Under the pieces are notes generated by a model that ran no database searches, was not told the DNA's origin, and was given only the letters and a program-made list of their open reading frames with translations. A stretch of 39,611 nt of DNA. It comes from a virus. The stretch is taken from IMG/VR virus record IMGVR_UViG_3300032675_000057, positions 1 through 39,611 of that record. One strand, 5' to 3'. Positions 1-39,611 of this stretch are shown piece by piece; positions within the stretch are counted from its first letter, which is position 1, and each line of letters begins with the position of its first letter. A program made the position numbers and the translations under genes.

Positions 1-192
1 TCCCTCTCTAAACTTCGCAGGTGCATTGGTTGGGTCAGCGTTCCCCATCAACGACACTCTGATATACCGATGAACATGGTCAGGGTGTTTGCTCGCATCG
101 GGCATCGGAAGCGTTTCTGGTGGCCTCCAAGTCATGACGCGTTCTTCAGACTGACGGTTCTGCAATTCACGAGTAAGACGATTATCAGACAT
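1..192 (-). CDS. Head-region protein, N-terminal part only
   Basis: This gene starts at 192 (ATG) and runs off the left edge after exactly 64 codons. A GGAGA ribosome binding site lies 6-7 nt upstream, and the start overlaps the stop of the scaffold-like gene by 8 bp, so it is the next gene of the head operon. The visible part is hydrophilic, with a charged, Arg/Gln-rich start and a segment reading HRYIRVSLMGNADPTNAPAKF. I recognise this as similar to a short conserved protein found near capsid genes in many uncultured tailed phages, but its function is not known to me. A role in head assembly is inferred from position only. It is incomplete because of the window edge, not visibly broken. Confidence 0.75.
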   Translation of the reverse strand, partial: MSDNRLTRELQNRQSEERVMTWRPPETLPMPDASKHPDHVHRYIRVSLMGNADPTNAPAKFREG

Positions 193-1135
193 TGTTGTTC
201 TCCAGTTTCAAAACTTCGCGGACATACGCTTCAGGGGTGATACCGAGCTTTTTGGCAATCGCTGCCTGTGAAGCTGTGATACGAACCTGTTTGGGCGCAG
301 TAGACCGAGTAGCCGGGGCCACAACAGTGCTGGTCTTGCGGACGGGCTTTTCAGGCTCCGGTTCCGAGGGTGCGATCTCTCCGAAGTAATCGGGAAACCG
401 TTTTTTCATCGTCGCATCAACCTGCTGGTAGTAGGCATCGCTGCGCGGGTCTACACCAGATCTGACCAACTTTTCATGCAGTCCAAGGGCGAGGGAGGTC
501 ATTTCCTCGTCGGTACCGAACCACGTGTTCCGTTGACGCCAAGTTTCTGCCTTGGGATCAACCTGTGGTCGCTGTACCGGCCTTGCCTGTTGTTGCTGTT
601 GTACACTTGTCTCATTGTCTTGTAAAGCCGGTCTAAAGGATTGATACTCCCTCAGTTTCAACTTGGCATCGGTAAGGTCTGACTGAGCTTTGGCGATACG
701 CTTGGCATCGCCCGACTCATAAGCTTGTTCCATCTTCTCCATCGCCATACTGACTTCGGTTTCAGCAGAGCGAGTGGCTTCGTTGACGTAAGCTTTCTGG
801 TTTTGTCCGATACGCTGCTTAAGTAATTGATTTTCTTGATGAACTTGTTGAGCGAAAGTCAACGCTTCCTCACGTTCACGGGCGGCTCTTTCTTTCTCCC
901 GACGTTCGTCGTGGACACCCTTGCGAAGCTGTTTGATCCTCGCTTGAACCTTGTCCGAGTACTCATCAAGAGGGTCATCGACCGCCTTGTCTAGAACTTC
1001 CTTGGGGAGAGGAACACGACCGCGATCTTCAGGCGGCGTATCGTCTACAACTTCAATAGCGACTTCTGTTTCTGGTTTGGCTTCCTCTTTAGAAGCCTCA
1101 TCGGGGAACTTGTATTCTTCTAGGTTTGCTGACAT
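185..1135 (-). CDS. Scaffold-like head assembly protein
   Basis: A 316-residue protein with an acidic, Glu-rich N-terminus (about residues 1-60). A long charged region follows (about 65-170) in which Arg, Lys, Glu and Gln alternate with hydrophobic positions, as in a coiled coil. A Gln-run linker (about 178-185) leads to a more compact C-terminal half. Highly charged helical proteins just downstream of the portal gene are usually capsid scaffolds, which guide shell assembly and are lost before DNA packaging; that role is inferred here from composition and gene order. The start has an AGGAG site about 5 nt upstream (near 1141-1145). It lies 9 nt after the co-chaperonin gene. No protease-like active site was seen. 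Confidence 0.6.
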   Translation of the reverse strand: MSANLEEYKFPDEASKEEAKPETEVAIEVVDDTPPEDRGRVPLPKEVLDKAVDDPLDEYSDKVQARIKQLRKGVHDERREKERAAREREEALTFAQQVHQENQLLKQRIGQNQKAYVNEATRSAETEVSMAMEKMEQAYESGDAKRIAKAQSDLTDAKLKLREYQSFRPALQDNETSVQQQQQARPVQRPQVDPKAETWRQRNTWFGTDEEMTSLALGLHEKLVRSGVDPRSDAYYQQVDATMKKRFPDYFGEIAPSEPEPEKPVRKTSTVVAPATRSTAPKQVRITASQAAIAKKLGITPEAYVREVLKLENNNV

Positions 1136-1144
1136 GTGAACTCC

Positions 1145-1525
1145 TTAAACGCGATTGATGCCGCGAGGGTCTTCAACAACCCCTTCCACGGTGTCATCGT
1201 TGATGATTCGCCACTCGGTACCGTGGATCTTCAAACGGGTACCTGAGTACGCACGGACGAGGATGAAGTCCCCAATTTTGCACCACGGGCCATTCGGAAA
1301 CCGATCCTTGTCGGCGTAAGCCTGTGGGCCTACTTTTGCCACGAACAGTACGACGGTTGAGCTTTGCTCGCCTTCGATCACCGACTCGGGTTTGATGATC
1401 CCAGACTCACCAAAGGTCGCGTCGATCTTTGGCACCATGCAGAGAATCTTGTAACCAGACGGATCGGGGATCTGTTTGGCTTTCAACACAACATCTTGTG
1501 TTGCCTCGACATCAATATCACTCAT
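1145..1525 (-). CDS. GroES-like co-chaperonin
   Basis: This 126-residue protein has the co-chaperonin (Cpn10) layout. The first beta strand holds GYKILCMVPK (about 24-33), followed by a flexible segment around SGIIKPESV (41-49) in the place of the GroEL-binding mobile loop. The conserved core strands include VVLFVAKVG (58-66), KIGDFILVRAYSG (83-95) and a C-terminal EWRIINDD. Phage co-chaperonins such as T4 gp31 replace host GroES so that the host GroEL chamber can fold the capsid protein; its place in the head operon fits that job. The ATG at 1525 is preferred over one 24 nt upstream because GGAGA sits 7 nt before it and the start overlaps the previous stop by 8 bp. Confidence 0.85.
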   Translation of the reverse strand: MSDIDVEATQDVVLKAKQIPDPSGYKILCMVPKIDATFGESGIIKPESVIEGEQSSTVVLFVAKVGPQAYADKDRFPNGPWCKIGDFILVRAYSGTRLKIHGTEWRIINDDTVEGVVEDPRGINRV

Positions 1526-1712
1526 CGTCGTTCTCCATCCGTTTTGCAAGGTCGTCCAATAATGCTACTGCGTAGTCGAGACCCTGAATGACTCCGCATA
1601 GTCTGTGATACTCATTCTGCGTTGCCTTTCCTCCAATTAGATTGAAGGTGGCTCGTTCTTTTTCCCCTATTAACTTGTCCTTTAGATAGTCATGTAACGA
1701 GTCATAGTTCAT
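1518..1712 (-). CDS. Small conserved phage protein next to the portal gene
   Basis: A 64-residue acidic, mostly helical protein of unknown function. It starts at an ATG that overlaps the portal stop codon (ATGA), with GAGGA 7 nt upstream. It overlaps the co-chaperonin start by 8 bp, so translation of the three genes is probably coupled. The sequence contains ATFNLIGGKATQNEYHRL and ends in a Glu/Asp-rich tail. I have the impression that short proteins of this kind sit next to portal genes in related phages, but no function is assigned. Confidence 0.75.
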   Translation of the reverse strand: MNYDSLHDYLKDKLIGEKERATFNLIGGKATQNEYHRLCGVIQGLDYAVALLDDLAKRMENDDE

Positions 1713-4459
1713 TCACTTTCCTCTGCGCCCTGCGGCGGTTGCTCTTGAACCTGTTGCGCCTGTGCTTGGCGATTTGCTTCATTCTCTGCGGCTTCATGCT
1801 GACGATCAGCTTCAGCGCGATTGTTGTCGTTGCGTACCGACACGGCATGTTTGAGTGCATCCACACCGGTCTTGACACGATCATGTGCTTTGTCAACCTT
1901 GTGCTTGGCGATCTCTGCGCCCATCTTGGCACCAGCCATGCGCTGTTCTGCCTTGTGCTTGGCAACCTCGACGCCAAGACGTGCGCTCTCCAGCTCGTGC
2001 GTTTTGTCGGCTTGTTGACTCTTGATACGAGTCTCGTCCACCTTGGAGGCAGCGGCCAACATGTCGATCTTGCTTTTCTGTGCAAGCTGTTCTTGTTGTA
2101 GCTGGATCTCCATCTGGAACTGCTGCTGCTTCAGTTGGTTGTCCGCAGCCGCCTGTTGTTGACGGAACTGTAGATCGGCCTGTTTCAACTGCGCATCTAG
2201 CTGCATCTGCTGTTGTTTGAGCTGGATCTCCTGCTGCTGCAACTGGATCAACGGATCCTGCATCTGCTGCTGGATCTGCTGCTGTTGTTGTTTCGCTTGG
2301 TTCTGCTGCATCAACTGCTGAGCTGCGAGTGCCGCAAGCTGCGAGATCTGAACCTCCTCTTCTGGTGGCAGGAAGCCCGGATCGTTGTCCTCCGACATGT
2401 CCGAACCCGCTTGCATGGCCTTGGGCGGCGGGGGTAGGACAGCACCGAGCTTGGTCTGGATATCAGCCCGATACTGATACGCCAGATGCTCCATGATATG
2501 AGCGTTGACCGCTGCCATGATCTGAGGAGCCTGTGGGTTCTGTCCGATCTGCGCCGCCATCAACGGGTCGTGCAACAGAGCGTTGTGTACCAGCAAGTGA
2601 GCCTTGTGATCTTGGTACATGAACGCCTTGACCGGCTTGTTGATCAAGAGGCCCATGTTCTCCGACACCGGATCAACCGGCAGCATATCGTCTTTGAGCG
2701 GCACGATCTTCTGGGCGTTCTTGACGCCCAGCACCTCAATCATCTGTCGGTGGAGGAACGGAAGGTCATAGATCTGAGGCGCTTGCTGAGCAAGCTGCAT
2801 GACCGCCTGATACTGCACCACACGCTGCGCCATAGTTGATGCGTTAGGGTCGGAAACAGGAATGACATCGCAACAATCGTAATCAGAACGCTTAGCACCT
2901 GCGTCTCCAATCTCGGGTTGGTAGTCATAGCTCTCCGGGGTGTTATCCCTGATAATGGCTGCAAGGAGCTTGAACTCGTCCTTCATGGTGTAGTGAATGC
3001 GCGCTTGAACGGCGCTCATCACTTTCATCACGCGTTCAAGAATGGCAAGCGTCGTGCCTACCGGTGCCTGTGCCGACATATCGGATATGTTCAGCTCAGC
3101 CGTTGCGGCAAACTGACGACCGTCAGCCACAACTTTGTCCATTAGTGCCATCAGAACCTGCGATGGTTCCTTGTATGGAAGCGGGAGGATGTTGTCCCGT
3201 ATGGCACCTGAAGGAAGATCTACATCTCGGAATTCACCCGGAGCGATGGGGGTATCATCCCCCTTAACACGCATACCGCGAGCCTTAAGACCCCCCGGCA
3301 GATTGCTAAGCGTACCCGCGTCGATAAGCTGCCGCATGAGGGATGTGGCTGTGTGGGTATGACCACCGATAAGGTGTATGAGACCGAAGTAATAGAACCC
3401 AAATCCCGGTATGTAACCGTAGTGAACGAAATGTTGCCGTCTCTGCTTGAGCTTGTCGTCCTCCAGCCAGTTGCGGCGTATGGCGAGGATAGTGTTTGTC
3501 CCCTTCTCAACCGTAACCACGTAAGGTAGTTTGATTCCCGTTGGTTCGCCATGCTTGTCGGTGTCCTCATACCCTTCCAAGTCCAGATCAACGTGCATCT
3601 CGAACAACTGATAGCGGTTGTCGATGGATGCCGTGAAGCCCTGCTCGGTGGCTTTCTGCTTCTCAATCTCGTCCAACACCTGCACCGGATCGCCAAGGTC
3701 AACGTCGCGGTAGAACCCCGCCACCATCAGGCGACGCAACTCGTTTTTCGTCTTACGCATCCTGTGCGTAATGCGCTCCGACGCCTGTAAGTTAGGTGCG
3801 CCGTAGGGGACAATGATGTCTTCAGCCGGGATGAACGGCGCTACCTGCCGGTCTAGTGCGGGGTCAAAATAAACTTTCTTGAACGCATTACCCGAGAGCG
3901 CCGTAGCCAGCAGCAGTCGTTCATGCTCCGGGCGATACTCCTGCATCACCTCGGTCAACTCGTAGTTCATATCCTCCTGAACCCGCGCCGCCGATTGTTT
4001 CTTGTCAGGAGTCTCCTTACCGATAATCTTGGTACGCACAGGGCCAGCGGAGGGGAAAGTCTCCATGATCAAGTCGGATTGAAACTTGACCGCCGCTTCC
4101 ATCAGCAAGGGATGGTAGACGCCGCTGGCTCCCGGCCACGGCTCAGACCGATCTTCGTACTTGAGGCCAAGCAGCTTCAACCCCTTGATGTAGATCTCAA
4201 GCCAGTCCTTGCGACCGTTCATGTCCTCGGTCACGTCAGCCATCAAGTCGTAAGCCAAAGACGCAAGACTCGACTCAGGCATTTCTTCCGCGATATTGGC
4301 ATCGAACGCAGGTTCGCTATGCCCCATGTGGATGTCCAACGGGCCAGCGTGGATGTTGACCTCTTCCGGATCAACGATCTCAATGGTCAACGGTTCAGCA
4401 TCGTCTGTGAGACTGGCAAGACCTGATGGAGCTTGGCCGATGGATTTATCAATGCTCAT
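1709..4459 (-). CDS. Portal protein
   Basis: This 916-residue protein is the likely portal, the twelve-subunit ring at the head vertex through which DNA is packaged and ejected. Evidence is the large size, the place after terminase and before scaffold-like and co-chaperonin genes, and a portal-type N-terminal half. That half has GRKDWLEIYIKGLKLLGLKYEDR followed by a Trp-Pro-Gly-Ala stretch near residue 108, and later helix-rich segments with repeated Arg and Glu. Residues about 708-800 are extremely Gln-rich, followed by an Ala/Lys/Glu-rich tail ending in Glu-Ser-Glu. Such a long tail could form the helical barrel that projects into the head. AGGA lies about 7 nt before the start. The start overlaps the previous stop (ATGA). 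Confidence 0.88.
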   Translation of the reverse strand: MSIDKSIGQAPSGLASLTDDAEPLTIEIVDPEEVNIHAGPLDIHMGHSEPAFDANIAEEMPESSLASLAYDLMADVTEDMNGRKDWLEIYIKGLKLLGLKYEDRSEPWPGASGVYHPLLMEAAVKFQSDLIMETFPSAGPVRTKIIGKETPDKKQSAARVQEDMNYELTEVMQEYRPEHERLLLATALSGNAFKKVYFDPALDRQVAPFIPAEDIIVPYGAPNLQASERITHRMRKTKNELRRLMVAGFYRDVDLGDPVQVLDEIEKQKATEQGFTASIDNRYQLFEMHVDLDLEGYEDTDKHGEPTGIKLPYVVTVEKGTNTILAIRRNWLEDDKLKQRRQHFVHYGYIPGFGFYYFGLIHLIGGHTHTATSLMRQLIDAGTLSNLPGGLKARGMRVKGDDTPIAPGEFRDVDLPSGAIRDNILPLPYKEPSQVLMALMDKVVADGRQFAATAELNISDMSAQAPVGTTLAILERVMKVMSAVQARIHYTMKDEFKLLAAIIRDNTPESYDYQPEIGDAGAKRSDYDCCDVIPVSDPNASTMAQRVVQYQAVMQLAQQAPQIYDLPFLHRQMIEVLGVKNAQKIVPLKDDMLPVDPVSENMGLLINKPVKAFMYQDHKAHLLVHNALLHDPLMAAQIGQNPQAPQIMAAVNAHIMEHLAYQYRADIQTKLGAVLPPPPKAMQAGSDMSEDNDPGFLPPEEEVQISQLAALAAQQLMQQNQAKQQQQQIQQQMQDPLIQLQQQEIQLKQQQMQLDAQLKQADLQFRQQQAAADNQLKQQQFQMEIQLQQEQLAQKSKIDMLAAASKVDETRIKSQQADKTHELESARLGVEVAKHKAEQRMAGAKMGAEIAKHKVDKAHDRVKTGVDALKHAVSVRNDNNRAEADRQHEAAENEANRQAQAQQVQEQPPQGAEESE

Positions 4460-5370
4460 ATCATTTTCCTATCGTGGGTCGTGCGCTCTACGGCACCACC
4501 GCGTTTGTAATTTCTATTTGGGTCGAATTTGGGTTCCATATCACCGGGCATTCCCGAACTAACCGGGCCGGGATCGCTTCCGACAAAATTCAAAAATGGA
4601 AATTTATTGCGTTCTTCCAGCATCGTTTTTGGCAGAACACCTTTGGAAGTTTCAACTTCATTACCGGTTATGTAGTCAATCGGATGCGTAGTGAGCTTGT
4701 CCCACGTACCCGGCTCTTCGCCTTTGGCAAAACTCTGATTATAGAGTTTGTGAGTGTCCACAAAATCCGAATTCCCCCATTTGTATTCCGGAACCACTCT
4801 AAGCATGGAAGACTTAGTGTCTTCAAGAACCCTGCTTTCCTTATCAGCAAACGAATCTTTGTTGCTGTACTTGTTTGGGTTTTGTGCTACAAAATAATTG
4901 TGGTAGAAAGCGTTTATGTTCGATTGATATTGAGGAGCAGAATTAGAACCCATGATGTCGTGGATTCTATTAATGTACTCGTTGGTTATCGCGTTGTGCC
5001 TAGCTTCGTGGGCAAAAGTCTGCGGACTCGCCCCGCTTCCAATGCCTAAAATGTTCGTACTAGGCTTTTCAAATTTTTCGTATTGGGCTTCGGAGATCGC
5101 ATAATCCCTAGGCACAAGTTTTAATTTTTGTTCAAATGTAGGTGGAACTAATTTTTTATTAGCGTCGGGGGCGTTTTGAAAATTGACCCCTAACGTACTG
5201 TAGTAGACATCAGGGTCGCCTACGTTCACCATCCGAGAAGTGTCTACAAGATTTTGTTCTGAAGGCATCAGCTTGGAACGTATCTTTGCCGCTGCTTCCG
5301 GATCCTTGTTAACGTCCACCCTTCCCATCCAAGGGTAATATTGCATCAATGTGCGTATGCCTGATTCCAT
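4456..5370 (-). CDS. Putative zinc metallopeptidase (HExxH) between terminase and portal
   Basis: A 304-residue protein with a clear HExxH motif, FAHEARHNAI, at residues 119-128 (H121, E122, H125). This motif binds zinc and supplies the catalytic Glu in many metallopeptidases; the third metal ligand cannot be placed with confidence. The rest is hydrophilic and lacks a signal peptide or membrane segment. The C-terminus holds NYKRGGAVER, a Gly-Gly motif also seen in the virion proteins at the other end of the window. Position in the head operon suggests maturation of a virion protein or a virion-borne enzyme, but this is inference. The ATG at 5370 forms TGATG with the terminase stop and has GAGGG about 8 nt upstream; an upstream ATG at 5406 has no such site. 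Confidence 0.65.
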   Translation of the reverse strand: MESGIRTLMQYYPWMGRVDVNKDPEAAAKIRSKLMPSEQNLVDTSRMVNVGDPDVYYSTLGVNFQNAPDANKKLVPPTFEQKLKLVPRDYAISEAQYEKFEKPSTNILGIGSGASPQTFAHEARHNAITNEYINRIHDIMGSNSAPQYQSNINAFYHNYFVAQNPNKYSNKDSFADKESRVLEDTKSSMLRVVPEYKWGNSDFVDTHKLYNQSFAKGEEPGTWDKLTTHPIDYITGNEVETSKGVLPKTMLEERNKFPFLNFVGSDPGPVSSGMPGDMEPKFDPNRNYKRGGAVERTTHDRKMI

Positions 5371-6890
5371 CAGTAATACCCTCTGTGCCTTTTCGACTTG
5401 AACCACTGCACTGGTTCTGGCTGGTCTGTTGGTAGTTTGATAAACCCACCCTGACGGAACCGCAGCAGTGCAAGCGACGTAGAGTCAACTAAGTCGTCGT
5501 TCTTGCCAGCCGGGAAATCATTACATTCTTCAATGACTTCTCTAGCCCACCGTCTGTCAGGTGCCCAGACAATACCTGATCTAAACAAGTCCGTCACCGC
5601 GTTTACACGCGAAATCTTGTCTTGGCCCTTGCCCGGTGTGAACTCCATAATCGGAACGCCCATACGACGCATCTCTTGGTAGAGCGCCGAGCCGCTGGAT
5701 TTCTTTTCAACGATGAAGCTATCTGGACTCCATTCTTGGTACTGCTCCAGCACCATCTCCTTCAGCTCCGGGTACTCCATCCGTTCCTTGATGGCGTTCA
5801 GCAAGATAATGTTCTGGTTCTTGGTCTCTTCGTTGAAGAACACCCCCCACGTAGTCAGGGCGTTGTAGTCGGCACGGGTGTTCTTTTCTTGTGCGGAGTC
5901 GAGTGCCATGATGATGAATTCGCAGTGTGGCGGATCGTCTTGCTCCCAGACGTTCCACCACTCTCTCTTTATAAGAGCGCCTTCCTCTGCCGTTGGCTCC
6001 TGCATGTACTGGGCTTGCCAGTATCGCGGATCCATATCGGCTTTCTTGGAGAGCAACTCTTCCAAAGGCCAGAACTCAGGCCAAAGGGGCTGACCATTTA
6101 AAATGGCAGGGAACTCAATAACTTCCCACTCCGCAGAGTCGTCGTTACGGGTCATGTGGTCGATGATCTGACCGGTCAGGTCGAGCTTTGACCAGCGCGT
6201 CATCACAACGATGATCGCGCCCCCCGGCATCAGTCGTTGGATTGGGCCTGACTGGAACCATTCCCACGCGGGTTCAAACACGTGTGGTACACCTTGTTTG
6301 GCTTCCTGCTCGGAGTGTGGGTCATCAATAATGAACAGATCGGCACCACGACCAGCCAAAGCACCACCCACACCAATAGCAAAATACTCTCCGTTAAAGT
6401 TGGTACCCCACCGAGAGGCGCTCTTGCTATCTGCTTGTAGCTCGACCTGCGGAAAGATGTCATGGTATAGGTCGCTCCCTACAAGGTTACGGACACGTCG
6501 GCCGAAATTTACTGCAAGATCAGCAGTATGCGAGGCCATGATCACTTTCTTCTGAGGATACTTGCCAAGGAACCACGCCGGGGCAAGGTAGGAGATCATC
6601 TCGCTCTTGCCATGACGCGGTGCGATGTTAACGATGACCCGTTTTTTAGCCCCAGAGGCAATTTCTTCAAAAATTCTGGCTAATTTCCGATGGTGTGGCC
6701 CCACCATATAGCCCGGATAAACGTGCTTAATGAAGCTCAAAAAGTCGTCTTTTGCCTTCGTTTTGGTCGTTTCTTTGTAGTATTTGACCAATAAATCGGC
6801 AGTTTTACGCTTCTGGGCGTCTGGCATAGACGGAAGCGCAGCACGGAGCTTGGCAAGGTTCTCAGGCGTCAGTTTGAGGGCTGTACTCAA
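5370..6890 (-). CDS. terL: Terminase large subunit (packaging ATPase and nuclease)
   Basis: This 506-residue protein is the DNA packaging motor. The N-terminal ATPase has Walker A APRHGKSE (about 90-97) and Walker B LFIIDDPH (about 185-192). The C-terminal RNase H-fold nuclease shows the expected acidic residues: D331 in MALDSAQ, E395 in IVEKK and D465/D466 in KNDDLVDS. It works with the small subunit upstream and docks on the portal. A TTG start at 6890 is chosen because GGAGG lies 9 nt upstream. Another TTG at 6929 is possible and no ATG is near. The start overlaps the small-subunit gene by 29 bp. Confidence 0.95.
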   Translation of the reverse strand: MSTALKLTPENLAKLRAALPSMPDAQKRKTADLLVKYYKETTKTKAKDDFLSFIKHVYPGYMVGPHHRKLARIFEEIASGAKKRVIVNIAPRHGKSEMISYLAPAWFLGKYPQKKVIMASHTADLAVNFGRRVRNLVGSDLYHDIFPQVELQADSKSASRWGTNFNGEYFAIGVGGALAGRGADLFIIDDPHSEQEAKQGVPHVFEPAWEWFQSGPIQRLMPGGAIIVVMTRWSKLDLTGQIIDHMTRNDDSAEWEVIEFPAILNGQPLWPEFWPLEELLSKKADMDPRYWQAQYMQEPTAEEGALIKREWWNVWEQDDPPHCEFIIMALDSAQEKNTRADYNALTTWGVFFNEETKNQNIILLNAIKERMEYPELKEMVLEQYQEWSPDSFIVEKKSSGSALYQEMRRMGVPIMEFTPGKGQDKISRVNAVTDLFRSGIVWAPDRRWAREVIEECNDFPAGKNDDLVDSTSLALLRFRQGGFIKLPTDQPEPVQWFKSKRHRGYY

Positions 6891-7422
6891 CCTGCGGCTC
6901 CTCCATAACGGTGTATTCGATGTTATCAAGCACCGTGAGCAGTTCGCGTTCTACTTCTTCAATCGGCAGCACTTTAAGAGTGGTTTCACTGCGCTTTTTG
7001 AAGGCATCTACACCATCTACTTCGCCCAAACTACGGAGTGCAGTAAGTCTGTCCTTGGTCGTTTGGGCATGTTCTACCTCATAGACCAGCTTGTTGATGA
7101 CGTACATCTTCAATTCAGCAAGGTCATCGACCAACATGCAGTTTGACTGCTGAACCATCCCAGCCAGATAGGCCATCACTTCGTTCGGGTAACGGGCGTA
7201 CTCAGGCCGTAGCTTGGGGTTGGCAGTCATTTCTTTAGCCAACTCAATTGCTTGGGCTTGATGTTCGGCAGAGGGAGAGATGGGAGTGCCGGTTAGATCG
7301 GCCAACAATTTCATCGTGTTGACCCGCATCTCAAGTTCTTCATGCGGAGTCAGGTCGGGCATGGCTTCCGTGGCTTTTTTGGGCAACGGAATGTCTTCAT
7401 CTATGTCAGGCATGTACGACAT
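6862..7422 (-). CDS. Probable terminase small subunit
   Basis: A 186-residue, mostly helical acidic protein directly upstream of terL and overlapping it. A helix-rich core includes MVQQSNCMLVDDLAEL and KDRLTALRSLGEVDGVDAF. Small terminase subunits recognise the packaging site on phage DNA and feed it to the large subunit. No helix-turn-helix can be drawn with certainty, so the assignment rests on position and general similarity to proteins found before terL in related phages. It is the first gene of the packaging operon. The start ATG has AAGG about 6 nt upstream; a second ATG three codons later is also possible. Confidence 0.7.
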   Translation of the reverse strand: MSYMPDIDEDIPLPKKATEAMPDLTPHEELEMRVNTMKLLADLTGTPISPSAEHQAQAIELAKEMTANPKLRPEYARYPNEVMAYLAGMVQQSNCMLVDDLAELKMYVINKLVYEVEHAQTTKDRLTALRSLGEVDGVDAFKKRSETTLKVLPIEEVERELLTVLDNIEYTVMEEPQVEYSPQTDA

Positions 7423-7680
7423 GCAATGCCTTGCAAGGGTTTGGATTTATACAATATATACGATTTCTATTGGTATGGAACCATTTTAGTGACGGGGGGG
7501 TGTTTTTATATACAGGGGGGTGGGGGTCTATTTGGGAAATGATGGGGTGATTTGTGCGTTTCCAAGTGTAAGCGCACTTCGTAGGTACCTTATCACTTCG
7601 TGGGGGGCACCTACCCGGTGGCTTCGATATACCGATTGCCGCGCCTAACAGGTAGCTTCGACAATCAATATTAGCAGCGT

Positions 7681-7748
7681 TAGCCAGCCCTTCGATAAAA
7701 AACTAAGCCAGCCCAAGCCAGCCTATCATCTAGACAACTAAGCCAGCT
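7681..7748. repeat. Four short direct repeats (AGCCAGC)
   Basis: TAGCCAGC at 7681-7688 and AAGCCAGC at 7705-7712, 7715-7722 and 7741-7748 form four same-orientation copies of AGCCAGC within 68 bp. They lie about 260-330 bp upstream of the terminase small-subunit start. Repeats near this gene can be terminase or regulator binding sites in phages, but nothing in the sequence settles which. Confidence 0.55.
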
Positions 7749-7980
7749 TTGAATTTTATATGGCGAGACCGTGAAAGACTCGCTGCGCTCGGGTCTCGCT
7801 TTCGCCGTCCCGGCGAGGAAAAGAATAAATGTGCTTCGCGGGTTTATGTCGTGTCCTGCGTCCGCAGGACGACGACGTTTACCGCTGCCGCGTAGCTTCG
7901 ATTAAACAAAACATCGCCCAACTCGATCAACATTAATTGACATGGTGGCATTGGTTTGGCATCAAAAGAAAGCGGAAAAG

Positions 7981-8014
7981 CGCAGGGTGCTGTCCTTTCG
8001 GACAGCACCCTGTG
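7981..8014 (-). terminator. Strong hairpin, probable terminator of the 8018-8769 transcript
   Basis: AGGGTGCTGTCC at 7984-7995 pairs perfectly with GGACAGCACCCT at 8000-8011 around a TTTC loop. Three more pairs, one of them a wobble, extend the stem outward. On the minus strand it begins 3 nt after the stop of the 23-residue peptide gene and is followed by a moderately T-rich stretch (CGCTTTTCCGC). The plus-strand side has no T-run. The position suggests termination of the minus-strand transcript; the imperfect T-tract leaves some doubt. Confidence 0.65.
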
Positions 8015-8017
8015 CAG

Positions 8018-8089
8018 CTACTTACGTCTGATAGCGAGAAGCCCGAAGGCTAAAACGATCATCAGCAGTAGGATTGGAAGTTGACTCAC
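8018..8089 (-). CDS. 23-residue membrane peptide
   Basis: A GTG start at 8089 overlaps the stop of the upstream 227-residue gene (GTGA), so it would be translated by coupling. The peptide is a short polar start, about 16 hydrophobic residues (LPILLLMIVLAFGLLAI) and a positive RRK end, which fits a single membrane-spanning helix with its C-terminus in the cytoplasm. The stop codon is followed after 3 nt by a strong hairpin, which supports a real gene end. Function is unknown; a membrane-acting role in lysis or superinfection control is possible but unsupported. It is very short, so chance cannot be excluded. Confidence 0.5.
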   Translation of the reverse strand: MSQLPILLLMIVLAFGLLAIRRK

Positions 8090-8769
8090 TTCTGAGCACC
8101 TAACCCAAGCACCATCGCCAACTGAGCTACGGCCTTCTTGAAGGAAGTTTCGTCCTTAACGGGGAACTCTTCGGTCTTGAGAGTGTCTCGCAAGTTAGAG
8201 ACTTTCTTCATCAGGTCATTAAATTTGGCACCAAAGTCTTGTGCTTTGGTAACGCCTGACCGAGGCTTCTTGGGCTTCAGTCGGCTGAACGTCTGACGCT
8301 CTGCACCGAGCATCAGAGTCCGAACAGGCTCGACGCAAGACTCAAAGATGGTCTTGTCGTCGTGCCTGAATTTGGCGCGAGGGTCAGCAATCGCTCCAGT
8401 CACCGTGAAGCAGGGGAATTTAACCGGGTCGATCTCGACCTTCCCCGACTGCTGCCTCCAAACTAGCTCGCCAGCGTCGTCTGGAGTTTTGTAGTACGAG
8501 ATGGTGTATTCCGGGCGACCTACAAGACGGTTCAAGGTCAAGTCCCGGCAGAACTTCCGAAACTCCTTGAACGTGTCGCAAGTCTCATCGACCCAACCAT
8601 CCTTACCCTTCGGCAGCAGGTTGTAGAAGGTCTTGAACTGCTGCTGGATCGGACGCAACGCTTTGATATTGTCCGCTGTCAGATCAGTAGCTGCTGAGAC
8701 CGTTTTCGTTAGAGCGTAAATCTGCTCGTCGCTAAAAGTATTCTGCATAGTCTCGCTGAGAATCGACAT
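8086..8769 (-). CDS. Unrecognised 227-residue protein
   Basis: I do not recognise this protein. It is soluble-looking, with a helical N-terminal part, a middle part with GRPEYTISYYKTPDDAGELVW, and a Lys-rich C-terminal helix ending LAMVLGLGAQK. The ATG at 8769 is used because GGAGG lies 5 nt upstream; an earlier ATG at 8811 lacks this. It is transcribed alone with the 23-residue peptide, separately from the packaging operon, and lies between two repeat-rich regions. A promoter must lie between 8770 and 8860 on the minus strand, but no clear match was found. It could be a regulator or an accessory protein. Confidence 0.8.
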   Translation of the reverse strand: MSILSETMQNTFSDEQIYALTKTVSAATDLTADNIKALRPIQQQFKTFYNLLPKGKDGWVDETCDTFKEFRKFCRDLTLNRLVGRPEYTISYYKTPDDAGELVWRQQSGKVEIDPVKFPCFTVTGAIADPRAKFRHDDKTIFESCVEPVRTLMLGAERQTFSRLKPKKPRSGVTKAQDFGAKFNDLMKKVSNLRDTLKTEEFPVKDETSFKKAVAQLAMVLGLGAQK

Positions 8770-8862
8770 ATAGCCTCCAAATAAGCGAAGCGAAATTGCC
8801 CCGCTCATCAACTATACACGTTTACACGATTGAATAGTTAAAACTTTTTTACCGTTCGGAAA

Positions 8863-8891
8863 AAAAATTTTTTGCTTCGCAAAAAATTTTT
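8863..8891. terminator. A/T-rich perfect hairpin, possible bidirectional terminator
   Basis: A 13-nt arm made of five A, six T and GC (8863-8875) pairs perfectly with its complement at 8879-8891 around a TTC loop. Both strands present T-runs at the hairpin foot. It sits upstream of the minus-strand gene at 8086-8769 and before the repeat region, so it may insulate the two transcription units or form part of the origin. No gene ends just before it on either strand, so a terminator role is uncertain. Confidence 0.4.
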
Positions 8892-8896
8892 AAGTA

Positions 8897-8972
8897 AGAA
8901 AGATCAGGCCAGGTCTGACGAACTGGCCTTCACAAGAAAGATTCGGCTAGGTCTGGCGACCTAGCCTTCATA
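8897..8972. repeat. Two 38-bp tandem repeats, each a hairpin with compensating changes
   Basis: Units at 8897-8934 and 8935-8972 share most bases. Each holds an inverted repeat: GGCCAG/CTGGCC (8907-8912 with 8923-8928) and GGCTAG/CTAGCC (8945-8950 with 8961-8966). Between copies both arms change together so that pairing is kept, and the second copy extends to 8 pairs. This suggests the hairpin or dyad itself is selected, as a structured RNA or as a protein-binding site. Confidence 0.75.
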
Positions 8973-9207
8973 AGGAAATGTGCTACGCGATTGTTATGTT
9001 CGTGCAGGAAGCGCTCGGCAAGCTCGCGCCATAAAGATGCACTCACAAGACCAAGAACAAAAGGAGTTCGCAAAGCCTCACGACTGCATCCGGAGGCGAG
9101 AGGGCTTCGCCCCCTCGCGCTCCCCCGCGTCTTCGCTGCGCTCAGCCGCGTTCCCTCGCTCGCAAAGCCTCGCTCGGGAACTGGCTTCGGGCGGGTGCGA
9201 GCATCGT
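8973..9207. other. GC-rich hairpin-prone stretch without a convincing gene
   Basis: An open frame spans this stretch on the plus strand, but its translation is an Arg/Ser/Ala-rich mixture that follows from palindromic DNA, and no ribosome binding site or homology is apparent. The DNA contains a hairpin of 10 pairs with one mismatch (9096-9105 with 9109-9118, TTC loop) and pieces such as TTCGCTGCGCTC that recur near 7780. I see no promoter and no RNA gene of a known class. Confidence 0.45.
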
Positions 9208-9227
9208 AGCGTTACGCGCGTAACGCT
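9208..9227. promoter_or_regulatory. CGTTAC/GTAACG dyad, site 1
   Basis: AGCGTTACGCGCGTAACGCT is a perfect 20-bp palindrome. Its core CGTTAC-GCGC-GTAACG recurs at three more places up to 10028 with a 5-bp spacer. The recurrence points to binding sites for a dimeric DNA-binding protein or to repeated RNA stem-loops. Confidence 0.65.
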
Positions 9228-9276
9228 GAATTGTTTGCGTGGAGTCCCTGTGGGCACCGTGCATCGCGCAACATCG

Positions 9277-9454
9277 TTTAAACTGGCCGATTCTGAAGAA
9301 CCCACGTCATATCGCGCGAGTTTAAATGGTGTTGGGTGTGGGCATCGTTACGCCCCGTAACGTCATTTAAACTGACAGATTCTGATAACCCCTCATCATA
9401 TTTTGTTAGTTTAAACCATGTTGGGTATCGGCACGAAAACGGCTCTAAACAAGT
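9277..9454. repeat. 89-bp tandem repeat with inner TTTAAACT/AGTTTAAA inverted repeats
   Basis: Units at 9277-9365 and 9366-9454 are aligned by TTTAAACTG at their start, GATTCTGA about 12 nt later, TTTAAA at 9321 and 9410, and TGTTGGGT before the end, all with an exact 89-bp offset. In each unit TTTAAACT faces AGTTTAAA some 34-36 nt away. The copies have diverged at many positions, so the duplication is not recent. The inner arms and the flanking CGTTAC dyads suggest repeated protein-binding units of a control region or origin. Confidence 0.75.
9346..9362. promoter_or_regulatory. CGTTAC/GTAACG dyad, site 2
   Basis: CGTTAC (9346-9351) and GTAACG (9357-9362) are separated by GCCCC. It lies at the boundary of the two 89-bp units and matches the other three dyads in both arms. 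Confidence 0.6.
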
Positions 9455-9473
9455 GCGTTACGACGTGTAACGC
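9455..9473. promoter_or_regulatory. CGTTAC/GTAACG dyad, site 3
   Basis: GCGTTAC (9455-9461) and GTAACGC (9467-9473) are separated by GACGT. It starts immediately after the second 89-bp unit and ends 4 nt before the TGTTCCA array. Confidence 0.6.
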
Positions 9474-9477
9474 GGTT

Positions 9478-9906
9478 TTGTTCCAATTTGTTCCAGCCAA
9501 GTTCCATTTGTTCCAAGAAATTTTTGCGCTTGGAACAGGATTTTCTTAATAGAATCATATGGTTAAGTCATTTGTTCCATTGTTCCAAGTGGAATTACAA
9601 GAATACCCCCCCTACGGAGTAAAAACGGGGAGAGGGAAAAGGGGACGGCAGGGGTCAGGTAAGCAAAAGTGGTCTGGGGAAACCGACCCTCTATTTTCTA
9701 AAAAAGTGGAACATTGGAACAAATCCGTATAACTCTCCTATATATATATATATTATTTAAAAAATAATAATAATAACTCCTTAAAAATCAATGCTTCCCT
9801 CCCAAATTGGACGTATTTTTAACGTCCACATTTAGTGACGTACCCGTGTTCCAAAACCCATTTTTTTCTTGGAACAAGCTGGAACACGTGGAACAAAACT
9901 GGAACT
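9478..9906. repeat. Mirror-symmetric TGTTCCA array, candidate replication origin
   Basis: Fourteen sites of TGTTCCA or its complement TGGAACA occur here; two are AGTTCCA variants. Left half: four forward sites starting at 9479, 9489, 9500 and 9509, one reverse at 9531, two forward at 9573 and 9581. Right half: two reverse at 9707 and 9715, one forward at 9847, four reverse at 9870, 9880, 9889 and 9900. The order and orientation on the right are the exact mirror of the left. In the outer clusters spacing is 9-11 bp, about one helical turn. The AGTTCCA variants are third from the outside on the left and outermost on the right. Phased repeats around an A/T-rich run are typical of iteron origins; this role is inferred, and no initiator is proven. 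Confidence 0.75.
9739..9776. other. 38-nt pure A/T run, candidate DNA unwinding element
   Basis: Every base from 9739 to 9776 is A or T, starting with alternating TA. It lies inside the right half of the mirror-symmetric array, between the paired reverse sites at 9707-9721 and the forward site at 9847, where an initiator could open the strands. No gene or clear promoter was found within it. Confidence 0.5.
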
Positions 9907-9923
9907 GACCCCTAATCAAGTGC

Positions 9924-9954
9924 TGGATTCATATGTAAAGATATGCTATAATAT
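9924..9954 (+). promoter_or_regulatory. Early promoter P1 (extended -10)
   Basis: TATAAT at 9947-9952 is preceded by TGC, giving an extended -10 element. With a 17-nt spacer the -35 position is TGGATT at 9924-9929, a weak match. The block is repeated at 10917-10947 with only two differences over 31 bp. P1 would drive the four small genes from 10046; a CGTTAC dyad lies about 50 nt downstream of the predicted start. Confidence 0.8.
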
Positions 9955-10009
9955 CTCTTAGATGAGGGAAGATGTAGGTTGAATGGTTTATATGGTTCGA
10001 CACAATTTA

Positions 10010-10028
10010 GCGTTACAGCCCGTAACGC
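10010..10028. promoter_or_regulatory. CGTTAC/GTAACG dyad, site 4, in the P1 leader
   Basis: GCGTTAC (10010-10016) and GTAACGC (10022-10028) are separated by AGCCC. This copy is downstream of P1 and ends 17 nt before the first early start codon. It could be an operator that blocks transcription from P1, or an RNA stem-loop just ahead of the ribosome binding site. Confidence 0.65.
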
Positions 10029-10045
10029 CACAACTCGGAGGTTCT

Positions 10046-10255
10046 ATGGACTACAAGGCCAGATGCGAAGCGTTCTACAAAGCCATGCAGATGGAGAGCA
10101 ACACTCTGCAATCGCCCACAATCGTATACCGCACTCAGCGTGACGACCGTCACACGATGGACTACGCCAAGCCCAAGCGGCACTACGTGCGCCCCAAGGT
10201 GCATCGTGAGATGCGCCTTTCGTTGATGACGTTAACCGACCCGGACAACAACTGA
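10046..10255 (+). CDS. Small basic early protein
   Basis: A 69-residue basic protein of unknown function, with a helical start (MDYKARCEAFYKAMQ) and a Lys/Arg/His-rich second half. GGAGG lies 4 nt before the ATG, which is why this start is preferred over an ATG 63 nt upstream. It is the first gene after P1, and its stop overlaps the next start (TGATG). Basic charge would suit nucleic-acid binding, but nothing more specific is visible. Confidence 0.75.
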   Translation: MDYKARCEAFYKAMQMESNTLQSPTIVYRTQRDDRHTMDYAKPKRHYVRPKVHREMRLSLMTLTDPDNN

Positions 10256-10461
10256 TGACCACCACCTGCCGATACTGCGGGGATCATATTTCTCTCGGTA
10301 GGCTCGACTTGGGCTATACAACGTGTATGCCATGTGGCGAGCGTGACGCTGTGTCACTCCGCCACACCATCGTGCCGATGCACAAGTCGAACTATGTGGT
10401 GGTGACTGATCTGAGTTTACTTGCACAACTGACACGCCCCGGACGGGGCTTAGGAGGCTGA
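10255..10461 (+). CDS. Small zinc-ribbon-like protein
   Basis: A 68-residue protein with two CxxC knuckles at C5/C8 and C24/C27, the spacing of a small zinc ribbon. The second half reads HTIVPMHKSNYVVVTDLSLL. Proteins with this layout occur in many uncultured phages, and their role is unknown. It has no ribosome binding site of its own and depends on coupling at the TGATG junction with the gene before it. Confidence 0.75.
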   Translation: MTTTCRYCGDHISLGRLDLGYTTCMPCGERDAVSLRHTIVPMHKSNYVVVTDLSLLAQLTRPGRGLGG

Positions 10462-10462
10462 C

Positions 10463-10672
10463 ATGACTTACGAGAGTTTGACTGACCGGCAATTTGAGAA
10501 CTACCTACGCCTGTGCGGATACCTGTGCGACGGCTACGTGCCGCATGAGATGTCTCAGCGACGTGACGCGCTGCTCAAGGCATGGGGCGACGATCCTGAC
10601 GCGCTGTTCATTACACGGTTCAAGCCGTTGATGGACATTGACGTGGCACGCAACTACGTCTTGGAGGTGTGA
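10463..10672 (+). CDS. Small early protein of unknown function
   Basis: A 69-residue protein I do not recognise, with no cysteine pairs of zinc-binding type and no membrane segment. It has a good ribosome binding site (GGAGG at 10453-10457) starting inside the end of the previous gene. It reads like a compact helical protein, with TDRQFENYLRLCGYLCDGY near the start. It belongs to the P1 transcript. Confidence 0.75.
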   Translation: MTYESLTDRQFENYLRLCGYLCDGYVPHEMSQRRDALLKAWGDDPDALFITRFKPLMDIDVARNYVLEV

Positions 10673-10673
10673 C

Positions 10674-10916
10674 ATGGGCTATTACAAATCGCAAATCGTT
10701 GAACAGATTGATTTTCTAGACACGTACACAGTTGTCCGAAGATCAAAAGAAACTATTCTTATTGATCGTATCTATCAGGCTGTGACGAGCGTCACAGAAG
10801 ACTATGACGATCTGATGTGCACACTCAGCCACGTGACTGACTTGTGCGAGGACTATTTCCGCGCCGAGGACGATCCCGATCCGTATGCAGATAGCGAATG
10901 GACTGGCGCTCGTTGA
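10674..10916 (+). CDS. Small acidic early protein
   Basis: An 80-residue acidic protein of unknown function ending in a run of Asp, Glu and Pro (about residues 60-74). The ATG at 10674 is chosen because GGAGG ends 6 nt upstream, at 10663-10667; an ATG 36 nt earlier is poorer. It is the last gene of the P1 set, and promoter P2 starts just after its stop. Small acidic early phage proteins often target host enzymes, but this is speculation here. Confidence 0.72.
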   Translation: MGYYKSQIVEQIDFLDTYTVVRRSKETILIDRIYQAVTSVTEDYDDLMCTLSHVTDLCEDYFRAEDDPDPYADSEWTGAR

Positions 10917-10947
10917 TGGATACATATGTAAAGGTATGCTATAATAT
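10917..10947 (+). promoter_or_regulatory. Early promoter P2, near-copy of P1
   Basis: TATAAT at 10940-10945 is preceded by TGC, and the 31-bp block matches P1 except at two positions. It starts right after the preceding stop codon, and the next gene starts at 10983 with GGAGG at 10970-10974. No CGTTAC dyad lies near it, so P2 may be regulated differently from P1. It would drive the MoxR/VWA module and probably the genes beyond. Confidence 0.82.
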
Positions 10948-10982
10948 ACTCTCAAGTGGGAAATCAACTGGAGGAAACAACA

Positions 10983-11885
10983 ATGATTGATCTGAATAAA
11001 CCCGAAGTCATCACGTCCTTGGCAACGTCAGGGATACTTGTGCACATCGAAGTCAAAAGCTGGTCTGCCACGAAACAAGACGAAGAGATCTCCGATGAGG
11101 TCAACATTGCCAAGAAGGCAGACCGCAACGCGGGTCGGTTCGTCAAGAATCTTTTGGCTGACGTGAAGGAGCATAAGGATTGTTTGCGTGACCGGGCGGC
11201 TTGGTACAACTGGATCCAGCGCGAGACATTCCCGTGGGCTGGTGCGTGGCGGTATCTGCCGAACCCTCGCATACCGCAGTTCATGCGTGACTACGCGTCA
11301 CGCAAACAACACACGGAGAAGCTGGTGGACGACCTGATCGCGGCGCTGCCCACAGCCATATCTAACATGGCGTTTACGTTGGGTGACGCGTTCAAGCGCG
11401 AGGACTATCCGACGGACGAAGAGGTGCGGAGCAAGTATGGCGTGACGTTGTTCACGAACGAAGTACCGGTGGGTGACTTCCGTAACAAGCTGGCTAATGA
11501 TCTTGCAGATGATCTTCAGAAGCACTACACACAGCAAGCTCAACGGTGGGCGCAGGACATCGCCAACAAACAAGTAGAACAGCTTGTCGATCTCATGCAG
11601 CGCATATCCAAGTGTTGCGAAGTCGAGACGGTGATCGACCCAGAGAAGGGCGTGAAGGTGGTGCGGCGCAAGCTGTATGACTCGACTATCGAACGTGCGT
11701 TGGAGTTGTGCGATACGTTCAAGGACTTCAACATCATGAACGACGGCAAGCTGGAGGCTGCGCGGGCATCACTACAGAGTGTGTTGCGTGGCGTAAACAT
11801 TGAAGCGTTGAAGCAGTCAGACTCAATGCGAACCCAAGTCAAGACAGAAGTCGATGACATCCTGTCTAAGTTTGGAATGGTTTGA
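10983..11885 (+). CDS. Partner protein of the MoxR/VWA module
   Basis: A 300-residue soluble, largely helical protein with no recognised catalytic motif. It is Trp-rich early on (SWSATKQDEE, then AWYNWIQRETFPWAGAWRYLP) and coiled-coil-like later. It is the first gene of the P2 transcript and precedes a MoxR-type ATPase and a VWA protein. In composition and position it resembles DUF3150-type proteins that travel with such ATPases, but this is a weak match made by eye. A substrate or adaptor role for the ATPase is inferred. GGAGG lies 8 nt before the ATG. Confidence 0.65.
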   Translation: MIDLNKPEVITSLATSGILVHIEVKSWSATKQDEEISDEVNIAKKADRNAGRFVKNLLADVKEHKDCLRDRAAWYNWIQRETFPWAGAWRYLPNPRIPQFMRDYASRKQHTEKLVDDLIAALPTAISNMAFTLGDAFKREDYPTDEEVRSKYGVTLFTNEVPVGDFRNKLANDLADDLQKHYTQQAQRWAQDIANKQVEQLVDLMQRISKCCEVETVIDPEKGVKVVRRKLYDSTIERALELCDTFKDFNIMNDGKLEAARASLQSVLRGVNIEALKQSDSMRTQVKTEVDDILSKFGMV

Positions 11886-11904
11886 TTAACAACTAGGAGG
11901 TTCT

Positions 11905-13032
11905 ATGTCTCAGATAAATACTTACCCGATGATCTCGCTGACCGAGGCGAGCGCTGCCGTGATGCTCTACGGTGTTGACATCACCCCGACATTTATATCC
12001 GAGCCGGGAGTCGGCAAGACGACTGTGCTCAGACAGACTGCCATCAACAACGGAGACAAGTGGCGTCGTCCCGGCGACTACTTCCCTGATGACAAGTATG
12101 TCTACGTTTACTTTGACTGTTCATCGCGTGACTTGCCCGACGTGATGATGGGCGTGCCTGTTCATGAACACAAGACCATTGAAGGCTATGTCAATGAAGT
12201 GTTCAAGATCAACGACCCGCGACCGAAGGTCATCATGCTCGACGAGATCCGCAAGGCTCCGAAGATCTTGCAGTTGATCTTCTCGCGGTTGAAGCTGGAG
12301 CGTTACGTCGGTGACAACCGTTTGCCTGATGGGTCGGTTGTGTTCTGTACGAGTAACAATGCGTCGGATGGTGTGGGCGACAACACGCAAGCGCATGACG
12401 TGAATCGTGAGCAGTACTACAAGGTGATGAAGCCGAACCACAAGCAGTGCGCGGTGTGGGGTGGCAACAATGGCGTTGACCCTCTGCTGATCGGTTGGGC
12501 GATCATGAACCCGAAGGCGTTCGCATCGTATATGACTTGCACGACTGAGGAACTAAATACCAATCCGTATATATTCAACCCGAACAAACCCGTGCAGCCG
12601 TTCCTGTCTCCACGGTCATGGGCGAAGTGCACGTCGGCTGTACGTAACCGACACATCGCTGGTGAGAATCTTACGCGAGCGGCGCTGTGCGGTACGGTCG
12701 GTCAGGCTGCGGGTGATTCGATCATGTCGTATCTGTCGCTGAGTGCTGACCTACACAAGTTCGATGACATCATCGCAGACCCAGATAACTTATCCATGCC
12801 TGAGAAGACAGCAGCCATCGTGCAGATCGTTGTCAATGGTGTTAACAGCATAGAGACGCAAGATCAACTCAGCAGGTTCATCCGTTACATCAAGCGGTGC
12901 AGACACGCTGAACTACAGTCACTGTTCTTCACGATGGTAGCGAAGAACGACAAGACTAAGATGCTTGCCAATGGCAACCCAGACGTACAGTCATGGATGG
13001 TGAGCAACAAGAACTACGAGCTATTAATCTAA
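11905..13032 (+). CDS. MoxR-type AAA+ ATPase
   Basis: A 375-residue ATPase with Walker A SEPGVGKTT (32-40), Walker B VIMLDEI (109-115) and sensor 1 VFCTSNN (146-152). These fit MoxR/CobS-like AAA+ proteins, which act as chaperones that remodel protein complexes together with VWA-domain partners. Here the VWA partner is encoded immediately downstream. AGGAGG lies 4 nt before the ATG. In phages such ATPases are known, but their targets are mostly undefined, so the biological role is open. Confidence 0.85.
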   Translation: MSQINTYPMISLTEASAAVMLYGVDITPTFISEPGVGKTTVLRQTAINNGDKWRRPGDYFPDDKYVYVYFDCSSRDLPDVMMGVPVHEHKTIEGYVNEVFKINDPRPKVIMLDEIRKAPKILQLIFSRLKLERYVGDNRLPDGSVVFCTSNNASDGVGDNTQAHDVNREQYYKVMKPNHKQCAVWGGNNGVDPLLIGWAIMNPKAFASYMTCTTEELNTNPYIFNPNKPVQPFLSPRSWAKCTSAVRNRHIAGENLTRAALCGTVGQAAGDSIMSYLSLSADLHKFDDIIADPDNLSMPEKTAAIVQIVVNGVNSIETQDQLSRFIRYIKRCRHAELQSLFFTMVAKNDKTKMLANGNPDVQSWMVSNKNYELLI

Positions 13033-13042
13033 GGAGGTTCAC

Positions 13043-14380
13043 ATGAGCGCAGTGTTTGATCTAATGGAGGACACCGAGACTCTGGAGCGAAGGCTGACCA
13101 AGGCACACATTGTCTTGATCACCAATCCAGAGACAAGGTTCTTTGCGAGTACCGTGTTGTTGGGTGAGTCTAAGATCGTAGACGATCATCCCACGGCATA
13201 CACCAATGGGCGTGACAAGTATTACGGTCGTAAGTTCATGTCCACGCTGACTCAACCACAAATGATTGGTGTGGTGTTGCACGAGAACCTGCATGTGCTG
13301 CTGAAGCACATCATGCGTCACGAAGACTTGTTTGAAGAAGATGCACAGCTTGCCAACGCGGCGATGGACTACGTGGTCAATGCGATCATCACCAAGGTCA
13401 AGGGCTATGGTGACTGGATCGACTTGCCCAAAGATCCGAAGCCGTTGTTCGATCCCAAGTTCCATGACTGGGCGGTGCGTGATGTATATAACTTCTTGAA
13501 GAAAGGACGGAACAATCCGAAGCCGCCACCGCCGCCGAGTAATCCTACAGACGGCAAGAGTCAGGACAATGGTCTGCCTACTGAACCTAGTCAAGGTACT
13601 CCAGATGAACAAGTGAGTGACGAGGGTAACGAAGGTAATCAACCCGGCTCTGTAGAAGTAGACGGTGATGAGTACGATGTAACATCAATGGATGAACATG
13701 ATGTTGACCACGCTGCTGACATGACCAAGGAACAGATAGAAGATCTTACCAAGGAGATTGACGAGGCGATCCATCAAGCCACGACACTGGCGGGTGCGCT
13801 TGGTATGGACTTGCCACGAGCGATCCAGCAAGCGGTTGAACCAGAGACAGATTGGCGTGAAGAACTAATGGAGTTCTTTACATCATCCATGCGAGGCAAC
13901 GAAGAGAGTTCGTGGCGTAGATACGACATGCGTCGTCTGTCTATTGGAGACTATTTGCCGTCGAAGCACAACGAGACGTTGACGGAACTGGTATTGGCGA
14001 TTGACGCAAGCGGGTCGATGCACGGCAAACTATTTGATATCGCGTGTGCTGCCGTGGTCAATGCGTGCATCACGTTGAAGCCGGACAAGGTTCGCGTGTT
14101 GTTCTGGGATACAACAGTCTGTGCGGAACAGATCTTTGAAGGTGACTATGAGTCAATGAAAGATATGCTCAAGCCACGTGGTGGCGGGGGTACTCGCGCA
14201 GCGTGTGTGCCTGAGTATCTTGTGAGTAACAACATCAAGCCCGAGTGTGTCGTGGTCATTACTGACGGTTACTTGGAACACAACATCACGTGGCATACAT
14301 ATATTCCCACCGTGTGGTTGGTGCTGGAGAATGAATCGTTTATACCACCGAAAGGTCGGCGCGTGAAAGTCAAGTCGTAA
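13043..14380 (+). CDS. VWA-domain protein with HExxH peptidase-like N-terminus
   Basis: A 445-residue protein. The N-terminal domain has HENLH (80-84) followed by NAAMDYVVN (105-113), the pattern of the DUF2201 putative metallopeptidase family. A Pro/Ser/acid-rich linker spans about 155-235. The C-terminal VWA domain keeps the metal-binding site: DASGS at 321-325, a Thr in GGGGT (about 384), and TDGY (407-410). VWA domains bind protein ligands through a metal ion and pair with MoxR ATPases such as the one encoded 10 bp upstream. Whether the peptidase is active cannot be told. GGAGG precedes the start. Confidence 0.85.
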   Translation: MSAVFDLMEDTETLERRLTKAHIVLITNPETRFFASTVLLGESKIVDDHPTAYTNGRDKYYGRKFMSTLTQPQMIGVVLHENLHVLLKHIMRHEDLFEEDAQLANAAMDYVVNAIITKVKGYGDWIDLPKDPKPLFDPKFHDWAVRDVYNFLKKGRNNPKPPPPPSNPTDGKSQDNGLPTEPSQGTPDEQVSDEGNEGNQPGSVEVDGDEYDVTSMDEHDVDHAADMTKEQIEDLTKEIDEAIHQATTLAGALGMDLPRAIQQAVEPETDWREELMEFFTSSMRGNEESSWRRYDMRRLSIGDYLPSKHNETLTELVLAIDASGSMHGKLFDIACAAVVNACITLKPDKVRVLFWDTTVCAEQIFEGDYESMKDMLKPRGGGGTRAACVPEYLVSNNIKPECVVVITDGYLEHNITWHTYIPTVWLVLENESFIPPKGRRVKVKS

Positions 14381-14390
14381 GGAGGCTGTT

Positions 14391-15467
14391 ATGGAAGAAG
14401 CTATGTTAGACCCGAAGAGTACTGCACCGTTTTACCCGAACATGATCAATGAAGAAGATCAGTTGTTATTTAAGAAGTCTTGGATGTGGCCCATGGTACT
14501 GACGTTTAACCATGAGGTAGGACTGTATGTATCAAGGATATTTGCGCGTGACATAAATAACGTCCCGAAGTCTTTTGACATGATTGATCATCAGGGCTTC
14601 AATGGCGTTCAAGTTGTTCAGTATCAAGATGGTGAAGAGACAAAGATCAAAGTCTATGTTAAATCCAATGCTGACTGTGATACCGAGCCGTATCTACTGT
14701 TTGACACCAACAACATTCGCTATGCGCTATCCAGAATCAAGAAGAACATGCAGGAGAGCAGTATTACTAATGAAGATGGCAGCTCACTGCAATGGGTCAA
14801 AGCTAGAGGCTGGCTGACAATTTCTAAGATTGTTCACAACTTGTTTTATAACTATATAAATACTCAAACGGAATTCGACAGTTTACATCACAAATACATG
14901 TGGACATCCAACAGCGGAACGATTGAGTACACAACCAAGCTGACGATGGGGGCGATTACCAAAGAGGATATTCCCACTGAAGTGAAGGGACGTATCGAAG
15001 CCGTGTATCAAGACTACTTAGAGAACATGGAGAAACAACAAAGGTATCTGGAGCAGACCGAGAGAATCTTTGGACGCGAGAAGTGGCTGGTGGGTTTCCC
15101 CGGCGAAGGCCAACAGGTACTGGTAGGTAGTATCAACACTTCAAAGATGATTAGCGAACTGAAGAAATGTATGGACACTGGCCAAGACTATAATTTTTCA
15201 GGAATGACCACCGAGTATCTGATGCGTAGATACAAGTCTATAGATCATGTAAGTTCCGATATCAAAGATTCGCTACAGGCAACCATGACGTTCAACAAGT
15301 ATGCAATCGGTGCAAATCCTAAGATCCGATACAAAGATACCAAGAGCATCATTCCAGTTCTAGAAGATTCATGGAATACGTATGTACCATTCTATGAGAT
15401 CAATGCGTGTGTGTTTAAACGCACAACATCGGAAGGGTATAGCTGGTACTTGTTTGATAGGAAGTAA
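14391..15467 (+). CDS. Unrecognised fourth protein of the MoxR/VWA module
   Basis: A 358-residue soluble protein I cannot place in a family. It has aromatic-rich stretches (KKSWMWPMVLTFNHEVGLYV near residues 28-47), a helical middle (about 195-235) and no membrane segment. It begins 10 bp after the VWA gene with AGGAGG 6 nt upstream, so it is in the same operon. Its position suggests it works with, or is acted on by, the ATPase and VWA protein. A second ATG four codons later is also possible. Confidence 0.75.
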   Translation: MEEAMLDPKSTAPFYPNMINEEDQLLFKKSWMWPMVLTFNHEVGLYVSRIFARDINNVPKSFDMIDHQGFNGVQVVQYQDGEETKIKVYVKSNADCDTEPYLLFDTNNIRYALSRIKKNMQESSITNEDGSSLQWVKARGWLTISKIVHNLFYNYINTQTEFDSLHHKYMWTSNSGTIEYTTKLTMGAITKEDIPTEVKGRIEAVYQDYLENMEKQQRYLEQTERIFGREKWLVGFPGEGQQVLVGSINTSKMISELKKCMDTGQDYNFSGMTTEYLMRRYKSIDHVSSDIKDSLQATMTFNKYAIGANPKIRYKDTKSIIPVLEDSWNTYVPFYEINACVFKRTTSEGYSWYLFDRK

Positions 15468-15469
15468 TC

Positions 15470-15514
15470 ATGGCTTTCAAAGAATACTGGAAATGCTTTG
15501 AGGATAAAAAATGA
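15470..15514 (+). CDS. 14-residue leader-like peptide
   Basis: MAFKEYWKCFEDKK is encoded between two genes. It starts 2 nt after the preceding stop, has AGGA about 7 nt before its ATG, and its stop overlaps the next start (ATGA). The arrangement would couple translation to the gene at 15511. It is too short to judge on its own and may be only a linker that happens to be open. Confidence 0.3.
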   Translation: MAFKEYWKCFEDKK

Positions 15515-15834
15515 TAGACGACACAAGCCATATACTTGTTATCCATGTAATAAACGAAAACGAATACAGCATCGTCATGCCGCATAACCACGGTAACTTG
15601 AGATTGTTTTACAAGCTGGATAATTTGCCTGACGAACTAAAAACCAAAATTGCTTTGATCAAGGCGAGTGGTAAGCATGTGACTGATTCGTTTGAATACG
15701 AGCCAGTAGGCCGCATGTCGTTTGATGAGAAAATTTATTACGTGAGAGTAGCCAAGGATTACCCAGACAAACTTATGGAGATGTTCAATGACACCGGAAG
15801 CAAAAGTAAAAAAGAAAGTGAAAGAGTTCCTTAA
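15511..15834 (+). CDS. Unrecognised 107-residue protein
   Basis: A protein of unknown function with a beta-rich first half (HILVIHVINENEYSIVMPH) and a Lys/Ser/Glu-rich C-terminus. GAGG lies about 7 nt before the ATG. Its last 47 bp overlap the nuclease gene that follows, in another frame, so the tail composition may reflect that overlap. No motif or membrane segment is seen. Confidence 0.7.
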   Translation: MIDDTSHILVIHVINENEYSIVMPHNHGNLRLFYKLDNLPDELKTKIALIKASGKHVTDSFEYEPVGRMSFDEKIYYVRVAKDYPDKLMEMFNDTGSKSKKESERVP

Positions 15835-16078
15835 ATCTGTTGATGCTTATTACGTCATGCCCATTGGAACTGGCTTCGGAAATTCTGGTGCGCCAGATTT
15901 TATTGCTTGCGTAAGGGGAAGGTTTATTGGTATAGAGTGCAAGGCTAATGGCAATCGTGTCACTGCGCTTCAGCAAGACAATCTCGACAGGATTGAACAG
16001 AGCGGTGGCTACGCATTCGTAGTTGATGAAATCAACGTGACTGATGTCACGCAACGGATAAAGGAGATGTTCAAATGA
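15788..16078 (+). CDS. VRR-NUC family nuclease
   Basis: A 96-residue protein with the compact PD-(D/E)XK core of VRR-NUC nucleases: G-A-P-D37-F, then the catalytic pair E50-C-K52 in GIECK, and QQ at 62-63. Stand-alone VRR-NUC proteins of this size act on branched DNA, for example as Holliday junction resolvases. In a phage this would help clear recombination or replication intermediates before packaging. GGAG lies 7 nt before the ATG, inside the previous gene. The next gene starts on its stop codon (ATGA). Confidence 0.88.
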   Translation: MTPEAKVKKKVKEFLKSVDAYYVMPIGTGFGNSGAPDFIACVRGRFIGIECKANGNRVTALQQDNLDRIEQSGGYAFVVDEINVTDVTQRIKEMFK

Positions 16079-16242
16079 TAAGTGCTTACGACACAATGTT
16101 TTGGATGGTTGTAATCTCTACGATTACGTGTTCGGTGGCTATGATAGCGTATGCGATTGTTTGGATAATGGAGTTCACCCATGCAATCAAAAAGCGACGC
16201 ATCAGAAACCAAGCGGTCAAATTCGCCATCGGACGTTTCTAA
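16075..16242 (+). CDS. 55-residue single-pass membrane protein
   Basis: Begins at an ATG overlapping the nuclease stop (ATGA), with AAGGAG 8 nt upstream. Residues about 9-32 are strongly hydrophobic (FWMVVISTITCSVAMIAYAI), followed by a cluster of Lys and Arg (HAIKKRRIRNQ), which by the positive-inside rule puts the C-terminus in the cytoplasm. The function is unknown; small membrane proteins in early phage operons can act in exclusion or holin-like roles, but nothing shows this here. Its 3' part overlaps the next gene in another frame. Confidence 0.7.
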   Translation: MISAYDTMFWMVVISTITCSVAMIAYAIVWIMEFTHAIKKRRIRNQAVKFAIGRF

Positions 16243-16318
16243 GAAAGCCAAGAAAAAGGGAGTGCATAAACACCCCCATCCTTGGAGAGTATTACCACCA
16301 GTGTGGGGTAAGAAATGA
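16181..16318 (+). CDS. 45-residue basic protein overlapping its neighbours
   Basis: Lies in a different frame inside the end of the membrane-protein gene, with GGAG 7 nt before its ATG, and its stop overlaps the next start (ATGA). The protein is very basic (SKKAKKKGVHKHPHPWRVL), as in small nucleic-acid binding proteins. The paired signals at both ends favour a real gene despite its length. Function unknown. Confidence 0.6.
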   Translation: MQSKSDASETKRSNSPSDVSKKAKKKGVHKHPHPWRVLPPVWGKK

Positions 16319-16695
16319 AAACCCAGATAGAAGGTTACTCAGATTTAGGAAGCCACTTGAAACGTGTCTTCGGATACATCGACGTGGAAGAGATTGTTTC
16401 CGGACAGTCATCCATCGCAAATACAGTTACGGAGGTTACTACAATGAACAATCAAGTTACTGATTCGACGGCATTTGAAATCGCCACACTCGCGCTCATG
16501 AATCAGCGCGTCTACAAACGTGAAGCAGAAGAATTGCGAACAAAGGTCTCTCTGCTTGAAGCGGAGATCATCAGGCTTAGGGCTGATAACAGCAAGCTGG
16601 CTACCGAGTCCTACGAAAAAGCTGGTGCGATAGACAAGCTGAACTGGCTGATTCAGAAGCAAGCGGCACGAATGGCTAAAGATGGAAATAAGTAA
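16315..16695 (+). CDS. Coiled-coil protein with a possible internal start
   Basis: A 126-residue protein of unknown function. Residues about 68-105 look like a coiled coil (KREAEELRTKVSLLEAEIIR). The first ATG overlaps the preceding stop (ATGA) but has a weak ribosome binding site. An in-frame ATG at 16444 has GGAGG 8 nt upstream and would give an 83-residue form starting MNNQVTDSTAF. Both forms may be made. The 3' end overlaps the next start (TAATG). Confidence 0.7.
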   Translation: MKTQIEGYSDLGSHLKRVFGYIDVEEIVSGQSSIANTVTEVTTMNNQVTDSTAFEIATLALMNQRVYKREAEELRTKVSLLEAEIIRLRADNSKLATESYEKAGAIDKLNWLIQKQAARMAKDGNK

Positions 16696-16796
16696 TGGAC
16701 AGGCATCCGTTTGAAGCATATCGCCCGTTGCTATGGATCCTACTATTGATGCTGTTCATAGAGGTTTACTGTTTCATATCATGGTGGACAAAATGA
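16695..16796 (+). CDS. 33-residue membrane peptide
   Basis: An ATG overlapping the previous stop (TAATG) opens a 33-residue peptide with a long hydrophobic core (PLLWILLLMLFIEVYCFI) and aromatic ends (SWWTK). It fits one membrane helix. The stop overlaps the next start (ATGA), so it is embedded in the coupled chain of genes. No family is recognised. Confidence 0.55.
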   Translation: MDRHPFEAYRPLLWILLLMLFIEVYCFISWWTK

Positions 16797-16975
16797 ACGA
16801 AGCAGATTTCAAAATGCTGGCTGGCGAGTCTATCTTTGGCATAGCAGATGATCTGCTCAAGTCACAACGAGACATGATTGAGCGACAGAACGAATTAATT
16901 ATTCGTTTGATGGATCGTATTGATTGGCTAGAGAAGTCACAGTCGATGTCCGCAGGGATCAAGGGGGCGCTATGA
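16793..16975 (+). CDS. Small helical protein
   Basis: A 60-residue protein of unknown function with two likely helices, the second a coiled coil (MIERQNELIIRLMDRIDWLE). The ATG overlaps the stop of the preceding membrane peptide and is preferred over an in-frame ATG at 16733, which would cover most of that peptide gene. The stop overlaps the next start. Confidence 0.65.
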   Translation: MNEADFKMLAGESIFGIADDLLKSQRDMIERQNELIIRLMDRIDWLEKSQSMSAGIKGAL

Positions 16976-17145
16976 CCGACGTGCTTATCTCAATCAAAGA
17001 ACTTGAAGAGATGCGCCGCACGATTGATCAGTTGCGCGAACGATACGCAACGGATCTTGAAGCGTGGCGCGAGAACAATCGCTATCACGCGGCTGAGATC
17101 GAACGATTGAAAGAAATCATCCGCGCACGGGAGAATGAGGTATGA
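16972..17145 (+). CDS. Small coiled-coil protein ending in an IRAR motif
   Basis: A 57-residue charged helical protein (ELEEMRRTIDQLRERYATDL) with AAGGGGG upstream of an ATG that overlaps the previous stop. It ends in EIIRARENEV. The DNA coding for this tail, ATCCGCGCACGGG at 17119-17131, recurs exactly at the end of the gene at 17879-18070. Function unknown. Confidence 0.68.
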   Translation: MTDVLISIKELEEMRRTIDQLRERYATDLEAWRENNRYHAAEIERLKEIIRARENEV

Positions 17146-17297
17146 ACAATCTAATTAAAGAACTTGCTGAACAAGCTGGGTTTGGTTGGGATGATAAATA
17201 TCATTGGTATGTGGGCAGTCGCCAGATGGAAAAGTTCGCCGCCCTTGTTGCTGCCCATGAGCGTGAGGCGTGGATGAGGTATGAACAATCTAATTAA
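17142..17297 (+). CDS. Truncated-looking ELAEQAGF-family protein
   Basis: A 51-residue protein starting MNNLIKELAEQAGFGWDD and continuing to FAALVAAHEREAW, the start of a widespread phage protein of unknown function. Members I recall are longer and often end in an IRARGE-type tail. Here the frame runs into a second copy of its own 5' end, read out of phase, and stops at once (MRYEQSN). So the C-terminus seems lost through a duplication or deletion. GGGAG lies 8 nt before the ATG, which overlaps the previous stop. It may still be expressed. Confidence 0.6.
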   Translation: MNNLIKELAEQAGFGWDDKYHWYVGSRQMEKFAALVAAHEREAWMRYEQSN

Positions 17298-17322
17298 AGA
17301 GCTTGCTATGAGGGATAAATGA
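17274..17322 (+). pseudogene. Remnant second copy of the ELAEQAGF gene start
   Basis: Bases 17274-17307 repeat 17135-17168 with one mismatch in 34, including the ribosome binding region, ATG and first codons. The copied frame from 17281 reads MNNLIKELAMRDK and then stops at 17322. It is too short to be functional as a protein and looks like what is left after a tandem copy was deleted, though it could serve as a leader for the next gene. Confidence 0.6.
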
Positions 17323-17323
17323 T

Positions 17324-17632
17324 ATGGCAGCAGCAGATTATAGACTTTGTGATGTTTATTATAGACTTTGTGATGTTTGTGATCAAAAAGTCTTCTACGA
17401 CGTTAATCTTAATTACAATCAAGGCAAATCCGAATGGAGTGATGTTCCACCATTTAAGAACTGCGGTGAAAATCAATACACTCAGGACGATGAGAATTTT
17501 ACGCAACATAGCGATCTAAACGAAAAATACGGACTAAGACTTGACTATCTTGGTGATTGGGCAGTGTTATGCCATGAGTGCTCCAAAAAATTCAAGACTG
17601 TGGTTGTTCCTATTGAAGGAGTTGAACGATGA
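17324..17632 (+). CDS. Cysteine-rich putative zinc protein with a duplicated knuckle
   Basis: A 102-residue protein with C16-x2-C19 near the start and C83-x2-C86 near the end, plus C9 and C47. Two CxxC pairs suggest a zinc site, and the motif LGDWAVLCHECSKKF is like that of small phage proteins I have seen without known function. Residues 6-12 (YRLCDVY) are repeated as 13-19 (YRLCDVC) by a 21-bp tandem duplication in the DNA, so the N-terminal extension appears recent. The start is a few bases after the pseudogene remnant, whose GAGGG may serve as ribosome binding site. Confidence 0.7.
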   Translation: MAAADYRLCDVYYRLCDVCDQKVFYDVNLNYNQGKSEWSDVPPFKNCGENQYTQDDENFTQHSDLNEKYGLRLDYLGDWAVLCHECSKKFKTVVVPIEGVER

Positions 17633-17814
17633 TTGGATATCCAGCAGATAGCAAACCACATATCAAATGGAATCACATTGATGGACCATTGTTGGTTTGC
17701 CGTGATGGAACACCACATTGGTTGACTATGCAAGAACGACTTTGGTTGAGACTGGGATTTACCAACATTAACCAGTTGGATGAAAAATATTGTCAAGAAC
17801 CACAAAGGGGATAA
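17629..17814 (+). CDS. Small protein of unknown function
   Basis: A 61-residue protein starting on the stop of the previous gene (ATGA) with AAGGAG 7 nt upstream. It is rich in Trp, Leu and Pro (KWNHIDGPLLVCRDGTPHWL) and soluble-looking. No family is recognised. Confidence 0.68.
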   Translation: MIGYPADSKPHIKWNHIDGPLLVCRDGTPHWLTMQERLWLRLGFTNINQLDEKYCQEPQRG

Positions 17815-17817
17815 GGT

Positions 17818-17886
17818 ATGAACGAACGAATTCGAGAAGTTTTGTCAGCCATCCGCGCGCTTAACAACGAGGTGCCCCGTGGATGA
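17818..17886 (+). CDS. 22-residue peptide with IRA motif
   Basis: A short frame with a good ribosome binding site (GGGGATAAGG) starting MNERIREVLSAIRALNNE. Both its start and its AIRA stretch resemble parts of the ELAEQAGF-type genes nearby, so it may be a decayed or shortened relative. It ends inside the next gene, which begins at a GTG within it. Whether it is functional is unclear. Confidence 0.35.
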   Translation: MNERIREVLSAIRALNNEVPRG

Positions 17887-18070
17887 AAAGACGCGAGAGT
17901 TGGTGGAGAGGTTGAGCGCGCTAGATCACAGCTTCGTTCCTTACCCAAGGTCAGGCGGTAGCCCGCAAACGGTAGGCAGTGAAACATGGAAACTGATCTG
18001 CACAGGCGAACAGCGTGGCGCGCTGTCTGATGCAATCGACGCCATCCGCGCACGGGGGGAGAAGCCGTGA
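17879..18070 (+). CDS. Small protein ending in AIRARGEKP, GTG start
   Basis: A 63-residue protein of unknown function. The GTG at 17879 is chosen because GAGG ends 6 nt upstream and no in-frame ATG exists nearby; an ATG at 17883 is in another frame and soon stops. The C-terminus AIRARGEKP is a tail I associate with ELAEQAGF-type phage proteins, here attached to a different N-terminus. Its stop overlaps the next start (GTGA). Confidence 0.65.
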   Translation: MDEKTRELVERLSALDHSFVPYPRSGGSPQTVGSETWKLICTGEQRGALSDAIDAIRARGEKP

Positions 18071-18246
18071 AGATTCCAGAGATAGTATTGTTTGCATACC
18101 AGACCAAAGGCGAGGCGCTTGAGGTTGCTAATCATCAAGAGGATGTTGAGGTAGCGACTGTCTACATCAAGAAAGGAATCAAGAAAGGATTCAGCCTCGC
18201 TGAAGTCCCTGTGTGTTATCTGATGCTGCCGAAGGAGAAGCAATGA
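18067..18246 (+). CDS. 59-residue protein ahead of DNA polymerase, GTG start
   Basis: A GTG overlapping the previous stop (GTGA), with GGGAG 5 nt upstream, starts a 59-residue protein with mixed beta and helix character (PEIVLFAYQTKGEALEVA). Its stop overlaps the polymerase start (ATGA). The tight coupling at both ends supports it as real. Function unknown. Confidence 0.65.
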   Translation: MKIPEIVLFAYQTKGEALEVANHQEDVEVATVYIKKGIKKGFSLAEVPVCYLMLPKEKQ

Positions 18247-20120
18247 GCATCATCACCATAGACTTTGAAACTTACTACGACAAGGATTATTCCCTGTCGA
18301 AGATGACAACCGAGGAGTACATCAACGATCCAAGGTTTGAAGTCATTGGCGTAGGTATCAAAGAAGATGATGAACCCTCTAGATGGTTTAGTGGGGAAGA
18401 TATATCGGTTGCTTTAAACAGTATTGACTGGGAAGACACCATACTGATTTGTCACAACATGATGTTCGACGGCGCGATCCTTGCGTGGCGCTACGGGATT
18501 TTCCCAGCTATGTATGTGGATACATTATGTATGGCACGAGCCATTCATGGTGTTGACGCGGGTGGTTCGCTCAAGGTATTGGCTGAACGATACAACATAG
18601 GAGCGAAAGGCAATGAAGTCATCGAAGCTATGGGCAAACGTAGAAGTGATTTTAGTCCTGCTGATCTTGTTCGTTATGGCGAGTACTGCTGTAACGATGT
18701 TGAGCTTACCTACAAGTTGTTTTACAAACTTCAGCCGTTCCCTAACAACGAATTGAAACTGATTGACCTGACCATCCGTATGTATACGGATCCAGTCTTT
18801 GAACTGAACGATAGTCTGTTGATAGCAAGGCTTGAAGAAGTTCGTACTGACAAAGAGAATCTTCTACGTGGTCTGATGGCAGGTTTGAATGTCTCTACTG
18901 AAAAAGAAGTCAGCGAGTTGTTGTCCAGCAATAACAAGTTCGCAAACATCCTAAACAGTTTAGGTGTATCACCGCCGCTCAAGATAAGCCCTGCGACGGG
19001 TAAGGAGACCTACGCGTTCTCCAAGACAGACGAAGGGTTCCTTGCATTGAAGGAACACCCAGATGAATTTGTACAGGAGTTGTGCAGAGTTAGGCTTGGC
19101 ACAAAGTCTACAATCGAAGAATCACGTATAGAACGGTTCCTTGATGTTGGAGAGCGTAACCGTGGGAAACTACCTATCCCGTTAAAATACTACGGCGCAC
19201 ATACTGGCCGATGGTCTGGCACCGAAGGTATAAATCTTCAGAACCTGCCTAGCCGTGACAAGACCAAGAAGACTCTTAAGAACGCGCTAGTGGCTCCACC
19301 GGGGCATTTGATAATCAACTGCGACTCAAGCCAGATCGAAGCACGCGTGCTTGCGTGGCTGGCTGGCGAGACAGATCTAGTCAAAGCGTTCCGAGAAAAG
19401 AGAGATGTCTATTCAGAGTTTGCTACCAAGGTATACAAACGCAAGATCACCAAAGCCAACGAGTTGGAACGGTTCGTTGGCAAGACTTGCATACTTGGTT
19501 TGGGTTACGGCACTGGAGCCAAAAAGTTAGAACTAACTCTCAAGACAAGTGCAATGCGTGTTGAGTTGGAAGAAGGCAAGGCTGAAGAGATAGTAAAAAC
19601 TTATAGAAAAACCAACACTAAGATCCCTGACCTTTGGTACGAAGGGGATAAATTGCTGGCTAACTTATGCGGCTGGCCGACAGACGGACGTGAAAGCTAT
19701 GAGTTCGGGAACTCATCAGTCATTGTGGATAAAACAGGAATACGTTTACCTAATGACCTATACATACGCTACCCCGGTTTGAATACAGAAACTAAAACCG
19801 CCGAAGAAAACCGCGAAGCAAAGTCCTATAAAGTTTATCAATCCCGCAAGGGTAAGGTAAGTATCTGGGGTGGTTCAGTCGTTGAGAACGTAGTGCAAGC
19901 GTTGGCTAGAATTATCATAGGCGAACAGATGCTCAAGCTGAAAGAACGCTATCGTGTAGCCCTGACGGTGCACGATGCTGCGGTGCTTGTTGTTAGCGAA
20001 AAAGAAATCGAAGAAGCCCTTGCATTTGTAACGGAAACTATGTCTACTGCACCTAAGTGGTGTAGTGATTTGCCTGTGGCTTGTGAGGCCAAATACGGCT
20101 TTAGTTATGGAGATTGCTAG
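18243..20120 (+). CDS. DNA polymerase, family A, with 3'-5' exonuclease
   Basis: A 625-residue replicative polymerase of the T7/Pol I type. The exonuclease domain shows all four metal-binding acids: D7 and E9 in IDFET, D76 in HNMMFD, and D152 in YCCND, with Y148 making it a DEDDy type, so proofreading is likely. The polymerase domain has motif A around D361 (CDSSQIEARVLAWLAGE), motif B (KTCILGLGYGTGAKK) and motif C around D578. Motif C reads VHDA where VHDE is usual; the catalytic Asp is kept. The ATG at 18243 overlaps the previous stop; an ATG 30 nt earlier is inside that gene. Confidence 0.95.
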   Translation: MSIITIDFETYYDKDYSLSKMTTEEYINDPRFEVIGVGIKEDDEPSRWFSGEDISVALNSIDWEDTILICHNMMFDGAILAWRYGIFPAMYVDTLCMARAIHGVDAGGSLKVLAERYNIGAKGNEVIEAMGKRRSDFSPADLVRYGEYCCNDVELTYKLFYKLQPFPNNELKLIDLTIRMYTDPVFELNDSLLIARLEEVRTDKENLLRGLMAGLNVSTEKEVSELLSSNNKFANILNSLGVSPPLKISPATGKETYAFSKTDEGFLALKEHPDEFVQELCRVRLGTKSTIEESRIERFLDVGERNRGKLPIPLKYYGAHTGRWSGTEGINLQNLPSRDKTKKTLKNALVAPPGHLIINCDSSQIEARVLAWLAGETDLVKAFREKRDVYSEFATKVYKRKITKANELERFVGKTCILGLGYGTGAKKLELTLKTSAMRVELEEGKAEEIVKTYRKTNTKIPDLWYEGDKLLANLCGWPTDGRESYEFGNSSVIVDKTGIRLPNDLYIRYPGLNTETKTAEENREAKSYKVYQSRKGKVSIWGGSVVENVVQALARIIIGEQMLKLKERYRVALTVHDAAVLVVSEKEIEEALAFVTETMSTAPKWCSDLPVACEAKYGFSYGDC

Positions 20121-20479
20121 TGTCTAAAATAAAAACTGATGAGTTGGATAAGAAGCTCGACTCCATGAACAAAGAAGAGACTAGGAAGTTTATCATCACC
20201 ATGCTCACCGAGATGCTGGACATGGCACAACAGTTCGCAGCATCAGCAGCAGAGATGAGGATGGCTGTGCATGAGTCCATGCTTCTGATGTCCAAGGCTC
20301 CGCTCAAAGATTGCGAAGGTAAAGACGAGTGCGAGCCGTGTTACTGGCGTGGTTCGGTTGTAGGTCTGTACGATCAGATCGCTGCTAAGCCATTAGAAGT
20401 CGAAGACAGCATGACGCCAGAAGAAGCGATGAAGAAACTGAATACGATTCTCCGCAGTGACAAGATGTACGACGCATGA
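20120..20479 (+). CDS. Unrecognised protein between polymerase and nuclease
   Basis: A 119-residue acidic helical protein. It starts with GTG overlapping the polymerase stop (TAGTG), with GGAG 7 nt upstream. The middle is Met- and Ala-rich (MLDMAQQFAASAAEMRMAV), followed by a small Cys cluster (CEGKDECEPCYW). The Cys residues could bind metal, but the spacing is not a standard finger. Its place between polymerase and nuclease suggests a replication accessory protein; this is inference. Confidence 0.7.
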   Translation: MSKIKTDELDKKLDSMNKEETRKFIITMLTEMLDMAQQFAASAAEMRMAVHESMLLMSKAPLKDCEGKDECEPCYWRGSVVGLYDQIAAKPLEVEDSMTPEEAMKKLNTILRSDKMYDA

Positions 20480-21126
20480 TCAAGTGGTCATTCAGTGGCT
20501 TGAAGCAGTACCTCAACTGCCCAAGACAGTTCAACGAGGTCAAGGTGCTTGGGAATTTCCAAACGAAAGTCTCACACCAGATGGCCTATGGGACTGATGT
20601 ACACAAGTCATTGGAGGAGTATGCTCGGGACAATAAAGAACTTCCGGTACATCATAAACAATTCAAATCTATTGTTGATGTTCTGTTGGAGATTCCGGGC
20701 GACAAATACATCGAACACAAGATGGCTCTACGGGCTGACAAAACCCCGTGCGATTTCGACGCACCAGACTATTGGGTGCGTGGCATTGTTGACTTGATGA
20801 TTGTAGATGGTGATACGGCGTTCGTGGTTGATTACAAAACCGGATCGAACAAGTACCCTGATCCAAAACAGTTGAAGCTGATGGCGCTACTGACCTTCGC
20901 ACATTTCCCAGATGTCAATCTGGTCAAAGGTGGTCTGCTGTTTGTAGTTCACACCAGCTTCTTACCCGACGATTATTTACGAGACAAGTCCGAGAAGTAT
21001 TGGCAGGAGTTTGCTCCCGATCTGATGCGTTTGGAAATGTCTTTTAAACACAATAGCTGGCCCCCACAATCGAGTCCGTTGTGTCGGTGGTGTCCGGTAA
21101 ACACTTGCGAATTCAGGAAGGCGTAA
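20476..21126 (+). CDS. RecB/Cas4-like PD-(D/E)XK nuclease with iron-sulfur cysteines
   Basis: A 216-residue nuclease. The N-terminal SFSGLKQYLNCPRQF carries C15, and GTDVH gives H43. The active site follows as D106 (GIVDLM) and D119-Y-K121 (VVDYKTG). C203, C206 and C211 near the C-terminus (PLCRWCPVNTC) complete the four-cysteine pattern of the 4Fe-4S cluster in Cas4, AddB and related exonucleases. It probably trims or degrades DNA ends in replication, recombination or host DNA breakdown. There is no CRISPR locus here, so it is not read as Cas4. The start overlaps the previous stop (ATGA). Confidence 0.88.
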   Translation: MIKWSFSGLKQYLNCPRQFNEVKVLGNFQTKVSHQMAYGTDVHKSLEEYARDNKELPVHHKQFKSIVDVLLEIPGDKYIEHKMALRADKTPCDFDAPDYWVRGIVDLMIVDGDTAFVVDYKTGSNKYPDPKQLKLMALLTFAHFPDVNLVKGGLLFVVHTSFLPDDYLRDKSEKYWQEFAPDLMRLEMSFKHNSWPPQSSPLCRWCPVNTCEFRKA

Positions 21127-21128
21127 TT

Positions 21129-21305
21129 ATGGGTGCGTATGAAAGTTGGTTTTTTGTTAAAGACGGAGACCTGTATCTACACACTGAGAACGATGGCCCT
21201 GCCGTATTGAGGCGTGGGCTTGAGAAAACTGATGCGCGCTTGTGTTCGGTAGAAGAAGCCAAGAAACTTTATCCAAATGAATTAGCGAGAGCATTGGAGA
21301 AATAG
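21129..21305 (+). CDS. Small protein of unknown function
   Basis: A 58-residue acidic protein with a beta-strand start (ESWFFVKDGDLYLHTENDG) and a helical end. The ATG is 2 nt after the nuclease stop with AGGAAGG upstream. An in-frame ATG 48 nt earlier would overlap the nuclease and is not preferred. No family is recognised. Confidence 0.7.
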   Translation: MGAYESWFFVKDGDLYLHTENDGPAVLRRGLEKTDARLCSVEEAKKLYPNELARALEK

Positions 21306-21560
21306 ATGCCATACACAAAGACTGCCAGACCATACAAACACGAGTACAAGAAACAGCTTGAGCGTGGTGAGCATGAAGACCGCATGGAGCGGCAACGTGC
21401 GCGGCGTAAGATTGACAAGAAGGGTGTGAGCCGTAAGGGCAAGGACGTGGCTCACGTCAAGGCGCTGTCCAAGGGTGGCAGCAACAAAGATGGTGTGCGA
21501 CTAGAGCCGCCTAGCAAAAACAGATCGTTTCCTCGCAAGTCGAGTGGAGCAATGAAGTAA
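21306..21560 (+). CDS. Basic HNH-like protein
   Basis: An 84-residue, very basic protein. The C-terminal part, DVAHVKALSKGGSNKDGVRL followed by NRSF, resembles the HNH endonuclease core (D-x-D-H ... S-x-G-G ... N). The position normally held by the second Asp is Ala (DVAH), which may mean it binds DNA without cutting. It starts right after the previous stop. A structural or DNA-binding role is as likely as nuclease activity. Confidence 0.62.
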   Translation: MPYTKTARPYKHEYKKQLERGEHEDRMERQRARRKIDKKGVSRKGKDVAHVKALSKGGSNKDGVRLEPPSKNRSFPRKSSGAMK

Positions 21561-21723
21561 CGTCGTAAGGCATGAGTGGACGTAAGCTGGTAATACAGCA
21601 AACCATGTCATCTAAGATTGGTAATTAAACTCTGCATAGAGCCTCCGTAGCAAGTCTTAGACGAGTGACTCCCGTAAGGAGTTTTTATCGTGATGCGAAT
21701 CACGCAGTACAGTAGGTATAGTA
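21561..21723 (+). other. Intergenic stretch with two hairpins
   Basis: A 163-bp gap in an otherwise tightly packed strand. ACTCC (21668-21672) pairs with GGAGT (21678-21682) and is followed by T residues to 21686, a weak terminator-like element. Directly after it CGTGAT (21689-21694) pairs with ATCACG (21699-21704) around GCGA, a GNRA-type tetraloop. No tRNA fold or promoter was recognised. The helicase start follows at 21724 with only a weak ribosome binding site. Confidence 0.5.
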
Positions 21724-23307
21724 ATGGAAATTGTAGACGATATCGCAGTGCGTTTGACACTGCCCTCGGAGTATGCCGATAGAGTTCTCAGATGGGTTGG
21801 CAGGAGCGCGTTAGCGCAGGATTTGGGTTCAACCAAGTCTATCGTGGTCTATTGGGATCAGCGCGAAACAGAATACCTGACCAGAGTTGCAGATGAACTT
21901 CGACCCAACATGGCGTTGGATATTCCTTCACCATTGTTGAGAGATTACAAGTGGCCCGGTGTCCACAAGCCTTTTGATCATCAACGAGACACAGCGTCAT
22001 TCTTGAGTATTCGTAGTAGAGCATTCTGTTTCAATGAAGCAGGAACCGGTAAGACTTCCGCCGCCATATGGGCTGCGGATTACCTAATGAATTTAGGATT
22101 GGTGAGACGGGTACTCGTAGTGTGCCCGTTGTCCATCATGTTCACGGCATGGCGCGATGAAGTGTTCAAAGCCGCGATGCACCGTTCGTGTTTCGTTGCT
22201 TACGGGTCGAACGAAAAGCGTAGAAGAATCATTGCTCACCCATACGAGTTCACCATTATTAATTATGATGGAGTCAACATCGTCAGTGATGCGATAGCCG
22301 ACGCCAAGTTCGATTTGATCATTGTCGATGAGGCTAATGCTTACAAGACTGTGAGTACCAAACGCTGGCGTACCTTGTCCAAGTTGATAACGCCATCTAC
22401 AAGATTGTGGATGATGACAGGTACACCAGCATCGCAATCGCCAATGGACGCGTTCGGCCTTGCACGTCTTGTATCACCCTTGCGCGTACCAAAGTATTCC
22501 ACAGCATGGCGCGACACCGTGATGTATCCGAAGACACGTTTCAAGTGGCTTCCAAAATCTGATTCTAAGGAAAAGGTGTTTCATGTCTTGCAGCCAGCGA
22601 TTCGGTTTAACAAGAACGACTGCCTCGACCTGCCACCTGTAACTTATCAGACTAGAATTGTTCCCTTGACAGTGCAAGCGCAAACATACTATCGCAAGCT
22701 GAAGCAAGAGATGTTAATACAAGCTGTTGGCGAACAAGTCAGCGCAGTCAATGCCGCTGCCAAACTAAACAAGCTGTTGCAGATATCTGGCGGTGCAACA
22801 TATACAGATGGTGGCAACGTCATTGAATTCGACATTGGGCCTCGCTTCAAAGCACTGCGAGAAGTGCTTGACGAAACGTCCAACAAAGTAATAGTGTTCG
22901 TTCCCTATCGGCACACCATCACTGTCGTTGCGGAGTACCTTGATAACGAGGGCTTCACAAACGACATCATCATGGGTGACGTTACCCCAAAAGAACGCGC
23001 AAACATCATCACCAAATTCCAGACACAATCGGATCCTCATGTGTTAGTGATTCAACCGCAGTCAGCTTCTCATGGTGTCACACTCACCGCTGCGGATACG
23101 GTTGTGTTCTGGTCTCCAGTCATGTCGGTCGAAACATACTTACAATGTATCGGTCGTATTGATCGAGTCGGACAGAAGAACAAGATGACTGTTGTTCATT
23201 TGCAAGGCTCGGAAGTAGAGCGTCGTGTATACGACATGCTCAATAGTAAAGTAGATAGTCATAACAAGTTAATTGACCTGTACAAGCAGGAGTTGGAGGC
23301 AGAGTGA
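21724..23307 (+). CDS. SNF2-type superfamily 2 helicase
   Basis: A 527-residue DNA-dependent ATPase. Motif I is EAGTGKT (105-111), motif II VDEAN (201-205) and motif III TGTP (232-235). The C-terminal RecA-like domain ends in a motif VI of the form QCIGRIDRVGQ, which is typical of SNF2-like enzymes such as phage remodelling helicases. These translocate on double-stranded DNA and can strip proteins or assist recombination and replication. Motif II is DEAN rather than DEAH. It follows the hairpin gap and its stop overlaps the next start. Confidence 0.92.
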   Translation: MEIVDDIAVRLTLPSEYADRVLRWVGRSALAQDLGSTKSIVVYWDQRETEYLTRVADELRPNMALDIPSPLLRDYKWPGVHKPFDHQRDTASFLSIRSRAFCFNEAGTGKTSAAIWAADYLMNLGLVRRVLVVCPLSIMFTAWRDEVFKAAMHRSCFVAYGSNEKRRRIIAHPYEFTIINYDGVNIVSDAIADAKFDLIIVDEANAYKTVSTKRWRTLSKLITPSTRLWMMTGTPASQSPMDAFGLARLVSPLRVPKYSTAWRDTVMYPKTRFKWLPKSDSKEKVFHVLQPAIRFNKNDCLDLPPVTYQTRIVPLTVQAQTYYRKLKQEMLIQAVGEQVSAVNAAAKLNKLLQISGGATYTDGGNVIEFDIGPRFKALREVLDETSNKVIVFVPYRHTITVVAEYLDNEGFTNDIIMGDVTPKERANIITKFQTQSDPHVLVIQPQSASHGVTLTAADTVVFWSPVMSVETYLQCIGRIDRVGQKNKMTVVHLQGSEVERRVYDMLNSKVDSHNKLIDLYKQELEAE

Positions 23308-23702
23308 ATACAGTAAACATCAGTAGTTTGGTTGCATCGTATCTTGGTATTCGATCACAGCGTGAAGCGTTGTCGAGACAATTCGAGGAAGCAGATGCTG
23401 CACTAAAGCAGGAACTATCAGGCTTTGAAGCGCAGTTGCTCGCAGCTTGCAACGATATAAATGCGAATAGCATCAATACCGAAAACGGTACTGTGATTCG
23501 CAAGTTGAATGAGCGATACATCTGCACGGACTGGGAACACTTTAAACAGTTCGTCAAGGACAACGATGCTTTGGATTTGTTTGAGAAACGCATCAATCAA
23601 GGGAACATCAAACAGTTGTTAGCGGAGTACCGCGAGCTTCCCCCCGGTGTGAACGTGATGCGAGAGTTTGGTGTAACCGTTCGTAAACCCAGTAAGGAAT
23701 AG
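23304..23702 (+). CDS. Conserved phage protein ahead of the ssDNA-binding protein
   Basis: A 132-residue protein starting with GTG on the helicase stop (GTGA), with GGAGG 4 nt upstream. Its first half is a coiled-coil-like helix, and its second half has YICTDWEHFKQFV and a C-terminal PPGVNVMREFGVTVRKP. I recognise this C-terminal pattern from proteins next to DNA replication genes in other phages, but no function is assigned. A Gam-like or other DNA-end role is conceivable, not shown. Confidence 0.7.
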   Translation: MNTVNISSLVASYLGIRSQREALSRQFEEADAALKQELSGFEAQLLAACNDINANSINTENGTVIRKLNERYICTDWEHFKQFVKDNDALDLFEKRINQGNIKQLLAEYRELPPGVNVMREFGVTVRKPSKE

Positions 23703-23707
23703 TAATC

Positions 23708-24568
23708 ATGAGCAACGATCTAATTACGTCGATTAAGAACAGTATGCCCGTCGTCAAAGGTGAACTTGACGAAGACACCAAGGCGGTAGCTGGCGGTAAC
23801 AGTGGTAGATTCAAGCGGATCTCCATCAAGGGTGGTGTGTTCCGCAAGCTAGTCAATGGCAAGGAAGTTGGCTCCATCGAAGACCGTCACATGAACGTGA
23901 TCTTTGTCAAGATGGCGCACAACCCCGCACGTACCTATTACTCGCAGGGCTATCAGGAAGGAGCGAAGGTCTCGCCCACCTGCTGGTCGAGCGATAGCAA
24001 GACCCCTGACAATGATGTCAAGACGCCACAGGCACCTACCTGTAACTCTTGTCAGAACAGCGTCCAAGGTAGCGGTCAAGGTGGCATGGGTGCTGCGTGT
24101 CGCCTGTCGTGGCGCACGGCGGTCGTGTTGCCGAACGATCCGGGTGGTGATGTGATGCAGCTTGTGCTGCCAGCCACGTCGTGCTTTGGCAATGAAGATA
24201 ATGGCCGGTATCCGTTCCGTCCGTATATTCAGATGCTGGCACAGAACAGCATCAGCGCAGGACGCGTTGTTACCAAAATGGCGTTCGACACCAAGTCGCC
24301 TGTACCGAAGCTACTGTTCTCTCCAGTCGCTCCGGTTCCGCAGGAAGACGTTGAGTTTGTGCTTGAGCAAGCCAAGAGTCCCATTGCGGAAAACGCAGTC
24401 AAGATGAACGTGTATCAGGGCGACTCATCTGCCGAAGCTGCGCCGCCGATCTATACATCTGAGCTTCCAACTATGGAAGAACCGAAGCTGCGTGAGATGA
24501 ACAAGTCATCTGACGCTGAGCCAGAGGTTTCGGATATGGTCAAGCAGTGGGCTAAAAAGAAGAAGTGA
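23708..24568 (+). CDS. Putative ssDNA-binding protein with a Cys cluster
   Basis: A 286-residue protein with four Cys at 92, 112, 115 and 131 around PTCNSCQNSVQGSGQGG, which could hold one zinc as in T4 gp32-type proteins. The core after the Cys region has beta-strand character (RTAVVLPNDPGG, MQLVLPATSCFG) and the second half is Pro-rich and flexible. Its place in the replication operon supports ssDNA binding. However, the C-terminus ends in Lys (WAKKKK) instead of the acidic tail usual in phage SSBs, so the assignment is moderate. Confidence 0.6.
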   Translation: MSNDLITSIKNSMPVVKGELDEDTKAVAGGNSGRFKRISIKGGVFRKLVNGKEVGSIEDRHMNVIFVKMAHNPARTYYSQGYQEGAKVSPTCWSSDSKTPDNDVKTPQAPTCNSCQNSVQGSGQGGMGAACRLSWRTAVVLPNDPGGDVMQLVLPATSCFGNEDNGRYPFRPYIQMLAQNSISAGRVVTKMAFDTKSPVPKLLFSPVAPVPQEDVEFVLEQAKSPIAENAVKMNVYQGDSSAEAAPPIYTSELPTMEEPKLREMNKSSDAEPEVSDMVKQWAKKKK

Positions 24569-24571
24569 TTC

Positions 24572-24883
24572 ATGCCACGGAACTACAGCGATAAATTTCT
24601 ATACGAACTGTCGCAAGCGAACTCCGATAGACTCGGGGTTCGTCTTGGTCGCCTGTGCGTAGAGATGAATATCCCTGCTTCGTATGTTGCAGTTGCACTC
24701 AAGACTTCGCGTATGACTATCTACAGTTGGTTTCGCGGTAGAGGCGTAAGCGAAAATAAACGAGCCTTGGTTGAGACATTCATCAGATTGGTTGAGGACG
24801 ATGCCAAGGTTGGCATGTTACCCGCCAAGAACATGGTCGATGCCAAGAACTACATACAAGAGATGTTGGGGGTATCCATTTGA
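24572..24883 (+). CDS. Small HTH DNA-binding protein
   Basis: A 103-residue protein with a predicted helix-turn-helix: ASYVAVALKTSRMTIYSWFR (about residues 36-55) matches a Cro/XRE-like layout, with the recognition helix in TSRMTIYSWF. It is likely a transcription regulator and a candidate for binding the repeats upstream of the early genes. It is directly followed by an intrinsic terminator, so it is the last gene of this part of the operon. Its ribosome binding site is weak. Confidence 0.72.
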   Translation: MPRNYSDKFLYELSQANSDRLGVRLGRLCVEMNIPASYVAVALKTSRMTIYSWFRGRGVSENKRALVETFIRLVEDDAKVGMLPAKNMVDAKNYIQEMLGVSI

Positions 24884-24910
24884 TTTGATGGTTGGTAGTT
24901 CTTCACCTCT

Positions 24911-24940
24911 CGCCGGGGGTAGCTCCCCCGGCGTTTTTTT
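24911..24940 (+). terminator. Rho-independent terminator before the primase gene
   Basis: CGCCGGGGG (24911-24919) pairs perfectly with CCCCCGGCG (24925-24933) around TAGCT and is followed by seven T residues (24934-24940). This is a textbook intrinsic terminator on the plus strand. It stands 28 nt after the HTH gene and ends 12 nt before the primase start, so the primase needs read-through, antitermination or another promoter. Confidence 0.93.
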
Positions 24941-24951
24941 CTACGGCGAAT

Positions 24952-27795
24952 ATGAAAAAACAATTTTACGAACACCTACTTCCATCGCAAGGTTTCTACT
25001 GTGTAGCAAAAATCGACAAGGACGGTAGCTTAGGCAGTCGGTTTGCAGAGAACCTTGATGATCTAATTAAAATAACGGACGAGTACAAAACAGCGGGGGC
25101 CAATGTTTACGTAACACCAAACTCATTCAAAGGATACAGTCGGCAAGCGAAGAGCGCGTTATGGTCGCGTTCGTTGTTCGTTGATCTGGACGTAGGGGCT
25201 GAGAAGGAATACAGCAGTCAAGAAGAAGCGTTGGCTGCGCTTGATGACTTCATCGCCAACACAGGTATGCCCGAACCGGTTCGGGTTAACTCAGGAACTG
25301 GCATCCAAGCCTTCTGGATACTCACGCAAGATATCCCGATTGAAAAATGGAAACCGCTGGCTGAATCATTTAAACAATTTTGCGTGGACAAGGGGTTGCT
25401 CATAGACCCCTCAGTGACAGCCGATGCTTCCCGGCTCATGCGTTGCCCAGACACTTTTAACTATAAAACAAACCCGCCCAGCCCGACCAGCGTACTGACC
25501 AGCTCGGTGGTCGTACATGAACTTGTTTATATAGAGTCAATTATTTTTGGGCGGGTAACTTCTAACACCGGGAATAATTCACCATCTATAGATGTTCTAG
25601 CCCAGATTCCGAAGGGATTGGATGAAGATACTGCCAGCATTGGTAACAAGGGCAAATTCGACGGCACCGAGAATTATTTTCAAGACGTGCTGGAGAAGTC
25701 CCTAGAAGACAACGGCTGCGCCCAGATCAAGAGATTGGTCGCTGCCCCGGCCAAGCAGAAGTACCCAGAATGGTTTTGGCTGCTGTCCATTGCCGCTCAT
25801 TGTGTGGATGGCGAAGAGGCTGTACACGTCGTTTCGCAAGGACACCCCGGTTACGATTACGACAAGACGGTTCTTAAAGCCCAAGAAACTTTAAAGAATG
25901 ATGCACCGCAGCGATGTGACACCATAGAGGGCGTTTACCCAAAAGGGTGTGATGGCTGTCACTTCAAAGGCAAGATCGGATCCCCTGTGGCGTTGGGCAA
26001 ACGAGTCAAGCCACTACCTCCCGAGAAAATGCCTCCCGGCCTTCCTAAACTTCCCGAAGAATTGTTTCCGTATTCATGGGGTGCTGATAACGCCTTGTGG
26101 TACAAGCCGCCGATTGAGTATGACAAGAAGGGCAAGGAGGTAGATCCCCCCGCCGTCATGATCTGCCGACATATCTTTTATCCAACAACGCGCATCTTCA
26201 GCAAGCGCGATGGCGCAGTTCTTACAGTAAAAGTCATGCTCCCCAAAGATCCAGATCGGGAGTTTGATTTGCCGGTGAAGTACATATCCATTGGTAATGA
26301 CAAGTTTAGAGAGTTACTTGCTAGTTACGATGTGATGCCTACACACCCAAACACAGCACTGATCCAAAGGATGGTTGACTACATGAGCAAATGGAATGAT
26401 TACTTTATTAACATGAAAACCGCCGAGCAGATGCAGACCCAGATGGGTTGGACTGATCACATGGATTCTTTTGTCATTGGATTCAATGAGATTACCCGGA
26501 GCGGAGAGGTGCGTAAGACCGCTGCTTCTCCCGGTGTACGCAAACTTGCCAAGATCATGCCAGCTACCGGTAGCTTCCAAGTGTGGAAGAACTCAGCAAG
26601 GCAGTTAAACCAACCGTCGCTTGAGCCTATAGCCTTCGCCATGCTGTGCGCGTTCGGTTCCCCCCTGATGTCATTGACCAACACTCCCGGCGTGTCGGTG
26701 TGCTACTCAGGCCCATCGGGTGCTGGCAAGTCTGCGGCAATGTTGGCGGGGTTGAGTGTCTATGGAGACCCCCGTGGCTTGTGTTTGCAGGAGAACAACG
26801 CGACCGACAACGTACTTGTGGGGCGTATGCTCAACTTAAAAAACATTATGTTTGGTCTTGACGAGGTGCACTCCCGGCTTCCAGAACAGCTTTCCAAGTT
26901 TATCTTCCAAGTATCTACCGGCAAGCCCAAGGCGAGGATGCAGTCGTCCGAGAATGAAGAACGCGACATCGAAGCCTTTGCATCGCTTATCTCGTTGTGG
27001 AACTCCAACGCTGACGTGCTGGATATTCTACGCCAGTACAAGAAGAACCCCGAGGGCGAAATCGCCCGTTTCGTTCAGTTCATGGTGCAGACACCCAAAC
27101 TGTTTGAACGGCACCCTGAGCTTGGCCCTATGATCATTGAGCCTTTCAACCATAACTACGGTCATGCAGGAATCGAATTCATCAAAGCCGTCTACGCTAT
27201 GGGGTTCGATGAAATCAGCATCCGTTTGGCTTATTGGGGCAGTCGGTTTGATAAGTCGTTTGGAACGCACACCAAGTATAGGTTCTACCGTAGCTTAGTT
27301 AGTGCATCGTTTACAGGCGGGGAGATTGCCAACAAGGCCGACATCATTAGACTTGATCTTGAACGAGTTTATGAGGAAGTCATGAAAGCCATGATTGATT
27401 TCCGTGACCGCACTAACAGCAACGATGCTAATTACCCTGACGAGTTCAATACCTTTATGAACGACAACCTGCACTCGTTCTTGAAGATGGACGGCGACAC
27501 CATTATAAACTTTCCAACCCACCATGCTTTTATTGGGCGCATTGAGTTGGACAGCCAGTTGGTCTGGGTGCACAAACAAGCCATCAAGAACTACATCGGC
27601 GGCAAACAAAAACTCAACATTAGCCAGTTTGAACACGTGATGCAGGAACGAGGAATACTTATCAAGTCCGAGAAAAAGAGGATTGGTGCTGGCTGGGGCG
27701 AAGCATCGGTCGTAGGGCCAGTACACTGTTGGGTCTTCAAGCTAGACCCATCTGATATTGAAATGCTTATCGTCAAAGACAATCCAAAACATTAA
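24952..27795 (+). CDS. Primase-helicase (AEP primase plus DUF927-like ATPase)
   Basis: A 947-residue protein. The N-terminal primase domain has the archaeo-eukaryotic primase signature: D78-L-D80 in FVDLDVG, NSGTGIQAFWIL near 113-124, and DASRLMRCPDTFNYK near 158-172. In the second motif a Gln (Q119) stands where His is usual. A Cys cluster near CDTIEGVYPKGCDGCHFKG may bind zinc. The C-terminal ATPase has Walker A GPSGAGKS with K593 and Walker B GLDEVH with D637/E638, as in DUF927 helicases. It would prime and unwind at the origin. The ATG at 24952 has no clear ribosome binding site; upstream codons in frame lie inside the terminator. Confidence 0.88.
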   Translation: MKKQFYEHLLPSQGFYCVAKIDKDGSLGSRFAENLDDLIKITDEYKTAGANVYVTPNSFKGYSRQAKSALWSRSLFVDLDVGAEKEYSSQEEALAALDDFIANTGMPEPVRVNSGTGIQAFWILTQDIPIEKWKPLAESFKQFCVDKGLLIDPSVTADASRLMRCPDTFNYKTNPPSPTSVLTSSVVVHELVYIESIIFGRVTSNTGNNSPSIDVLAQIPKGLDEDTASIGNKGKFDGTENYFQDVLEKSLEDNGCAQIKRLVAAPAKQKYPEWFWLLSIAAHCVDGEEAVHVVSQGHPGYDYDKTVLKAQETLKNDAPQRCDTIEGVYPKGCDGCHFKGKIGSPVALGKRVKPLPPEKMPPGLPKLPEELFPYSWGADNALWYKPPIEYDKKGKEVDPPAVMICRHIFYPTTRIFSKRDGAVLTVKVMLPKDPDREFDLPVKYISIGNDKFRELLASYDVMPTHPNTALIQRMVDYMSKWNDYFINMKTAEQMQTQMGWTDHMDSFVIGFNEITRSGEVRKTAASPGVRKLAKIMPATGSFQVWKNSARQLNQPSLEPIAFAMLCAFGSPLMSLTNTPGVSVCYSGPSGAGKSAAMLAGLSVYGDPRGLCLQENNATDNVLVGRMLNLKNIMFGLDEVHSRLPEQLSKFIFQVSTGKPKARMQSSENEERDIEAFASLISLWNSNADVLDILRQYKKNPEGEIARFVQFMVQTPKLFERHPELGPMIIEPFNHNYGHAGIEFIKAVYAMGFDEISIRLAYWGSRFDKSFGTHTKYRFYRSLVSASFTGGEIANKADIIRLDLERVYEEVMKAMIDFRDRTNSNDANYPDEFNTFMNDNLHSFLKMDGDTIINFPTHHAFIGRIELDSQLVWVHKQAIKNYIGGKQKLNISQFEHVMQERGILIKSEKKRIGAGWGEASVVGPVHCWVFKLDPSDIEMLIVKDNPKH

Positions 27796-27995
27796 TGCAG
27801 CCACCAGCAGAACCCGAGTTTTTGTTGCCGTTTGAATGGATGAGTGTTGGGGATAGTTTCTTTATCCCCACACTCAGACCAGCGGAACTTACTTACATCA
27901 TAGACACTCGTGCCAAAGTCGCCAAAGTGAAGGTCAAAATCTTCTCAACGACTAAAGATGATTGTCTTGGTGTACGGGTGTGGCGCGTTGCCTAG
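27795..27995 (+). CDS. Small protein at the end of the early strand
   Basis: A 66-residue beta-rich protein (VGDSFFIPTLRPAELTYII) ending LGVRVWRVA, similar to short phage proteins I have seen without assigned function. It starts on the primase stop (TAATG) without its own ribosome binding site. Its stop codon shares CTAG (27992-27995) with the stop of the opposite-strand virion gene, so the strands converge with no spacer and no visible terminator. Confidence 0.75.
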   Translation: MQPPAEPEFLLPFEWMSVGDSFFIPTLRPAELTYIIDTRAKVAKVKVKIFSTTKDDCLGVRVWRVA

Positions 27996-30900
27996 TGTTC
28001 TGATTCGTTGTAAGTATCGACCATATCGCGCATGATCATTCTGCGCATGTCCTTATAGTCCTCAAGTTCATCTCGACGTTCTTGAGGAGTTTGGTCTTGG
28101 TCACGAACTTTATTCATTTCTGCATTGATTTTGTTCAAATGCTCGCGGTTGGTAACGTAATACTGACGCAGCATTTCAGCATCGGGATGGGTTTCAACAT
28201 ACCGATCATAGGCGTCATCAAAGCCACGAGACTCAAAGTTGTCCAGAATCTTTTTGTTTTTCACCAACGCGTCGTTTATCTCAGAATACTGACGAGCATC
28301 AACATCGGTCTTACGCCCAAGGAAGCTACTCAAGAACGGTAAGTCTTTCTTGGGATCAAAGTCTTCTTTGCCCGTTACGAAGTTGTAGATGCTCATTACG
28401 CTGTTACCAATCGTGGTTAAGCCTTCAGCATACTGATTGAACGCAAACTGCAACTCATCAGGGTTAGGCATCCACATGCCATTTGTTACTTTAGCAATAG
28501 TATCCGCAGCCGATTTGAACGCTTCCGAAGTACTGTCTCCACCAACTTCACCGTAGCGAGATGGACGTGGGTTATAAATCTGCCGTCCGAAGTCGTCCAT
28601 GTTGAACGCGTATTCGAGCAGTGGGCGTACTGGTGCTGGAGCCGCAGAAGTCAATGCCCATCCCATTGGGTTCTTTTTGAACATATCAATCGACTCGACC
28701 GGCAGGGGCAGGAACGACTCTTTGGCGGCAACCGACATATTAGTTACAGCTTCTTCTGGTTTGATATCCCCGTTCGCCAACGCAGCCATCTGTGATCCTA
28801 TTGATGCAAACGCGCCCGTGCCAAAGCCCCACGGCATGTTGATGAACTGGGTGTCTTTGCCAAAATACTTGGTGGCTTGATCGCCAAAGATACTGACAGG
28901 CACCCGCATACTACGAACCCACAAACGGTGGTCATCCGAAGCAACCTCGTTACGCCCGTCTTCATCATTTTGTCCCATTGCACGTGAGCGGTTGTACATC
29001 ATGTAACCGAAGCCAATAGCCGCGCCTAATGTAATGGCGGCGTTCCTACGCAGCTTGTTGTAGTTCTCAATAAACTTTTGCGCACCGGGGTCGTTGTCAA
29101 TAATTTTTTGGTAAAACTCTTCAGCACCTTCAAGGGATTTAATGCCAAGTTTTTTGCTGTCTTCTATTTGCTGCAAACGATACAGTGCACCAAAAACTTG
29201 ATGCCCCATGCCCTGCGTCCAGTTGCTTCTCAAATAACTGTTGGCGCTCTGAAACAAAGGCGACAGCAACGCGTCGGTTTGACGAACAGCACCCGTTGCC
29301 TCGGCCTTGAACATCGGGAACCACGAACCCATTGCCTGACTGTAGTGACCTTTCTTTTCAAGGTTAAGAAGATTCTTGGTGAAGGCAGACGCAGACTCAA
29401 TGGCTTGTTCTTCGGTCATGCCGTTTCTCAAGTTGGCTTTTTTTATGGTGTCGAAAGCCGCTTCACGGTTCATGAATTCAAACATGTTGTTGTAGGTGTC
29501 AAACACCAGCTTGATCTGGTCAAGCGTCCGGGTAACGGGCTTTCTGTTAAAACTTTCCATAACAGAACGCGTGGCAGCGTCATTGGTGCCGTAGGCTTTG
29601 GAGAACGACATCCTGCCGCCTGCATTATCCCAATCAAGAATGTTCTTGTAGAAGTCATCGTTTTTGGCAAGTTGTTCTAGCTTTGCTTTATTACCTGTCT
29701 CAATTAAATACGATGCTCGCGCAGCTTTGAACGGAGACCCTTTGATGGCTTGCGTAAACATCCGACCCATCATTTGACCCGCAGCAAGAGGGCCGTATTC
29801 ACTCGCCATGATGTTGCCTAGGTTGGTCATACCGTGGCGCACAGCATTTGACGGTGCGAACGCAGGGTTGAACCGAGTGAACCCCAATGTAATACCTCTC
29901 GTCACCCTACCAACATTACTTATGATCGGGTTCGGGGGAGTAATAATGCCCTTGACAGCATCGCGCCACTGCTTGTCTTTGAATTGGATAACGTCGTATT
30001 TGCCATCTGGACGTGGATGGAGTACCACGTTGTCAGGGTTGTTGTTTTCAAAAAACTCCCGAGCAGCTTCACCAGCTTCAAGAGGTTCTGTTAGAACTTT
30101 AGCGCCGGGGATTAAATTTTTCTTGGCAGCGTTGTAGACAGCATCTATTAATGCTTTGTTGTCCAACCTACGTAGCCCAACTTCAGCATCTGCTATAGTT
30201 TGGGTTATCGGGTTATCCGACTCCGTAATGCGGCCTTCTTGCGCATCGACAACTTTGGACAAATCTCTGTTTACCCGTTGCCCAGTAATCTCATCGAAGT
30301 CGGGTCTTTCCGTACTTCCTTTCAAAGTAAAGTACGTATCACCACGACGATTGAACCGTACCCAATTATCTACGTGGTCTCCCCACTTGCCAGCCGCACG
30401 TTCGATGTCGGTGACTTTTTCACGCAAGGCTTTCTCAGCAGCAAACACAGCGTCTATCTGAGGGCCAAACTTTTCACGGGCAGCAGCCAGATCTTTTTGG
30501 AAACCTTCAATCGTTTCCGGGTGCCAATTACCTACTACAGAATAGGCAGGGTCATCCCGCAGAATGGCTTTAGTAGCCATGATATGTTCATCTGGGCTAT
30601 AGCCATTTATGTCAACGTATTGACCGTCAGTAATCCTATCCAGTTCGTCACGTAAATGATCGATTATTCGTTCTCGTTCGGCTTTAGTGTAATGCTCAGA
30701 CGAAAGATTATTTATAGTGTCAACTATTTGTTTGCGGTAATCCGCAGGGCTTATTTTTGAACCATTAGGCAGCGTTATGATTGGATCGGTGCTTAACGGT
30801 ACCCGCATACGCCACAGATAGTCTCGCAGCTTGGGTTCCGTGATGCCTATAGACCACATCTTAAAATCAGCAAGGGACTGAGACCACGACCGGCCAGTGG

Positions 30901-33649
30901 CCTTACTGTAATTTATAAGTGCGTCATGTAAAATATTCGTAAGGTTGTTTACAGCAGGACGTTCAGCCGCACTGGGGGTATTGGTTACGGCATCGCCTAT
31001 ATTGAGGCCATTCTCAATAACCCATTTTTTACCGTGCTGTAGTTCAAGTGATTTTTGTAGATCACTTAAAAGACGATGCTGGTCTTGGAATTTTTCGATC
31101 AACTGAGTGTACGGACGGTCACGGAATTTTTGGACGAACTCTTTTAGCTTGCCAATAAAAGTTCCAGAATCAACTTTCTTCTGTTCATTCTGCGACATCC
31201 CTTCTTTGATCCTACCGACTGTATCTTCAATACTGCCGGGTTCAGGCGGCGCTTCAACACGCACGCTTGACATTTGCGGAACAGGTGATGCTTCAGCACC
31301 GGGAGGCGGTTCTTTTCCTTCATCCAAGGCTGCATTGGCAGCATCTATATTATTTTCTTCGGTGGTTTCCGTACTGGGGTTAATTCCCGTAGGTGATTCT
31401 CCGGGTTTTGTTCCACTGAGACGACCTTCTTCAACAAGATCGAATGATTTTTTAAGAGATGAGAGCGCGAGTGTACGAAGATCATCAGCAGTAAGATCTA
31501 CCCATCTGCCTCCCATTTTTTGCCAAAACCAAGTTTTGATATTGCTAAATATCTGTTTGACCAATGGCAATTCGGGATGTTTACCTACAAGATATGCAAG
31601 ACGTTCTTCCTGTAAATATATTGAATTAGTGTTTGCTGGTACTTGGTTGTTAGCTTCTACGAACGGGGCTTCATTATTTTTAATTCCTTGATCAACGCGA
31701 TCTAGAACTTTTTGATACAAGTCAGGGCCAAGCATGTTTTTTATGTTTGCATGCACCCCAATCTCATGAATCATCAATTCTTTTAAAAAACTAGGCTTGA
31801 CTTTACCGTCAGCATCTAAATGTAAATTGTCTACGTTAAAAACAACTGAATTTACATTGGGGTCGTAATAACCAGAACTTACATCAATCGGTGAAGACTG
31901 ATCCAGTCTTAAAAACCCACTATTAATCAAACGATTAGTATGGATTCCAAAAATAGCTTTCAGCCCCTCATATACATCTTTATAAGTTGTATTTGGGGAA
32001 TTAGATGGTACTGGTTTTATACTGGGGTGTATGTCAGCCCCCCAACTTAAAACGCTATCGCCAGTTTCCGGATTTTGATCAAGAACTCTGGGGGCTATAT
32101 GGCGAGCCATCTCATCTAAATTATAAGTAGCGTCACCATACGATACATGTTGATCTTCGGGTTCTCGACTTCTTGGTGGCTCACCGTAAGAATCTACCAA
32201 TGCGTGGTGTACATCTACGCCATTATCCCATCGACCTTGGAATGAATGATCACCAGTATCAGGGTCTATTGCGTGGGCATAGACAGTAAAGCGACCATCT
32301 GGAGTAAGGACTCGATCGCCTACGTTTAAGTTTCTAGCGGTGTCGTAGCTATCAGTGTGGTTAACAACTTGATCGTCGGTAGGTACCGAAGGTGGCACGG
32401 GTTCTTGGATGTCTGGTGATTCAGAAGAAATTATAGGCCCACGAGGTGGCACTCCCTCTCGTTCCGGGAACTTCAATGCCTCTTGAACGCTCTTGGGGGT
32501 AACTCCGTATGTAAAGCCTTCGCCAATCCTCATAAACCCCTTGCCCAATGCAGTGGGAGTATGGAACGTGCCACCAATAAGAGCGTTTAGCCCAAGATTG
32601 TATGGATCGAAAGGCTGGTCGCTAAAGGCTTGTTCGGCGGTATTAATACCGCCCATGATTGCAGCGCCTTTTGCCGTTTGCCCCCACGCTTTACCTAGTG
32701 CCTCTTCACCAACCCCTAGTAAAGACTTAAGCCCCCCATAGCTGGGCCTGAACCCGCCAGCTATAATATTTGTACCTACACCAGCTAATGTGCTGACCAT
32801 CGGGTGGGCGGCTTCATCAGCGGCGCGGGTTTCTGCGTCTTGCCCCAACGCTTTGGCTAAATCAGGGTGGGCTTCTAAAAAAGATTCTTGCGCTTTTTCA
32901 ACAGCAGAACCTGCTGCAACAGCGCCAGCATAACCCGCTGCAAGATTACCAATACCGGGAATAAATGATCCTAACGGACTAGCGGCTATGCCTACTAACG
33001 AACCCACAGCCGCAGGAATAACATTCCTCTCCGCTGCACGTGCCGCAACGCCTAGCGAACTTGGGCCTTCATCAGCAGGAGGTGTTTGCGGGGTGTCTGA
33101 GTAATGTAACTTCTGCACATAGTACGAAGCCATCTGTGAGGGCGTACCACGCGGGAGTTCTACCCGATAAGTATTGCCATCGTTCCATTTTACTTCGTAG
33201 GTATCTTTGGCAGACCCAGCCCCCGCTCTAGCTCCGGGTGAACCATAACCTGCTGCATACTCGCCTACGCTAGTGCCTAACGCATCGCGTCGTGAAGTAT
33301 CAATCGTGCCATCTGGCCTGACGACACCGGGGCCACCTAGATAAGTGGCACGGAGCAAGTAAGGGTCTGTGGTGTTAAACCGTTCACTGTTCGACTTGAT
33401 GTAGGCAACACCAGCCGCTGCATTGTCGTAGGGGTTATTCCACTGAGCATCTTTTGGGATCCTACCTTCAGCTTTCATCTGGTCGAAGGTAGGCTTGATG
33501 ACCTGCATCGGGCCGAGAGCGCCCCCCGGCCCTACTTTAGATGTATCAGCACGGCCACTACTAGACTCAGTTTGATAGATAGATTTGATCGTGGGGGCTA
33601 ACTCTTCAGCCCCCTGATCCTTGATGATCTGATCTAAATCAACAGCCAT
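27992..33649 (-). CDS. Polyvalent virion protein with lytic transglycosylase
   Basis: A 1885-residue protein, by far the largest here. The N-terminus is a lytic transglycosylase: catalytic E28 in TESSSG, GPMQV (46-50), NP..N near 72-76, AGVAY (79-83) and ATYLGGPG (101-108); it would cut peptidoglycan during DNA entry. Residues about 626-633 (MIHEIGVH) followed by LQEERLAYL near 679-687 look like a zincin-type peptidase with an HExxxH spacing. Near 1665-1690 is an EYAFNMDDFGRQIY stretch that recalls the LPD38 domain of polyvalent proteins, which are injected with the genome. A hydrophobic segment lies near 1536-1555. It resembles the inner virion proteins of podoviruses in role. Confidence 0.85.
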   Translation of the reverse strand: MAVDLDQIIKDQGAEELAPTIKSIYQTESSSGRADTSKVGPGGALGPMQVIKPTFDQMKAEGRIPKDAQWNNPYDNAAAGVAYIKSNSERFNTTDPYLLRATYLGGPGVVRPDGTIDTSRRDALGTSVGEYAAGYGSPGARAGAGSAKDTYEVKWNDGNTYRVELPRGTPSQMASYYVQKLHYSDTPQTPPADEGPSSLGVAARAAERNVIPAAVGSLVGIAASPLGSFIPGIGNLAAGYAGAVAAGSAVEKAQESFLEAHPDLAKALGQDAETRAADEAAHPMVSTLAGVGTNIIAGGFRPSYGGLKSLLGVGEEALGKAWGQTAKGAAIMGGINTAEQAFSDQPFDPYNLGLNALIGGTFHTPTALGKGFMRIGEGFTYGVTPKSVQEALKFPEREGVPPRGPIISSESPDIQEPVPPSVPTDDQVVNHTDSYDTARNLNVGDRVLTPDGRFTVYAHAIDPDTGDHSFQGRWDNGVDVHHALVDSYGEPPRSREPEDQHVSYGDATYNLDEMARHIAPRVLDQNPETGDSVLSWGADIHPSIKPVPSNSPNTTYKDVYEGLKAIFGIHTNRLINSGFLRLDQSSPIDVSSGYYDPNVNSVVFNVDNLHLDADGKVKPSFLKELMIHEIGVHANIKNMLGPDLYQKVLDRVDQGIKNNEAPFVEANNQVPANTNSIYLQEERLAYLVGKHPELPLVKQIFSNIKTWFWQKMGGRWVDLTADDLRTLALSSLKKSFDLVEEGRLSGTKPGESPTGINPSTETTEENNIDAANAALDEGKEPPPGAEASPVPQMSSVRVEAPPEPGSIEDTVGRIKEGMSQNEQKKVDSGTFIGKLKEFVQKFRDRPYTQLIEKFQDQHRLLSDLQKSLELQHGKKWVIENGLNIGDAVTNTPSAAERPAVNNLTNILHDALINYSKATGRSWSQSLADFKMWSIGITEPKLRDYLWRMRVPLSTDPIITLPNGSKISPADYRKQIVDTINNLSSEHYTKAERERIIDHLRDELDRITDGQYVDINGYSPDEHIMATKAILRDDPAYSVVGNWHPETIEGFQKDLAAAREKFGPQIDAVFAAEKALREKVTDIERAAGKWGDHVDNWVRFNRRGDTYFTLKGSTERPDFDEITGQRVNRDLSKVVDAQEGRITESDNPITQTIADAEVGLRRLDNKALIDAVYNAAKKNLIPGAKVLTEPLEAGEAAREFFENNNPDNVVLHPRPDGKYDVIQFKDKQWRDAVKGIITPPNPIISNVGRVTRGITLGFTRFNPAFAPSNAVRHGMTNLGNIMASEYGPLAAGQMMGRMFTQAIKGSPFKAARASYLIETGNKAKLEQLAKNDDFYKNILDWDNAGGRMSFSKAYGTNDAATRSVMESFNRKPVTRTLDQIKLVFDTYNNMFEFMNREAAFDTIKKANLRNGMTEEQAIESASAFTKNLLNLEKKGHYSQAMGSWFPMFKAEATGAVRQTDALLSPLFQSANSYLRSNWTQGMGHQVFGALYRLQQIEDSKKLGIKSLEGAEEFYQKIIDNDPGAQKFIENYNKLRRNAAITLGAAIGFGYMMYNRSRAMGQNDEDGRNEVASDDHRLWVRSMRVPVSIFGDQATKYFGKDTQFINMPWGFGTGAFASIGSQMAALANGDIKPEEAVTNMSVAAKESFLPLPVESIDMFKKNPMGWALTSAAPAPVRPLLEYAFNMDDFGRQIYNPRPSRYGEVGGDSTSEAFKSAADTIAKVTNGMWMPNPDELQFAFNQYAEGLTTIGNSVMSIYNFVTGKEDFDPKKDLPFLSSFLGRKTDVDARQYSEINDALVKNKKILDNFESRGFDDAYDRYVETHPDAEMLRQYYVTNREHLNKINAEMNKVRDQDQTPQERRDELEDYKDMRRMIMRDMVDTYNESEH

Positions 33650-35641
33650 TTACGACGGTACCTTAGTCACCGTTACCCCCGGTGGGACTCCCCCGCCGGG
33701 CATAAATCCGCTCAAGTCAATACCAGCAGCGGTGAGTTGCATCGCCAACGCCCGTGCCTGTGCTTGCAACTTTGGATCAGTTGCATATTCAGGTTTTTGT
33801 ACAATTTTAGAAAGTTGGCTTATAGGCATTTGATATTTTGAAGCAATCACACCTTGTTGATAGTTTCGACGGTCTTCAGCGCTCTGTTTTGAAGTTTCAA
33901 GTCTTTCCTGCATGATCATGTCTGTTTGGGCCTTACTAACTCCAGCCATCATCAGACGCTCCCTAATTTCATCCGCGCCCATGCCTGTTCTCAGGAGGCT
34001 ATCAACTTCATTCGTGTACTGTTTAAGATCTTCACGGCTAAGCGTTGCTTCAGTACGCAGGTTCTGCGACTTGCGAGCCTCCTCGTTCATCAACGCATCT
34101 GTCTGCAACTTGTCAAGGTTGTTAAGCGCCCCCGCTCTTTGAGCAGCAAGTTCTTGTTTTGCTGCACCTTGGGCTGCAAAGTTTCTGCCAAGTGATAACG
34201 CAACACCCGCAAGACCGGGAACATAACCGGGTTGATTCCCACGAAGGCCCGCTTGATTTAGTCCGGCACTCATACCAGCTAAATCGGCATAGCCCCCCGG
34301 TGCAGTACCTGCGTTATACATGGCATCAGCTCGCGCACGACCGTCGCCAATAATGCCAGACACTTTATTGAAGGCGTCGCCAATCCCCATTTCTTTTTCA
34401 GTTTTCATGAACTGATCATGAACAGAATCGAACGTAGGACGTGGGCCAAGATCATTAAGTCTCTTTTTGATTTCATCAGTCCAGATACTGCCCAATGGTG
34501 GGTGGCCGCTCGCGTCTGCCGCTGCAACTCGATCTGTGGCAGTGTGGTCATCCGGAAGCGATGCAATAGCCGCAGCGGGATGGATCAATGCTGGAGAGAA
34601 TGGGCCACTAAACTGACTTGGGCTACCAAACGGCTGCGTTGGGTCTGGCAGTTTACCGGTGCCAAACAAAGTTGACATTGCTTCACCGGGAGTACGTATT
34701 GGAGCAGAGGGCAAGTAAGGGCCAGAACCAACACCGGGGAGAGGCATTAGATTTTGTGTTCGCCCACCAATAAGCCTTGCTGCGGCATTTTGCTGTAACG
34801 CATTTTGATTATAGAAACCTGCCCCTGCTCCTTGCATCCCTTGGTTAAAAGCATTAGGTACAGTATTCCCAAAGAAGTTACCTACTGAACTAAGAGTGTT
34901 GCCCAACACAGATTGCTCAAACGGTACATAAGGGGCATCGTTAGACACATCTGAACCATACGGCCCAGAATACTTCTTAACCGGCCCACCATGTGCGGCA
35001 GAAAAATCTATATCAGACGGAACCATTTGAGGCGCTTGCACAGGTCTGCCACCTGCGTTTGGCGACTGCTCGCTGCTTCGTGATAACACATCAGCGTAAT
35101 TCGCAGTCATCAGTGCCGACTGAATATCGCCACCTTCATCAAACGCAACAATGCCACCGCCAGCATAATTTTTGCCAATGTTGTGCACTGCAATATCAGC
35201 GAGGCCACCGCTACGAGCATGAGCAGTTGGCATAGACATCGGTTGTGGTGCGCCGGGGCCAATCACTGGCGGCTGACCCATCTGGGGTTGCCCCATCTGT
35301 GGAGGCTGACCCGTCTGCGGTGCTTGCGGGACTTGAGGAGGTGGGTTGGCTTGCGACAGCAACTGCTGCATACGATCTAAATTTAATTTTTGAGCTTGCC
35401 CTGCGATGCTCGTTGTAGGTGGCTGCGGCAATGCTGGATTAGTTTTCTGTATGTCAGACAACATCGAATACAACATGGCTGGGCTAACCATCCCATTTGT
35501 ATCCAAAACTTCTTGTCCCAACGCTGCACGAATCTGATCATCGGGCATGTTCTGAGCTTTTAACTGACGAGCTTTTTGCTCGACAGCATTCATCTTCATG
35601 GCTGTCTGGGGAGGCTTGACTGATTTAAGAAGGTCGTACAT
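33650..35641 (-). CDS. Gly/Pro/Gln-rich virion protein
   Basis: A 663-residue protein whose N-terminal third is rich in Pro, Gln and Gly (repeated MGQP near 115-125), followed by NYAGGGIVAF (158-167) and further low-complexity sequence. The C-terminal 200 residues are helical and charged (about 480-600). I associate the YAGGGIVAF motif with virion proteins of many uncultured phages. It lies between the polyvalent protein and a Gln/Asn-rich protein, so an internal or ejected virion role is likely but unproven. Its stop is immediately followed by the next start (TAAATG). Confidence 0.7.
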   Translation of the reverse strand: MYDLLKSVKPPQTAMKMNAVEQKARQLKAQNMPDDQIRAALGQEVLDTNGMVSPAMLYSMLSDIQKTNPALPQPPTTSIAGQAQKLNLDRMQQLLSQANPPPQVPQAPQTGQPPQMGQPQMGQPPVIGPGAPQPMSMPTAHARSGGLADIAVHNIGKNYAGGGIVAFDEGGDIQSALMTANYADVLSRSSEQSPNAGGRPVQAPQMVPSDIDFSAAHGGPVKKYSGPYGSDVSNDAPYVPFEQSVLGNTLSSVGNFFGNTVPNAFNQGMQGAGAGFYNQNALQQNAAARLIGGRTQNLMPLPGVGSGPYLPSAPIRTPGEAMSTLFGTGKLPDPTQPFGSPSQFSGPFSPALIHPAAAIASLPDDHTATDRVAAADASGHPPLGSIWTDEIKKRLNDLGPRPTFDSVHDQFMKTEKEMGIGDAFNKVSGIIGDGRARADAMYNAGTAPGGYADLAGMSAGLNQAGLRGNQPGYVPGLAGVALSLGRNFAAQGAAKQELAAQRAGALNNLDKLQTDALMNEEARKSQNLRTEATLSREDLKQYTNEVDSLLRTGMGADEIRERLMMAGVSKAQTDMIMQERLETSKQSAEDRRNYQQGVIASKYQMPISQLSKIVQKPEYATDPKLQAQARALAMQLTAAGIDLSGFMPGGGVPPGVTVTKVPS

Positions 35642-35644
35642 AAA

Positions 35645-36622
35645 TTACCCCGAAGGCCCAAAGAAGCTGCCAAGTCCGGTTAAAAGATTCGCACCGATAG
35701 CTGTTGCGTTTGCCGGTGCCGCATACATCGTAGATGCGCTTTGTGCAACAGGCACTTTGTTTATAGCACCCATAAGATTATTAAGTTGCTGGTACGGGAA
35801 GTTCAACGCATTGTAGTAATTCTGCATTGAATTATTAAAGACGTTTTGTTCCTGTCCTTGTTGCAGTGCACCTGCACCCAGTAGCGCAGTATTGATACCG
35901 GCATTCTGAGTGTAATCTTGCATACCGAGATTACCCAACGCACCAGAAGCGGCGAGTTGGTTTTGATTGGCAGTATTGAACTGCCCCTGCGCGTTCTGGA
36001 ATGCGTTCTGTAACCCAGTCGCTTGGATGTTCTGTAATTGTTGCTCAAGCCCCTGTTGCCCCATCGCATTAACAAGTGCTTCACGAGAACCGCCTAAACC
36101 CCCTGCTTGGGTAGCGACACCCGCCATACCGGGGAGCTGTTGAGCGTAGCCGCGAATAGCGCCCTGCTGTTGTTGAGCGATAACATCGTTGACGTAAGGA
36201 GACATATACTGGTTGACGTTGGCACCAGTAAATTGGTTAGTCCCCGCCATCCCTGCAAGATTCGCTGCCTGACCGGTATAAGCCGAAGGCTGCATCTGCT
36301 GTATATTTTGGAAAGCTTGAGTTTGCTCAGGCGAGAACCCAGCTACCTGCTGTCCGGTATAAGGCTGATACCCCGGCCCGTTAAAGATTAAGTTCGATAG
36401 CGAACCTAAACCCTCCATCGCATAGGGCATCAACTCTGGCGGGATGGTGTTCTGGTAGACATTAGTCGTCGTGGCGTTTGATGCCGAACTTGACGGTGTA
36501 CCTGACCCCGTTGCCAGATTGGTAGGTGTGGCGTATGTACTAAGGGACGTACCCGCCAACGGGTTGCTAGTAGTGGCAGAAGTATTAGTATTTGCCGAAG
36601 AACTTTGTGTTGGAAGTGCCAT
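35645..36622 (-). CDS. Asn/Gln/Ala-rich virion protein
   Basis: A 325-residue low-charge protein rich in Asn, Gln, Ala, Gly and Thr. The first 55 residues are Ser/Thr-rich; later parts include YMSPYVNDVIAQQQQGAIRG and GGLGGSREALVNAMGQQG, stretches I recognise from virion proteins next to internal or ejection proteins in related phages. It may be the small ejection protein, like T7 gp14 in position, but this is inferred. AAGGA lies about 6 nt before the ATG. Confidence 0.68.
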   Translation of the reverse strand: MALPTQSSSANTNTSATTSNPLAGTSLSTYATPTNLATGSGTPSSSASNATTTNVYQNTIPPELMPYAMEGLGSLSNLIFNGPGYQPYTGQQVAGFSPEQTQAFQNIQQMQPSAYTGQAANLAGMAGTNQFTGANVNQYMSPYVNDVIAQQQQGAIRGYAQQLPGMAGVATQAGGLGGSREALVNAMGQQGLEQQLQNIQATGLQNAFQNAQGQFNTANQNQLAASGALGNLGMQDYTQNAGINTALLGAGALQQGQEQNVFNNSMQNYYNALNFPYQQLNNLMGAINKVPVAQSASTMYAAPANATAIGANLLTGLGSFFGPSG

Positions 36623-36631
36623 AGTTATTCC

Positions 36632-39016
36632 TTATACCGGCAAGTACTTGTCAGGATTAATTTGCTTGCCCTGCTTTGGATTACCCGTGCGAGCCATGCG
36701 CACTTTGTCCATCATCGCGTAGAGTTTTTTGGATCCCGCTTCTGTTGAGCCATTTCCGAGATGCGATACAACATCTGCCGGTATAACAAACTCGCCATCA
36801 GCAAGCGCGGCGCGTTGCGGTCTGTTGCCGCCAATGACTGCCGGAATCGAGTCGGACATTCCATCGCCATCTCCTCGCAACAACTTACCACCAGCAGCAT
36901 AAGTATCTGGGAACGAACCTAAACCACCTGCCGCCATAGCGTGGATATAACCGCCATGCGCTCTTGGGTTTTCACCCGCTTTTCCGCTATCACCAAAATC
37001 ACTACCAAAACCGCCGATATCACTACCAAAACCACCGCTTCCTTCACCGATACCAAGATCTACACCCGAAGCCCCTACTGGATTATAGGGAGTAGTGGAA
37101 AACGGGCTATCTGAGTTTGCTTGATTCGCTATGTTTTGGCTGGATGCACTTGTGTCGGGAGCATTTCCGGATGTATCGCTTGAAGTTTGATTAGTACCTT
37201 GGACAGTATCGCCTTCAACAGTCACCTGCCCTTTCGGTAATACCATATTACCTAATGCCCCTAGAGGGCCAAGAGCCATGCCACCAATCAACGAAGACCA
37301 GAAAGGATGGGCGCTTCTAAACCCTTGCACTTCGTTAAAAGCATTAGTAGCCAATCCTTTCAAACCAGAGTTGTTTGAACTTGGCTTTGAACTTGGTGTT
37401 GAACCCGGCGGGGTCGCAGGGACTGTATCACCCAGTGGTACGTTGGATGAAATATCTTGTGTCCCTGATGTATCAATAGTGCCGTTACCAATACCCGCAC
37501 TATCAATACCTACGCCACTACCAGCCCCAGCTAAACTCCCGCTACCGCCCGTTGCTTCACTTCCAGCGGTTTCCCCAATGTTTTTTCCACCACCACTGCT
37601 ACCACTTCCACCAGTCATACCAGCGTAGGGGTTTGTATAAGGCTGCGGTAAAACTTCCGTAGCAAGGTTACTGAGGTAGCTATTTTCAGCGTTGGGGGGC
37701 GGCGGAGGTAAATTCATGTTGGGGTTCTGAGCCAACGCATTCAAAAGCCCATTTTGATATTGAGCGTTAGCAGCTTGAAGCGTAGCTTGATCAGTACCCA
37801 TCTGGGTTGTTGGCAAGGGCGCGTTGGTTGCAAGAATTGCTTCACCAACAGAAGTTGGTATAGCCCCCGCCGCCGTCGATGCACCGCCAGCAGCGTAGTG
37901 CTTAAGACTCGCAAGGCCGCCAGCCTTCATGCCCGTACCCGAAGGAACCGTGCCGGTGTTAGCACCGGGAGTTGAAGACCATGCGCCGGGGTTCCATCCT
38001 GCCCCAATGAACGCTGGCTGACCCGCTGGGAGATAGCCAAGTTTGGCAATCAAAGGATTGACCGTGCCTTGGTTCCACAGCGTCTTGTAGCCGGGAGCAG
38101 GTACGTAAAACTGATAGCCTGTGGAAGCGCCAAGAGATGACGAAGGAGTAGATGGTGTTGCGGCTTTCGTATAAGCGTTCAACACGGGCATAGCCATCAT
38201 GTAGGCTTTTGCCATTCTTTGATAATTGGTGTCGCCAAGGGTGTTGTAAAAATCTTTTGAAGCTTGTGACGGGTTATCAGCAAACTGTTGCATCCCCTGC
38301 CCAATAACATCAGTGCGAGTAGGACTTGTAAGGAAAGTACCACTAGTATTTCGGGCGTACTGCGGGGCTGTGTTAGAAGCATCCGCAGCCTTTTGAAGTT
38401 CTTCCTGAGATGCTTCACCCCCAGCAGCAGAGTTAAGCGAATCCAATGATGTTGAATTAGGCATGAATTCAGTTGGCGTAAGAGCATTAGCCGCCGCCAT
38501 GCTTTGTCCCATTGTCTCTAGGGCTGGCCCCGACACAGGGACATTAGCGGCATCTGTGGCGTAGGCTGTAGCCAACGGCGCTTGCCCCATTTTGTTCATG
38601 CCACTAGTTACTTGAGAACCACCATAAACACCCATGCCTAGGTTGATGGCATCAGCGGTGCTTGCACCCGACAGCTTATCAACCAACCCTGCGCCAATGG
38701 CGATCTCAGGCATCAGGGCATCAGCGCCGGGGACATACGCATCAAGGAGCGCACCGCCAATCGTTGGCAAGAGACCCTTGGCAAACGTGCCGAGCGAGAA
38801 CGCTTCGGGTAGACCAGTATTAGGGTTAGTGGTCAATGACTTGCCGTGGGCTTGAGCCAGCGACTGTAACCCACCAACTTCTTCTGGGGACATGTGCACC
38901 AGCATGGAGTCGCCGTGCCGCCCAAGAGACGCAAGGCCACTAGCCATCGTATGCGGATGATGGGCAAGGGGGCGGGGTAAACCGGGGGTTACTCCACCAA
39001 AGGCATACTTATTCAT
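36632..39016 (-). CDS. Large Gly-rich structural protein
   Basis: A 794-residue protein with three recognisable parts. The N-terminal part has MNKYAFGG and DSMLVHMSPEEVGGLQSLA. A glycine/Ala-rich middle with a membrane-like stretch near ALLDAYVPGADALMPEIAIG is followed by a long Ser/Gly/Asn-rich low-complexity region. The C-terminus reads ADGEFVIPADVVSHLGNGST, a motif common to virion proteins of uncultured phages. The YA-x-GG motif occurs at the start, in the middle and near the end. The ATG at 39016 is preferred over a GTG 15 nt earlier because GGTGGG lies about 7 nt upstream. Confidence 0.7.
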   Translation of the reverse strand: MNKYAFGGVTPGLPRPLAHHPHTMASGLASLGRHGDSMLVHMSPEEVGGLQSLAQAHGKSLTTNPNTGLPEAFSLGTFAKGLLPTIGGALLDAYVPGADALMPEIAIGAGLVDKLSGASTADAINLGMGVYGGSQVTSGMNKMGQAPLATAYATDAANVPVSGPALETMGQSMAAANALTPTEFMPNSTSLDSLNSAAGGEASQEELQKAADASNTAPQYARNTSGTFLTSPTRTDVIGQGMQQFADNPSQASKDFYNTLGDTNYQRMAKAYMMAMPVLNAYTKAATPSTPSSSLGASTGYQFYVPAPGYKTLWNQGTVNPLIAKLGYLPAGQPAFIGAGWNPGAWSSTPGANTGTVPSGTGMKAGGLASLKHYAAGGASTAAGAIPTSVGEAILATNAPLPTTQMGTDQATLQAANAQYQNGLLNALAQNPNMNLPPPPPNAENSYLSNLATEVLPQPYTNPYAGMTGGSGSSGGGKNIGETAGSEATGGSGSLAGAGSGVGIDSAGIGNGTIDTSGTQDISSNVPLGDTVPATPPGSTPSSKPSSNNSGLKGLATNAFNEVQGFRSAHPFWSSLIGGMALGPLGALGNMVLPKGQVTVEGDTVQGTNQTSSDTSGNAPDTSASSQNIANQANSDSPFSTTPYNPVGASGVDLGIGEGSGGFGSDIGGFGSDFGDSGKAGENPRAHGGYIHAMAAGGLGSFPDTYAAGGKLLRGDGDGMSDSIPAVIGGNRPQRAALADGEFVIPADVVSHLGNGSTEAGSKKLYAMMDKVRMARTGNPKQGKQINPDKYLPV

Positions 39017-39040
39017 ATCAGTACCCACCACTAATTAGAA

Positions 39041-39367
39041 TCATTTTCCTATAACCGTCCAATTCAGTCCATTACTCCATATCAGATATGTAGTTGAACC
39101 GCTAGCAGTTATTGTGTCGCCCCATGCAAGACCAGACGCACCATTGGTCACGTAGCCTATCTTGCCTATGTTGGTTGCTGCGCTAGGCAGGGTGCCAACA
39201 GTATAAGCAGGGGTTTGTGTGCTATTTAAAAGTTGATTAACGGCATTGGCTGTCCGGGTGCCAAACTGCTGAATTGTGGTCGCCAAAATATTTTGGTGCA
39301 CTGCACTATAGCTTGGGGTAGGGATGGGCAAGCTAGGAGGGGCAATCGTGCGGGGTGATACGTTCAT
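39041..39367 (-). CDS. Small beta-rich virion protein, possibly tail-fibre-like
   Basis: A 108-residue protein with a Pro-rich start, a helical middle and a C-terminal half of short beta strands (TVGTLPSAATNIGKIGYVT ... YLIWSNGLNWTVIG). This pattern, ending in a Trp-containing SNGLNW, resembles C-terminal parts of phage fibre or head-decoration proteins. It starts on the stop of the preceding gene (ATGA). A virion role is likely; the exact one is not visible. Confidence 0.6.
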   Translation of the reverse strand: MNVSPRTIAPPSLPIPTPSYSAVHQNILATTIQQFGTRTANAVNQLLNSTQTPAYTVGTLPSAATNIGKIGYVTNGASGLAWGDTITASGSTTYLIWSNGLNWTVIGK

Positions 39368-39611
39368 CGGCGTCCATCCGGTCTAATGTCCAGCCGCATG
39401 TTGCCCAACTGCCACATGACGCCCAAGGCTGTAGACGGATACCCGTATATCAGATAGGCATCGTTGGCATTGCCAGTATCGACCCGGAACGCAAATTGAC
39501 GCCCACGGATGCGGGTGTAGACCTGCCCCGTGAATTGCTCAATCGGGTACTGAGGAACTACCCCGTAGTCTCTTACGTTCTTGACTGGCGGTTGGTCTAC
39601 GTTCTGTTGGT
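39364..39611 (-). CDS. C-terminal part of a tail or head structural protein
   Basis: The last 81 codons plus stop of a gene that enters from the right edge. The visible part reads FTGQVYTRIRGRQFAFRVDT, then LGVMWQLGNMRLDIRPDGRR. I recognise this ending (R-G-R ... L-G-V-x-W-x-L-G ... R-x-D-I-R-P-D-G-R-R) from virion proteins of several hundred residues in related phages. Its exact role is unknown. Its stop overlaps the next start. Confidence 0.75.
   Translation of the reverse strand, partial: QQNVDQPPVKNVRDYGVVPQYPIEQFTGQVYTRIRGRQFAFRVDTGNANDAYLIYGYPSTALGVMWQLGNMRLDIRPDGRR

Follow-up and report, generated by a model that had tools for sequence, protein, structure and literature searches.

A mirrored iteron site between divergent operons is the probable replication origin of a phage

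Introduction

Two opposed arrays of seven short sites each, with an off-center A/T run, lie between the divergent operons of the virus analyzed here; the whole record (39,611 bp; no end repeats were found) is herein called the window. What is such a site for? We propose that positions 9479-9906 are the phage's replication origin, a reading to which we assign a probability of roughly 0.8 because of the homology of its putative initiator, the plan of the sites, the conserved place of the cluster, and the clusters found beside initiators in other phages. A preliminary description drawn from the letters had suggested a bidirectional iteron origin or a large nucleoprotein control site; with the clustering of the sites added, these lines of evidence make the iteron origin the best-supported reading.

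Architecture of the Iteron Site

An unbiased scan of all 6-mers identified GTTCCA as the densest in the genome, with 14 copies in 426 bp and a score of 46.6; the maximum densest-word score in 40 Markov shuffles was 18.2. The preliminary description counted fourteen TGTTCCA sites; fourteen GTTCCA sites are present, of which 12 read TGTTCCA and two read AGTTCCA. Over the whole window TGTTCCA occurs 17 times against 6.7 expected, and 100 shuffles gave at most 14. The word presumably differs from the DnaA box. The site is made up as follows:

9479..9515, plus strand: left outer array, four iterons at 9479, 9489, 9500 (AGTTCCA), and 9509
9500-9506, plus strand, and 9900-9906, minus strand: the AGTTCCA variants
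9508..9537, no strand: left dyad, TTGTTCCAAGAAA...TTGGAACA, with the iteron at 9531-9537 on the minus strand
9573..9587, plus strand: left inner pair, two iterons with 8 bp spacing
9588..9706, no strand: core between the inner pairs, 50% GC, with five plus-strand G-runs of 3-4
9707..9721, minus strand: right inner pair, two iterons with 8 bp spacing
9739..9776, no strand: 38-nt A/T-only run in the long right arm, a putative DNA-unwinding element
9847..9877, no strand: right dyad, mirroring 9508-9537, with iterons at 9847 (plus) and 9870 (minus)
9870..9906, minus strand: right outer array, iterons at 9870, 9880, 9889, and 9900 (AGTTCCA)

The order of the 14 sites is an exact mirror, >>>><>> versus <<><<<<, and the spacings first described for the outer arrays (9-11 bp) and inner pairs (8 bp) were recovered. 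Successive sites are spaced 10, 11, 9, 21, 43, 8, then 125, then 8, 133, 22, 10, 9, and 11 bp; order and fine spacing are therefore mirrored, whereas one gap, from dyad to inner pair, on which the earlier account was silent, is 43 bp long in the left half but 133 bp in the right. The overall plan is a mirror with one arm lengthened, each half having four sites in its outer array, then a dyad partner 21-22 bp inward, and lastly an inner pair. Other elements were rightly noted at the outset: both outer arrays hold TTGTTCCAAGAAA facing TTGGAACA, and the 38-nt A/T-only run lies inside the cluster, the next longest such run genome-wide being 14 nt. This run is off-center, within the 133-bp right gap, beyond the right inner pair but short of the right outer array. 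The two inner pairs form an 18-nt inverted repeat (94% complementary).

Because 14 randomly oriented sites would fall into mirror order with a chance of 1/128, the mirror alone is unconvincing, and it is the clustering that carries the significance. Single-strand DNA folding of the site gave a z of -5.64, which is not counted as evidence since inverted repeats predict such a value. Rfam, searched at gathering thresholds, gave no match within the window. Separately, GGGGAGAGGGAAAAGGGGACGGCAGGGG at 9627-9654 in the core could form a G-quadruplex.

Genomic Surroundings and the Proposed Initiator

The site is intergenic. Genes to its left lie on the minus strand and include those for the portal, the terminase large subunit (TerL), and a 186-aa protein; genes to its right lie on the plus strand and include those for an AAA-like protein, a DUF2201 protein, a family A polymerase, a PD-(D/E)XK nuclease, a SNF2 helicase, and a primase-helicase. 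The landmarks used below are the following:

5370..6929, minus strand: TerL, a conserved landmark left of the cluster
6862..7422, minus strand: 186-aa protein, terminase small subunit (TerS) by position only, with no significant family match
9211..9224, no strand: operator-like palindrome GTTAC-N-GTAAC (putative role)
18213..20120, plus strand: family A DNA polymerase (PolA), in a replication module shared with the primase-helicase
21724..23307, plus strand: SNF2-type helicase, in the same module
24892..27795, plus strand: proposed initiator, 967 aa, PrimPol plus SaPIBov1-Rep/Cch-type helicase

Further copies of the palindrome start at 9347, 9457, and 10012, and the four copies flank the iteron site; in the relative G002, different palindromes (CCTGAC...GTCAGG) adjoin its iterons. 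A 34-nt promoter-like repeat with TATAAT occurs ahead of the early genes at 9921-9954 and 10914-10947 (91% identical), and left of the site there is a 78-nt direct repeat with TTTAAAC motifs (9267-9344 and 9356-9433; 74% identity). GC skew had been named as a check on where the origin lies. Its minimum does fall near the site in this phage and in relatives, but transcription diverges there too, so the minimum does not discriminate; in two co-directional contigs the minima miss the clusters. Since it is confounded with gene direction, GC skew was not used.

The 967-aa protein matches DUF927 (Pfam PF06048, E 1.7e-20), and a profile built from 53 relatives aligns with SaPIBov1 Rep (8tch, E 2e-25) and with SCCmec Cch (5dgk, E 7e-25) along the helicase and into the C-terminal domain. 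Its AlphaFold model (mean pLDDT 86.9; pTM 0.58, at which domain placement is uncertain) comprises a PrimPol domain at residues 18-219 and a helicase with a C-terminal winged helix at about 375-961. The best fold match is to Cch (Z 31.7, residues 375-961), alongside matches to SaPIBov1 Rep (Z 27.5, residues 386-956) and, for residues 18-219, a cyanophage PrimPol domain (Z 19.0). By its profile matches and predicted fold, the primase-helicase is a member of the SaPIBov1 Rep/Cch helicase family (DUF927). SaPI Rep recognizes iteron origins through its C-terminal domain, and a DNA-binding C-terminus is described for it (PMC7581432); a catalog of PrimPols includes fusions to DUF927 or VirE ATPases and suggests origin recognition by the winged helix (PMC5862659). 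The 103-aa protein (24572-24883), called an HTH protein earlier and put forward with the primase-helicase as a candidate binder, has no significant family match (best HTH_22, E 0.05; NCBIfam, E 0.037), and we consider the primase-helicase the likelier one.

One observation counts against the origin reading: the helicase gene is 15 kb from the site, whereas SaPI origins directly adjoin rep. Around the helicase genes of 80 loci (up to 10 kb on each side) no iteron-like 7-mer cluster was detected (best score 19.0), which fits a distant origin, as this is what one would expect of it.

Does the primase-helicase itself read the iterons? In a variant of the origin reading that we regard as unlikely, another protein, such as the 103-aa protein or a 309-aa one (10956-11885), reads them and loads the helicase. 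Covariation within the window's own family is compatible with this variant, as it does not single out the helicase: for the iteron word against the helicase (19 pairs) the best window reached a partial r of 0.35, with 93 of 500 permutations as high, and among 13 proteins in up to 19 genomes none stands out; an earlier, query-anchored version was no clearer. The lowest permutation counts were those of TerL (36/500) and PolA (40/500), from which we conclude that the comparison has little power. The variant would also accommodate contigs G013 and G014, which carry clusters although neither a DUF927-type nor a VapE-type helicase was detected in their reading frames. It sits poorly with the self-loading nature of the initiators SaPIBov1 Rep and Cch, and with the presence here of a counterpart to the SaPI Rep C-terminus, which is described as binding DNA (PMC7581432). 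Moreover, tblastn found no 103-aa protein in G024 and no 309-aa protein in G002, G006, G010, or G055, all of them partial contigs with clusters.

Conservation of Place, Word, and Layout among Relatives

TerL relatives (the best 80 loci of a longer list) were oriented by the TerS-position gene, which was found preceding TerL in 77 of the 80; the 28 with at least 2,400 bp upstream of that gene were testable. An iteron cluster is at the same place in 20 of these 28, with the word TGTTCC in 17 (one of which, L003, is the same phage as the window), TGTACG in two, and TGTGCC in one. The remaining eight have no convincing iteron cluster: two show an operator-like GTGTCA group, two another word, and four nothing above threshold. 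Three loci labeled with GTGTCA were not taken to carry iterons, as they resemble operator palindromes. One of the eight, G003 (locus L046), encodes both helicase and terminase, yet no cluster could be assigned to it.

A second set started from 80 helicase relatives, of which 34 contigs were searched for terminase and nine carry TerL; the cluster is at the same place in all eight with enough upstream sequence, in the forms TGTTCTA, GGTTCCA, TGTTCCA, ATTCCA or TTCCAA, and TGTTCC. Several contigs of the first set had been found by a scan for the pattern TGTTCCATTGTTCCA (among the matches listed), so their clusters are not an independent count; of its 12 records with both helicase and TerL, nine have a cluster, with G009 being the same phage, G003 having no assigned cluster, and G001 lacking upstream DNA. 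G009, L003, and L088 carry the same site at 99.2-100% identity to the window and, as the same phage, are not independent evidence. Iteron words vary among relatives (TGTTCTA, GGTTCCA, ATTCCA, TTGTACGC, and TTGTGCCGG); judged from the sequences compared, the word changes while the place of the cluster stays constant.

Eleven pieces (L463-L473) of seven contigs without TerL show no convincing iteron cluster. L467 has ten dense CAAGGC words at 13-375 (score 28.9) replacing GTTCCA, which may be another iteron or something else; G003 has a weaker CAAGGC/AAGGCC group instead of GTTCCA at about 9615-9999, and L466 and L470 have GC-rich words, mostly in the same direction. DNA-level searches against named phages with window positions 9200-10000, the L099 cluster, and the L132 cluster gave no match, and it took protein searches to reach such phages.

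Layout was compared in 19 genomes with an assigned word; G003 and G005, for which no iteron was assignable, were left out, and the weak cluster of G021 (6 sites, score 16.0) was kept. Inner pairs of 7-9 bp are present on both sides in 13 genomes and on one side in four, and a gap of 41-45 bp is present in 11 of the 19. A script located a core of 100-161 bp in 17 genomes (G004 and G011, without a core, were left out), and the AT-richest 40 bp falls outside it in 16. The same site order in relatives, proposed earlier as a check, was found only in part: the exact mirror is not conserved, but the inward polarity is, with 148 of 189 sites in the 17 genomes pointing toward a core that was chosen to maximize that count.

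Within the 11.9 kb of cluster sequence a second conserved element, AAGTNNTTGATT, was counted 18 times, spread over 12 of the 19 genomes, as against five times in 578 kb outside, with a maximum of two in 200 Markov shuffles of the clusters; it was first spotted in some of those clusters, so the enrichment is partly built in. The window's cluster has no exact copy and holds degenerate forms only, one candidate being:

9780..9796, minus strand: AAGCATTGATTTTTAAG, possibly a degenerate copy of AAGTNNTTGATT, whose consensus is from relatives

A priming site is one possibility for the role of AAGTNNTTGATT.

The nearness of terminase genes raises an alternative to an origin, a pac or cos packaging site at which the small terminase would bind both arrays and the large terminase cut between them; we consider this improbable. 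In the window's group the cluster does lie upstream of the TerS-position gene, by about 0.9-4.1 kb, and in another group, of the L097/L099 kind, it adjoins a gene that resembles TerS by eye. In some known pac sites, arrays flank the cut on both sides, which counts for packaging; an AT-rich run is, to our knowledge, not expected at a pac site, which counts against it. TGTTCC accompanies TerS-position proteins that share as little as 16-19% identity, and across 14 genomes TerS did not covary with the word (raw r 0.09; the best window was matched or exceeded in 120 of 500 permutations), although nothing else clearly covaried either. Packaging would also leave aside the clusters that adjoin replication genes: TGTTCC lies directly 3' of the helicase gene in VapE-type loci, the cluster of phage phiRg507T2_3 is 3' of its helicase, and the second cluster of G013 adjoins a primase gene. 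G013 and G014 each contain two GTTCCA clusters, about 22 kb apart:

G013: 18968-19354 and about 40834-41078
G014: about 19943-20205 and from 41315

One G013 cluster is near a terminase match, and some 100 bp separate the other from a gene that carries an archaeo-eukaryotic primase domain and in which no fused helicase domain was found. G013 also encodes an adenylosuccinate-synthetase-like protein, a family A polymerase, and a UvrD helicase.

Clusters in VapE-type Loci and Named Phages

At least 80 VapE-type loci (PF05272) were collected from bacterial genomes, presumably as prophages; two were too short and 78 were scored, of which 69 could be labeled with a word (TTCC 53, TTGC 8, TTTC 5, TGCC 2, and TTAC 1) and nine could not. 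As in the window, the cluster is at the replication module and the iteron word, most often TGTTCC, is the same in most labeled loci; unlike in the window, the cluster is directly 3' of the helicase gene. AAGTNNTTGATT was found in none of the 78 loci, and hhalign detected no full-length homology between the VapE-type helicases and the window's helicase family (probability 0.3).

Thinning the 69 labeled loci to 42 non-redundant ones gave a partial r of 0.50 between one stretch of the helicase and the word after removal of whole-protein distance. None of 2000 label permutations was as high at the peak, a figure that is not a strict probability since labels were permuted among tips without a tree. 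The peak covers residues 651-700 of 781 in L374, at the junction of the ATPase and C-terminal domains, and starts inside the end of the VapE ATPase profile (454-672 in L141); windows deeper in the C-terminal domain have partial r values of -0.21 to 0.21. Among single columns, residues 653, 665, 726, and 773 rank highest. By analogy with VapE, this suggests that it is the helicase with which the iteron clusters belong. TGTTCC is found in company with at least three different replication modules (DUF927 helicase, VapE helicase, and stand-alone PrimPol), so origins and initiators may have been swapped or may have converged.

Pseudomonas phage Rollin encodes a helicase with 21.7% identity to the window's over 98% of its length, and eight of its nine TTGCATA words fall within 420 bp, arranged three against three and accompanied by an AT-rich stretch (score 26.2); the cluster, examined later than those in which AAGTNNTTGATT was first spotted, contains AAGTGGTTGATTTT. 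The helicase gp42 of Ruminococcus phage phiRg507T2_3 is more distant (22% identity over 39% of the query), and GTAACA words are arranged >>><<><< around AT-rich DNA (score 20.8) in a cluster that begins about 190 bp 3' of the helicase gene, past one small gene. MT835606, nearly identical in sequence, does not count as an independent case. In the unannotated MT837305, GTTAC words are similarly arranged 3' of its match (score 14.4). Set against the chance maximum of 18.2, which comes from the longer window, the score of phiRg507T2_3 is modest and that of MT837305 falls below. The parts examined of the records of three TerL relatives, DSL-LC04, HTVC023P, and MinM2, contain no mirrored cluster with these words, and the replication genes annotated there are of other kinds. 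Taken together, the sequences suggest that tailed phages, including Rollin and phiRg507T2_3, use a satellite-like origin plan with helicases of the same kind.

That the arrays are instead an operator for divergent early and late promoters, bound by a repressor or activator that loops the DNA between, is very improbable: the site does lie in a divergent intergenic region with the promoter-like repeat at 9921-9954, but the four GTTAC-N-GTAAC palindromes are already operator-like and G002 likewise has palindromes of its own, the VapE-type and phiRg507T2_3 clusters lie between co-directional genes beside the helicase, and many short sites with an AT-rich run are origin-like. Packaging and operator roles explain less than an origin does and are less likely.

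Discussion

If 9479-9906 is the origin, initiation might proceed as follows. The winged helix of the primase-helicase would bind the TGTTCCA words, whose 8-11 bp spacing would bring neighboring monomers to roughly the same face of the DNA, and two oppositely directed helicase hexamers would be seated by the opposed arrays. Strain at the inner pairs would then open the 38-nt A/T run, allowing the helicases to load; the PrimPol domain would prime and the family A polymerase extend, so that forks leave both ways. More tentatively, the site may belong to a class of origin that is widespread among phages. Here iteron arrays in tiers (outer array, dyad, and inner pair per side) would oppose each other and hold two PrimPol-helicase hexamers head to head, so that bacterial viruses would have their own counterpart of the MCM double hexamer; the melting site would be shifted into one of the arms, next to AAGTNNTTGATT. 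The open-licence literature, outside which most subscription papers fall, yielded no report of a satellite-like origin plan in tailed phages.

Several known systems resemble the proposed origin in part. Satellite phage P4 replicates with its alpha protein, which, like the window's proposed initiator, is a primase-helicase fusion that binds iterons; unlike in the window, its ori is a site distinct from crr. Where the window has a PrimPol, P4 has a primase of the TOPRIM type, and the pRN1 replication protein combines an archaeo-eukaryotic primase, a helicase, and a C-terminal winged helix, as here (PMC4234260). The pRN1 origin differs, being a 100-nt stem-loop without iterons that adjoins the gene. 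SCCmec Cch (5dgk) is the best fold match of the primase-helicase (Z 31.7), and Cch2 binds direct repeats adjoining its gene; in the excerpts of that work, the Cch2 site has three AAGTG iterons, and no mirrored two-array layout is described there (PMC7581432).

The closest comparison is with the PICI/SaPI origin of SaPIBov1 Rep, which, in the excerpts of its description, likewise has two sets of short iterons flanking an AT-rich stretch, and whose initiator is a homologous helicase with a C-terminal winged helix. The window differs in being a phage with its own TerL and portal rather than a helper-dependent satellite, in the fusion of a PrimPol to the helicase, in its 14 iterons arranged in outer arrays, dyads, and inner pairs with the AT run off-center in one arm, and in the position of the site (9.5-9.9 kb) relative to the initiator gene (24.9-27.8 kb), the site not being immediately 3' of it. 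Given that the site is remote from its initiator gene, and that the element is no satellite, we describe it as probably working like a PICI origin and not as a member of that group. Should this be correct, whether satellites took their origins from phages becomes testable, and the phage would offer a small system for asking how two opposed, self-loading helicases are placed on DNA by an origin whose geometry is apparent from its sequence.
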